This document shows, in pieces, positions 1-64,000 of a stretch of DNA of 64,000 bases; position 1 is the stretch's first letter; each line of letters opens with the position of its first letter. The stretch covers positions 11,656,817 through 11,720,816 of the forward strand of contig OY987249.1 of assembly GCA_963920765.1 (NCBI GenBank). Direction: 5' to 3'. The notes below the pieces were generated by a model. The model was not told where the DNA came from. It made no database searches and saw only the letters and a list, made by a program, of their open reading frames with translations. This DNA comes from Ulota crispa. Its lineage: Eukaryota > Streptophyta > Bryopsida > Orthotrichales > Orthotrichaceae. Both the position numbers and the translations under genes were made by a program.

Positions 1-2461
1 GGTGGCCCTCGTTCAGCAGGACCAGGGGTTCAGGGAGCTCCTGGAGGACCTGGAGGCCCGAGAAGGTTTCCTAAGGAGAGGGGATTCCTCGTCCGTGTCA
101 GCAACCCACCTGGTCAACATGTATGTGTTTGCTTCAGAGTTTGACAATTAATGGGTAATAGCATTTTGAAAGTAGTTGTTGCTTTTTGCTCAACCAATGT
201 GATCATCTGAGCCGATGAAACTTGTTTGCATACCATCAGACTGGGAACGCTGCTTGCATCTGTAATCTGATTCTGGCACATATCATTGGTAAATGAAATA
301 CAGCACAAAATTCTTGATTTTTGAAGCCTTTTCATGTTTGGTTCTGAATTTGCAGCAGACTGAAGATGCGCAACTTGCTGAGCCAGTACCCAGGGTTCTG
401 CCCAAGACCAGTGATCCCAATGTTGCAAAGCGCAATCGACGGATGTTTGGGGCACTCCTAGGTACCTTAGAGGTAATATTTTTTGTGTTCCAATGTAGCG
501 CTAGTTTTTAGTTCTTTCAGCCTTTTTTGAAATGTCAGATGGACGGATTTCGAAACTTCTGAAGCACTCAAAGTACTTTCAATATGATTGTTGTGTAAGC
601 ACAAATTATGCCTGAGTGCTGCTGGATGGCTTGGTGACGAACATAACTACACGCTCACCAGTTTTAGATACTTTTGTAGGTGGTATAATGTTTGAACTCT
701 CATTGATGTTCTCGCTGTTTACTCATGGAGGATTCTTTCGGATTGGCAGAAATTTAGGCAGGAAGACAAAAAATTGTCCGTATCAGATTCATTTCAACGT
801 CGATCTGAGCAGCTCAAAAAGGTGAGTGTCAAGCTTGGGCAATAATCTAGGCTAATCTAGCATTTTTAGTTATTCTCTAATGTGTTCTCTAGTGGCTTTT
901 ATTACTTATTTCTTGCTTCTCTGGTTTTCACGTTCTTCCTTCTTGTTTGGGTGAGAGAATTGGTGGATTCGGTTTCTGGAAATTGTCAGATTGTACGGTT
1001 TTGGCAGTACTTGTTTTGAGCTCTTAGGGTGTCGAGTCGGTATTTTTGTCGCATTTAGAATTCTTTCGTGCAAAGGCTGATTTAGTTTATGTAACTTTTG
1101 ATAATGCAGACAGAACAGAAGGCGCAAGAAGAAAGTGAGCGTTTACGTCAGCAAGAACGGGAAGCCATGGCTGAGAAACGGCGAGCTGACCTAGTATTTT
1201 TCAATCTCTATTCTCGTTTTGAAGGGTTTCCTGATATTTCTATTGAGATGTCAGCACGTCGAAATTAGTTGTGGTGTGAGAGTTTATGACCGGATTTGCA
1301 ATGCCTGTATTTCTGACTGGTTCAAGATTCTGACTTGACATTTGGAACATCGTAAAATACCAGAAGGTCCTTGTGAATGTGAACTGCATCTTTTTTCTAT
1401 GCCTTTTATGTATGCTTAAGCAGCAGGCTTATCTTTGAATATTGTAAATCAGACCTTACGAGCCAAATTGCAAGCTGAGGCAGAGGCTAAGCAGCTAGAG
1501 CTCCTCTTCTTACAATGGGCAGAACATCATACTCGGCTTGGTAGTTTCATAAGGTGAGATTCTTAATGTTCATTGTACTTCAATTTGTCTTCCTCAATGT
1601 AGTCATGGTGTATTTAAGTAGGAGCGAAGATGATACATGGACATATAACGTTGCATCGAAAATAAATATCGCGATTTGCTCCAAATTGAGATCTCAACTT
1701 CATTATGTTTTTTTGTGAGAACAGAACAAAAGCGGGACCTGCAATTTATTATTTGCCAGTAAAGAGTAGTGACAAGACAGACAAGCTTCTCCAGGAAGCC
1801 CAGCAGGTACAGTGACTATTCATGAGTCTAAAGCTGCATGGCTATCCATTGGCATTGATATTATTCATCTATTTTTTGTAGTATGTATCCTATTAAGACA
1901 GTGTACTCTGCAAAGTCAATACCAGTGTTGATGCATTATTTTCGTTAGGCAATACGCTCTTCATTTGTCAAATGTGGCCAGACCATGCTTGATATACAAG
2001 GGGGTTGGATGATTGGTTTACGAACGCTTCTAATTTTGTCATTTTCATTTCCCTCAGTTTGTTTCTTCAGTTTCTAGCTTCTCATAGTTTTGGCACCTTT
2101 TCCTCACAAACTCTGTTTCATTGAATCAAATCTGTAGGATTTGGAAGAATGGAAGTCTAGATCACGGGAGGAGCTGGCTGAAAACCAAAAGCAAATCATC
2201 GAACTCAGCATGGCGAACTTGGACGCTGAAATTGAGAAGTGGAAAAACGGACCACCTGGGCGAACTAAAGGCCCTACTCCCACACCTGCTGCTGAATCAA
2301 ATAAAGAGGAGGATGTTGGTGATGATGTCCCCGAAGGACCTAGAGAAGCAAACGAAGTTGTTGAAGACGAAGATGATGAGACCGGTGCCATGCTTGTAGA
2401 AGAGGACGAGGAGAGGGTAACCGTTGGGGATGCGGAGGTTAACAAACTGGTCAGCGTGTAG
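1..2461 (+). CDS. Pinin/SDK/memA domain protein, 5' end outside the window
   Basis: Pinin-family proteins bind spliceosome and exon-junction components in the nucleus. Seven exons join in phase: 1-120, 356-472, 750-821, 1110-1193, 1453-1553, 1725-1806 and 2138-2461, giving 299 residues and a TAG stop. All introns are GT-AG. The fragment opens with a Gly/Pro-rich stretch (about residues 1-25). The conserved core follows, with KRNRRMFGALLGTLEKFRQE (about 67-86), a charged helical segment, and then LELLFLQWAEHHTRLGSFIR (about 146-165). The short motif MANLDAEIEKWKNG (about 217-230) is typical of plant pinins. The last 60 residues are acidic (runs of E and D), as in plant family members. The N-terminus lies left of position 1. 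Family assignment is firm; the splicing role is inferred from homologues. Confidence 0.93.
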
Positions 2462-4212
2462 ATTGTCTGAAACAGGAGATGACACTGGAAGGTGAGAAGT
2501 CTTTACGGTATCAGAAACTGCAGGATTGTTACTCAACAAGAGGTGATTCTGGGACTCGTGACGTTTTGATTATGCACTAGGGAGCTTCATATTACCCGCG
2601 CAGTCCCACGTTCATGACTGATGAGGAGGTCAATTACAACGGCAGTGTTTATTTTATTTTTGAAATCAGATCATGAGACATGACAAGAAAGGGAGAATTT
2701 TGCATATGCGTTCATAGATACAATTGAAGTTCTTTGTAGAGATCGCTTTGCAGGCTCTATAAGATGTACAGGGGAGAGTAACCTTAATTTCTATTTTACT
2801 TGGGGGTTAAAGGCGTGTCCGTCTGGTTTTGCCTTCATGTCAGAGAAAGTTCACTAGTGGCTTTTAAAGGTGGCTCAAGTGTTGATGCTTTTGGTTGGAG
2901 AAACATGGAAGTTTCAAGAGTTGCAGCAAGTTGCTGCACCTATGCAGCTGGAGAAATACTTGGTATGAACGGCGTCATCTTGTTGGAGCATTCTCCGAGG
3001 TACACCGTTTCCGTCTGCTTTGTACCTAGTTATGTTAATTCTTGATGTTATCGATGTGGACCAGGATGAATCAGCAGGACTAACGGAATGTGCGTTCAGA
3101 GGGCACTCTTCTTCTTTAGGGTTTGCGCTTCAAATCCTCCTACCAGCTGAGTTTCATTATTTGCTCTTATGCCCCCATTTGTGCAGTAACACTTGTATGT
3201 TTAAAAACCGATTGTTGGATCATGGCTTGGTGAAATGGCTGCATGTCTATATTGCAGTGACGTGAGATAATCCGTGGCTTGAATTGAGCAAGTCTACCAA
3301 GAATGTCCTTGCCTCGCAGCTCATTAATGAAGTGGTGTGCTGATTAGAGGACTAAACATTGCTCTCTAGTTGGATTTAGCTGTTGTTTAGATGAGAACAG
3401 CAGGTATCTTTTTACGTAGCAGTATGTCCGTTCCCTTCACGTTATTCTGGTTGTACTCATCTATGCTCTCTGCATTGTGCAGTATGTATTTCAACTGCTT
3501 TCATACGACACCAACGGTGAATTTTGAACAATGATTATTCGCATTTAAATTTCTAGTGGTAGAGGGAAAGCATTTGTCAAATATTTTGTACATATCACTT
3601 TTATGCTAATCGTTTTAGAAACGCTTTCTGGAATAGATTGATTTGTAATTGCTATTTCCCATCTTTCATATATTATTGCTTTTTATTGACAAGCTAGGGC
3701 ATGCAAGGTAGTTTGATGTTACAGTCGCCTCCGTTGTGATCCTCGTTGTGACATTGAAGTTCAGTTTGTATTGTTTCTAAAGGTTTTTTATTTTATTCCC
3801 CAAATGATGGGCTGGTGAGGTGTGGTTTGAAGATTTTTGATGGGTTTAAATCACCGGACCTCACTAGATTATGCACGGGGTGCAATTGGAGTACTTTGTT
3901 GTATCCATTTTGTAGATGTTTGGAGAAATATGTAGTTTGAAACAAAATAAATCTACACATGTTTTTTGATCTCACATTTGAGAATAGAGATGATTGTCCG
4001 GGCTTACGCATAGGGTATTTTTTGACAAATGTATGGTTCAAGTTTTGTATAACATTTTTAATTTTCATGCAATTTTCTTGCATGGAAGCGGTTATTGGTG
4101 ACCACATACTCGTAAGACTTATTTTGGCATACTGGTTACGATAATGTAAAGTCATGCATTTGAGTTCATTGCATACATAAGTCTGATCTTTTCCATCCAT
4201 AGAGATAAAACA
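2462..4212. other. Pinin 3' UTR and intergenic DNA
   Basis: This follows the pinin stop codon. The first few hundred bases, at least, should be its 3' UTR. No coding exon, RNA gene or inverted repeat stands out. Short open frames at 2800-3265 lack any recognisable motif. Confidence 0.5.
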
Positions 4213-4214
4213 TA

Positions 4215-4801
4215 CTCCCTCTGTCCCATTATAAAGCTCCAAAAAACTTCTCCACGAGGGATTAACAGTATTTTAGTCATTATGCTAATGACAAATGCAT
4301 TCTAGAATCAATACACCACCTTCTAAGTATTTGCAAAATCTCAAGTTTTTATGTGCAAAGTCTCAAGTTTTTATGTTTTTGTTTAGGCACCCAAACTCCA
4401 TGTAATAAGTACCATATTTATGCATAGTTTGTGAAGAATGCTGACTCATTATTTTAGTCTTAATATTAATGACACATGCATTCTAGAATCAATATACCAT
4501 CTACCAAATGTATGCAAAATCTCTGCCTTTGATGTTGTTTGGGCACCCAAATTCCATGCAAAAAGTACCATATTTGTACATGTTGCTAGTTCCTCATTAT
4601 TGATGATTTACAAATTAGTAGCAACAATGGTACCTCATATGGTCAAGGCCAAGCTTGTTTGGCTCTTTAATTGCTTAACTTGCCCCCATGAGATCATTGG
4701 GCATGATGAATGCTTTCTCAACAACTAAAATTGGCAAAGGGAGCTTTTTAGTGGAACAAGAACTATGCTAAATTTGGAGTTTTATATTGGGACAGAGGGA
4801 G
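4215..4801. mobile_element. Stowaway-like MITE, copy 1
   Basis: The left end reads CTCCCTCTGTCCC and the right end is its inverse (GGGACAGAGGGAG). Both sides are flanked by TA (4213-4214 and 4802-4803), the target duplication of Tc1/mariner-type transposition. The element is about 587 bp with no open transposase frame. Its interior is shared with the copies at 14231-14601 and 38721-39529, for example the segment ATGAGATCATTG near the right end. It keeps an uninterrupted TTAA at the position where the third copy carries an insertion. Confidence 0.9.
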
Positions 4802-4866
4802 TAAGATATACGCCGTGTTATCTAATGCCACTAAGAAATCTTTCTAATATTGCATTTGTCTATTAA

Positions 4867-4937
4867 CCCCTAAATGCCTGTGGTACCAAACTCCATTGTA
4901 AAAACCACCAAAATTTGGTGCCACAGGCATTTAGGGG
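4867..4937. mobile_element. 71-bp TTAA-flanked mini-palindrome
   Basis: The ends CCCCTAAATGCCTGTGG and the exact inverse lie between TTAA 4863-4866 and TTAA 4938-4941. The whole unit can fold into one hairpin. It is the smallest class of the TTAA/CCCCTAAA group. Confidence 0.8.
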
Positions 4938-4965
4938 TTAAGTATTTGAACTTGTCTTTGCTTAA

Positions 4966-5198
4966 CCCGTAAAGGACAAGGCAGCCCTTTGCAACCAATA
5001 TAATACAAGGTATTTTTCTTGTATTTGGAGTGCATCCACACCTTTATCACATTTGAGATCAACAAAGAAGTTAGAATATAGATCAATGATGTTCTAGTGA
5101 GGTAGTCAATATCTCAAATTAAAACTTTTTGTTGGTAGCAATGCTAGTTATACAACAGCGTACATAGTATGTATTATAGTAGCACTGTCCTTTAAGGG
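4966..5198. mobile_element. TTAA-flanked CCC-ended MITE, subfamily A copy 1
   Basis: Ends CCCGTAAAGGAC and GTCCTTTAAGGG are bounded by TTAA 4962-4965 and 5199-5202. The 233-bp body aligns over almost its whole length with the element at 62024-62261, for example GTGCATCCACACCTTTAT and GTTCTAGTGAGGTAGTCAA. There is no coding capacity. Confidence 0.9.
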
Positions 5199-5202
5199 TT
5201 AA

Positions 5203-6555
5203 GGCCCTTTCTCAGTTGGCGTTATGGTTGGCTTAAGAGCACAAGTAGGAGTTGATAATGTTGAGGAAGTTTACACTAGAATTCTTGAGCCTACATGGAT
5301 GCATTAGTGGGAGGTTTTAAATGTTGATGTTATGTGAAAAGTGGTTGGTGACTTTTGATAAGTCTCGCTCGAAACGTTGGTGGTACAAAAAAACTCAATC
5401 ACTACAAAAGGAAGATCTGAGAACCTTTCGGGAGTTTAGGTGTTTCATACTTGTTGCTGTAAGGCTCCACTAGCAAAGAGCAATGTAAGAAATTTTTGCC
5501 CAATGTTTTGGTTGTCTTTCACCAACCATGGAAATAAGTATTGTTGCAGCAGAAGGGAAGACATGAGGACTGCGGCAACAAATGTAAAATAAATTGCAAA
5601 TTCATACTTGCAAGGTGCACATATGTTTGACAACGCACTTTAGAGCTCCAAGGTTTGGTCTACTTGTTGTGCATAAGTTCACTCTTTATGTATTTGCATT
5701 GTTTGTTTCAATTTGTATCTTATTCAAGAATTATGCATTTTAGAAGTTCAATTTTCAACATTAAAAAATAGATACTCTAAATGAAGTCAATGGTGGTTGT
5801 CATTGATTTCTATGCATTCCACCTTGCATGTAGTCAAAATGTTGTTACATTCTACATGTGGGTTACTTTGAAATTTTTGTTGGACCTTTCATGCACTTTG
5901 AGCATCTAAATCAAGAAATTGACCTCTTGAAGGTGAGAAAATTGAAAGCCAATTTTCTTGTGGCTACAAAATGAGTCACCATGTAGTATAGACGCTCAAA
6001 AGCACCTCAAACATCATGGGCGGCTATATGTCACCCAAATGGCGTCCAAAACAAATTGCACATAGATAAATCATGTGAATCTCAAGTGTAACTTGGAATA
6101 GACCCTAAAATTTCTAAAACATGGCAATTCTTTAACCTCACCAATGGCCCCCAGTTGTACACACCTATTAGTGAATTGCTCACAGCAACAAAATGCAAGG
6201 AATTCAAAGAAGCAAATTGCTCACATGAAAGAAATATTGCTATCCAAAAAACATAATTTGCAACTCTATTGCATATGGGTTCTAAATTGTTCTTGAATTT
6301 GCAAAGGAATTTGAAAGTGAATGCGTCTAATTCACAACAACAATTATGCGCAAAGCAAAGAGCAACTACTGTCTAGTAATAACCATAAAGCAATTTGCAA
6401 AAAATAATAATTAGTGTGATTGCCCACTTAGCCGGATGGTCCTATTTTTGCTGGCAGTTTCAAGATATCCCATCACGTACATCACACCATATGTGTGAAC
6501 ATAGCTGGCCATTATATGAAATTTCATATGAAAGTACCCCTAAAGATACCCTAAA
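5203..6555. other. AT-rich intergenic DNA
   Basis: No gene, RNA or clear terminal repeat was seen. Several short direct repeats and low-complexity A/T runs are present. Confidence 0.5.
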
Positions 6556-7202
6556 CCCCTAAATGCCCAAGGCACTTTTTGAGCTTCTAGGAATTTGTTT
6601 TAAGTTGAACAAAATGCCAAAATTTTGATAAATTGTATTAGTTTTTTAAAAATTGTAACCCTACAAAATTAAATTACATATGTTAGAGATCACATAGGAA
6701 AAGAAAACACAACAATATCATTTATGGATTGAAAAATTATGATGTTTGATCAAGAGGGTGTTAAAATTTTGAAAATGACTTGAAGTGCTTTCAATCCTCT
6801 TTTCACATGTCAAATCTAAAAAAAATGGTCACAAGAAAAATATGGGCTAAAGAACATAACATACATAACACCATTCAATTTTCAGCTTTTCAAAATCTCC
6901 TCTACAACTTTTTAAAATGAATTTCTAGTGTAAATTTGTCTCCAAAGTCTAATGTATTTGAGGCTCATTTCTAAAAGCTCTCAACACTAAAAATGTCAAG
7001 ATTGCAATGGATACCCTTGCACAAAATGTTGAATAGAAAAATCATAATCAATCATTTACAAAATTGGTTTTTTAATGCTGAAACTAGACTTCAAAAAGAA
7101 TACTTAATATTTTGAATATACTAAAAATAATAACTTTGTTAGATTTTATAGAAGTTCAAAATATTGTCAACACCATAATGTGGTGCCTTGGGCATTTAGG
7201 AG
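6556..7202. mobile_element. CCCCTAAA-ended element with decayed TTAA flanks
   Basis: The terminal repeats CCCCTAAATGCCCAAGGCAC and GTGCCTTGGGCATTTAGGAG are near-perfect inverses. The flanks read TAAA and TTCA instead of TTAA, which fits an old insertion. The interior is AT-rich and non-coding. Confidence 0.78.
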
Positions 7203-7258
7203 TTCACAACTTTTCCAACCCGATGCTCTAAAGAAAAAGCGCCACTCTTATTGTTTAA

Positions 7259-8190
7259 CCCCTAAAGGCCCATTGTCCCTTCGGGGACCGTTTGGGGTTT
7301 GGTCATGTACCTATGAGTAAACTATGTTATGTAATTTTCTGAAGCTTTTATGGGAGATGGGGTATTCAAAGATCTATGTGAGCATCAAATTTTTTCTTCA
7401 TTCCAACATTTATTGAAGAAGTTGTGCATGTTTTTTCTGAAATTTTGGGGAGAGCTGCCCATTTGGGCAGCCCAAAAACTTCTTTAAAATTTATGTATTT
7501 TTAAAATAAAATTTTGAAATTGCTTCTTTAGACTTTTTTCATACATGAGAAGCTTTGAATCATTCAATTTCAATCAATGACATGAAAGTTATAAGGAGTT
7601 TTGTTTGCGGGCAGTTATGGATTCTCTACTCCAAAATAAACTTTGAAGTCCTTTATTTTACTCAATTTTCAATATTTTGGAAAAAAAAATAAACCAAAGG
7701 AAGTAGATTGTTTAATACAATATTATCACCGTTGGAATTTGCATTTTTCATTTCAATAATTAGATTCTTAACAATTTAGTGTTTTGACCCATTCTCTACT
7801 TCTTTTTACTTATTGATTTTTCCCATGTGCTGTATAGTTCCAATTGATTTGAAAAATCTCCCACACATACCTAACTTGATCTTCTACATGGGAAAAAAAA
7901 CCTCAACTTTGTGTAGAGCAAATATTTTGATATAGGAGTAGTCAACGGTTTCTAAAATTTTTGGGCAATATGAAAAAAAACGTTTTCCTTTGCTTTGCAT
8001 GTAAATATCTCACTCCTTTTCATTTGGAATAAGCTCAATTTGTTTTCCCAAGTACCTCATACTGTCTAGAGCAAGATCTTACAATTAGATCAATTTCAAA
8101 AAAAAAACAAACAAAAAAACAATTCCTTTCACCCCAAAAGTGGCAGTTTTCATTGTTTTTCACAGAAAAAATGGCCTGGGCCTTTAGGGG
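7259..8190. mobile_element. TTAA-flanked CCCCTAAAGG element, subfamily B copy 1
   Basis: The left end CCCCTAAAGGCCCATTGTCC and the right end GGCCTGGGCCTTTAGGGG sit between TTAA 7255-7258 and TTAA 8191-8194. The 932-bp element is related to 33322-34341 in the opposite orientation. It shares an internal segment (AGAAGCTTTGAATCATTC) with the palindrome at 49428-50161. No transposase frame was seen. Confidence 0.88.
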
Positions 8191-8194
8191 TTAA

Positions 8195-8852
8195 CAATGT
8201 TGCTATACACTGCCAAGTGAGGACGTGCCATTAGCTACTACCTTCAAGCTGTGAAGCTAGAATAAGTCCTAATTTTCTAACCTCTCAACTACTAGAAGCA
8301 ATCCAATTGTGACTTTCTTTTAGTAATAGCAAGCCCAACCTCCATCTTCTTTTGACCACCTTCTTTCGCTTTACATGGACTTTACCAAAAAAATGTAGCT
8401 TTTCCACCAGCAACAAGAAAAATAATAAAATATATCCAAAGTTTGTAATTGCTCAGGTTTACCCACTTTAATCTGGTAAATTAATTCAGGTGTTTTGGAA
8501 TCCAGATATGAAGTTAAAAGATTTCAAATTTGACCTGACGAGGTAATCATTTCTAAATTCCAGGGTTTTCTCCCAAGTGGAAGTTCAGAGAACTTTCACC
8601 CCGGCATCCACTTGAAGGAAAAGAAGCAAAATCGGAAAAGGTAGTGGCGGGCCCTGCATTTATCACTGGATTGCTTCTGGTGCGCCGCGGTGTGACTTGC
8701 CCCCATGGACCCTACGTCCCCGTCCAGCCGGTTGGGGTTTACATGACATGCCGTATGGTGGGACTGGAGTGGTAAAATCTTATCGTTTTTACTAAATATG
8801 GTAAGAGTAATAATTTGTTCCTTATTTTGGTATCTTCCTCCAGCATCATAGA
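8195..8852. other. Intergenic DNA
   Basis: No gene or clear repeat end was seen. A more GC-rich patch lies near 8640-8760. Confidence 0.45.
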
Positions 8853-8856
8853 TTAA

Positions 8857-9086
8857 TTCCTAAGCGTCCGGAGTTGTTTTAGGGTTTAGGAGAAAATGGG
8901 GGTTTTCATGTCCACCAGAGTTTGGAAAATTACATTCAAAAAAAGTGACCGTTGGATTTGAAAAGGGACTACCTTCTCTACTGATGGGGACCAACCACGA
9001 CTGTTTTCACAGTACAAATCAAGAGAAAAAGTGAGATCAAGTTGTGGTCCCCAACGACAGGATCTCGTCGCTGGGGCGCTCAGGGG
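8857..9086. mobile_element. TTAA-flanked MITE, abutting the next element
   Basis: The ends TTCCTAAGCG and CGCTCAGGGG are imperfect inverses between TTAA 8853-8856 and TTAA 9087-9090. The right TTAA is also the left TTAA of the element starting at 9091. Confidence 0.7.
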
Positions 9087-9090
9087 TTAA

Positions 9091-9487
9091 GGTGGAAGCA
9101 CTCATTACCACCAAACCTCCATACCCAACTAGTAGGGTGTGTATTTTCACCATGAGCAAAGATAGATGCTTTGGAATGCAAATTATTGCCCTTTTCAAGG
9201 TTGGAACCTCTTAAGTCATGCCACATGTCTCAAAGTGAGGTAGGAAGTAATGAGCCAAAAGTAGTTTGGCTATAGATGGAATTGCATATATCTAAGCATG
9301 GCCCATGGGCCTAGATCACTTTTTGACTCCCAAAGTTCACAGTAATTTCAGTTTTGCCCATAAAATCACAAATTTTTTGCAATCCCAATATTTCTTATCT
9401 TTGTACATGGGAAAATTATTTGTCACCTCAAACTCTTTGTAGGTTGTTGCAAAATCTCTTAAGTTATTGGGTATGGGTGCTTCTACC
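9091..9487. mobile_element. TTAA-flanked GGTAG-group MITE
   Basis: The ends GGTGGAAGCACTCATTACC and GGGTATGGGTGCTTCTACC are inverse and lie between TTAA 9087-9090 and TTAA 9488-9491. This is the clearest member of the second TTAA group. Confidence 0.8.
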
Positions 9488-9491
9488 TTAA

Positions 9492-9830
9492 ACCAAGATT
9501 GCTGATTGCAAATCTGAATTCAAAATTCCAAAATTCAATCTCCTGATAATAAATACCAAAACTCTCACATTTTTGGTAGGTAAAAAATTTGAAGCCTTTA
9601 CCCGAAGCCTACATAACGGCATGCCATCTAAGAGCCAATTTCAATGAGTGATTGGAACCAGACACCCATCTTGCGTGACCATGAACAAAATGAAAAAAAA
9701 AATTGAAATCTACATGACATATAAAGTTTACAAAACAACCTCTAATTTTGAGTCCAAATCCTCTAAAAATGTAGTTTGACTTTTACAAAATTGGAAACTG
9801 AACATCCAGGCCAGACCTCTCCAGAGTGCA
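9492..9830. other. AT-rich intergenic DNA
   Basis: No gene or repeat end was recognised. AGAGCCAATTTCAATGAG near 9630 resembles the end of the hairpin element at 20754-20969. Confidence 0.4.
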
Positions 9831-10260
9831 GCCCCCATGGAAAGGTATCCTAAACCTCAGCCCGCCCAGCCCAGCCAAAGGGGACCCAACGCCCCAGCCT
9901 GTGAAGGCTCGGCGTCCGACTCCACCACGGCCCCGGCACCTCCTCCGCAACAGCCAAATTCTGCCCATCTCCCCCAACTCCCCCATCCCCATCCCATCCC
10001 AGCCCATCTCCTGCAGCGCAATTCCAAGCTCCCCCTCCTTCTCTGCTTTGGGAGGATCGTCGACAGGTCCCTGGTGCTGCTGCTGCTCTCTCTCTCGTAC
10101 TCTCTCGCATCTCTCTCCTCCCTCCCTCCCCCAATTCCCACTCCCCGAGTACTTTCTGCAGCTTGGTTGGTCCTCGCCCTTCTCACGAGATCGCCTCCTC
10201 CTCTTCCTTTCAGGTCCTTAATTCTCATTTCCTCTTCTGCTCTTTGAATTCTTCCTTTTG
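9831..10260 (+). promoter_or_regulatory. CT-rich promoter and 5' leader of the downstream gene
   Basis: Base composition switches abruptly to C/T-rich, with CTCTCTC and CCTCCCTCC runs as in plant pyrimidine-patch promoters and leaders. A donor candidate CAG/GTCCTT lies at about 10212. An acceptor, TGTGCAG, lies just upstream of the small gene, so this is probably its first, non-coding exon. Long open frames here use biased Pro/Ser/Leu composition and are read as chance. Confidence 0.5.
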
Positions 10261-10766
10261 TAAATTTATTGTTGAATCTAAACCTACCCAAAATAGTCTC
10301 TCGTAGGGATGCACTTGATGGTGAGAGACAATTCCCTAGGGGGGTCATATAGCTCTTGAGTGAACCTCGGTTGTAGCCAATTGCTCTCAGTTCCTTTTGC
10401 TTCGGTTGACCGGGACGGTTTCCAGTGTAGACATGGTCATGAACACCGGTCCAGTTCCAATCGCAACTCAGAATCACGAATTTTCAACCATTTTGCGATT
10501 TCGAGTTATTCGGTCTGACTCGTATGTGAAACCCTAAAATGAATAACCATGACTAGGATTCCTCCTCTTACGTTCGCTGCTAGGTTGGTCAATTCCACCC
10601 TACAATTCTGCGTTTGCAAGCCCTGAATTGTTGGGAGCAAAAAAGGCCTTCACGGTGGTTTTCTGTCCTCAAAGGGAGAGAGATTTAGCGATGGTTTAAG
10701 AGAAAAGAGTGTCCGTTGAAAACGAGGCAAGCGTTAAGAACTTTAAATCATAGCAGCATGCAGTCT

Positions 10767-11075
10767 TCTTATGTCAGGAGTATCATTGTAACATGTGACT
10801 AAAGAAATATCGACATTCTAAGGATAGTCATTCAAATTCTGGGGATTATACCGAGGGTCATGTCTTGAGGATTTTTTTCAAAAGGCCCAGGATTCATTTG
10901 AATTTGGAGGAGACACACGTCTGTCATTCCAAAGCGTGTGTTTCTTATATCAGGAGTATCATTGTAGCATGTGACTACAGGAATATCGGCATAATCTTTC
11001 AAATTCTGGGGATTGTACCGAGGTGATGTCATGTATTGAAGATTTTTTTGAAAAGGTCCAGGATTCATTTGAATT
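10767..11075. repeat. Tandem duplication of about 175 bp in a leader intron
   Basis: Two head-to-tail copies, about 10767-10904 and 10943-11075, share the string CAGGAGTATCATTGTA. They also share CAAATTCTGGGGATT and CAGGATTCATTTGAATT, in the same order. They lie in the inferred 5'-leader intron, just before a TG microsatellite (about 11095-11120). Confidence 0.85.
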
Positions 11076-11164
11076 GCTCACAAAGTCTCGTGGATGTGTG
11101 TGTGTGTGTGTGTTTGTGTGCCTTGGGAATGTGCAGATTGAGACGGGGAAACTGGAGCTCCACC

Positions 11165-11413
11165 ATGGCGTCAAACGTATGGCACAATTGGACGACCCTG
11201 AGATTTCTGACGGGGTTTCTGCCATACCTGGAGGCAGGAGCCGAATGGTTTGGGCAAGTGCGGGAGGCTCTGAAGGTGAAGCTGATGGGGTACAACAACA
11301 ACCTCATGAGGAGACCGTCTCCGCATGTCACTCACAAAATCAAAATGGCCAGCATGCACATGTCCATGGATGACATCTCCAAGACTTACAAAATCACCCC
11401 CGTTCGCCGGTAG
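11165..11413 (+). CDS. Small basic protein of 82 residues, family not recognised
   Basis: The single coding exon starts at an ATG in the strong context CCACCATGG. It follows 35 bases after an intron acceptor (TGTGCAG) and ends with TAG. The product starts MASNVWHNWTTLRFLTGFLP. It has one mildly hydrophobic N-terminal segment (about residues 9-22), a central EALKVKLMGY stretch and a basic, Met-rich C-terminal half ending PVRR. Amphipathic N-terminus, basic charge and size resemble small mitochondrial proteins, but I see no diagnostic motif. The upstream pyrimidine-rich leader and the splice site support a real gene. Function is unknown to me. Confidence 0.6.
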   Translation: MASNVWHNWTTLRFLTGFLPYLEAGAEWFGQVREALKVKLMGYNNNLMRRPSPHVTHKIKMASMHMSMDDISKTYKITPVRR

Positions 11414-14030
11414 CACCCACCCTCCCTTGTAACAGCCCACAGGATCTCATGTATAGCAGTAGAATTGCCACTAGAGGTTTCAAATATAGAAACTCTCTTG
11501 TTTTATCTATAGAAATTTTTACTTTGTGATTGGGCTTAATCAGTAATCTAGAGTGGGTGTCAATATTCACCAGATTTACCGTATTTCCCCGTTTTTTTTT
11601 AGTGCATCACAAACAAAACTCCGAATTAAGGAAGGGTTTGTGTGATGTTGTAGATGTAGACTGCTCTTGAAAACCTGAAGTTGCACTACTACTGTTCCAG
11701 CTTTTTATGTAAAAGGTTTACTATTTCTTTGCTGCCAAAAGGTATGTTTTCTATGAAATTTACAGGTTTCCATTTCTTTTCTTTTGTGGAATCCGGAGTT
11801 TTGGTCGTTTCATGCCTAACCTTTTCAGTTTCTTTGTGCAAGTTGTGATTGTGGGATTGAGTTTTCTGAGAAGGTTTGTCAGAGGGTTCAACGAAGTGTT
11901 TTTTTTAGCGTCCCTTGATCGTTGATTGGATTTTCTCTGCTCAGTAAATAACTTACTGTTCCTCTGATGCAGAAGTTCGTTCCCTGGTAACCTTCATTTG
12001 TATATTAGTTTTGTGTTAATTTGCAAATTGAGAGCTTGTTGTGGCCAAAGAATTGGGGGCTGATTTTGAATATTGACTGCGGGGTATGGATGGAGCGTTT
12101 GAACAGTGCAGTTATTGAAGTGAATATTTTTTACTAAGCAAGGGAGCTACCTGATTATAGACAAAAGCATCCAAAAAAGCAGAGCTGAGCTTATTAATTA
12201 CTACTAGATTTTGATAATTATTGTTGGCCCACAAAGAGAACGCAAAGACATTTTAAGTTTAGAAGCGGTAGTTTCTGTAAAAATATTGCACACATGGCAA
12301 TTTCCATGTTCACCTGAAATTTCTGTAAGTTTGAAAGTTTCTAAAAGTTACTATCGAACATGGTGCATATTTTTTCCACAAATCAAATGGGTCATATTGC
12401 CTTCGTTTAATGATTTGATGTTTTCTATTTGTTTTTTGTCAATATGAATTCATTTTTCAGGAAGTCAATATAGAATGCCAGCTAAGAAAACCTTGATTAG
12501 TCTTTTTTTTTTTTTTGCTTATAATATCCAAATAACATATTCTTTGTATGTTGGAATCCACATACTCAACAAAAGTGGATATTTTAGAAGTTCCCAACAG
12601 TTCTGACAATTTTAATTTGAAAATTTCACATCCTAATTCATGAGTATTTAAGTTACCGTGATCTTAAATTAGAAGGTTTGGAAATGTGTAGCAAAAGTAA
12701 ATAATCTAACAAATTAGACATTTTTTTTACTACGAGGATTGGTGAATTGAGTGACAGCATTGGCACATTTGGACCAAGAATTACTAATTATGCCAAACAT
12801 ACCATTGAGTTAATATATTGCTATAGACTTATGTTTTTCAAACAAGAGTTGTGTTTTTCAAACAAGAGTTGTATCTATTAAAATCTACTATTTCTAAGGC
12901 AACCATAGATTAGGAGGTGTCAAACCATTACCAAAAACAATGAAGTGATAACAAATTATTGCAACCTTAGTTGCAATTATGATATATGTGCTTTTTATAA
13001 TACAAATATATAGCTGGTTTTGGGTATAGCTACTCCCTTGATCATATACTTCCTTTTAAGTCATAATGAAAGTATCCATGACCTTATAGAGATTCTTTTG
13101 TATGAAAGATATCAAACAATCCCACAATCTATATGCAGCATATCCTCTCCACTACAAAACTAGGCAACGACAAAATCTAATAAATTTTTTAGAAATTTTA
13201 GAAAGAGCAACTACCTTGCAAAACGTATTAAAAAATATTGAGGTTTGACATGCACCTGTGTAAAACACAGATATTTCATATTTTCATCTCTGTACTCTGT
13301 TTAATTTTATCTTTGTCCCAATTACTTTCAAGTTGATATAAATATTCAAATTCTTAGATATTTTGGTAGCTACTAAAGTAACAAACTAAATTTCTGATAC
13401 TCCATTCTCTCGACCAATCAAAGCAATTTTCCCACTTGTATGAGATTTGTCGCTACAGAAAGTAAACAATTTGGGACAAGCAAGGTAACCAAAATCAAAT
13501 AATATTTTGACTAGTATACATGAAGCTCTGAAGCTTCATAATTGTTCTTACAATAAAATCCTAAAACTTCTAACTTTCGTAATTTGTCCTTCGCCTGTTT
13601 TACCGAGTAACAGGGGCAGATATTCAACCAGATCATCAGAATCCACGCCGAAGACTAGCAAATTTGCACACTATTCCGCAAAACTCAAGTTGGAGTAGAG
13701 CATTCTCGAGATAGAATACAAGGTAAACTAGAATAACCGACATTTGCTCACACTATACACTCCAAAATTGCTCTTGCTCTGGGCTAGGGAGCTCATCTCT
13801 TAATAGATTTTGCTACTCTGAAACTTGCCACACACACTCTGTACAATAAAATTGTGGTGCTCAGACATACGCCGCAACCGAACTGCGGCACTTGATCGTT
13901 GTCCACCAAGTTTGCAAAACCTCGTCTGCTGCTGAAGGACTGGGATTGACACGAGATGAAACACTCGCCTATCGACTTGATAGTCAACCGGCATTGAAAT
14001 TTGGATAGCGTGTCATGGTTAAGAGCTGGC
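11414..14030. other. Intergenic region between convergent genes
   Basis: This holds the 3' UTR of the small gene on the left and, on the right (roughly 13500-14030), that of the AGPase gene, which is transcribed towards it. The middle is AT-rich with no coding exon or convincing inverted repeat. A direct repeat GTGTTTTTCAAACAAGAGTT occurs near 12830-12870. Confidence 0.5.
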
Positions 14031-17000
14031 TTAGATCACCGTTCCGTGCCTGATGACGGCGTTTTTGCAAATCACTGTTATCCCTGACCGAATGTAAAAG
14101 CCTTCGTTCGGCCTCGCTGCTTCGAACACATTCTGCACATGGCCAACAGCATCATAATCGAAGTAAGTTTATGTGTACACTGCTTTCTGTTGCAAAATTC
14201 AATAGATCTTGACAGTGAAACTAGGTTTTACTCCCTCTGTCCCTCTAAAAACGTCCAAAAAGCTTAACTGTGTTTTTAGTATTTGTGCTAGTGACACATG
14301 CATTCCAGAATCAATATACCATCTATCAAATGTATGCAAAATCTCCAGCTTTGATGTTGCCGTTTGGGCACCCAAATCCCATGCAAAAAGCAACAATGGT
14401 ACCTCATATGGGCAAAAGCCAAGCTTGCTAGGAGAGGAATGCTCTCTTAATCGCTTAACATGCCCCCCATGAGATCATTGAACATGACAAACACGCTTTC
14501 TCAACGTTTGAAATCAGCAAAAGAGGAGCTTTTTAGTGGTACAAGAAATGTGTCTGATTTGGAGCTGTCTGATTTGGAGCTTTTTAGAGGGACAGAGGGA
14601 GTACTGGTTGATTTGTGAACACCAAATGACGAAGGAAGAGAATGGAAAAAGTGGAGAAAAATTAGGGGGGGTGAGAGGGCGTACATCTGTGTTGGCGATG
14701 ACGACGTCGTTTCCAATGCGAGCATTCTTGTCAACAATGCAGTTCCTGATTTTGGTGTTGGCGCCAATGCCCAGAGGCACTTTGCCCTCTTGTAGCAAGG
14801 CCGCGGCTTCCGAGTCCGTTTCGTAGAAATCCGCCCCCATGACCATGGCGCGCTTCACGTCGCATCCGGACTCCAGCCTCGATCGAATGCCTAACACCGA
14901 GCTCTCCACTTTGCAGTCCTTCAGAAAACAGCCATGCGAAACGATGGAGTCCTTCACCCTGCACCCCTCGATCTTTGTGGGAGGCAGGTACCGTGCTGAC
15001 GTGTACGTCGGCTTGGCAGCGTCATAAAAACTGAACTTCGGTGGCTGCATTAGCACCAAAAAAAATCCCAACAACACCTCCGAGATAAGCCTTCTTCCCA
15101 ACAAAAAACCATTCCGAAGTGCTTCGTACAGGAAGGACTGTTATCATAAAGCCCAGAGCAGGGTTTTTTTTTTGGGCAATTAAAGGCCCAATTGCCTCAA
15201 AAAAACGAGGGTGAGCTTCAAGACTATAGAAAACAAAGGGGGGTTTTTTTTCAAAAAATGCCAGATTGCAGTAAAGAAAATTTGCATTGCAGTCTAGGCT
15301 TTCATAAAGTTCTTATCAACTTGAGAATTGATGTCATCATTTTATGATCAGACAGATCCAAAAGCACCGTTAAAAAAGTTGATTGTGCGAGCTTCTTCTT
15401 AGTTTCATTATTAATAGCCATGATGCTGCAAAAATCCATGCATAGGGGCCACCTTCAACTCCAACCAAAAATACGGATGGAGTCAGCAACCTACAAACTA
15501 TTTTCAAAGAATGCCACATACATGGCCAACGGTCAAAAAACCAGAAAAAATCTCTGCCCCAGAGTTGAGGGAAAAAGCTTAATATATACCTGAGATGTGA
15601 GAGCGAGATTGGCATCGAAGAAGGACTTGATGGTTCCAATGTCTTCCCAGTAATCGTTGAAGAGGTAGGCGTGCACGTTGAACTCCTTGGCAGACTGCGG
15701 AATGATTTCGGAGCCGAAGTCGTTGGCCAGGGGATACCTCCACCTCAGCAGCTTGGCCAGCACGCTTTTCTTGAACACGTAGATTCCCATGGAAGCGATG
15801 TATGGCTTCTTCTTTGCCTCCTCGGTGGACAAGCCCAGCACCGTCGTGTCCACTTGCTACAGGTACAACATCACAACGACATTCCCAAGGTCAGTCAATT
15901 CTGTCTCGAGTTCTAACGATGCTTTGAATTCTTACAGTACCCAGTCAACAATATTGTGTTGATTTGGACCTCTTGATTAGGACATTTTGAACATAGAAGT
16001 GTTGGTTAGGACATGTTTGTGTTGATTTGGACCACTTGATTTGGACAGATATTAAACCAATTAGTTTAACTCATAAACAACTTGTCCTTTCGGAGTTAAA
16101 GCGTGTGTCTCTTACCATGGATTGCAAATCGTCTCCCTTGGGCTTCTCCTTGAAGTGATTGATTCGGCCTTTACCATCAATCTTCATCAACCCAAAGTCA
16201 GACGCCCGGCTGTCGTCCATCGGTACACAAGAGACAGTAACATCGGCTCCAGAGTCCTTGTGCTTCTGAAAGTCCACATAGAAAAAAGACCTGAGTAAAA
16301 CTTCCATCCAGCAAAACAGACTCTGATAACGATAAAGTTGAAACAGCTCTGAAAATAAAACAAGACTCTGATTACGTATCTAGATTCAGCTTTCCATTCA
16401 AACGCGATATTCATTAATTTGAGAAAAAAGATACACTTTGGTGACTTTTGGATTTGATGGGTTTTAGAGATTTTTGGCGACTTAGAATGAATTTCATGAT
16501 GATTTCTTCAAGACCTTACATCAATAATGAAATATCTTGAAGGAGCTATCAAAAATCTTACAATAAAATCATCGAATTACTCTCACAAATGCTTAATTCA
16601 GTATTCTCAAAATGCATTTTGGGAAAGAGTTTTTCCCAAGACGAATATCGTTGAATCAATTTTTTCGTGAGGGCTCTCTGCTCACCTGCACAAAGTGTTC
16701 GTAATCCATGCGGTAGAGGTGATCGCCAGACAAGATAATCACATCCTCCACATCTTTATTCTTAGCATCCTCCAGCAACCACAGGTACTGCCGAACAGCG
16801 TCCGCAGTGCCTTGGAACCATTCCTGGCCACCCAGGCCGGGCCTCTGGGCAGCAGCCAAAACCTCCACATAGCCATCGCCAAAGTTACAGCCGTTGCCGA
16901 AGTTGTACGTGCGTGCCAAGTGTCGGTTTAATGACGTGGAGTTGAATTGCGTGAGCACGTAAATCTTGTTGATGCCGCTGTTGATGCAGTTGCTCATTGG

Positions 17001-18330
17001 CACGTCAATCAGTCGGTACGCACCTCCCAGCGGAACCTGCTCTCGACCCACAGCAAACTTTTGTTAATTCAATTTCAGGAATTCTTCACATTTTTCCTGC
17101 GAGTTGTTAAACATTTCTGCCTATTTCTTCTGTGATGTGATTTTTCCCTCTGTCATGTTTCCCTGTTAATACCCATTCAGGGAATTCATTTGCAAATCCC
17201 TACATGGAAATTGACGAGAGTTTACTGAGCTCACGAAAACCAAGCTTCTTCCGATCAAGCTTCTGATTCACAACGCTAAGTTCATGCCAAGGAGATTATT
17301 TGGGTTTACCACACTACCATCACCACATCCAAAAGTGGTAAAATCAGTACCACTTTGCAATTTTTCCTTTTCCAAAGTGGTAATTATACTGCTTTTCCCA
17401 CTTTTGAATGTGTGTGATGGTAGTGTAGTACACCCAAATCATCTTCTTGTGAATTCAAAACTCTCTAGCCTAGACCCCAAGCAAAAGAAGCAACCCGGGT
17501 ACGTGTACGAACAGCAAGCCTTGGATTAAGATTAGCGAGAAGGTTTAGCTAATCTCAACGTTCGGATTTAAAGGTTTTAAGTGGATTTCAGCATAAGTAC
17601 CGGCCAACTCCCATGATAACTCGATGCATGGCCATAACACCAACCAATGGGACTGTACAGTACAGTGCTACAACGGCAGAGGATTACTTAAATCTTATGA
17701 GTGCACGGAGTCTATCATTTATGGACGTATACTGTTATAAAAATTTAGTACTATTGTTGTAGCGTGTACGATTTGACGGTTTCCAAACGGAGGGTTGGAA
17801 CTTGGAGGGACGCTTACCGCTGGTTTAGCACGGCGGAGAGTCAGAGGGTTAAGCCGAGTGCCGGCTCCGCCTCCCAAGATAATGGAGAAGACTTTGGTCA
17901 TGTTGACTGGAGACTTAGGAGCCTTGATCTCCCTCTCTCGTGTAGCTTGACCCTGCTGCAAAAATACGAAAAAAAGGGCAATGTTGGTTTAATAAAACTG
18001 AGTGGAGACCGAGAAAAAGAATAGCTTGAGACACGATTTTCAAAGACTGATATTGGTATTTATTAAACTTGGGACACGTGTAGGTACCAGAGTGTCCATG
18101 GGGCGTTCTGCCAAGACGGCGGAGACGTCGAGGGTGGTGTTGGTCTTCCGCGTGGGTTTGGTGCGAGCATTGGCGGTCTTGAGAGGCACGGTGGTGCTCG
18201 TGGACCCTGAAGAAGAGAGGTTGGTGGTGTTGCGGCTCTTGAGAAAGCTGGACCGCATGGAAGCGGTCGTAGCTTCATGGACCCGGTGAGCCGGGGTGCA
18301 GTAGCTGGTGGAGGCGAACATCACTTCCAT
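14031..18330 (-). CDS. Glucose-1-phosphate adenylyltransferase (AGPase) large subunit, plastid
   Basis: Makes ADP-glucose from glucose-1-phosphate and ATP, the committed step of starch synthesis in plastids, in a heterotetramer with small subunits. Exons from the start codon: 18330-18088, 17955-17818, 17036-16686, 16265-16116, 15856-15590, 15044-14685 and 14132-14031; all GT-AG and in phase; 536 residues, normal for the family. Residues 1 to about 80 are Ser/Thr/Arg-rich, like a transit peptide. [12 protein letters not shown] (109-120) is the nucleotide-binding loop and RAKPAVP holds the conserved lysine (125). [25 protein letters not shown] and FKEKPKGDD follow, then the left-handed beta-helix ending [32 protein letters not shown] marks a large, not small, subunit. 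Asn replaces the usual Phe/Tyr in [12 protein letters not shown] upstream is not needed; ATG at 18330 is preferred. Confidence 0.97.
14231..14601. mobile_element. Stowaway-like MITE, copy 2, in the last AGPase intron
   Basis: Ends CTCCCTCTGTCCCTCTAAAA and its inverse are flanked by TA (14229-14230 and 14602-14603). Its 371-bp body is a shorter relative of 4215-4801. It lies wholly inside the intron between 14132 and 14685. It keeps an uninterrupted TTAA near 14456. Confidence 0.92.
17298..17439. repeat. 142-bp hairpin element in an AGPase intron
   Basis: The arms ATTTGGGTTTACCACACTAC and, inverted, GTAGTGTAGTACACCCAAAT pair over about 40 bp around a short loop. It sits in the intron between 17036 and 17818. 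It looks like a solitary foldback MITE. Confidence 0.78.
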
Positions 18331-19300
18331 TTTGTGCTGCAACAGCTACAAACAAAAGACCTGCTCCATCACCACATCAAACCAAATATGCATCAACATC
18401 ACCGATCTCAAACCAACCCTCTGTTCCAAAAAAACGAGCAAAAAACAGCAAAAAATGCAGGAGTTTTTCACAATTCTCAACCAAATACAAGCACAACACA
18501 ACAGTGCAGCTAACACCGGTGTACACCGCCCGATCTCGCCCAAATGCATGCAACGAAAACAACGAAATAAAAACAAAAGCATGCCTTGTTTGATCAGACA
18601 GCCATGATCGGCAATGCGGCCTCTCAACCCACACCAACTACTACCATAAACTGCAAATTGACAAACCTCGATCCCTCAAAAACACTCCCCAAATGCTTTA
18701 ATACTCACACCTCCGATCGGAACCCAACCAACGTAAGCAATGTAAGAATAGGACCAACAACAAAAGGAATATATACAAAAAGCACCGCATGCACACAAAC
18801 TGACTGCAATTGAGACAAAAGCCATCAAAGCTAGAGCTTTGTAACGCCCTCCTGCAAACACAATGTAGAGCAGTAACTAAGCCTTCATAACAAAAGCTAA
18901 ATATTACACGCACCTTTGGACAGCGTCTGTTGCTGTTGATACGGGGGAAAGCAGTCGATTGGGGCAGAAGGGCGGTGTGTGGAAAAGAAGCAACCGGTGA
19001 TGGATCGATCAGGCAAGAACCTCAACAATGGCAACAAACAACTTGTAAGAATGTGCGCTCTCTCTCTGTTCTGTGGGTCTGTGTCTGTGTCTGCGGTGAT
19101 GTTTGCAAAGGAACTCTTCTCTACTGTGTAGTGGGTGTGTTGTGGTGAGTCTCGGTTATATGCCGGCTGCACTCTGGACGGTGCTATAAATACGAACAGT
19201 CCAGCAACTACAACCAACAATGCAAACAGGGAAGAGAGAGTGGCAGGCCACCTCAGGCTTCCGTCCACCCTCCAATTTTTTGACAAGTATGGTTAAAATA
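18331..19300 (-). promoter_or_regulatory. AGPase 5' leader with intron, and promoter
   Basis: A donor AAAG/GTGCGT at 18914/18913 and acceptors TTTGTAG or TTGCAG near 18336-18346 suggest a 5'-leader intron of about 570 bp. On the minus strand, TATA-like strings are GCATATAACC (about 19152-19163) and TATTTATAG (about 19184-19192). Transcription would then start near 19120-19160. The intron is inferred from splice signals only. Confidence 0.45.
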
Positions 19301-19843
19301 TTCAATTAATTGAGAACCGTCCGTGTGCCGCATTTTGACATTTTCTGGTTTCCATTTTTATTTTCCATCTTTTTTTTTTCTCTTTTTTTCGGTTTTCAGG
19401 AAATGTCTCCGTCGTCCATTTCTTCCCGCGGTCAAAACACACTCACTTGCTCGCTGCCACTTGCATGGTTGGTAACGTTTTTAAAGTATTACTTTACCGT
19501 AACTACCAACCAGAATACTTCAGTTGCAGTGATCGATCTTCACGAGGGAAGCATACCATAGCGGTGATTTCTAGGGTTTCGCAGTGTGTGTGTGTTCTCG
19601 GACCGGTGAATCATCACCGCCTCTCTGAGAGAAAAAGCAGGCAACGACAAAATCCCCAAAATTCCAACATAAAAAAGGAATCTTTGGTTTTTGCGCGATG
19701 CGCGGAGGGGTGAAGACGATCCAAAACCAGGAAACGTGGGGATTGACGAAGAAGAGGAGGTCATGTTGATCCTTTAGAGCCAGCCACGAGTATATGACTG
19801 AAGAATCTCATGAGATAGTTCCACTCTTTGTACGAAGGTAGTA
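19301..19843. other. Region upstream of AGPase, with one unproven open frame
   Basis: A minus-strand ATG frame at 19764-19540 encodes 74 residues starting MTSSSSSIPTFPGF with a hydrophobic stretch FLFYVGILGILSLPAF. It could be a targeting-peptide exon or chance sequence. No partner exon was found. Confidence 0.3.
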
Positions 19844-20152
19844 CAGTAGAACCTCCCTAAACTAATATGGTTCCCTAAACTAATATGGTTCCCTAAACTA
19901 ATATGGTTGGGATTACAAGAATCAGATTAGTTTAAGTCTCCATAAACTAATACCTTTCTAAATTAATATGCTCTATAAACTAATGTATCACATAGATCTC
20001 AATGTTAGGGTCATAATATAAAAAACCAAGCTACTTGTAATGCTATCTAGGCAGGCTACTTCATTTACACTTTCACAAAATTAACTAATAACTTATCTAA
20101 ACTAATCTAATTCTTGGAATCCCAACCATATTAGTTTAAGGAGGTTTTACTG
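19844..20152. mobile_element. Emigrant/pogo-like MITE
   Basis: The left end CAGTAGAACCTCCCTAAAC and the right end GGAGGTTTTACTG match the CAGTAAAACCTC end of plant pogo-type MITEs (Emigrant). TA flanks both sides (19842-19843 and 20153-20154). Behind the left end an 18-bp unit, CCCTAAACTAATATGGTT, is repeated three times (19855-19908), which echoes the end sequence. There is no transposase. Confidence 0.88.
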
Positions 20153-20154
20153 TA

Positions 20155-20569
20155 CACTAAATATTGTATTTAGGTTGCCTTGACAATTAAGGTAGGTATA
20201 CCCATTCTTGACTATGTACCCAATTTTGCTAGTATGTACCCAAGGTGGTCATTTCAATTCTAAAATGACCACGGGTTGAAATGACCACCTTGGGTACATA
20301 GTGACATAATTGGATACATGATTGAGAATGGGTATACCTACCTTAGGTTGCCCTACCATGGAAAGTTAACACATGATTTGTTGTTTGGTCACTTGAAGGC
20401 ACATGCAACTCTCTATATTTTAGGATTTCACATTGTTTATGACATGGATGTTGTAAATTTATTTTTTTGTAGCATCTTGTTGTTGTTAGATCTTTTAAAT
20501 ATATTTGTTGGAGGAATTACTTATAAAATTTATTGTAGTAGCAGGTAACCTAAATGCGATATTTAGTGT
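20155..20569. repeat. Inverted-repeat element with a nested hairpin
   Basis: The outer arms ACTAAATATTGTATTTAGGTT and, inverted, AACCTAAATGCGATATTTAG bound the region. It begins directly at the right TA of the pogo-like MITE. A second element lies inside at 20191-20342. Confidence 0.65.
20191..20342. mobile_element. GGTAG-group hairpin MITE, 152 bp
   Basis: The ends GGTAGGTATACCCATTCTTG and its inverse CATTGAGAATGGG-type partner pair closely. The inner arms (GTACCCAAGGTGGTCATTTC) also pair. Flanks are TTAA on the left (20187-20190) and TTAG on the right. Confidence 0.8.
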
Positions 20570-20753
20570 AGGTTATAAACAAAATAGGTTTTCATTTTTT
20601 TCTTTCCGAAAGGTGCTACGTGGAAACACATGATTGGGTGACACAAAAATTCAAAATGTGCCATTGGCTAGGCTAATGATGGCAAACAAGCAAACATAGA
20701 ATTTTTGTTTTGGTGAAAAAAAGAATTTCAAACCATCTTTTGAGATACAATAA

Positions 20754-20969
20754 CTTAAGAGCCAACTTCCATGGGCAATTGGAAGTGGCCCAATGATGGA
20801 AGATTTTGGAACATAGAAACTTGCAAATCCTTGTGTTTATTGCTAAAACCTTGCCAAAATATCATTTCTCGATTCCAATTTTAGTTTTTGGTGCACAACT
20901 CCAAGCATCTATGTAATGCTTGTGTTGTTACTTTTCCAATTCCAATTGCCCATGGAAGTTGGCCCTAAG
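20754..20969. repeat. Hairpin MITE with ends CTTAAGAGCCAACTTCC
   Basis: Arms AGCCAACTTCCATGGGCAAT and, inverted, ATTGCCCATGGAAGTTGGCC bracket about 216 bp. No coding capacity. Confidence 0.8.
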
Positions 20970-22474
20970 CATTGTAGACCTTGGTCTGATATTTTGCTTG
21001 ATTTTAGAGGATCGATAGCTGCCAAGAACGAGGGTCCAAAAGAAGTGACACGCAAGCTTGAGGCCTGACTCCGGTCTTTGGAATAGCGATGAAAATCATT
21101 CGAATTAGATGAAAGTAGTGAGTGGTTTACCTCAAGGCTGCGTGTTCGGTCAGGAGGAATTTCAGTTTTGGCAGGTGGGTTTGTGCAGAGGATGGGCAGC
21201 CGGCTGCTTCTGTAGATTTATTTTTATTTTTTCTCTCTCACAATCTATTCTTTGTTGCTAATCCAGAATTAGAATATTGTTGGGAGGCTGGTTAGTGATA
21301 AAACTCTTATATCCTTAATTTACGGCAATTGAGCATTATGTTATTATCAGGAAAAATATTGTTTGAAAGACCTTGGGGTCCTTTGTTGTTCTGATCAGCT
21401 CTTTGTTGTGAAATATACAGTGAAGAGATTAGAATGGGGCCTGATATGTAAGCTACAATAGGGCTCGGATCAAGGTGGAAGCGCCACGTGTGTATCTCTT
21501 GGCTTCCAGCATCCTTGATTTGGGCCCCATGTCCTCCTCTATGCTGGGTACTGTAGAAATTTGCCCCAATTTATTTAACGTGGATTCATACCCATTTCCG
21601 TCATTTTGGGCATTTCAGGGGGACATAAGTTTATCCTACACCGGGCCTCCAAGTTCCCTATGTTTAATTTCATGAGTCAAAACATTCGGTTTCTGTTTGG
21701 GGATGAAAATGCAATCATGTTGATAAGGAAAAAGTAAGTGGTTTTCAGAACTAAATACAGTTAAAGAATTCTTTTTAACGAAAGAACGGGGAGCCGGTAG
21801 GAAAAGGACTATTGTGACATTCATGACAAAGAGCTTTAAATTTGTATTATATTTTCTTTGCGTGAGCCTCGAAGGACACCCTTCCTCTACTATTGTATAC
21901 TCCTTTATCCCAAATAAAATTTGTGGTTTATTTTAACCTTAACAATACAAATTACAACTTCTTTTGCAACAGAAGAGTCAAAATATGGAAGACGTTATGA
22001 AAGTGACAAACCAGATTTTGAAAATTAAATCTCAACAAAATTAACAACAACAAAAATAAATTACTTCAAATTTAATGGTACAAAATTTGTTTCATAGACC
22101 AAGTTGAAATATGAGAAACAAGAAAAATTTAAAGGAAGCACACCTAAAACTTTTTAATATTGTCATTTCCTTTTTACTTGTTCTATTCTCTTGAACTTGA
22201 CAAATAGATGTATTGTACTAAAAATTTATTTTATGTTGTCATTACTACCATGTTACATTAGAAGAAGTTGCATACAAACGTAAAAATAAAAAATTCTACA
22301 TATGTACAAAAGGTTTTAACCCCCATTTTTAGTTCTTGAATTACAAGAAAACATTGTCAATTCAGTCAATTTTTGTAGATTCGGACATATAAATTTGGAC
22401 ATTTTTGTCAATTTGGACACTTCTTATTAAATTTGAACAGGTTTAATCAGTTTGGACATTGTTTTCTTGTAAAC
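20970..22474. other. Intergenic DNA
   Basis: No gene recognised. Irregular direct repeats of a TTTGGACA-type unit occur at about 22380-22460. Confidence 0.45.
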
Positions 22475-22728
22475 ACGTTATTCCTTAAAATGGGAAAACA
22501 ATGGGTACCATTTTGTACCTCACCTTAATCCAAAATAGCCATCTTAAACCAGATTCGAAGGTATCAAATTCAATCTGAGCCACTAAGGTTTTTTCCCTCG
22601 CAAATTTCTCCTCTCAGGTGAGGACACGTGTACCAAAAAAAACGCTAGAGCTCAAATTAAGGTAACCACCTTAATCCTTCAGAATTCCCAAAATGTACTC
22701 TTTTTCCCAATTTAACAAAAAACGCATT
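22475..22728. mobile_element. Dispersed MITE, copy 1 (partner at 36118-36373)
   Basis: Terminal repeats run from ACGTTATTCCTTAAAATGGG to CCCAATTTAACAAAAAACG, as imperfect inverses. The body shares GGTACCATTTTGTA, GAGCCACTAAG and CTCAGGTGAGG with the second copy. Confidence 0.75.
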
Positions 22729-23220
22729 TGTAGTGGAATCAAATAATAATCTCCATCAATTGTTTGTTGCTTTTACGTCAACATAAACTTTGCACTAGAT
22801 AATTATTGTAACTTTAGGGCCACTTTACACAAAAGAAGTTAAAGGTTAATTTGAAGTTCAAGAAGGTCCCAACCATGACCTTTTTGTTGGTCAAATTTTT
22901 GAAACTAGCTCTAAAGCCTTCACCCTAAGGTCAAGGCCAACATTTTTTCAAAAGATTTAAGTTTTCAAAAAATAAGACCAACACAACCTTAACTCCAAGA
23001 AATGAACTCATCAAAATTAAAATGACAACTTGCCACCCTAGCTATCATTGTAATAAAATTCAATTAAAAACAGAACCATCTTAATTAAGTAAACAAGTAA
23101 TGGATAATCAACATCCTAAAACAAAATTGAACTCCCAATTACTCCACTTTATCTCCTTCATTGCTTTCATTTTGGTCATTATGAAGGCTTGTCATTATTG
23201 TCTCAAATTTTGATGCCTTT

Positions 23221-24020
23221 AGAGCATCTCCACCCGTTGACTCTGGCTAGCAAGATTGTATGGTTGGAGAGCTCTATAGACAATGTGGATCTCCACTAGT
23301 GACTTGGCTAGGCCAAGTTTTGGAGCGGCCTCGCCAAAAATAGCTCCAAGGACGGTGACCTCTTGGGACCCTCTTCTCTTTCAATGAGCTTGATTTTCAT
23401 ACTATTGTGGAATGTCGGAGGAAGTGTTATTAGGGGGCTTCAAACATAAAATCTGGTCTTTGATCTTCTCACCTCACAAGATTTCCGCTCACTAGTGAAT
23501 TATTTTTGTTCCCTCGCACACGTAAACTTTGAGGCACCCGTGAGTTTGCGGAAGTTTCTGCAAGAGAAATTTTGGGGTTTGAGAATGCAAGTGACTGAGC
23601 CGCAAGAAGCCACAAAGATGAGTTTCTGAAGTTCACTCCTCACATGCATCACGTTAGGAGTGAAGTCCAAAGGTGAGCCACCTCACAATTCACAAGTGAA
23701 TTCACAAAAGTGAATTGTAATGTGAGTCACCTAAAAAAGTTGATGTTCGAAGCCCCTATTATTAACGTTGGTCCAAACTCTAATTCTCACTCCAACCTGT
23801 TGTGCCATCCATGTGCAGATGAGCTATTGCGGGGCCCAATGCCTGCGTGGCAAACAGACCACCGCCTCATACAAAATCCAGGCCAGAGATTGTGCCTAAC
23901 CCGTGAGCAAATGGCTGCACAAGTGGAGATTACTCTGCAAACCCCGGCAAAATTGCATTGCAGGGCCCTTGCAAACTGCTCCACCAAGTCTGGAAATGGT
24001 CGGACTGGTGGAAATGCCCT
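23221..24020. mobile_element. AGAGCATC-ended element with a nested MITE
   Basis: The left end AGAGCATCTCCACCCGTTGA and the inverse of the right end, AGGGCATTTCCACCAGTCC, match imperfectly. AGAGCATCTCCA-type ends are common on plant MITEs. The element contains the complete MITE 23433-23756. Confidence 0.6.
23433..23756. mobile_element. GGGGCTTCAAAC MITE, copy 1
   Basis: Ends GGGGGCTTCAAACATAAAA and TGATGTTCGAAGCCCC are inverses. A 5-bp TATTA lies directly on each side (23428-23432 and 23757-23761). The 324-bp body is the reverse complement of the copy at 24074-24400. Confidence 0.88.
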
Positions 24021-24073
24021 TAGGGATAGGATGTCAGCCTTATAAAAGCTTCAGCTATAATCTTGTTATAATA

Positions 24074-24400
24074 GGGGCTTCAAACATCAATTTTTTTAGG
24101 TGACTAACGTTGCAATTCACCTATGTGAATTCACTAGTGAATCGCGAGGTGACTCACCTCTGGACTTCACTCTTAACGTGATGCACGTGAGGAGTGAATT
24201 TCAGAAACTCACTTTCATGGTTTTGTCGGGCTCATTCACCTGCATCCTCAAACTCCAAAACTTCTCTCGCAAAAATTTCCACGAACTCATGGGTGTCTCA
24301 AACTTTGCACGAGTGAGGGAACGAAAACAATACACTAGTGAGCTGAGCAGAAATCCTGTGAGGTGAGAAATTCAAAGGCTAGATTTTATGTTTGAAACCC
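24074..24400. mobile_element. GGGGCTTCAAAC MITE, copy 2, opposite orientation
   Basis: Ends GGGGCTTCAAACATC and ATGTTTGAAACCC are flanked by TAATA on both sides (24069-24073 and 24401-24405). With copy 1 it makes an inverted pair separated by about 317 bp. Confidence 0.88.
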
Positions 24401-24405
24401 TAATA

Positions 24406-25478
24406 AGTACTTGAAGTAGTTCTTGAGGTCAAATGGCCCAAATATTTGGTAATGGTCTCGACTCCTAGTGTAAATGGGCCCTTTCAGTAGGAAAATTCCT
24501 CTGGGTATGGGGCTTGTCCGGTCTGGACCCAAGGGTTCCATGACTGTTTTGTCCGTTACAAGGGAGTTTGTCGTCCATGTTTTCCTAAAGGGGAGAAAAA
24601 GGAGAAAATGAGCTTTTATTTCCAGGGTGGATAGATTTTTAGGGGTTGTACCCCAGATATTTTGTTGCAAGGGGTAAAGTTAGTGTTGGTCGCCATCACA
24701 GGCAAAGGTGGCACTTGCATATACTGTCAATAATAAGGACCCCAGCATGGATGGAGCCTGGCAGGGTGAGTGGGTGCCCTTATGACCGTGGCCACTCTGG
24801 CACCTGAGGACGAAACCCTTGTTTCTGCCATTTCTGAAAGAAACGTCTGTGGCTCTTCTGATTTCTCCTTTTTATTTATTTTCTTCCTTTTGGGGGTGGA
24901 GGGGTGTTTTCTTCTTGCCTCTTCAGTTTGAGAGTGACTACCATGTAGCGAAGAACCCAACACTTGTCATGTGATGAGCATCCTCAATTCGTGCAAATTA
25001 ACTTTCCAGCCATAGTGGTCGCCCAAAATATAATTCATCAAGGTATAAAATTCTTTACGGTAAAAGACTAGAGCGAAAACATTTTGAGGTGGTCAAATCT
25101 TTGAACCTTGATAAATAGGGAGTGGCGAGACCCACCCATTTTAGCTACATCGCTCACCAAAGAAACCCAAGGATGTGTCAACCTTGATGAAAAATAATTC
25201 AATGTTTGTTATTATTTATTTATGAGGCTTCCACTTGAAAGTCTCTACTTTTTAGGAACCCAACGATTGTTAGTACGTGAAAATTTGCATTTTTCATCCT
25301 CAAGGATTTATCTTATGTTTCACTGTTATAGGTCATTCATGACATCATTTGTGACATCATTCATGACATCATTTATGTCATCCTTCGTGACATCGTTTAT
25401 GACATCATTCATGACATTATTCAGTAAGTTGAGACATGTCTTGCAGTAAATGAACTTGATACTCCATGGCTTATGTAA
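24406..25478. other. Intergenic DNA with a 12-bp tandem array
   Basis: No supported gene. It includes the tandem array at 25333-25416. A minus-strand frame at 24386-24670 shows no known motif. Confidence 0.45.
25333..25416. repeat. 12-bp tandem repeat, seven copies
   Basis: The unit is TCATTCATGACA with a few substitutions. It translates as a repeated Ser-Phe-Met-Thr, but nothing else suggests a gene. Confidence 0.88.
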
Positions 25479-25879
25479 GGTAGGTGCACGGGCGACCCCA
25501 TAAGCGTGGAAATAAGGGTTTTGGAGTAGGTAGAACAATTGACTAACTTTGAAAAAAATATTGTAAGTTAGGAAGTGGAAACCAAAAATATTGGCATTGG
25601 TTTCAAGGTTCCAATTGTAAGCATTTGTTTACAAAGAATTTTCAAAATCCAAAATCACTGAAATTTTAAGAACCATGTGTAAGAGATGCTAAAAACAAGG
25701 CTTGTTGGTTCTTAAATAGTGAGATGGGTACTCAAAATTGTCATGCAAGTTACTCACAACCATCACTTTGTCACCCATAACTATCACTTAATTACCCATA
25801 GTCGTTTGATTTATATTTGTTAATTTCAAACAATGTCAGGTAACACCCATGGAGACATGACAGGGATGGGTGCGCCTAC
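25479..25879. mobile_element. GGTAG-group element, diverged
   Basis: The left end GGTAGGTGCACGGGCGACCC and the inverse of the right end (GTAGGCGCACCCATCCC) match imperfectly. Flanks are GTAA and ATTA, close to TTAA. Confidence 0.55.
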
Positions 25880-28800
25880 ATTAGGTGTAAAGATTTGAAC
25901 CTTGATCAAATAAATACACTTGTTTTGGCACCATTCACCAAAACACTCCGTTTGCATGGATGAGTAAACTTAAGTCATTGTGGAGAATGACCATTTCAAA
26001 TCCACTTGAAATTTGGCATTTTAAGATTTATCCTTTTTTCCGTCACAAAAAAAACTCAATATCTATATTTGTTTGAACTGTGAGCCAAAATCATTGAAAT
26101 CTATTCTGGGTCCAAACCGTCTTAGCATTGAACATTGCATAATGAGTGTGATTAAAATTCTCCGATTAAATATGTACTTATCATTTGAATTTGTTTGGGC
26201 TCTCTCTCAGGTGAGTCAGGTCCTTACACCTTACACCATAAACTGAATGGACATACCAGGTGACACCTGCCAGACAAGGATTGGCCATTATGGGATCTTG
26301 GCAATGAATATCTCTCTACGAAGGCAGGATTGTCGCAGCAACACGGCATGAAGCTCATGATAAAATGTTGTACAAGTACTCCAAGCGGCTACCTCACCCA
26401 AGGCGGTGTTCATTGAGATGCAAAGAAGGAGAGTAACACAGCTTTTTACATTCACGGGAATGATGAATCTATTGGAGGCGGTTCTACTCACGGCCCCCAA
26501 GAGGACAAAATAAGTCCCCTTTTTTTTAAGTTTATTTTGAGATACTTGGAGTGGTGATGGGTTAACCTTATTACATAGGCATAAGAAGGATTGTCTAATT
26601 TTAAATGCATGCCCAAAAAGAGTGGCCTTTACAACTTTGTATAATAAACACATTCTTTATAACAATATGTTCAACAATAGGTCCTTGAAGATAAAGGCAT
26701 AAATAAACAAAGTTTTTTCACCTAAAGTATCACAATCCTACAACCCTTACATACAATAATCAAATGTCATTCTTGCACGTCACCTGAGTTTACTTGCTAA
26801 TCTTATTGTTTGCCATAGTTTGATCCAAACCACCCAAAAAATACCAACAAAAAAATTGCCATTGTTGGCAAACTTTGCTCAAAGATAGTTGGTCCTACCT
26901 TAAATCCATGACAAGATATATTATTTATTTTTCCACCCACAAAGCTATGTCTAAATGATTTGACATGATATTTTCTATACATTTAGGCATACATTTGGAC
27001 TCATATAGGTGCCTTTCCCTAATTAGTACCTTGTTTTAACTATAGACTTGTGTTTTAGAATCCATTATATGGATCCATTGTAAAATCTTAAATTATATTT
27101 GTATGCAGTGTAGAATAGTTATGTGGGAATGAGTGTTGGAGGAAATTTTTGAGCTTCACCAACTAAACTTTGGCCTGTCCCATTTTCAATTTTCCAAGGG
27201 CTTGATTAGGATATTCTCTACGCTTACATTGTAATGTACTATAATTGTGCTTTTTGAAAATTCTGACTAGTATTTTCAAGCAGTTTCAGAATTTATCTGT
27301 CTTTCTTTTTACCATTTCAACCGGCTGACTTTGTATTGATATCCGGTTCTCCCTAACCATCGGTGGGAACGGTTATGTAAAGGTAGGGTTCAGGTGCAAA
27401 GAGAGGAAAATGTTACTGGTACATACAAGAGAATTGATATGGGAGGCTAGGGGCACATTCTTGTGAAGGGGGCAAGAGAGGCCCAGGTGGGGCAATGGGG
27501 ACATGGCACGTGGTGAATTTGATATTTGTTCGCGTGGGCATCAATAGTTTGGCAGAAGTACCATCAGCAACTGAGACCTTATAGAACTCCCAAGGACATG
27601 TCACTTCTGCCCCACCTGGCCATAACTTACAAGAGATTTGGACCCCTCCTAGGCTCCTTACCAAACTCATGGCTGCCTGGTTCAGTCCCTGATAAGCTTA
27701 CTCCCCTGACCTTGCCAGTCCCAAGTATCTCAAACTACTACCCCTTATTGCCATGGCAACATTTTTCCACCACTGCAGAGAGGACACCTGGACTTGTCTG
27801 TCCTTCTTTCCAAACTGCTCTTGGCTCTTGCTGACATTTTGCCGATGAGTGTTCTGATAGTAACTACCACCTGGGCAACAATACTGAGCACAGGTCCCAA
27901 TTGTGATTCTCATAACTAGGAGTCGGGGGGTCTCAAAGTTCAACCAAAAATGAAAAAAACTCAAGGGATTTTCGTTTGAGAAAACGACGATATTCTCATG
28001 AGAAAAAAAATTATGATAAATCTGCACATGACCTTGGGAGATTAAAAAAGGGGCACATGGGTGGCAGGTCAAAAAAAGCCTTGAAACTGTCTTATTATTG
28101 TTTTTTGCAAAAGGGATGTGGAAAATATTATTGGAGATTGATGATTTTGGTGAGAAAAGAACAGAATTTTGAAACCCCGTAAGGGAGGTAGCTTGAAAAG
28201 TGACACTTTAAGGGCGGATCTGCCTTCTCATTGGTATTTTGAGATAAAAACATTTTTGTCTAATTTTTAGACAAAGAGAAATAGATATCAAATGTGTCAC
28301 ACTTTTTTTCATGTTTTTTGAAGCATTATTGAATTGTTGATGAAGTTTCAAAGTTCTATGTAGTAGGCACCTATTTGTGATTCTAGATCTCCCATTAACA
28401 ATTCCCTTGCTACTTGTAAAGAGATGAGGTGAAATCAAGGAGTGTCATTGGCTCTTGCAATAGAATACGCCTTTGCTTCTATGACTAAAGAGGGGTCCAT
28501 TCAAGAACCCCCTCATATCCATTCATGGGCTACCTATAGGATTCTTTTCATGTGAGGGGACGCAATTCAAGCTACTACCTTACTAGCTCATGTGGCTAAA
28601 TTCACTTCTTTATGAGTTCAATGTTCAAATTGTTGCTCATTTTTTACTTAATTGCTACAAGTGGTGACTATAGGTGTTTGCAAGGGTGTTTGTGTTGTAT
28701 GGGGACATTTTCAACATATAAAAATGTAGTAAAAACAGTAGTTATGCATTCACTTGTCTCCCAAGGTTGCGAGATTAGACAAAGTTGAATGTGAATGATG

Positions 28801-29510
28801 AAAATCTTTATTTTTATAATGACAAAAACAAAACAACCTTGTGAGTATTAGTTGGAGCAATACCATTGGTGTTTAGTAATGAGATTTGAAGGAAAGTATC
28901 AAACCTTATATAGAACAAAATTTTGCAATACTAAGGATTTTGTCTCCCTAACTTTATAACTTGGGTTTGCTCTAAGAATAAAGTCTTGCACAAATATATT
29001 TTTTTATAATAAACTTTGGTGAACTTTGAAATTTTCTTTTTATTGATGATATCTTTTGAACTCCAATGGCAAGTTCAATTAGCATTACGTTTTCTAAATA
29101 AAAATTAGAACCAATCATTGCAATCTTTTTAGCTAGCGTAAGTTTTGTAACAAAGCCATTGCCCATTTTTTAATTTTTTTTATCAAATATAATACAAACA
29201 AGATTCTAGAAATTCTAAGAAATTGGAAAATCACAAATCAAAGGTATTTCATATTTCTTCTTATTTTTCATACAAATCAAACACAATTTTTTAGTAACAT
29301 TGTGAAACCATTATTCTCATAGCAACAAAAGTTTCACAAATTCCATGAGCGATTGGTGCATGTTTCATTCCTCTTGTTCATTCTATATGTCCTCTCTTGA
29401 GCAAAAAGCTCATAAACAAAACAAAACAATACTTGGGGTTGTTTGTAATATAGCTATATTGAGACAATTTTATTGCGTGAATTGGCCGTGACATCAAAGG
29501 TTCTAACATT
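25880..29510. other. Long intergenic stretch without a supported gene
   Basis: Open frames at 26288-26653 (-) and 27413-27834 (both strands) are the longest but carry no domain I recognise and no splice context. They could be remnants of decayed elements or genes. The rest is AT-rich. Confidence 0.4.
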
Positions 29511-30969
29511 AGAGCATCTCCAGAGCTGTCCTTACAAGGTCTAACATAGTTCAAACATGGATGATAATTGCTCCGGTGTCGGGTTGAGAGGAGCACACCT
29601 TGGGAACACTTGGGGTGTTTAGTTGCAACTTTGTGTGTGGTTGGTGAATCTTCACGCATACTCTAACAAAATTTTACAGAGCACCTGCTTTGCAAAATGA
29701 GCCTCTCCTACTACCAATTCAAAGATAAAATTTTGGAGAGCAGCTGCTCTCTAAAATGAGTTTTTTCCTCTATAGACTCTAAAAATGGAAATTCTTCAAA
29801 ACAATTGCTCTGCAGAATGAGATCCTCTTCAATTCTCTTAATCCCTCCAAAAATCTCAAGACCTATAATCTATCAAACTCCCAAAATCTATGAAAACTCC
29901 AAAATCTCTCAAACTTTCAAACAACACAACTCTCTCAAAATCCTCCAAATACAATGAGTAATAACAATCTAAAAAGTTAACCCAACAAGATATCATCCAT
30001 CAAATTTTCAAAAGAAAATATTAATCTCATCAAAAGTTATGGCTCTCCAAAGTTGCAGCCTCTCTCTTACAAAAAACAGCCAACCTCTAAGCCTTAATTT
30101 CTTCATAATTTTTTCCTCAAAGCTTCAAATCTCAACTCTAATAGCTTTTTAGAAAGCTAAGACAAAGAAAAACACACCTTTTAAATCTTGTTGCAAAAAA
30201 ATGGACTAAACGTTAGCTATGGTTTGTCAAAGTCTCAGCATTTCTACCTCATATGGCTTGACTATCCTCAAATTCAAGCAATCATAACTATTGCATCCTA
30301 GCTCCAAATAAAACTTGCAAATACAATTTGAAAACGTCTTCTCACCAAAAACAAGCTCTCAAAATTTCATAAACAAAAGATACAATAGACAACAACAACT
30401 AACCCAAGAGCAATCTTCCCTTTAAGGTTTGGCTTTCTCTACTGACAGTTAATTGCCACTCACACTTGCTAAAAAGAAACTTTCCTTTACTTTTCCTCTT
30501 TTTCTAAAGTAAAGTATATGTAATATATGTTAGCTCATCCTCTAACTTGTACTAAACCTCCACTCAAGATTCTTATCATTTTATCCTCTCCCGCTTTTCA
30601 AATCAAATCCGTTTTTTTTAGCACTTTTATTTAATTCAAAAGCAAAACGTATTACTTATTGAAATTCAAACGTATTTAATAAAACTATAAATATCTACAT
30701 GATGGAATACTTTCCATTAGGACATTGGGCATATCAAAATACTTTCATGGCACTCCATCCTAGTGTGTCAAGTAATTATCCTTCACAACACTATTCATCT
30801 TAAATTTAGTGATATTGATATCATATTTATCTTGGTGAATGGTCAGATGATTATTTACAAGACACATTTAAAGTGTAAAAATGGAGAACAAGAATTTTGA
30901 GGGCTATTAAAAAATAGATGTAATATTCTGAAGTGTCAAGTTTGAATTGCAACCCTAAAGATGCTCTTA
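29511..30969. mobile_element. AGAGCATC-ended element, about 1.46 kb
   Basis: The left end AGAGCATCTCCAGAGCTGTC and the inverse of the right end, AGAGCATCTTTAGGGTTGCA, agree at about 15 of 20 positions. The interior is non-coding with repeated motifs such as TGCTCTCTAAAATGAG and TGCTTTGCAAAATGAG (29690-29820). Confidence 0.5.
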
Positions 30970-31462
30970 AGTCTTAAGCCCATTCCAATTGCTTAACCGG
31001 TACCATGTGCCACTTGATTGGGGCTGTCCTAACATGCACTACTCCACAATGTTCACAATATGTGGCAAAGTTTAGCAAAATATATACAAGATTTTTGGAA
31101 GCTGCAAAAAAAAAACGTGAATATGATTATGTAGGAGTTCAATTCTTTTAACCTCTTAAAGACCATTTATCCCTTTGGAGGATAAATGGGATTTTGAGCA
31201 AGGTCGTGCTACTACAATTTATGATCAAATTCTACAAAAAAAATTCAAAGATAGAGTTTTATAAGAGTTACGTGGGAGAATAATTTTTACTGACTTCTGA
31301 TTTACGGTTCAAAAGTTATAAGGGTAAACATGTGAATTTTAGTTGCAGGGGCAACTTGGGCATGCCATTTTTTGTTACTTCTCCCAAGGGGAACCAATGA
31401 AGGTATGACCCTTCATTGGAATCTATCCAAAGCAATAGTGTAGTAAATAAATACATTATTGT

Positions 31463-31946
31463 ATTGGGAATTGATATGAGTGCCCCACCCTTTGAATTAC
31501 CGTACCACATCCTGGGGTAAACTTTAAATTTCTACCATCAAAAAGCTAAATTTGAAAAATTGGAACTCACATTTGGACTTAGAGACCATGATTTAGTCTA
31601 GAACCATACAAAAATTTGCACTTCAACAACACCCAATGAAAAAGTTTAGCTAGGGAGAAAAGTATTACTTTTACTTTTGTTTGTAATAAAAGATAAACTT
31701 TTTCATTGGGTATTGTTGAATTGCAACTTTTTGTATGATTCTAGACAAAATCATGGTCTTTGAGTCCAAATTTGAATTCCAATTTCTCAATTCGCTTTTT
31801 GATGGTAGAAATCTAAAGTTTACCCTGGAGGTGTGGTATAGTAGTTCAAAAGGTGTGGTATAGTAGTTCAAAAGGTGTGGTATAGTGGTTCAAAAGGTGT
31901 GGTACAGTAGTTCAAAAGGTGTGGTACACATATCAATTTCCTATTG
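31463..31946. repeat. Inverted-repeat element with a 22-bp array in one arm, copy 1
   Basis: The outer arms GGGAATTGATATGAGTG and, inverted, CACATATCAATTTCC pair. The inner arms AAATTTCTACCATCAAAAAGC and their inverse at about 31790-31815 also pair. The core is shared with 37061-37470. The right arm holds tandem repeats. Confidence 0.8.
31829..31927. repeat. 22-bp tandem repeat, about 4.5 copies
   Basis: The unit is AGGTGTGGTATAGTAGTTCA plus two A bases. The left arm of the host element has the matching inverse motif only once or twice (TTTGAATTACCGTACCACA). Confidence 0.9.
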
Positions 31947-32548
31947 TATTTGATAAATACATTAACCTTTGAATTGCAATAGCTACTAGAGATTTGGTTT
32001 TTTTTTCCAATTTTCTTTCTTGAGATTGTCAAAGCAGCAAATTCTTCCAATCCAATGTTTGGATTTTTATTTTCTTTAATATATCTTCATAAAACTTGGT
32101 TGGCAAAAAACCTCAGTGTAGTGTGAACTTCAAGCACATGTTTGCAATGTTGGGCCATGGAGGGTGTGTTCTATGTCTTGGTTGATCACAAAAACTTGGA
32201 GAGATATGCCTAACATGATTTAGAGCATGTTAGACAAATCTCTTCAGCACCTATAGTGCAAAAGTTGTTCACCACATGTGGTCAAAGGCACTTGAAAATT
32301 TTAGGCAAGGGTAAGAAAAACTTTACATACTACCTTTAGATGATCATATCTCTCAATCCGTAAGGTCAAACTTCACAAAAACTTTCATGGTATGTTCTTG
32401 AATGAGTCTACTACAAAATCCTAAGGTTAGATTTAAAATTTTCTAAAAAATGTTGTTTTTGGGATCAAATCACTAGAAATGATAGTTTTAAGTCTTTTTA
32501 AGAAAAAATGTGCTTGGTCCTTTAGGGGTTAAGCACATTTTCTAGTAA

Positions 32549-32861
32549 GGTAGAAGGCTCAAAAATTGACCATCTAAGGGCTGAAATTGAATTTTGGGGA
32601 GGTAGAACTTCTTGAAATGTTTTCTAGTAAAAGACAAGAAGAATTAACATCTAACCCAAGTTGTTTCATACTTTTTGGAGTTTTGTAGAATTATATATGA
32701 AATTTTAAAATGAAAAGGTCATGGGGCTCTAAAATGGTGCACCTCTTCAAATGTACACAACTTCTACATTTTGAAAATCTATGAAAAAATACATGTACAG
32801 AGCGAGAACATTTTGAAGGGTGAGCGATTTTAGAGCCTGGACGGTTCTCGAGCCTTCTACC
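32549..32861. mobile_element. GGTAG-group MITE, 313 bp
   Basis: Ends GGTAGAAGGCTC and GAGCCTTCTACC are perfect 12-bp inverses. Flanks are GTAA and TTAC. It starts 16 bp after the TTAA of the preceding element. Confidence 0.75.
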
Positions 32862-33321
32862 TTACTCTTGAGCCAATTGAGGCAATCATGGAAATCATAT
32901 TTGGGAGCACTGGTCCTCATTCCTCACTCCTCAGAGTGGACGATTCCTCAATCCTCAGTCGCTGGTTTGACTTTCCTGTAAAACAAAACTATCCTTTTAA
33001 TTTGCATTGGGATTCTTGTCTGTGGGTATCATCCTTCTATTGTGCTGTAGAGTGTAGAGTGTCGAGTGGTACAAGGATCGAGAACACTAAATCTTACGGT
33101 AGACTTGGGGGTGGCTCACACCAACGTACGGGGAGTACCGGCATTAGTTACAAGCTAGTCGGTTGATTTTGAGAATTGTCAAATTGAACTCAAAAATCTA
33201 AGAAAAGAACCAATCATTTAAGAGGAAAAAAATAGAATATTTTTAATTTCTATAGGTTTAGCCGGGAGTATACTCTAGATAATTGGCTAGCCCAAGAGAA
33301 TGTAGGATATTGGCCAATTAA
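32862..33321. other. Spacer without a supported gene
   Basis: A plus-strand frame at 32888-33166 (92 residues, ATG start) has no known motif and no splice context. Confidence 0.35.
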
Positions 33322-34071
33322 TCCCTAAAGGCCCAGGCCCATTTTTTTGTGAAAATCACTCAAAACTGCCACTTTTGGGGGAGTGAGGAGAAATGTAATT
33401 TTTTTTTTTTTGGAAATCCAACCGTAAGATCTTGCCCTAAACAATGGGAGGTACTTGTGCAAAAAAGAAAAAACTCATTCTAGATGTTGAGGAGTGAGAT
33501 ATTCACATAAGAAGTGAAAAAAAAAGTTTTTTCACTGCTCCCCAAAAATTTCAAAAGCCTTTGATGGCTCCTATATCAAAAAAATTGCTTTACGCAAAGT
33601 TGAGGTTTATTTTTCCCATGTAGAAAACCAAGTTAAGTAAATGTGGGAGAATTTTCAAATGAAACGGAGGTGTGGATCATACTTTATAAAATCCTGCAAT
33701 GCTGAAAGGTCATGAAATTTGCATAAACACTAGGCAAAATTGGAGGATTTATGTAAAATTTAAAAACCCAAATTACTTTGATCCAAATGGTGAAAACCAA
33801 GGAATCTTAGTCTACTAAAACTTGCAAAAAAAAGCCAAAAAAAAAAGAACACACAAAGAGCTCAAAAAAGTAAACAAAAAGTTTTACAAGGGGGAAAAAG
33901 AATGGAGGTTTGGGAGTCCCATACCTACCCGCAAACTAAAACTTCTCATAACTTTCATCTCATCCATCAAAATTGAATGATTCAAAGCTTTCCAAGTATA
34001 TAAAAATTTAAAGAACCAATTTCAAATTTTCATTTAAAAAAGTTGCAATTTTTTTTTTAAAATTTATTTAC

Positions 34072-34134
<63 letters not shown>

Positions 34135-34341
34135 TTTTTGCTTGATTCTCCCTTGTTTTTCAATTATTCATGCATAACTTCTTCAATAATTGTTAGGATG
34201 GAGAAAAAATTATACCCCCACGTAGGCCTTCACATTCCCCACCTTGGATAAAAGTTTCAGAAAATCACGCAAAGTAGTTTAACCATAGGTACCTGCCCAA
34301 AATCCCATTTGTCTCCTGAGGGGACAATGGGCCTTTAGGGG
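33322..34341. mobile_element. TTAA-flanked CCCCTAAAGG element, subfamily B copy 2
   Basis: The left end TCCCTAAAGGCCCAGGCCC and the inverse right end CCCCTAAAGGCCCATTGTCC lie between TTAA 33318-33321 and TTAA 34342-34345. It is the inverted relative of 7259-8190. Confidence 0.88.
34072..34137. repeat. TTTA microsatellite, about 16 units
   Basis: An uninterrupted tetranucleotide array lies inside the TTAA element 33322-34341. The related element at 7259 lacks the expansion. Confidence 0.95.
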
Positions 34342-34345
34342 TTAA

Positions 34346-35669
34346 GCCAAAAAAACTTCCCAAATGATAATTCACACTATGTCTCACATCCCATCTGTGC
34401 AAGTCCATTTCAACGTAAGATCTCAACTTGCTTGGGTTATTAAAGGTAGAAAGGAGTACTAAAGAAAATTATGAATATTTGAAGCTAAAATGTTGGTGGG
34501 ACTTAGGTTGAAAACTGGAGGCTTGGAGTAAGCAAAGTGGTCAACCCAAACCTTGGGCAAAGTCCCACCCTCTTTTGCCCCAAAATTTCCAAAAATATGT
34601 TGCCATGTAAAGGAAGTGCAACAAATTGGGACGTGGGGCTAGGGACGTAATGTGAAGCGCCAAGTCCCAACTTCTAGCTCTAAGGTAGCGTGAGCACCCA
34701 CAAGTGTCACTATCCCCATAACCGTCACTTTTGAAATCTTGGAAAATCTGTGGAAGTGAATAGATGTAATGACAAAAATATACAACATGTGAACATGAAA
34801 TCTTATAAGTAATTATGGGTGCAATGACATTTTGCTCTTTAAAAATTCATAACTTATTCTCACAGTATCCAAATAATACATTTGAAAATGCAAACTTATT
34901 TTTTTTGTTTCCTAATAGGATCCTATAATTTGCTAGTTGTTTATTAATAGTCATCACGCTCAAAACCCTTAGTTTGACGTTTATGGTGCTCCTATCTTAC
35001 CCTAATCAGATTCTCAGATTTCAATGGGATGTGGGACAAAATGCACGAACCGACCTCTAGAGATCCTTACCAACTCTCTTGTTAGATTCTTCTGACTTGT
35101 ATTCTCCTACTGATACCAATGTCAACCTAGTCATTGAATTTCAGTTGATTCTTGTATTGAACTGTAGTTGAATCTTCACCCGGATCTTCACCGCTTGACT
35201 AGGGGTGAAACGTTTGGCTGGCAATGTGGAATAGAGTGAGGGCATCGTCCAGCGTTAGGGAATAATGCTGTGGTAGGGAATGATGTGTTGTGATACTTTT
35301 GGACCAATGGGTAGGCCAGTATGGGAGCATGGGCCTTGAAGCGTGTGATGTCAAAATGCTAGAACCATGCAGAAACCATGCAATGTGAGAAACCAGCTAT
35401 GCAACTGCAAAGCCATGCAACTTGACAACAGCCATGCAAGGCAACGGCGGAAGGGGCAGGGAGAATATCAGAGACGGAGCATCAGGGGGTCCTCACTCCT
35501 CAAGGCCAAGGGGGTGGTTCACAATGCAAGGCCAGCTGAGCAGGGCCCACCACCACGTTGGGCCAGGGATGGCAGAGACGGCAATGGGAGGTGCGCAGCG
35601 CAAGGCCGGGACGCAGGGCCATACTGCTGGGCTGGGATGGGCACGGGCACAGGGGCTATTAAATTAAGC
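34346..35669. other. Intergenic DNA with a GC-richer right part
   Basis: The segment 35340-35650 is clearly GC-richer and contains short repeats of CCATGCAA. Open frames there (35367-35762, 35422-35667) have no known motif. Confidence 0.4.
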
Positions 35670-35673
35670 TTAA

Positions 35674-35744
35674 CCCCTCATTGTCGAAGGGGACGTTTTT
35701 GTCCCCAAAATCCGTTTGTTTTGAGAACAGTTGGCAATGAGGGA
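35674..35744. mobile_element. 71-bp TTAA-flanked mini-palindrome
   Basis: Ends CCCCTCATTGTC and GGCAATGAGGGA are inverses. They lie between TTAA 35670-35673 and TTAA 35745-35748. The right TTAA is shared with the next element. Confidence 0.78.
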
Positions 35745-35748
35745 TTAA

Positions 35749-36111
35749 CCCTTAAAAGTTGACACGGACAAAAAATATCTGCTGGCTATCAAAAAATAAG
35801 TTGAGTTACAAAAAAAAATTGTTTTTCAGCCAATTTTTTTGTACAAGTGATCATAGACACATGGTGCATCATGGAATGCAAAAAACGATTTCAGTAAATG
35901 CATTCATATTTTTCAATAATCCAAATTGTGAGAAGATGTAGAGACATGGTGTTAGGTCCCATGCTGCCCATCTTGCACTTTTTATGAGGGCACTATGCAC
36001 TATTGACTTTTGCAACTTTAAGAAATAAAATTTTAATGTGTGGGCACCTACCACACCATTGTAGAAACCACTATAAAGGGCAAGCACAGCCACCCATCCA
36101 ACGTGCAAGGG
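35749..36111. mobile_element. TTAA-flanked CCCTT element, subfamily C copy 1
   Basis: Ends CCCTTAAAAGTTG and CAACGTGCAAGGG are bounded by TTAA 35745-35748 and TTAA 36112-36115. The body matches the element at 46100-46446, sharing AAGTGATCATA and TATTGACTTTTGCAA. Confidence 0.85.
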
Positions 36112-36117
36112 TTAAGA

Positions 36118-36373
36118 ACGTGTTATTTGTTAAATTGGTAAAAACATAGGTACCATTTTGTATTTCACCTAAAACCCAAAAAGTTACTTTAAACCAGATT
36201 TAAAGGTATCAAATTTAGTCTGAGCCACTAAGATTTTTTCCCTTGCAAATTCCTCCGCTCAGGTGAGGGCACGTGTACAAAAAAAAATGCTATGAGCTAG
36301 AATTCAAGTGATCACCTACATTCTTGAAAGTCCCACTTTGTACTATTTTTCCCAATTTAACGAATAATGCGTT
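36118..36373. mobile_element. Dispersed MITE, copy 2 (partner at 22475-22728)
   Basis: Ends ACGTGTTATTTGTTAAATTG and CAATTTAACGAATAATGCG are inverses. It starts two bases after the TTAA of the preceding element. Confidence 0.78.
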
Positions 36374-36375
36374 TA

Positions 36376-36783
36376 GGGTAGACACACCCATTCCCAACCC
36401 CTCCCCAATTTTGCACCCTACTTTTGAGATTTTCACTGTCCACTCTTGAATCCAAAGTGGAGCATTGAATGCTGCTTACACAAGCAAAATTTGTCACATG
36501 TCATTTGCTAAGTTGCTTTGAGAGGGTTGAGATTGGGACTATCAAGTGCCATTATAGGAATATGTCCAAGCAATTTCAAGGTTAGTCTAAAGCTGCTAAT
36601 AGGACCCTATGTACTGCAGCTTTGCCCTTTAATATAAAATTCTACAATACTTTTTTCACAAAAATTACATTCCATGATAGCTTATTGAAAGGCTAACCTA
36701 CTAATTTTTTCTGGAATTTTCTAAAACCATGAGCTACCCCCAAACGCTTAAACGGTCGGGTATGGGTGATGGGTCTGTCTACC
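36376..36783. mobile_element. GGTAG-group MITE, 408 bp
   Basis: The left end GGGTAGACACACCCATTCCC and the inverse right end GGTAGACAGACCCATCACCC match well. Flanks are TTTA and TTAG. It follows the preceding element with almost no spacer. Confidence 0.78.
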
Positions 36784-37060
36784 TTAGTGGCTGAGCTGCG
36801 TCATGGTCCCCTGCCTGCCCTCATGGTCCCAGTCTGCACTAGGACCGTCGATGCAAGAGCCCCCCTCCACCGCAGGTTCTTCTTGCCATGCATGCAGCAT
36901 TGCAGGCAGTCAATCACTGGAACGCCTGGGCCCCGGAGAATCTAAGTTTACTCCTTCTGCTGCAGTCAGTCTCCACTCTCCAGCCTCCACCAGTGCACCG
37001 AAGGGGTTTGACAGTTGGATCCCTCTAGGCCTCACATCCCACTGTATTCTCGAATTTGTA
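36784..37060. other. GC-rich island between elements
   Basis: This is much more GC-rich than its surroundings. A plus-strand ATG frame, 36803-37090, has no recognised motif. It may be a fragment of non-repeat DNA isolated by insertions. Confidence 0.35.
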
Positions 37061-37470
37061 GGGGAATTGACATATGCACACCGGGGTTGATATTTGCACA
37101 CCCCCTGCAGTAAGTTTTAGATTTCTACCATCATAAAGCTGAATTTGAGAATTTTGAATTCAGATTCGGACTTAGAGACCATGATTTAGTCTAAAATCAA
37201 AAAAAAGAAAGTTGCAATTCAACAACATCCAATGATAAAGTTTAATTAGGGGGAAAAGTGTTACTTTTACTTTTGTTTGTAAAAAAGTATAAGCTTCTTC
37301 ATTGGGTGTTGTTGAATGGCAACTTTTTTTTATGGTTCTAGACTAAATCATGGTCTCTAAGTCCAAATCTAAATTCAAAAAGCTCAAATTTAGCTTTTAG
37401 ATGGTAGAAATCTAAAATTTACCACAAGGGTGTGCAAATATCAACCCCAGTGTGCATATATCAGTTCCCA
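37061..37470. repeat. Inverted-repeat element, copy 2 (relative of 31463-31946)
   Basis: The arms contain GGGGTTGATATTTGCACACC on the left and the exact inverse on the right. The motif TGTGCA is repeated twice in each arm. The inner part matches 31463-31946 (ACCATGATTTAGTCTA, CCAATGA). Confidence 0.85.
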
Positions 37471-37615
37471 TTTTCAAATATATCACCAAAACACCAAATT
37501 TGAAAATTCTAAATTCATATTTGGATCTAGAGACCCCATCCTGAGACCCCACCTTGAGACCCCATCCAAAGACCCTAGCATTAGTCTACGACAATTGCAT
37601 TTGTTGGTGTATTAA

Positions 37616-38527
37616 CCCCTAAAAATCTTTTGTGCTTAGAGACCCAAAACTGCTTCAAAATACTAGTCCCCAAAGCAAGGTCAAAATCTTCATTGAAACT
37701 TACTTTTTAACAAATCCAAATGTAGGATCCTTTGGTTGACTTGCACAAGTATATTATCCCAAAATTTCAGAATGAATATCCCCACCAATTGCAAGATCAA
37801 TGTGCCTAAATTTCAAAATGTAGGCTTTTCTAGTCCTTCCAAAAGGTGAAATTTTGTTTTTCAAACTTTTTAGGGAAAGACATGTATGTTGTATTTCTTG
37901 TGCAATTTTGGCATTATGTTGGAAAATTGGTTGAAAGCATATATAAAAAATTTAACCAAAAAAAATTTTGGATTCATTGTTACAAAAATAGTAAAGTGAA
38001 AGGTATTGATGAATGAAAGATATAACTAATATGCTAATAAATTTTGGAAGAATTTGAAAATTGTTAATCCCAATGGTGAGAATCCTCTAACAAACAATTT
38101 GTAACTTCCGTTTTCATTTTCATTTGAATTTTTTCAAAATTCAAAGCAAAAAATGACTTTATATGTTTTTTCTACCCTCTTCCTACCTTTATTGCCTGCA
38201 AAATTAAACTTCATTTAACTCTTACCTCATTATTTGGAATTGAGTGATTCAAACTTTTTTGAGTAGGTATCAATCTATACAATTCTATAAAAAATAAAAA
38301 ATAAAATTTAGAATATATTTTTTGTAGCCCAATTTGACATTGAATTTGAAAAAACCTTATAACTTTTGCATTACATATTGGAATGACATGAAATAAAGCT
38401 TCACATGTAGATTATGATGAGTAGCATCCATCCTAGAAATTTCATGAAAAAATTCCAAATTATGAAGTCAATAAAACCTGGCCAAGTTCTCATAAAGCCC
38501 AAAGTGGGCTCCTTGGTCCTTTACGGG
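37616..38527. mobile_element. TTAA-flanked CCC-ended element, 912 bp
   Basis: The left end CCCCTAAAAATC and the inverse right end CCCGTAAAGGACC share only the outer few bases. TTAA is intact on both sides (37612-37615 and 38528-38531). There is no coding capacity. Confidence 0.68.
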
Positions 38528-38720
38528 TTAACATAAAGCATATCACCAAGGTAAACATTTTAGAGCCTTTTATGATTCCAATTTCCAATCTTATAATGAA
38601 ATCCATGAATGTCCAAAAAACTTGAAATGACTCTGATTGGATGCTAATTCTATCTCTTCCAAAAACAAAATATTAAAAAACATTTTGAAATTCAAACTCC
38701 CTAAACTTCGAATATAGTTA

Positions 38721-39529
38721 CCCCCCCTGTTCCTCTAAAAAGCTCCGAATTAGACACATTCCTTGTACTGCTAGAAGCTCCCTTTTGCTGATTTCAAAAG
38801 CTTAGAAAATGTTTGCCATGTTCAATGATCTCATGGGAGCAAGTTAACCCTTTAACGACTTGTTGACCAGTTCTTGTTCGATTTTTACTCTTTTCAATTT
38901 GTAAAGAGAGCATGTCAAGGAATTTGATAACATGGCAAAGGGGACGGATTTGGGGAATTGGAAAGTGAAGAGTTTAGGACAATAATCATGTCAATCTGAG
39001 GTCGCATGTGGCTAGAGGGTTGAAAAAACTAAAAGAGTACCGGCTGAAAATACACCAATAAATGCAAAAAAATGGTCATAATAACTAAAGAGTGAGCATA
39101 ATTCATGATGCATAACACTAAACGCTACAAGATACTTCCATTTGTACGGTCAAATTTGTGATAAACATCTGTATTCAATAACCCTAAAATGTCTCCCAAT
39201 GAAAATACAAAGGATTGCCCACCCCCAAAATCGACCACGGTCATTAAAGGGTTAAGCAATTAGAGAGCATTTCTCTCCTAGCAAGTTTGGCTTTGCCCAA
39301 TGAGGTATCATTGTTGCTAACAATCTTTAAATCATCAATAATGAGAAGCTTACACCGGGCACAAATATGGTACTTTTTGCATAGAATTTGGGTGCTCCAA
39401 TGGCAACATCAAAGCTGAAGATTTGGTAGATGGTATATTGATTGTAGAATGCATGTGTCACTAAGACTAAAAATACACTTAATCCTTTGCCAAGAAGCTT
39501 TTCGGACATGTTTAGAGGGACAGAAGGAG
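38721..39529. mobile_element. Stowaway-like MITE, copy 3, interrupted by a TTAA element
   Basis: The ends CCCCCCTGTTCCTCT and GGGACAGAAGGAG are diverged inverses flanked by TA (38719-38720 and 39530-39531). Orientation is opposite to copies 1 and 2. The body is split at CTCATGGGAGCAAG/GCAATTAGAGAGC by the insertion 38848-39251. Confidence 0.9.
38848..39251. mobile_element. Nested TTAA element with an internal empty-site proof
   Basis: Ends CCCTTTAACGAC and GGTCATTAAAGGG lie between TTAA 38844-38847 and TTAA 39252-39255. The sister MITEs at 4215-4801 and 14231-14601 read straight through the same position with a single TTAA. This defines the 404-bp element and its 4-bp target duplication exactly. 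Confidence 0.95.
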
Positions 39530-39534
39530 TACCT

Positions 39535-40497
39535 CATAGACCTCCTACCTAAATAAAAAATGTACTTCTATTTGAATATGTTGAACTTGTCTTTTGGAGT
39601 CAGCTAATGAAGATTGACTTGATTTACACCTGCAAATATTCGAAGGATACTGTATATTCATAGCATTTGTTGGTTTTCTGTGAGGAGAGGCAACTGCTTT
39701 AGAACCCCTGAATGTTCTATCCAATGTTATCATTAGGGAATTTCAAACTTCGAGGAAAGTAAGATTAAATAAAAAACGTTTTTGTATGAGGAAACTTTGG
39801 TTTTCTCATGTAAAATAGTGAAATCCACTTGTTGCACACCTAACAAGGGTGCAAGAAAAGTGCAAGCGCAAGCTTTCTTGGGTGAGAAACCAAGGAAGAT
39901 GACAAGGAACCAGCCTTGAGAGGCAGAGCGAAAAATACGCATTGGGCAAAGATAATACCGAAATAGATTTTGCTGAGAAACTTACCAAGCTTTGTAATCC
40001 CCTTATTATAATCTACCAAGCTTTGCAACCCCTACTATAAATACACACAATTGTACGGTGTTATCCTCTTTCCAAACTCGGATAAATGAATTCTACTACA
40101 AGTCAGCAAAACGAGAATAAGACGTTTGAATGAAACCAACCCATACGCAGACTCTGATCTCAAACAATGTCCACATGTAAGGGTAAGAGCTTTAAAGAGA
40201 AATCAAATGGATCGAATGGAGTAATGGTAAGGCATAATTGAATAGTGCGTTTCTACTTCAAATAAACATGCCAAGTGTGCAATTCTGACGATAAGAACTC
40301 ACTTGCAATTTTACCAATTCCATTACAAAAAGGGAAAAAACAAACAAACTGTAAATAACAATCTTCTTCAACTTAGAACCTACTTAAAAGAGTAGGCAGA
40401 AGTGTATTACCTTGAACAATTATCCAGGATTCAACCATCCGGTACAAAAATCCTCCAAATATACAAGAATTTCACTGTTCACCGAAAACGCAATCCT
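39535..40497. other. Intergenic DNA and 3' UTR of the UPF0047 gene
   Basis: No exon was recognised. The right-hand part probably carries the 3' UTR of the minus-strand gene ending at 40498. A short duplication, CTACCAAGCTTTG/CTTACCAAGCTTTG, occurs near 39982-40025. Confidence 0.45.
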
Positions 40498-43400
40498 TTA
40501 CACTCCAGTCATTGTAACAACCACCTTCCGCGCAGAAGCATGATCACGGTGTTCACACATCCAAATCCCCTGCAAAAATGCCAAATACACCAAATACACC
40601 AAATGTTAAAACAAACATGTAGTTTTCTTTAAATAAATAAACCAGGGTCTGTAATTAAAACCGGATATGTCATTATACAGGCTCTGTAGATAGTGAGAAT
40701 TTAAAGAGTCGATGGTTTCGCCCTACTGGATTGTGATTGTACACGATTTGTAACTCAATATGGACCCAAACGCGTCAAGCTGAGTCTCAAATCAAAGGAT
40801 TTTCTTACAAATTCTAATGAGATTATACCAAACTTTTCAAATTAGTGTACATATTAAAATCATTTAAAAGTGATGGCAACGATAAGAGACTTTGAAGCTC
40901 ACATGCAACTAAGAGTTGCCACCTCCTTATACACTTATAGCAAAGTGTAGCAAAGTAAGTACAGTAAAGCAGCACTCAACTCCATGTTGCCCATATTTGC
41001 ACATTAAGTTTCAAAGGAAGCCCACTTGGCTTTGGGGTCTCTATTTTTTATCTATCAATACAGAATCCCAAACACAAGGTCACTCAAATTAGAGGCAATG
41101 AAGTTATGAAGAATTTGAATAGATCTCTTCTGGTGTTACGGTTTTTAATCGGACTCATCATGATTCAGTGGCAGCAACAATTCTTCTGGTGTCCTGAACG
41201 ACCTTACAGGTCAGTACAGCGACTGAAGGTTACTGAAATTACCTGCCATGTCCCTAAATTGAGTCGACCATCGGTGATTGGAATTCTGCACAAAAAATAA
41301 AATAGTTTATAAAATAACTCAGCGTGGTAGAGATGAGTTAAAAACCTCCATATGTATAGCTCCCTTGTGCGAAACAGCCATCCACCTAATCATTCTACAC
41401 AAATGGGGTTTTTAAGATCAAGGAAGAAAAGTTTAACATACAGTGCTCACAAATTGTACCACCATTAGATACGTACTCAAAAGAGAAGTTCATATATTCA
41501 ACGAAAATATCTGAAGATCACACGCCTTAAATTCTACATGAATATATGTTTCGTGACGTAATTAACGCCTCTCACGAACAAATAAATGGGGGACTACTCC
41601 AAAAAGTTTCAACCAATTAGAATAAAAGAATCTATTCAGGTGATCGATATATGACATCAAATATTTGATCCAATTACGTTTATAACAAGGATATTAATCG
41701 TCAAAACAGATACTGGAATTGAATTCTGTAACTAGGCTAGATGGAGTAGAGAAGAACATACGAGAGTGTGCAACCAAACACGGATGACTTGATATGTGCT
41801 GGCATATCATCAGGTCCTGCGGAATAATGTGTACATAATGGTTGATTTTAACTCTCAATTATACAAATAATAATAGGAAAGTATTAGTTGCCATGACAAA
41901 ACAAGCAAATTTCAAAACGAGCACTTCCTCAACATCCTAGTGCATACAGAATCGTGTGTTTTGCTACAGGTATAACAATACAGAAATGGAATATTCTATG
42001 AGGCAGTACATAGCTTCAGATGATGCAAAAAAAAATGCGTGTGTATCAAGTAAGAACTCTAACTTATCTCAAAAACATACCTTCTATTGTATGTTTCCAA
42101 GGTGCTTTCCGCCCCTATGAGAAAGCATCAGATATTGAGCGTCAGTTCAAATCACTATTGCAGATAAATGAAATTCAGAAACGGATTGCTAAATGAAGAC
42201 TCAAACACAAGAGCTGAAAAGGCCGACTACCAGAAAGATGGAGCTACTTCATGCTTAGGCATGAGCATACAACCTCAAATTCAGGTTGCTTGTACGTCCA
42301 GAGACTGCATAGCAAGAGTTATATTTACCTCAGGTACTGTCCCAGTTAGCCAAGTTTCAACGTCATCGAGTACATCGCTGTCATAGTTTTCATTGATGGT
42401 AAGCGACGCACTGGTGTGTTGCACTGTTTTCAGAAAAGTACACCACTCTTCTTATAAGGTGCGAAAATTTTAAGCATACTCTAACATTCAGACTATAAGA
42501 TCGTTTATATACTGTCACAGACTAGCACAATGGTGACAACTCTCCACATGTACCATGTAAGACCAAACCTCACAACCTCTGAACTCGCGACCTCAAAGAG
42601 ATAAGAGTAAATTCAAAATACGATCGTTCAGCAAGAGTGAGAGCAGCTCAGTATGGCACAATGAAACACAATAAACCAGAAAGTAGTACTTACGAAAGAA
42701 ATGAGCAAGACCACATTGGAAATGCGCCAAATCAGCCTCCACATCTTTCAAGATCTGTCAATAAGTAAAACACACCCGTTATCTAGGAGTACTCGAATTG
42801 AAATGCTTCAAAATCCTGCAAACAATATCGCCAACCATTTGCTGCTGACCAGTTCTACACTGTTTAAACACCCCATTCTCAAATATGCAACAAAGTTTCC
42901 ATCTGTTCAAGAAAATCTACCAGGAAACCTTTACTTCATCCCACACAAAAGCAAAGAACCCCTAGAGATCCCAATGATTTTTGTAAGTTTTTTAATAGAC
43001 CCTAACGGAAATCCCTTCTTAGCTTGGCGGCCATTTCAATCTTGTAACAAATCCTAATCGCTTCATAGAGTTTGTGATTAATGATAATCTTCAAAGAATA
43101 TACAAAAGCCATATGAAGGGTCTTCAAATTATTGGTCCTGGAAAGAAAAAACCATATAGTATGCTCACAGGGCACTGGGTTTCTGCTTTAGGGTTCTCCG
43201 TACTACAAACTAAACCACGGTACAGGATTAAAACAAGACTGGTACAGAGTTCCACTCCACAAACTAGGCTTGGGGAGCAAGGCATCACAAGCTAAATCTG
43301 GCAAACATTAAACTGTAGCTACATACAGGCCATGGAGAAAGCCATCAAATATCAAAACCTGTCACTTTGTTTCCCATTATTCAAAATTACAAAATCCACT

Positions 43401-44227
43401 ACATTGAAAAGACCACATAAATTAACCCATATACACTATCTAGTCCCCATTTGCTTCAGAAGCCAGGAAGCTTAGTATCAACAAAAGCTAAATCTACAGC
43501 AAATGTGAAGAAACTTGAGTAGGTTGCTACTAAAAATTTGGGCCACTACTGCAATACGCAAAAGCCTCTCATAAAGTAGCTGCTTAGTCAATTGTAGCAG
43601 CCAAATGGACGCGGGGGGTAACATTGTGAGCAAATGGATGACAATGTCGACTTCACTGATTAAACGATATTCTATTCTAATGCCTTTTCTACAGCTGCAA
43701 AAATGGATGCAACCATACTGTATACATACTTATTTGTTGCAAATCTCGTTATTTGAGAAAATCCATACCGTTCTGAATGCGCCACTAGGTGCACCTTACT
43801 ATTCTGACATACAATCAATAGCATAAACGAAACACGAAATACCAAGAATAGTAATTATTTTGATAAATCTCTATAGGACAAATACCCGGTAGAGCAGAGA
43901 CAGCCAGTGACTATCTAATAGCAGTGACGAACATAGCCAAGCAAAAAACGATTGCGTTTACATTGGGAAGTAGATCACTCAGGCGATTCCTGAATTGATA
44001 AAATACAGCTAATATTTCAAGTGCAGTTGTAGCGAGAAGCGCTTGGACTACGGAAGGAGAAGTTACATCAACCAAAAGAACTGCAAAATACTTACAGAAG
44101 TTGTAATAAGATGACAGCCACGCTTCGCAGCAGGAAGTGTGACGGTTTTCTGCGCCCACTTGGGCACCTTAGCCGAGTCTCCACCAACAAAACTCGACGT
44201 TGACTTCTTTCTCTTGTCCTGCTCCAT
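40498..44227 (-). CDS. UPF0047/YjbQ-family protein
   Basis: Small single-domain family found from bacteria to plants; a bacterial member (YjbQ) has been linked to thiamine-phosphate synthase-like activity, and the plant role is unclear. Exons from the start: 44227-44096, 42754-42694, 42423-42329, 42114-42081, 41816-41762, 41285-41243 and 40569-40498. All are GT-AG and in phase, giving 163 residues, close to the family length with a short N-terminal addition. Motifs seen: PKWAQKTVTLPAAKRGCHLI (22-41), HFFLQHTSASLTINENYDSD (62-81), the family signature with the conserved His-Thr-Ser, then EGPDDMPAHIKSSVFG (107-122), and NLGTWQGIWMCEHRDH (135-150). The C-terminus is VVVTMTGV. No convincing organelle targeting peptide is visible. 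Key residues all look intact. Confidence 0.95.
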
Positions 44228-45720
44228 CTATTCCAGCAAAATAAACTCAGAAAAAGAAGAGGTTTCCAAAGCCATTACATCACAATTCAAGGGAAAATTG
44301 TTACTGCTAAGGGCTACTTGAGACTGCATAAGTTGAAGTAACAATCTTCAAAGTTGAAGCAACATTAAGACATATTATGAAACATTTGGGATAATAAATA
44401 TCCAATCCACCTCAAAAAGTCGCTTGAAACGTTGCTAACTAGAATAATATTAGCATGTCACGTAAGAGAGCCAAGTAAGCACCAACTCTTCATCGTTATA
44501 GTTGCTTGGACTTAGAGTAAAGTTGGCAACACGAACAAAAAAAGATTCTTACACAAATGAATGTAAATTTTTTTTGGTATCTGAAGCTTGTTACTTCAAA
44601 CTCGGCAACCTGGAGGCGCTGAGATAGATTTCGATATTCCAGCCTTACTGTCTAGATTTGCACTAAATGCTCGAAAGTAAATCATGCAGGAGATACTGAT
44701 TACTCTGCTCTAGAATTATTCCATGCGGAGACCCGGGCCGTTACTGTTATGTCACAATAGCAATAGGTTAGAGCGTAACCTTAGTTCCTTCTGTACGTTC
44801 ATTTGATTCCGTCCCTTGTCCTCAAATGATTGCTAACAGATCAACCAGCTACAAGATCCTCAAAACTATCCAAATGTCGCCAAAATTAGGAATATCAAAC
44901 GATCCTTCAATAAATATAAAATTCACCTTGATTCTGCCCTCGACAACACGAAAATGCAGCACACAGACAACACAATGTTTAGATTCATGTGCACAAATTC
45001 TAAAACGTATAAATCACAATTCGAAACCAAGAATTCCAAAACAAATAAATCACAATTGATGAAGATATTATTAAGAGATTCGTCGTCCTAGCAAGGTGCA
45101 CACATACGACGAAGGAGTTCTCGATCTCTTACCCTAAACCCTAAACCGCTCACTGCAATTTCCGTTTTCTACTACTTTCTCTTCAAACAATCCTGCTCAG
45201 AGAAAGAGGTTACCTTCACTGGCAAATTGCAATTGACTAGTTTCAGATTAACCTCAACAAAAGGAATTCAAAAATCCGAGGTAGGAGAAATTCGCTCCTG
45301 TTCTAAAGTCGCCTCGTCAAACCTCGTCTTTTTCAGTACAACTCAAAAGCTTACCTCCAAATCCAGCTGAAATTCCAGGAATCGGGTTCAAGAATGTTTG
45401 CTAAAAGCACTCCGTTACTAAAATACTGGCAGCCCGCAACTGCGAAACTTGCGTTGCCGCACCGTTCTTTAGAGCAAAAGGTGCTCTGCCTTAATGATAC
45501 TTGGCGGGTCTCGGAGCCAGGTGGAGCGGTCGCCGTCCAGTGGTAGCCGCCCTCAGTCATCACCATCCTTTCGTTGTATACGTGGCCTTCTATGCAGAGC
45601 TCCACATGGGCAGACGTGTGCCGTTTCACTTGCTATGGCTGTGGGCACATGGCCATCTGTCTTGTGAACTCTTGCATGACATTTTAGGTCCTGGTGGGGC
45701 AGCTCAAAATCCCCAGAAAA
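44228..45720 (-). promoter_or_regulatory. UPF0047 gene leader intron and upstream exon
   Basis: The ATG directly follows an acceptor (GGAATAG). A donor GGAG/GTAAGC lies at 45355/45354, so a leader intron of about 1.1 kb is likely. Another donor, GAAG/GTAACC, at about 45212 would give a second form. An open frame in the upstream exon (45629-45351) has no ATG at its start and does not join the coding frame. Confidence 0.5.
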
Positions 45721-45732
45721 ATTAACACCTAA

Positions 45733-46099
45733 GGTAGGAATACCATAATCGGTTACCCCCGCTCTACTTGGAGAAGTACACTATTCTGAAACCAACAATA
45801 GTTGGTTCTGAAAAAGATTTTGAAATATTTTAAAAAGATTTTATTTTTTGCGTTTGATTAGTTCACACATATTTGGGAACAAGGTTTTAGAGGTAATCAT
45901 TTAAGGTACATTCATGAAACGAGAATAGGTTGAAATCAAGAATCCACATTTATATTGCATAAAATATTCATTTTTGAGTAAATTTTTTTGCACTCTTCCT
46001 TATCCTTGTTTTTGCACAAATTGAGCTTAATTTCTCAAGAAATTCCCCATATCTTATAGTCTAAAGTGGCTTATTATAACCGTTTATGGTATTTCTACC
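45733..46099. mobile_element. GGTAG-group MITE
   Basis: Ends GGTAGGAATACCATAATCGG and the inverse (CCGTTTATGGTATTTCTACC) match over about 20 bp. Flanks are CTAA and TTAA. Confidence 0.78.
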
Positions 46100-46446
46100 T
46101 TAAATGCCGAGGCAGTTGTGAAAAAACATTTTGAAAGACTGTAAAAAGCAGTTTTTTACTTGATTCTTTTTCAAAAGTGATCATAAACACATGATCTATT
46201 GTGGAAGGTAAAGAACAACCTCACCAAATATATTTGTATTTTTAGGTAACCCAAATTGTGGGAAGATTCAAAGCTACAATGTTAGATACATGTCTGATGC
46301 TGCCTTTATTGCAATTTTCATGAGGTCAGTATGTATTGTTGACTTTTGCAATAGCTGGACACTTACCACACCAATGATACCATTAGAGTCATTGTAGAAG
46401 TCATTATAACCGGGCTAGTTGCGATAACCAGCTCAGCATTTAAAGA
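46100..46446. mobile_element. TTAA-group element, subfamily C copy 2
   Basis: The body matches 35749-36111. The left end (CCTTAAATGCCGAGG) overlaps the end of the previous element, and the right end GCATTTAAAGA is followed by TTAA. The exact left boundary is uncertain by a few bases. Confidence 0.68.
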
Positions 46447-46450
46447 TTAA

Positions 46451-47035
46451 AGAGCAAGTATAAGTTAGAGGCTAGGCATGCATGCATAAGACCAGGTTCT
46501 AATTTTTGTTTTTGTCACAGTAGAGTAGTCCGCACCCCATAATGCAAGCAGGTAAGGAAAAATGACTAAAATTGGAACAAATAAATGATATATGGAAGGT
46601 CATCCCAAAAACTGTTAGTATAAGCTACTTTCATCCAAAATCTGACAAATTGGGATTTTGCTCCAAAAAGGATCTGACAATTTCATCCAATCTTTCGCAT
46701 GAATTTCTTAGTTTAATGGTCACCGATAGATTTTTGAGAAAAAATTTAGATAAAAATTTGCCTAGAAATTAAATGTTATGTAGGACCACACAATGAAGAA
46801 ACAATCAAATGATTCCTCATTTTATGTTTGGGCAACAATTGAATAATTTTTCAAATCTTTATGTGCATATTGCAAGCAAATATGAAAGAATTTGATATTG
46901 TGAATAAATGCAATGGATGACTCACACTGAATTGAATTGAAAAACCTGTGCAAAAGCTACTAGAACTATGCAGCATTCTTCCATAAAAAAATTCTATAAA
47001 GACTTGGCCGCTAGGGTTGGATATGTCCATTAAGG
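46451..47035. other. Intergenic DNA
   Basis: No supported gene. A plus-strand frame at 46572-46772 lacks motifs. Confidence 0.4.
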
Positions 47036-47039
47036 ATTA

Positions 47040-48026
47040 AGTTCCAACCTTCTAAGGATCATTATATTTTCTCCACTACATGGCCCCATGTACCTTTAAA
47101 TGTGTTGAAATTTAATCTTGAGAGGCTGATTTACACTAGGAGTACTCCTAGAAAATGGCATTTTTTGACTCAACATTATGACTGTCGTGAGTCATTTTGT
47201 GTCCAAAATGACTCTAGAATGCCTCATGGTAGTCATAGTGCTGAGTAAAAAAAAGTCATTTTCTTGTAGTCCATCAAATTTTGGGTTATTTGAACCAAAA
47301 TTTGAAACCATATTTTTTGCATCAAGCACTCATTATGTAAATTGACCTTTTCTCTCATTTTGAGCTCTTCATGCAAGTTATGTGTGAGAAGAGCCTTATA
47401 TTTCTAAAAAGTAGGGTTTTGCACATTTGCAATAAGACTAGTTTCACACAAAATGGATAAATATAGCAATCACAAGGTGTAGCTAAGTGGACAAAAAGGG
47501 TAAAAAATCCCACTTTATTTGCTACCCTAAAATGCTTTCACAAGATATTTGATAAATGCCATGGAGAATCCAATTGGTGAAAACAATCAATAATTGCCTT
47601 TAAATGTAGGATGACAAATTGTAATAATGAATTGATATCACTATTTCAAAAGATCTTCATATACTATAATTATACTACTACTATTGCATAGAGAAATAAT
47701 ACAAAAGTATTTCTTAAGCAATTAGTTGAATTTTTTTAGGATTGCACAATTGAAATGTGGCATTCTCCTTGATTGTTTGATGTATTGTGTTGTTGCTTTG
47801 ATCCATCTTTGACCAAATATGGATCCATATTTTGAGGCCATGTTGTATAAACACCATTATTTATCAACTCATATACCCAATTCGAATATTGTTTTTTGGT
47901 TGGATGCAAAATTCTTGTGATCACAAGCATTTTTCAAGACGGAATTCCAAATTGTTGAGCGATTTTACTATGTAGGCCAAAAACCACTCTACTAAGCCAA
48001 AATATGGTTTAGTGCTCTCTAAAGGA
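47040..48026. mobile_element. TTAA-group element, subfamily D copy 1, left end unclear
   Basis: The right half aligns with 51250-52156, sharing AGGTGTAGCTAAGTGGACAA and TTGATCCATCTTTGAC. The right end GCTCTCTAAAGGA is followed by TTAA 48027-48030. The left end could not be matched and 47040 is a guess from a nearby TTAA. A separate hairpin is inserted at about 47145-47266. Confidence 0.55.
47145..47266. repeat. Short hairpin inside the element above
   Basis: Arms CTAGAAAATGGCATTTTTTG and, inverted, AAAAAAGTCATTTTCTTG pair, as do CAACATTATGACT and AGTCATAGTGCTG. The related element at 51250 lacks this segment, which indicates a nested insertion. Confidence 0.68.
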
Positions 48027-48030
48027 TTAA

Positions 48031-48973
48031 CCGTGGCTAAATTAAGCAAAACAACCCCTATGAATTTTTACTGCAACAAAAATGTGATAATGGTTTCAGC
48101 ACATTTAGCAATTTTTTTTGGCAATTCTTTTAGCAATATAAGCAATTTATGAAATTCACATGAAAGGCACTAAAGGCCCGTTCTCACTAGACTAGTGAAT
48201 GAGTTTTGGTGAGGGAGATTTTGTCATTTAGCTTAACGTGTGTCCACAGAAATGGTAAGAAGATACATCCCTCAAACATCTAAGAGAATGCGTCAATGAA
48301 AAACGTTCCCTCTAAGGACGCATTCCTTCATTTTCAGTAATCAATAGGATGATGCTATGTGACCTCAAAAGAAGAAAATAATCAAGTGAGACCTTCTAAA
48401 GTACTTGATGTCTAAAACTTTTTCATACTTTTAGTTTAATTTATAGTTGTTTCTTCGTGATTATTCCATTGACTTGTACTGCCAATGAGAATGAGATTTG
48501 TGATAAACCATCTCAAACAGTGTTCACAACTTACTGATCCGTCAGTGAACGTCCCGATGGGAACGGGGCATGAGGCTAGTCCTGCTAAAGATGTTGGTGT
48601 TTGCCTACAGTGCAAGAATTCCAACGCCTGACGGTGCCCCGGATGAAAGTTTGGTTCATAACTGCCGTCCTGCTAAGTTATAGTACAAGTCTGCCCAGCA
48701 GTAAAAGATTCTTGTTCATTTTCAAATCTGCCACCTTGCACAACGATTCCCAAGAGAGCTCCCACTCCCAGGCAATCTGTGACTCTGTTCCCGTGTCTCT
48801 CACTGAACTTAACTTATTCATTTAGGGGCCTCACAAGTTTCCCCACTTCCTAGGCGCTTGCTCATTCAAATTCTCAGCCAGGAAGGTGACCAAACTCAAA
48901 GTCATTTTCCATTTACCTTTCTCCTGTTTTTTTCTTTCAACCCATACTGCATACCAGTGTTCGCAAATGAGAC
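48031..48973. other. Intergenic DNA
   Basis: Non-repeat sequence without a supported gene. Open frames at 48436-48624 (-) and 48601-48825 (+) show no motif. Confidence 0.4.
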
Positions 48974-48977
48974 TTAA

Positions 48978-49215
48978 CCCCTAAAGGATGTTGCCTACCA
49001 AAAATATTGTTTGTATTTGTACAAGAACCATTTAGTACTTAAAGAAATGATTATATGACAAATGTTAAAAATTCCCCAAAAAATCCTATTTGACAAGTAG
49101 TATGTCTATGACTTGGCTTGAAACTTACAACTTCGATGGGGTTCATGTGCTATCCAAATCCCCATCCGTATACAACTTGGGAGTCTATATACAAAACAAC
49201 AACATCTTTTAGGGG
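48978..49215. mobile_element. TTAA-flanked CCCCTAAAGG MITE, 238 bp
   Basis: Ends CCCCTAAAGGATGTTG and CAACATCTTTTAGGGG are close inverses, between TTAA 48974-48977 and TTAA 49216-49219. Non-coding. Confidence 0.9.
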
Positions 49216-49427
49216 TTAATTTTTGCAAAACTTTTACCAATTTCTATTTAAACAATTACAAGAAAAAAAACATGTGGATTACCACATGTTAAATTTAATT
49301 TATTAGCAACTTTATTAATTTTTTTTAAAACTTGTTGGAGCTGATTACAAAAATCATGTTCAAGATCATTGTTGCTTACATTAGGATAACCACCGTGTGG
49401 CACCAGCTCCAATCATTAGAAGGTTAA

Positions 49428-50161
49428 CCCCTAAAGGTCCAAGCATTGTTTTTTTGGCAACATAGCAATTGTGGGCAGCTCACTAGAAATGGAGTTTTTA
49501 TTCTGTTTTCTTTGAACTTTTCATAAATGGTGTGCCCAAGGAGTAGCTTTATGGTCTAGCAATTTTCATAGCTTTTGACTACATGGCTCAAAAGATACTA
49601 CATGATATGTTGTTTTCTTTGTTTGGGGGCAGTCCGGCAGCTCCTAAAACTTCTTTAAAAATTCCATTTTTTTGATATTTAAAAAAAATCGTTTCTTTAG
49701 ATATACATGTATGTGAGAAGCTTTGAGTCATTCCATTTTTATTTACGAGATGAAAGTTATGAGAAGTTTTAATTTGCAAGTAGGTATGGAGTGTCTCTAA
49801 AACCATACCTACCCACAAACTAAAACAGTCATAACTTTCATCTCATAAATAAAAATGGAATGATTCAAAGCTTCTCACGTATATGTATATCTAAAGAACC
49901 AATTTCAAATTTTTTTTTAATTGTAAATTTTAAAGAAGTTTTAGGAGCTGCCCGGACTGGCCCCAAACAAAGAAAACAACATATCATGCAATATCTTTTG
50001 AACCATGTAGTTAAAAGTTATGAAAATTGCTAGGCCATAAAGCTACTCCTTGGGCACACCATGTGTGAAAATTTCAAAAAAAACAAAATAAAAACTCCAT
50101 TTGTAGTGAGCTGCCCAAAATTGCTGTATTGCCAAAAAAACAAAGTTTGGGCCTTTAGGGG
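49428..50161. mobile_element. TTAA-flanked 734-bp long palindrome
   Basis: The ends CCCCTAAAGGTCC and GGGCCTTTAGGGG lie between TTAA 49424-49427 and TTAA 50162-50165. The two halves are near-perfect inverses over about 360 bp each, meeting near 49795. For example GTAGGTATGG pairs with CCATACCTAC at the centre. Subfamily B elements share parts of one arm. Confidence 0.93.
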
Positions 50162-50165
50162 TTAA

Positions 50166-51245
50166 TTGCTACTTCATTCGAGACAATTAACAATTATTTT
50201 TTCAAAAAATTGAGTTACCACTTTGAAATTTTCAGAAAATCTTTAGCTTTTCTTTATGAAAATAAAAATTTACTGATTTTCCCACTTAGTGTTTGAGGAG
50301 TGAAGGCATTTTGTTAATCTGTGAAACAAAACAAACCATGCCTAATGGCATACCCTTCTCTACGAAGTTCAATTTTTTGCTTAGTGTTGGAATTGGTGAT
50401 GTGATGAAACACAAGATTAGGGGTATCCATATCAAGTTGGCCTTGTTTTGGAGGAAGAGGAAACAAATGTTGTTTGTGCACTACACTTCTTGAGTTCACA
50501 TTAAACAAATTTGACGTCTTTTAACCATTAAGGAATATTTTAGATCCCAATTGTGCTGCTCCAAGAACTAAAGAAATAATTAGGGGCAAATATAGAGGCT
50601 GTGCATGCACGCATGATTAATCACAATAAAGAAATAGCCACAAGAGGAATCAGTTGAAGATTTGGATAAGAATCCAATGATTCATCAAACCTGTTATGTG
50701 CATATTACAAGCACCCGGCATTTGATGTTGCAAATAATTATAGTGGATGGCCTATATTGAATGGAATTGAATGACCCTTGCTTAGAGTACCACGACTAAG
50801 TGGTACTCTTCCACAAAGGAAAATCATGCAAACACCATGCCCTTAGAACTAAGTAAGTCAATTAGATGTTCGAATTTTCAATAATGAAAATAAAATAAAA
50901 ATGTCTCATGCTTACAAAATTTTGATTTTTTTGCCCATCTTTGTATTATTAAATTCTTGCTACCCTCTTCTAACTTTTGTACACTATAGACGTCCAAAAT
51001 AATTTTTTGCTAATATCATATTAAATGAATAAGCTTCCCCTCAAGAAATTGTCTTATTTGGTCTAAATAGTGGTTTTCCAAAAACTGTTCCAAGAAGCAA
51101 ATATAATTGGTAATCTTAAGAAGTCAACCATTTAGAGTCTAACATTATAAATTTGAAGAATTTTTAAATTGGAATAATCATTAAATGATTTTCAATCTAA
51201 TATCCAAATTTGGAGAAACTTTGAATCTTTTTTTTCAAGCTTCAT
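50166..51245. other. Intergenic DNA
   Basis: AT-rich with no supported gene. Overlapping opposite frames at 50293-50508 have no motif. Confidence 0.4.
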
Positions 51246-51249
51246 TTAA

Positions 51250-52156
51250 CCCTTTAAAGACCACACACATTTTCCCAAAATCCACTAGAAATTGGGGCAG
51301 TAAGATTAGATGTGCATTTGAAACAAACATGGACCCAATTTGAATAATCCAACCGTATAAATGTGAAGGATACCTTGTTTGCTGCAATGCATCAAAATTT
51401 CAACTAAATCTTATGTTGGAGGTGAAATATTATAATGATTGAGTGAGCCATATATGGGAAATCTCTAGTTTTTCATGCTTGTGTGGTTTTGAATGGTAGC
51501 GTTTCACGCAAGTTTTGATTGAGAAGGGTTTTACATTTCTAAAAAGTAGGGTTTCCCACCTTTCCAACAAGACTAGTTTCACTCAAAATAAACAAAAATA
51601 GCAATCATAAGGTGTAGCTAAGTGGACAAAAAGGGTCAAAAATCCCGTTTTCTTTACTACCGTAAAACAATTTTACAAGAAATTTGAAATTTTTTATTGA
51701 AAATCCCATCAGTGAAAGCAATCAAGAATTGGCTTTAAATGTAGGATGAACTTTTTTTAAAATAAATTGATAGCATCATTTCAGTGGATTCTCAAATAGT
51801 ACAATTGTACTACTATCGTATAGAGAAACAATACAAGCGTATTTCTTGAGTAGTGTGAAGTTTTTTAAAATTGCACAATTGAAATGTGACATTCTTCTTG
51901 GATATTTGATGTATTGTGTTGTTGCTTTGATCCATCTTTGACGAAATATGGATACATATTTTGAGGCCATGATGTATAAACACCTTTATTTATCAACCCC
52001 CATATCTGATTCTATTGTTATTTTTTGAGTTAGATACAAAATTCTTGTGATCACAAACATTCTTCAAAATCATTTTCCAAATTGTTGGGCGATTTTACTG
52101 TATAGGCCAGAAACTACTCTCCCGAACCAAAATATGGTTCGGTGGTCTCTAAAGGG
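51250..52156. mobile_element. TTAA-group element, subfamily D copy 2
   Basis: Ends CCCTTTAAAGACCAC and GTGGTCTCTAAAGGG are inverses. The left flank is TTAA (51246-51249), the right flank TTAG. The body matches 47040-48026 along its right two thirds. Confidence 0.83.
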
Positions 52157-54116
52157 TTAGGAGTTAATGATGATTGCAATGGTAAATATCCACTTATACA
52201 AATACGGTTTGTCGGATTCACAAATATTTAAACTTTTGTTTGAAGTCACGTGTAATTATTCATCTATACAATGAACTTTGTGACTCATCTTCAGATTCTT
52301 CACACCTTTGAAATCTAGAATACCGTACCCCTGGTCTCAAGGACGTGAACAAGACCTCAACTGCTCTCAAAACTCTGCCCAGACTATTGAAACCAATAGA
52401 AAACTACAAATTCAAATTTAAAGCAGAAAAGCAAAGGGAATGCCAATGGGGAGGGAATGACAGGACAGGACAAGGCGTGAAAAGGGCGCCCTTTTTCGGG
52501 ATTGGCCATCGAAATGAGGAAAACCCCGGGTGGCCCGACGGCGGCTGAGAGGAACCCGATAGATGCCCGGGTGGCCCGATCCGACCCGGTCCTCGTCGTC
52601 CTCTTCGCACTAAATCTTTCCCTGGCACGCCTTTGGCAGTGCCCGTCTCTCTCTGCATGTGGATCCGGTCGTAAGCGTATCGGTGATTCGGCTATGGCGT
52701 CTTCGTCTCTGTCTCTAGGTACATCAGTATCCGAATTCTCTTCCTGGAAGCCTTTGCAGCAGTAGCTGTTGATCACGGCGTCGTTTTGAGCTTTTCTGAG
52801 CTAATTTCTGCTTAGTTTGAGTTGATCTCTGATTCTTTGTCTAGGATTGTAGTGTATTTTACGTTTCAGAAGGCTCTGTTTCGGCGAGGGCCATGTGCAG
52901 GAGGTAGTATGTTCGCTGGCATTGAATCGAATGCTTTCGTTCGGAGATCACGAAGTGCGCGGGATGAGTGATGGCATGGATGAATGTGGATTGAGTGTGG
53001 AAATCGGCGAGCTAATTATTTTTAGGTTTCGTGGCACCTCTTATTTTGTGGCTGGTGTAGATGTTTTTGGTGCTCGGAGGTTGTGTATCGAGTCCGGCGC
53101 GTGAGTTTAGGATCGGTGTGTGTTTGAGGACTGGGCGAGTCGATTTCTTTCGTTTGAAAATAGTAGTTTGGAGAGTGTATATTTTCTCGTCGTTCGTTTG
53201 CGAAACTTGTGGATCGCGATTAGAAATGTGCCTTATTGGCGTTGGTTTTGCGATTTTATTCGGGGATTCTGTCATAGAAGAGTGACAGACAGTGCATTTT
53301 TTTCATGTCGGCAGTTGTCGCCAGATTTATCGTGTTCACAGGCGATTGGGTGAAGATCGGAGGGACCTCACATCAGTGGCTGAAACTTGTCAGACTTTTC
53401 GCCAGACTGGCTCCATATCGCCAGAAAAAAATGCACTGGTGACAGAGTGAAGGATCTGTTCAATAGATGTGTTTCAAAGCTGCTGGAGGCTTTTGCTATT
53501 CTATTCATTGGACCTGATTTTATTCAAGCTTCAATTTGCAAATTTTTACGGAACACCTCATAGCAGGCCGCCAATAGTGTTTTTGGAGTTAGATCATGTG
53601 TTTTGCTCGTCGCCTTTGCTTAGTTTGAGAAAAGATTTGCCTAGACAGGATTATAATTCGGAGCTGGAAGTCATTTAAGAACCGGATTTGGTTCCATATT
53701 ATCCTGAGTCATTCAAAACAGAAATAATTTTCGTACTTCTGTTTATGTTTGTTTTGGATGTGAACAGGATATTTATGGTGAGATTGCGATGTTATTAGCA
53801 CTGGAAAATTGCGGATCAAATCAGGATTATTGGCGCAGAAGAGAATTGAAGGCGTGTTTCACGAGCGATCGGAGGGGACATCGACCAGAATGATACAGGG
53901 AATAGAAACTCACTTATGAAATGGCAACAGGTTCCAACCGTTCTGTTCCATTGCTCCGTTTGTCGTCAAGGCAAGGTTTATTGAATATTACAGGGACGCA
54001 GCCGTCAACAGTGCTAGCAATTTATCGATCGCTCTCATCGTGCTCAATGCCGCCTTATTCTTCGGACGTTAACTCTCCTTAATGCCCTGAGCTGTGACTT
54101 AGACACAGCTGGGGTG
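52157..54116 (+). promoter_or_regulatory. Kinesin promoter and long 5' leader
   Basis: Composition changes near 52440 to GC-richer sequence, marking the likely promoter and leader of the kinesin gene. A leader of over 1 kb is implied, probably spliced. Several upstream ATGs are present. The frame before the chosen ATG is closed by TAA at about 54070. Confidence 0.5.
52694..52765 (+). CDS. Possible upstream ORF of 23 residues
   Basis: The frame starts MASSSLSLGTSV at an ATG and ends with TAG inside the inferred kinesin leader. It could damp translation of the main frame or be spliced out. There is no conservation evidence. Confidence 0.25.
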   Translation: MASSSLSLGTSVSEFSSWKPLQQ

Positions 54117-57100
54117 ATGGAGAATGAAAACGGACATGAGAGTGAGCCACATGAAGAGGTTAGCACCTTGGACGAGAGTGAGGTAACGCAGGCAGTACAG
54201 GTTGCTTTAAACATACGACCTCTCATTGCGTTGGAGCGCATTCATGGATGCAAGGAATGCATTACAGTTGTTCCTGGCGAACCGCAGGTAGTCACCTTGC
54301 TCAGCGAGCGTGTGTGTTTCGACCATTCTTATTATCTGTAATTGCGTGTCCCTGCGGTTTTTGGTTTGGATGCTTGAGGATTCTCCTTTCTCCAAGTAAT
54401 CGATGGTCAACTTCTCATAAATCCAGTCAAACTGTAAGGTTACTGTATCGCAATATCCGCAATTATGATTTTTCCAAACGTTCCTGAACTAACATGGAAA
54501 TCTTTTTTCTTATTTAATTCAAACGATCATGATGTTTATACTTGCACGTGTGAGGCAGGTTCAAATTGGACATCATTCTTTTACATTTGACTACATCTTT
54601 GGGAATTCGGCTACTCCGCCCCCATCAATTTTCGACAAGTGTGTGAAACCATTGGTTGAGGGATTATTTCACGGCTACAATGCCACCGTTTTGGCATATG
54701 GACAGGTGTGTTCATACTGCATCTAGGCTTCGTGTACATTACTGCATTCAGGAGGGATCGGTTAAACACCTCATGATCTTCCCGGTAGATGATCATGAAG
54801 GATGGCAAGAGTGCATCGCAACATGAAAAAATGCGAATCTAATACAAGAATTGAAACCTTCAATGTGGATTCTGTTTTTTCCTGTACTAATTATTTTCTT
54901 GTGGCATACCTTTTTTCTTTTGCAGACAGGATCCGGGAAAACGTATACCATGGGAACTGGTTATGCTGTAGGAGGTAGCCCTGAAGGAGTCATACCGCAA
55001 GTTATGAAGACGATTTTTAAGAGAATTGAAACGCTTAAGCACAAGGCTGATTTTCAGCTCAGAGTTTCATTTATTGAGGTGCGGTGCTGTTTATTCTCAC
55101 TTAGAACCACAGAGGTCACGGAGTAACTTTGGCTACCAACCAGAGTCTTCAACATCGATCAGCACGTAGTTGTTAGTACAGGTGTAGAGTCTTCTGCGCG
55201 TTGGCTAGAGTTTTATTTACTTCTAACGTACGGCTTCGTGCTTGATTTGGCAAACTGGTTTTCACATGAATATCTTCTCAATGTCGTGAGTCTTTTACGA
55301 GATAGCTCTGTGTTGCACACAAGACATCATGCTTCTGTTACGTTGTTATTCAAACTTCTTATCCCATTGGTAGTTTGTTCGTGGCTAGCCCTTGTAAGCA
55401 GCAATTCTAGTGTTAAGAAGGCCTATGCGTGTATGTTTGTTTTGAAGTTCATTTTTGTTTACGTGTAGATACTCAAGGAGGAAATTCATGATCTGCTAGA
55501 TCCTAATCCCCCATCAACAGAGTACATATTTGGAGGAGGGTTAAAGGCATTAGCCGTAGGCAAGCCTCCCATTCAAATTCGGGAGACTACCGCTGGAGGA
55601 ATCACTTTAATGGGTGTGACAGAGGCTGACGTAAAAAGCTTGGAGGAAATGGCGGCTTACTTAGAGCACGGCTCTCTTTGTCGTGCAACTGGAAGCACGA
55701 ACATGAACTCCCACTCTAGGTCATCACTTGCTTCTGCACACTCTGTGAATATGCGAAACCGACTTGTTGAATGCATTGGTTCATTTACTTGTCACCGTAC
55801 TGTAGCTGTTCGTCACTTCGTACCAACGTTCTCGAGTCGCATTTTGAATAGACTTTAATTCCATGCTCACGATTTGAATGGCAGTTGATATTGAGATTAC
55901 ACTTGTTGTATTGGGCTAATCAGAACTTGTGGCAATAGTGGTGAGGTCGTGGCTGTCGAATCTCATGACCATGTTCATTTTAGTGCTGTGATGATAAGAA
56001 TTGGAACTATACTTCGGACTTCACGTTGCCTTGTGGTTATTCCTATATCAGCAATATTCTTTTACCTGGAGCAGGTGGATTTGATTGCACATTTTTAGAG
56101 TCGCGTTAAATCATAGGCGTCTCTTTGCCGAATGTGCAGTCGATCGCATGCGATCTTCACTATAACACTCGAGCAGCGCCGTAAATGGGATCCACTTCCC
56201 GATGGTGGAAATCCTTCACCTGAGGACGTTAGCGAAGATTACTTGTGTGCGAAGTTACATCTTGTGGATTTGGCTGGCTCCGAAAGGGCAAAGCGAACAG
56301 GAGCGGATGGTCTTCGTTTCAAAGAAGGTTTGCAGACATTTCGTTGTTGGATGATTGTCTCTTTGTATCGCTTTTCATATCGTTACAGTCTCTAGGTGTT
56401 TGATGTGTCTTTTGTGCGATGCTCGTCTTTGTTATAGAATCAGTGAGGTTTAAATTTTAGAACTTGTGTTTTCAGCTTGACACTGAGGGTGTACCCTTTC
56501 GGGTCATTATTAATTTAGAATCTCTAGTACTCTAATGCTGAACTGTGGATCCATGCGGTGCAAAATTTCTTAGGTGTGCACATAAACAGAGGCCTTCTAG
56601 CACTTGGAAATGTGATTAGTGCGTTGGGCGATGAAAAAAAGCGTAGAGATGGAGGTCACGTTCCTTATCGGGATAGCAAGTTAACACGATTACTTCAGGT
56701 GAGAATTTACTTGTCTTTGGTCGGGATGCTATTCTTCATGTGTAAGTAATGTTTAGTTTTGGCATTTCTTTATTGTCGTGGAGCCTTTCTTAGGTTTCCT
56801 GCATCTAGTGAATTCGAGTGGTTCCTACACAGATATCGTTTTGAGTTTCTACTGTGTCCTATGTTCTCATAACCATTTCTGAATTACTTCTGACGGTTGC
56901 AGGATTCTCTCGGAGGCAACAGTAGAACGGTTATGATTGGTGAGTATCCTAATGCAAGCATTCGTTTCTTTTCTTATCCTCATTCTGATGCAAGCATTTT
57001 AATTTTTGATCTTACTGTGCCTTGCAGCTTGTGTGAGTCCAGCGGATGTAAATGCTGAGGAATCTATCAATACTCTTAAGTACGCTAATAGGGCTCGCAA

Positions 57101-58897
57101 CATTCGAAATAAGCCTACAGTGAGTATCCTTTGTCCATTATGAGACTTACTGAATGTGATTCTTGAATGAATATCTTGGGTATTATCTGATTCGTTTTAA
57201 TCAACGTTCTGATTTGTTTCTGTTCATTAACCAACTTGATTTGAACATGAATGTAATTTGGTGTGAGGGAATTAACAGGGTTAGCTTTATTTTCTTGATC
57301 AGGTCAATCGTGATCCGCTTGCAGCTGAAATGCAGCGAATGAAACAGCAGCTTGAGCTCATGCAAACAGAGCTTATATGTGCTAGGGCAGGAGGCCCTTC
57401 AAATACTGAAGTTCAGGTACGAACAAGTTAGCTGCTCTTAAGTTTGTAGCTTGCTGTTTGATTTGGTTCTTGACATGACACGTTATTTTTACTTTGAAAC
57501 TGGATCTGATGAAATAATTTCCATTTATACAGATGTTAAAGCAGAAGGTTGCCTGGCTTGAAGCTAGCAATATGGACTTGGGGCGTGAGCTGGAAGAGGC
57601 TCGTGATCGCATTGATGCACTTTCTCAATGCGCTTTAGAATCGCAAGTAAAGTCGTCGTTGTTTTTATCATAACATTATTTTTGCAAGTCCTGAAAGATT
57701 TTGCGCTCTTTCATTTTCCTCAGTATCTACTTGTTTAGGTGATTTAGGTGATTATTTGATGACCACCATTGCAACAAGTCTTATGATATTTTGATGCACA
57801 GCTGGAGCGCGACAAGCTCAGAATCAAGCTTGATCAACTTCGATCTGGAAAATCTTTTGATGAGCTTGATGAAGGACTTGATATCCAGGTACGCTTGTTT
57901 GCATGGAAGTTTAGTTGGGTGAGAGTATTCCAAAGCTTACACCTTTGCTTGGTTTGAATCCATGTTTGTATAATTCAAATGTATGTCGTTAAGGCCATAC
58001 GTAGCTGACTCTGATCGTCCATGCAGACGGATGAACTGCTAAAAGGGTATGTAAATAGGATCCAAGATTTAGAATTTGAGCTACAACAACTGCAACACGC
58101 TAGAATTCAATCTGATACTTCCTCTAGACCTCCCTCTCCTACTTCATCCCGGAGCATGGGCGAGAGTACAGCTGGACCAGGCTTTGGCGTTGCAGGCATT
58201 GATGGGGATATTTACTTGCGCCCTGGTATAACATACGAGTCCCTGTTCTATTTTACTGAAGATGTCAAGATTGTTCCTTCATGAATATTTATTAGTTTTT
58301 ACATTTCGTGATGTTGGTGCTTTCATTAGGTAACATTATATCCCTTGCACAATAGTTAAGTTTATTTTTTACTTTTTCTTCAATCAGTATCAGTTCTATC
58401 GTTTGAGTATTGACATGTTCCTATAACGTTGCTTTCAAATGAGTTTTTTGTGCAGGTGAATTATCTGGAGATATTGATACCGATTTGCTGTTGAAGGAGT
58501 TCAAACTCACAACGGCGCAAGAGAAATTTGACAAAGAGTTACGAGAAATAGATAAACGCCTTGAGCAAAAAGAGGTGAAGATATCGCCTATTCAGTGGCT
58601 TACTCCAAGCCAATTGTTTACTATACAAAGGATCTCGAGTTCCTGACCTCATACTTTTTTTGTGCTCATTAGGATATCTTTGCGTGTTGTGAATATGACA
58701 GATAGTGCCATCTCTTGTTTGTTGGATATGGGTGACAGATTGAATGTTCCGAAAATCATGTGAATTTCTCAGCTATTGTGATTCGTGCTATGTTGCAGGC
58801 GGAGATTAAGTTATTTGTACGGCCTGATGCCACAGTCTTGAAGCAACATTTTGATAAAAAGTTGGTGGAATTGGAAGAGGAGAAGAAGTATCTGCAG
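54117..58897 (+). CDS. Kinesin-4 (FRA1/KIF4-type) motor protein; tail incomplete
   Basis: Microtubule plus-end motor; plant kinesin-4 proteins act in cell-wall deposition and division. Exons: 54117-54287, 54559-54705, 54926-55078, 55469-55719, 56140-56327, 56574-56698, 56903-56939, 57028-57119, 57303-57416, 57533-57646, 57802-57888, 58027-58225, 58456-58574 and 58799-58897, all in phase, 632 residues. The motor domain (about 24-388) has P-loop [14 protein letters not shown] (103-116), switch I NMNSHSSRSHA (235-245) and switch [11 protein letters not shown] (282-290). The neck NKPTVNRDP (385-393) is the kinesin-4 style neck. Coiled coils follow. FRA1-type proteins exceed 1000 residues. Downstream, only KLKQLKVQ (59207-59230) and IAALRNKQE with HQQQRDKGGGN (from 59361) resemble the next coiled coil, and they look out of frame or decayed. 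ATG 54117 is preferred over the preceding GTG. Confidence 0.93.
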
Positions 58898-59206
58898 GTA
58901 CGAGTTAGCTCTAGTCAAGCAAAGATCACATCCAATGGAATGGGTGCCTTCGAAAGATGAGCATGGCTTAATACAGCAGTTGGATATTTGTATAAATTGG
59001 TCTCCCTAGATTTGAAACCTGAAATGGCAGAACAGGGTTGTAGGATATCTGATGGGATGTTTTTTTTTGGGCTAGAATAATTCTCATTCAGTTTATTATT
59101 ACGTTTAAATGTGCAGTAGGAAATGGAAAGCTGCAATGAAGTTTTTTAATGTTCCGAACATGCGTCAGATAACAATTACACTAAATTTCAAATGGCTCTT
59201 TTGCAG

Positions 59207-59460
59207 AAATTGAAACAACTAAAGGTTCAGGTACGATGTGACCCCACAAAACCCTCTCGCCAAGGCGCCGCAAGAAAGCAAGTATCAGCCGCAGGTCTCC
59301 TTTCGGGCTTGCTACATGTTTCCGTGGCGTTGAGTTCTCCTTTGTTGTCATTGGGAGCAGATCGCAGCCTTGAGAAATAAGCAGGAAGTTTGGTCTAAGG
59401 GCCTTCATCAACAGCAACGTGACAAGGGAGGCGGCAATAGGAAGATGGAGAAGGTTTTAG
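59207..59460 (+). pseudogene. Degraded kinesin-4 coiled-coil exons
   Basis: Two exon-like pieces, 59207-59230 and 59361 to about 59453, are preceded by AG acceptors. They resemble the family segment that reads roughly KLK.LE.QIA.LRKKQE then HQQQRSDEAA. The piece expected between LEEEKKYLQ and KLKQL is absent. A one-base shift near 59427 would restore EAA after QQQRDK. This may be decay, misassembly or an unusual gene structure. Confidence 0.4.
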
Positions 59461-62019
59461 TCATAACTCTTACAAAGAAATTTGTAGTCAATGATGGAAG
59501 GAAGTTTGCAATGATATGCGTCGAAGCATGCGTCTTGCTTTGTCGTTTTTCCCTAGAGATTCTCCTTTTTCTGTTTTAGAAGGTGGAGTGCCTAAACCCC
59601 AGCCTCCGGCAGATTATTCTGGAGGAAATGTAATGGAGTCTGTAGGAGTTAGCTGCTACTTTACCTTGAAGAGAACCAATCGGATTTCTCTTCAAGTAAT
59701 AGTTCACTACTTTGAAACCCATCATGTGAAGTGGTGGATAATCTTGGTCCTAATTATAAATCATCATTAGGTCCTTAATTCCGATTTAGTAATATTGTGC
59801 TCACCTACTATCAAGTCAGTGAAATCGAGTGAAATCATTGGCTTGGTAGTAGGTGAAGACATTTCCATTGAATTGGAGTCAATGTTAGTTTGAAGCCCGG
59901 GATGATTTATTTGAACCACCTTGCGGTGATCAGCTCCAACCATACTGCCGCAGCTTCACATGGCTGCTAGAGGGGATGCTTAAAAATACCAAGCGTCTGC
60001 TGCGTTATATTACTTCACACTGTATCTGATTTATTCTCTATTACATGTTTCGTGTTTTTATGTTCCATCATCTGTGAATTTGTGTCATCCATAGGTGCAT
60101 GGACGGGATGTGGTTGAAGGCGGAGAACTTCAAGAATTTCAAGTGTGGAGTATAACCACTGGACTGAGGAGCTTATTTCAGGTTAGTGGAGTGTTCTGCA
60201 GGTTTCCACTTTTTATGAACGTGAGTCCCTCCTGTGTGAGTGTATACTTTGGAACTGCACAGTAAACCAAGTGTATATTCTACAAAAAAGGGCTGACTGA
60301 CGAACAATCATTGTGCGCAGAAACAACCATTTTTCAAGCTATGCCTTCTCCCCGGTAGCCTTGCCTGTTGTTGCAGCCTTCTCTGGTTAAGGCTGCAACA
60401 GAGTCAGAAGATTAGAAACATGAGAGGATCCTCATCTGCATCTGTAAAGAATAGAGGGGCCAAGATTAGACTGCAGCCAACTCACAATATCACATAATAC
60501 CAGTACGATTTCTTAAGCAAGACTAGTGCAGTTGCGTATTCTCGTATTCGAATTTGAACGCCATTATGAAACCCATATAATCATATTTGCCTCGAATTTG
60601 ATGCCCGTTATATGTATCGTTATGCAACCTTTCCCCCTGCTATTTCGTGAAATCATGCACACTATTTTCTCGAGTTATCCAAGATTTATGTCACTCAGTA
60701 GTTCCTGTGGTTGCTGAGCGTCTCGATATTGGTTGCATGTGCAGGAGTTAATGCCAGGGAGTCTTCTCAATAGGTGCTTCTTATCTGTTGTCGTTATTTA
60801 TTGATTGATTTGAATGCTGTTTTTTATGGTTCAATGTTTGCTGTGAGAAGATCATTGTATGTTGTTGTCAACGTGCTTGTTTGATTAATAATATGGTGAG
60901 GAGTTTATTTTTGTTTCATTGGAGACTTAGAATGTTTTGTTACTAATATAAAAATTAGCGGTTGGTTCTTACCGGGCAATCATGCTAAACCAACTTGGTG
61001 CGGCTTTGCAGAGCATTTAGAACCATATATAGTATTTGGGACTGGTGGTGGCGTTAGGATTATTTATGTTCCTCCAGCTGCAAATCAGTGCATTGAACTG
61101 TAAGTAAACGAGGGATTCAGTTCGTCACGCCAACCAAATTTTACGTAGCAGTAAATGTTATATCAGTTTTTTAACTGTATGCCCGTATTCTAGTTTGGTA
61201 TGCTTTTTATTGTCAGTTTGAATGTCCCACTATGAAACCCAGGGATTAATTTTCTGGCGAATGGGTGCTTCGTTGTTCTCTCCACACTGGAGAATATCTG
61301 GAGGGAGCGAATATAATTAGGGGAAATCTGTCAGAGGTGGCGAATTTTCGCCAGAAAATTAAACCATTGGAACCTGACTCAGATGGTAAAATGAGCCTCC
61401 ACTTACTAAGGAACTGGGTAGTAAGTTCTGTGGTATTGTATGTGTATCTGCAGCTGAATCACTTAGCACAGTGTGAAGATGGGGTCGAGGTCAACGGTGG
61501 TTTTTCTGATGAGTGATATACCAGGTATTTACTTGCTGGCTGCTTTCCTACTGATGTACTTTGCAAATTACTCTCTTTGTAAACACAATTTAGATTGATT
61601 TGGTTTATTAAAGTCCAGGAGATGAGCTCGAGTTCTGTGAATTTCCTTACTTGTGACGGAGCTTTGAATTTCTGTGCAGCGTTCGTGCTCCAGCACTGTT
61701 CTTTCGATCTTGGAATGTTCAATTTGCATATCGCATTGCGAGTATTGTGAAAGAGATGTGCACTTAAAGGTATTCCCAGAGTACGGCATCAACCGTCATC
61801 TGAGCTGCGGTAGTTGATGACGGTGTTTGTTTGTTTCATCCTATAGTATTTTTGCACCCGATGAGGATCCTGATGTCCATTGAATCTAAAATCTGTTCAT
61901 TGAACATCTTGTTTGGTGCACATGTGGTATGGTATACTTGTATCTTATATATGACAAATTAAGTTCAGTGTGGTCAGTGCTTGAATTGGTTGACATGAAT
62001 TTCACATGTTAAGCAAGTT
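59461..62019 (+). other. Region with possible small exons
   Basis: Three pieces with splice signals join in phase: 60095-60181 (VHGRDVVEGGELQEF...), 60745-60773 (ELMPGSLLN) and 61012-61057, ending WDWWWR and a TAG stop. I do not recognise the product. It could be the true 3' end of the kinesin gene, another gene, or chance. The rest is non-coding as far as I see. Confidence 0.25.
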
Positions 62020-62023
62020 TTAA

Positions 62024-62261
62024 CCCTTGAACGACCGGACAGCCCTTTGTGACCAGTACAACACGGGGTGTTTTTCTTGTAGGAGTGCATCCACACCTTT
62101 ATTACATTTGAGATCAACAAAGAAGTTAGAATATATATCAATGCTGTTCTAGTGAGGTAGTCAAGATCCCAAATTAATACCTTTTATTGGTAGCAAATGC
62201 CAGTTATACAGCAGCATACATAGTACGGACTATGTATTATAGTAGTTCGGTTGTTCAAGGG
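62024..62261. mobile_element. TTAA-flanked CCC-ended MITE, subfamily A copy 2
   Basis: Ends CCCTTGAACGACCGG and TTCGGTTGTTCAAGGG lie between TTAA 62020-62023 and TTAA 62262-62265. The body aligns along its length with 4966-5198. Confidence 0.92.
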
Positions 62262-62265
62262 TTAA

Positions 62266-62834
62266 TTTCAATCAACAAATACTTCATTTTATGCATAAAC
62301 GAACCAAAGTTTATAATTACTTTTCTGCTCTATGTGCATATGGTTTAACCCCTTGGACACGTAGACCCTATTCTGAAAAAGATGCGTATCTTTGGTTTCA
62401 TCTTTTACAAGTATGTTACTTATCTCACCTTTTTGGAGGTCAGATTTTAGCCTCATTGGGACCAGCTATACTCAAAATGGGAAGGTATGTCATAAATTGC
62501 ATTACATGAATAATTCAGTGGGACTAGGATCCTTATGTCATTTCCGTATGGTTAAATCCGTCATTGCATTCACATGTTTCTATCACGAAGTTGAAATATG
62601 AAAATTGTGAACTCCTAAAACAGATCATAAATATAATATCAGTGGTTATTCTCAAGGAACCTTTCCCTTTGAAGATTTGATGTTGAGTTCTCATGGTGAT
62701 GTTTTGAAAGAATCTTCTAGCATACTTGAAGCCATTTGTGAAGGGTCATTTTCTCGATCAGAGAAATTAGTTTTCAAAGGAACGTACTTTTAATATTTAA
62801 CGACAGAGTAGTTGCATAGATTAATTTTGAAGAT
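62266..62834. other. Spacer with one coding-like open frame
   Basis: A plus-strand frame is open from 62611 to the TAA at 62791-62793 (60 codons, no early ATG). It reads YSQGTFPFEDLML then SSILEAICEG. Composition looks protein-like but I recognise no family. A TTAACCCCTTGG end-like motif at about 62344 has no partner inside the window. Confidence 0.3.
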
Positions 62835-64000
62835 CAGTGGCGAGCAAAACTGAGTACTATTTTCAATAAGTAAATTTTAAAATACAATTACAAACAATCT
62901 ACATAACATTTTTTAGAGCTATAAATTGTATTCAAAAGCAAAGAGAGTTGTGAACATGTATACAAAACCATAAAATCAAATTAAAAATTATATAATTTTT
63001 TACAACCTATAATCAACAACTATATGCAAGTAATAAATATCGTTCAACTTCTTTGAACTTCAATAATCCGTCTAATAGCCTTTAGTAGCCAATACAACAA
63101 CAATTCTTTGCGGCATGCTTTCATACAATGCCAAGCAATCCTCCTGACTAAAACCTGAGAAAGTTGTACATACACATTCTCACAATTCTTCAATTCCTCT
63201 TAGAGGCGTAGAAAACTCATTCAATTGCCGTTTCAAAATAGCCCAAAAATGCTCTACAGGATTCAAATCTAGAGATTGAGCAAGCCATTGGAGAAGTTCA
63301 AATGGTTGCAATTTAAGCCATCCTTGCACCAACTTGCTTGTGTGTTTTGGATCATTATCCTGCTAAAACACTAAGTTGCTTGGATCCATACTATAGTGCT
63401 AGATTGTAGACCACAAAAAGTTTTCTAAAATAAATTTGTACTTATGCTGATCCATAATACCTTCAATCTTATACCAAGCTCCAGGTCCAAATGCTGTCAT
63501 ACAACCCCAAATCATGACATGCCCGCCACTGAGTTTCACTGTTTGACAAACATGCTACGGTTGAACACGTTTTCCATCTCTAATCCAACACCAGGATCTA
63601 CCATTTGAATTAATCCTATTTATCTTTGTCTCATCACTAAAGATAACATGTTTCCAATCATGAATTGTCCAGTTTGTATACCTTTGAGGAAACCTCAAAC
63701 GTGCCAAAACGTGTCTCCATGCCAAAAATGGTTTCTTTTGTTGCACCCTTGCAGCCAAACCTTCTCCTCTCAAAGCACGCCTCTCAATAATGTTAGACAC
63801 AATTTTACCTGTCTTGTTTCAAAATTGTTTTGTTGTCTTAAACGTAGTACCAATACGACCTTCAGTGAGTAGAACTGCGCAATGTCGCCTCTCTCTCGCA
63901 TTAAGATGCTTTGGACGGCCTCCTTTCTGTTTCTCCACCTCTCCGGCAATCTCCTTACGCAATTGAGCCACCCATGATTGAATCATATCAACTAAAACTG
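62835..64000 (-). mobile_element. Tc1-type transposon, cut by the window end
   Basis: The end CAGTGGCGAGCAAAACTGAG at 62835 resembles Tc1 inverted-repeat termini (CAGTGGCG). The flank reads GAT, not a clean TA. The transposase remnant follows on the minus strand. The other end lies beyond 64000. Confidence 0.83.
63044..64000 (-). pseudogene. DD34E Tc1 transposase remnant
   Basis: Cut-and-paste transposase that would recognise the Tc1 ends and insert at TA. Reading one minus-strand frame: a helix-turn-helix linker with KGGRPKHLNARERR; HDWKHVIFSDETKI with the first catalytic Asp; LSGGHVMIWGCM; QDNDPKHTS with the second Asp; LNPVEHFWAILKRQL with the Glu. Exactly 34 residues separate the second Asp from the Glu, so DD34E. 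Five in-frame stops interrupt it (after TTKQF, RVQP, LWSTI, NLVF and GIEEL), so it cannot make a full enzyme. The frame ends at TGA 63046-63044. Reading frame is otherwise kept, which implies recent loss of function. The N-terminus is off the window. Confidence 0.93.

Follow-up and report, generated by a model that had tools for sequence, protein, structure and literature searches.

A probable non-autonomous piggyBac element nested at a TTAA of a Stowaway-like MITE in the moss Ulota crispa

The window, by which we mean the whole stretch of 64,000 nucleotides of Ulota crispa DNA analysed here, contains a Stowaway-like MITE interrupted by a 404-bp segment. This segment is very probably a non-autonomous piggyBac element that inserted at a TTAA of the MITE and whose ends correspond to those of 5.5-5.7-kb elements carrying a PF13843 gene. 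It has no PF13843 gene of its own and would most likely have been mobilized in trans by transposases of the clade to which the loci L061 and L063 belong. The nested pair offers a clean internal proof of target-site use. The features of the window that bear on this argument are the following.

38848..39251, plus strand, read from left end to right end: the 404-bp element, probably non-autonomous and of piggyBac type
38844..38847, no strand: left TTAA target duplication
39252..39255, no strand: right TTAA target duplication
38848..38859, plus strand: left tip CCCTTTAACGAC, itself containing a TTAA
39240..39251, minus strand: right tip, CCCTTTAATGAC in inward reading, itself containing a TTAA
38860..38869, plus strand: left subterminal palindrome, a degraded copy of the consensus TGGTCGACCA at bp 13-22 (position as read, function putative)
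38875..38882, plus strand: left subterminal half-site, here TGTTCGAT, in the consensus TGGTCGAT at bp 28-35 (position as read, function putative)
39230..39237, minus strand: right subterminal half-site TGGTCGAT, bp 15-22 from the right tip (position as read, function putative)
38719..38847, plus strand: arm of the interrupted MITE to the left of the element, with its TA and the left TTAA
39252..39531, plus strand: arm of the interrupted MITE to the right of the element, with the right TTAA and its TA
4213..4803, minus strand: sister MITE, empty site with one TTAA
14229..14603, minus strand: sister MITE, empty site with one TTAA

As the first-pass annotation had proposed, the MITE is split between two TTAA, and the intervening segment is exactly 404 bp long (38848-39251). 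The host element, presumably of the Stowaway type (a name that we take from that annotation), runs from 38719 to 39531 with TA counted; its left terminus is degenerate, and a CTCCCTC-type terminus with TA is found at its right end and in both sisters, each of which has TACTCCCTCTGTCCC as well as TA at both ends. The two sisters had been described as having a single TTAA at the same place and in the same orientation, spelled GGGCAAG/TTAA/GCAATT. Alignment confirms the single TTAA and the shared place, but not the orientation, since both sisters lie on the strand opposite to that of the interrupted copy; after reverse complementation, each sets one TTAA against the TTAA-element-TTAA arrangement. 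The spelling holds for the copy at 4213 but not for the one at 14229, which reads GGCATG/TTAA/GCGATT. On the minus strand, a frame at 14514-15104 holds an exon of a plant-type ADP-glucose pyrophosphorylase, and its downstream end overlaps the latter sister MITE, which probably lies within an intron.

One filled and two empty copies do not by themselves give the direction of the change, and the 404-bp segment could in principle be an ancestral part of the MITE that was precisely lost from the two sisters. The right arm of the MITE was therefore used as a query against the genome (274.8 Mb, 157 contigs), which yielded 2381 candidates, 40 of them scored; 15 of the scored matches were fetched, one being the window copy, so that 14 further copies could be compared. 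The first-pass annotation had raised the question of whether most copies of the MITE already hold the segment, and not one of these 14 has a match to it. Ten of them carry TTAA at the site (L067, L068 with one additional T, L070, L072, L074-L078 and L080), three have an altered site (L069, L073 and L079), and one, L071, is without the left arm. Since all 14 are without the segment, the insertion reading stands. The segment is, moreover, present at 39 other scored places, mostly with TTAA at both tips and in differing flanks, and we accordingly give precise loss from the sisters next to no credence. The left arm of a further copy, L072, contains at about 1833-2261 an insert distinct from the 404-bp segment, about 0.43 kb long and with inverted ends.

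Copies of the 404-bp element were collected with a 405-bp query that combined 331 bp from the element with 74 bp from its right flank and that produced 2403 candidates; the 40 that were scored, the window copy included, are those nearest the query. The other 39 alignments all stop between query positions 335 and 344, position 335 being the final base of the right TTAA. The boundaries claimed for the element are fixed to the base, save for the ambiguity inherent in any target duplication, and that TTAA is the duplicated target is borne out by empty sites both in the two sisters and beyond them. The 40 copies diverge from their majority consensus by a median of 6.1%, with 772 transitions and 198 transversions. 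An internal 32-mer has 432 places in the genome at up to three mismatches and none for the backward control. From its first zero-mismatch places on the plus strand a second sample of 20 copies was taken, with copies in the first sample excluded; in this sample TTAA is present on both sides in 11 copies, on one side in seven and on neither in two.

It is conceivable that a Tourist-type (PIF/Harbinger) MITE with a 3-bp duplication of TTA or TAA gave the same picture, the flanking bases completing a TTAA. TTAA contains both trinucleotides, and an empty site alone cannot separate a 3-bp from a 4-bp duplication. The full tetranucleotide is, however, found at the predicted tips of the 40 scored copies on the left in 30, on the right in 38 and on both sides in 29, against a start frequency of TTAA in the window of 0.58% of positions. 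In addition, the tips are symmetrical only if the duplication is taken as four base pairs. Both begin with CCC in inverted orientation, and CCCTTTAACGAC and CCCTTTAATGAC differ at a single position in 12. Finally, both ends match those of elements with a PF13843 gene, as set out below. A Tourist origin is thus very improbable, and we favour the 4-bp duplication expected of a piggyBac element. At the predicted boundary, 11 of the 40 copies and 9 of the second 20 have no TTAA on one side or on both, a lack that, as judged by eye, indels explain in some cases but not in all. At four of the left misses (L010, L021, L024 and L027) the TTAACCC tip appears, again by eye, when small indels are allowed; in L092 and L100 of the second sample it is displaced inward from the predicted start by a few bases, and L104 extends past its fetched stretch.

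Matched empty sites for further insertions, which the first-pass annotation had suggested looking for, were sought by joining the flanks of the 40 copies (150 bp per side, with one TTAA kept) and comparing the joins with the fetched loci. Two were found: L016 against L081, with 86% identity over 267 columns, and L020 against L063, with 82.5% over 309 columns, each with one intact TTAA at the join. Other joins were rejected as empty sites, those of L005 and L007 because the matches were weak or of low complexity, those of L006, L019, L034 and of L016 against L036 because the alignment was continuous but the site changed, and that of L033 because the TTAA of its paralogues (L035, L037) was one base off.

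Tips of this kind are probably not confined to the 404-bp size. The genome holds 2031 occurrences of TTAACCCNTTAANGAC, compared with four of the backward pattern, and TTAACCCNTNAANGNC is matched 15 times in the window but not once in 100 shuffles. Between 2166120 and 9827043 of contig G000:C1, seven pairs of TTAACCC tips face each other at a distance of 912-919 bp, a spacing that hints at a further size class bearing these tips. In the window, further TTAA-CCC...GGG-TTAA pairs stand at 4863-4941, 4962-5202, 7255-8194, 48974-49219, 49424-50165 and 62020-62265, with at most one mismatch in the first 13 tip bases.

The connection between the small element and a transposase was first noticed in L063 and in the right end of L061. 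In L063, a TTAA followed by a left end of the 404-type lies 5.65 kb from a right end adjoining TTGA, with the transposase gene between them; when the ends of L045 and L059 were fetched where this geometry predicted them, both were present in each locus. In all four elements of the clade, the left end departs from that of the 404-type at 9-10 of 36 positions and the right end at 7 of 30, and the order of the ends relative to the transposase gene is constant. The next-best matches of the window show 14 mismatches for the left end and 11 for the right, and those on the plus strand of one shuffled 64-kb sequence 16 and 12. Six of the eight ends adjoin TTAA and one adjoins TTGA, while in the remaining one, the left end of L061, the tip has been replaced. 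The transposase-bearing elements range in length from about 5.55 to 5.70 kb. Outside the ends, comparison of the 404-bp consensus with them gave no convincing similarity, only 13-base matches with E 0.5; with similarity thus confined to the ends, descent of the small element from one of the four long ones by simple deletion is unsupported. L062 has a PF13843 gene of another clade, and none of the TTAACCC sites near it is an end of the 404-type. When TTAACCC was sought in the 1.5-kb flanks of the first 20 transposase loci, candidate ends turned up at just three (L041, L046 and L050), and their tip sequences were different; flanks of this length are too short for the 404-type clade.

This linkage also bears on whether the element belongs to some other superfamily that targets TTAA. 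Sola3, for instance, makes a TTAA duplication, and such a duplication alone does not define piggyBac. Yet both ends of the small element flank a PF13843 gene in four of four elements of one clade, and an excerpt of PMC10813416 counts CCCTT and CCCAT among the tip motifs conserved in piggyBac. We therefore regard a Sola3-type origin as highly unlikely and continue to treat the element as a piggyBac derivative.

PF13843, the Pfam family of piggyBac transposases, gave at least 120 match rows above the cut-off in this genome (116 scored of 528 candidates), the best with E 1.3e-73, and no match in 14 control genomes. A 476-residue frame of L061 matches Trichoplusia ni (T. ni) piggyBac (6x67) with E 4e-20 and piggyBat (9c0f) with E 6e-17; a large protein collection yielded 16 relatives, the best at 53% identity over 91%, and none of the 16 bears a functional name. 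When 23 transposase loci (L041-L063) were compared, L061, L063, L045 and L059 formed one group with 56-68% mutual identity in their main tblastn matches and about 26-38% identity to the remaining loci. The catalytic motifs TVDxCMVA, TCDN and GGV[D/N]VxDQ are present in all four; assessed by motif, the triad is of the DDD type, with the variable position of the third motif being D in L063, L045 and L059 but N in L061. A CxxC...CxxC stretch lies 314-325 nt past the third motif in L063, L045 and L059, although patterns as loose as this match elsewhere too. No copy of the transposase is shown to be intact, given that stops interrupt 110 of the 120 rows (ten being stop-free) and that the cysteine motif either falls in another frame or follows a stop. 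On opposite strands, PF13843 matches of equal score form two pairs, one about 20 kb apart (G000:C7:18203169 and 18223004) and the other about 15 kb apart (G000:C2:36765124 and 36779670); both are likely to be inverted duplications.

How the 404-bp element may have moved can be pictured by analogy with T. ni piggyBac. As described in excerpts of PMC7351741, the transposase of the latter exposes a 3'-OH at each of the two ends, and attack by this hydroxyl four bases further out gives a hairpin of TTAA. Once the hairpin has been opened, the end is linked to a target TTAA, and the donor site is sealed with no footprint. With its TTAA duplications and precise empty sites, the moss element agrees with the products of that route, and the insect precedent leads us to expect hairpin chemistry and seamless excision here as well. 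A transposase of the L061/L063 clade, when functional, would bind to the tip and to the subterminal TGGTCGA sites, excise the element together with its TTAA and paste it, acting in trans, into another TTAA. Insertion at the TTAA of the older Stowaway-like MITE would then have duplicated that TTAA.

In the consensus, both ends open with a 12-bp tip when read inward. On the left, the tip is followed by the palindrome TGGTCGACCA at bp 13-22 and by TGGTCGAT at bp 28-35; on the right, TGGTCGAT follows at bp 15-22. This asymmetry with its subterminal repeats is kept in the long elements, and the repeats are candidate binding sites for the transposase by comparison with the known systems. T. ni piggyBac (PDB 6x67, 6x68) resembles the moss element in its TTAA duplication and CCC/GGG tips, and the moss long elements in its PF13843-type transposase. 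Its ends, too, are asymmetric with a repeated subterminal motif: according to excerpts of PMC7351741 and PMC11707139, identical 19-bp palindromic repeats are arranged asymmetrically, and one is bound by the cysteine-rich domains. In contrast, the moss ends have TGGTCGA motifs, other spacings and a TTAA within each tip, and the moss transposase-bearing elements are 5.5-5.7 kb long, as opposed to about 2.5 kb for T. ni piggyBac (excerpt of PMC10813416). PiggyBat of Myotis lucifugus (PDB 9c0f) shares with the moss elements a related transposase and two different ends, but, as far as the excerpt of PMC11707139 describes it, its right end is without the palindrome of the left end and its motifs differ. 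Asymmetric ends with subterminal repeats are thus not universal in the piggyBac superfamily.

Each tip contains a TTAA, so that the consensus and the window copy both have four, namely the two duplications and one per tip. Four of the 60 copies have a tip that is cut at this internal TTAA, on the left in L014 and L037 and on the right in L094 and L105; by eye, the cutting sequence begins with CCCC and resembles other TTAA elements, and in all four it appears to be another TTAA element that has cut the tip. The outer join of L037 reads TTAACCCATTAA and then CCCCTGAGCG, and its inner join is also visible, the site there being TTTA. Similarly, at 121-137 of L061 the left tip of a transposase-bearing element is cut at the tip-internal TTAA by another TTAA element. 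Since tips of the 404-bp family have been cut in this way in four copies, the element's own ends are themselves targets. A bolder proposal, which we advance tentatively and consider somewhat doubtful, is that mosses harbour a piggyBac clade of their own, as yet undescribed, that gave rise to hundreds of small elements and in which the TTAA of the tips act both as a brake and as a seed for nesting. If this were so, the tip TTAAs would be landing sites for TTAA elements, insertion there would disable an end, and the ends would constitute a built-in brake on the 404-bp family as well as a seed for nested TTAA elements.

We consider the 404-bp element to be a new family of a known kind of element in an unexpected host. 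Among the open-access papers listed in literature searches, none records piggyBac in a moss in its title or the beginning of its abstract, which is weak evidence of absence; a moss genome paper (PMC10619864) was set aside, as the excerpt of it uses “piggybacking” in another sense. For other plants, excerpts of published work list PiggyBac among the seven superfamilies of angiosperm MITEs (PMC10004981), give 1230 PiggyBac copies in a fern repeat table (PMC6890710) and include it among plant transposon superfamilies in one review (PMC10794571). These excerpts mention neither empty sites nor a link from small elements to a transposase, both of which are tested here in a moss. piggyBac is widely used in gene transfer and is mainly known from animals, and a land-plant genome with at least 120 PF13843 matches and 432 places of one small derivative provides plant biology with native ends and a clade of transposases for testing, as well as a reason to seek the superfamily in other bryophytes.

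An open matK frame on contig C157 shares 84% identity with Orthodontium lineare, a member of the Bryidae, 83% with Bartramia pomiformis and 94% with a further sequence, which places the host among the bryid mosses. A further observation concerns a large contig, G000:C7, on which a second open matK frame (L064) was found at 6541578-6542525, besides the one on C157; it probably reflects a recent insertion of plastid DNA into the nuclear genome.
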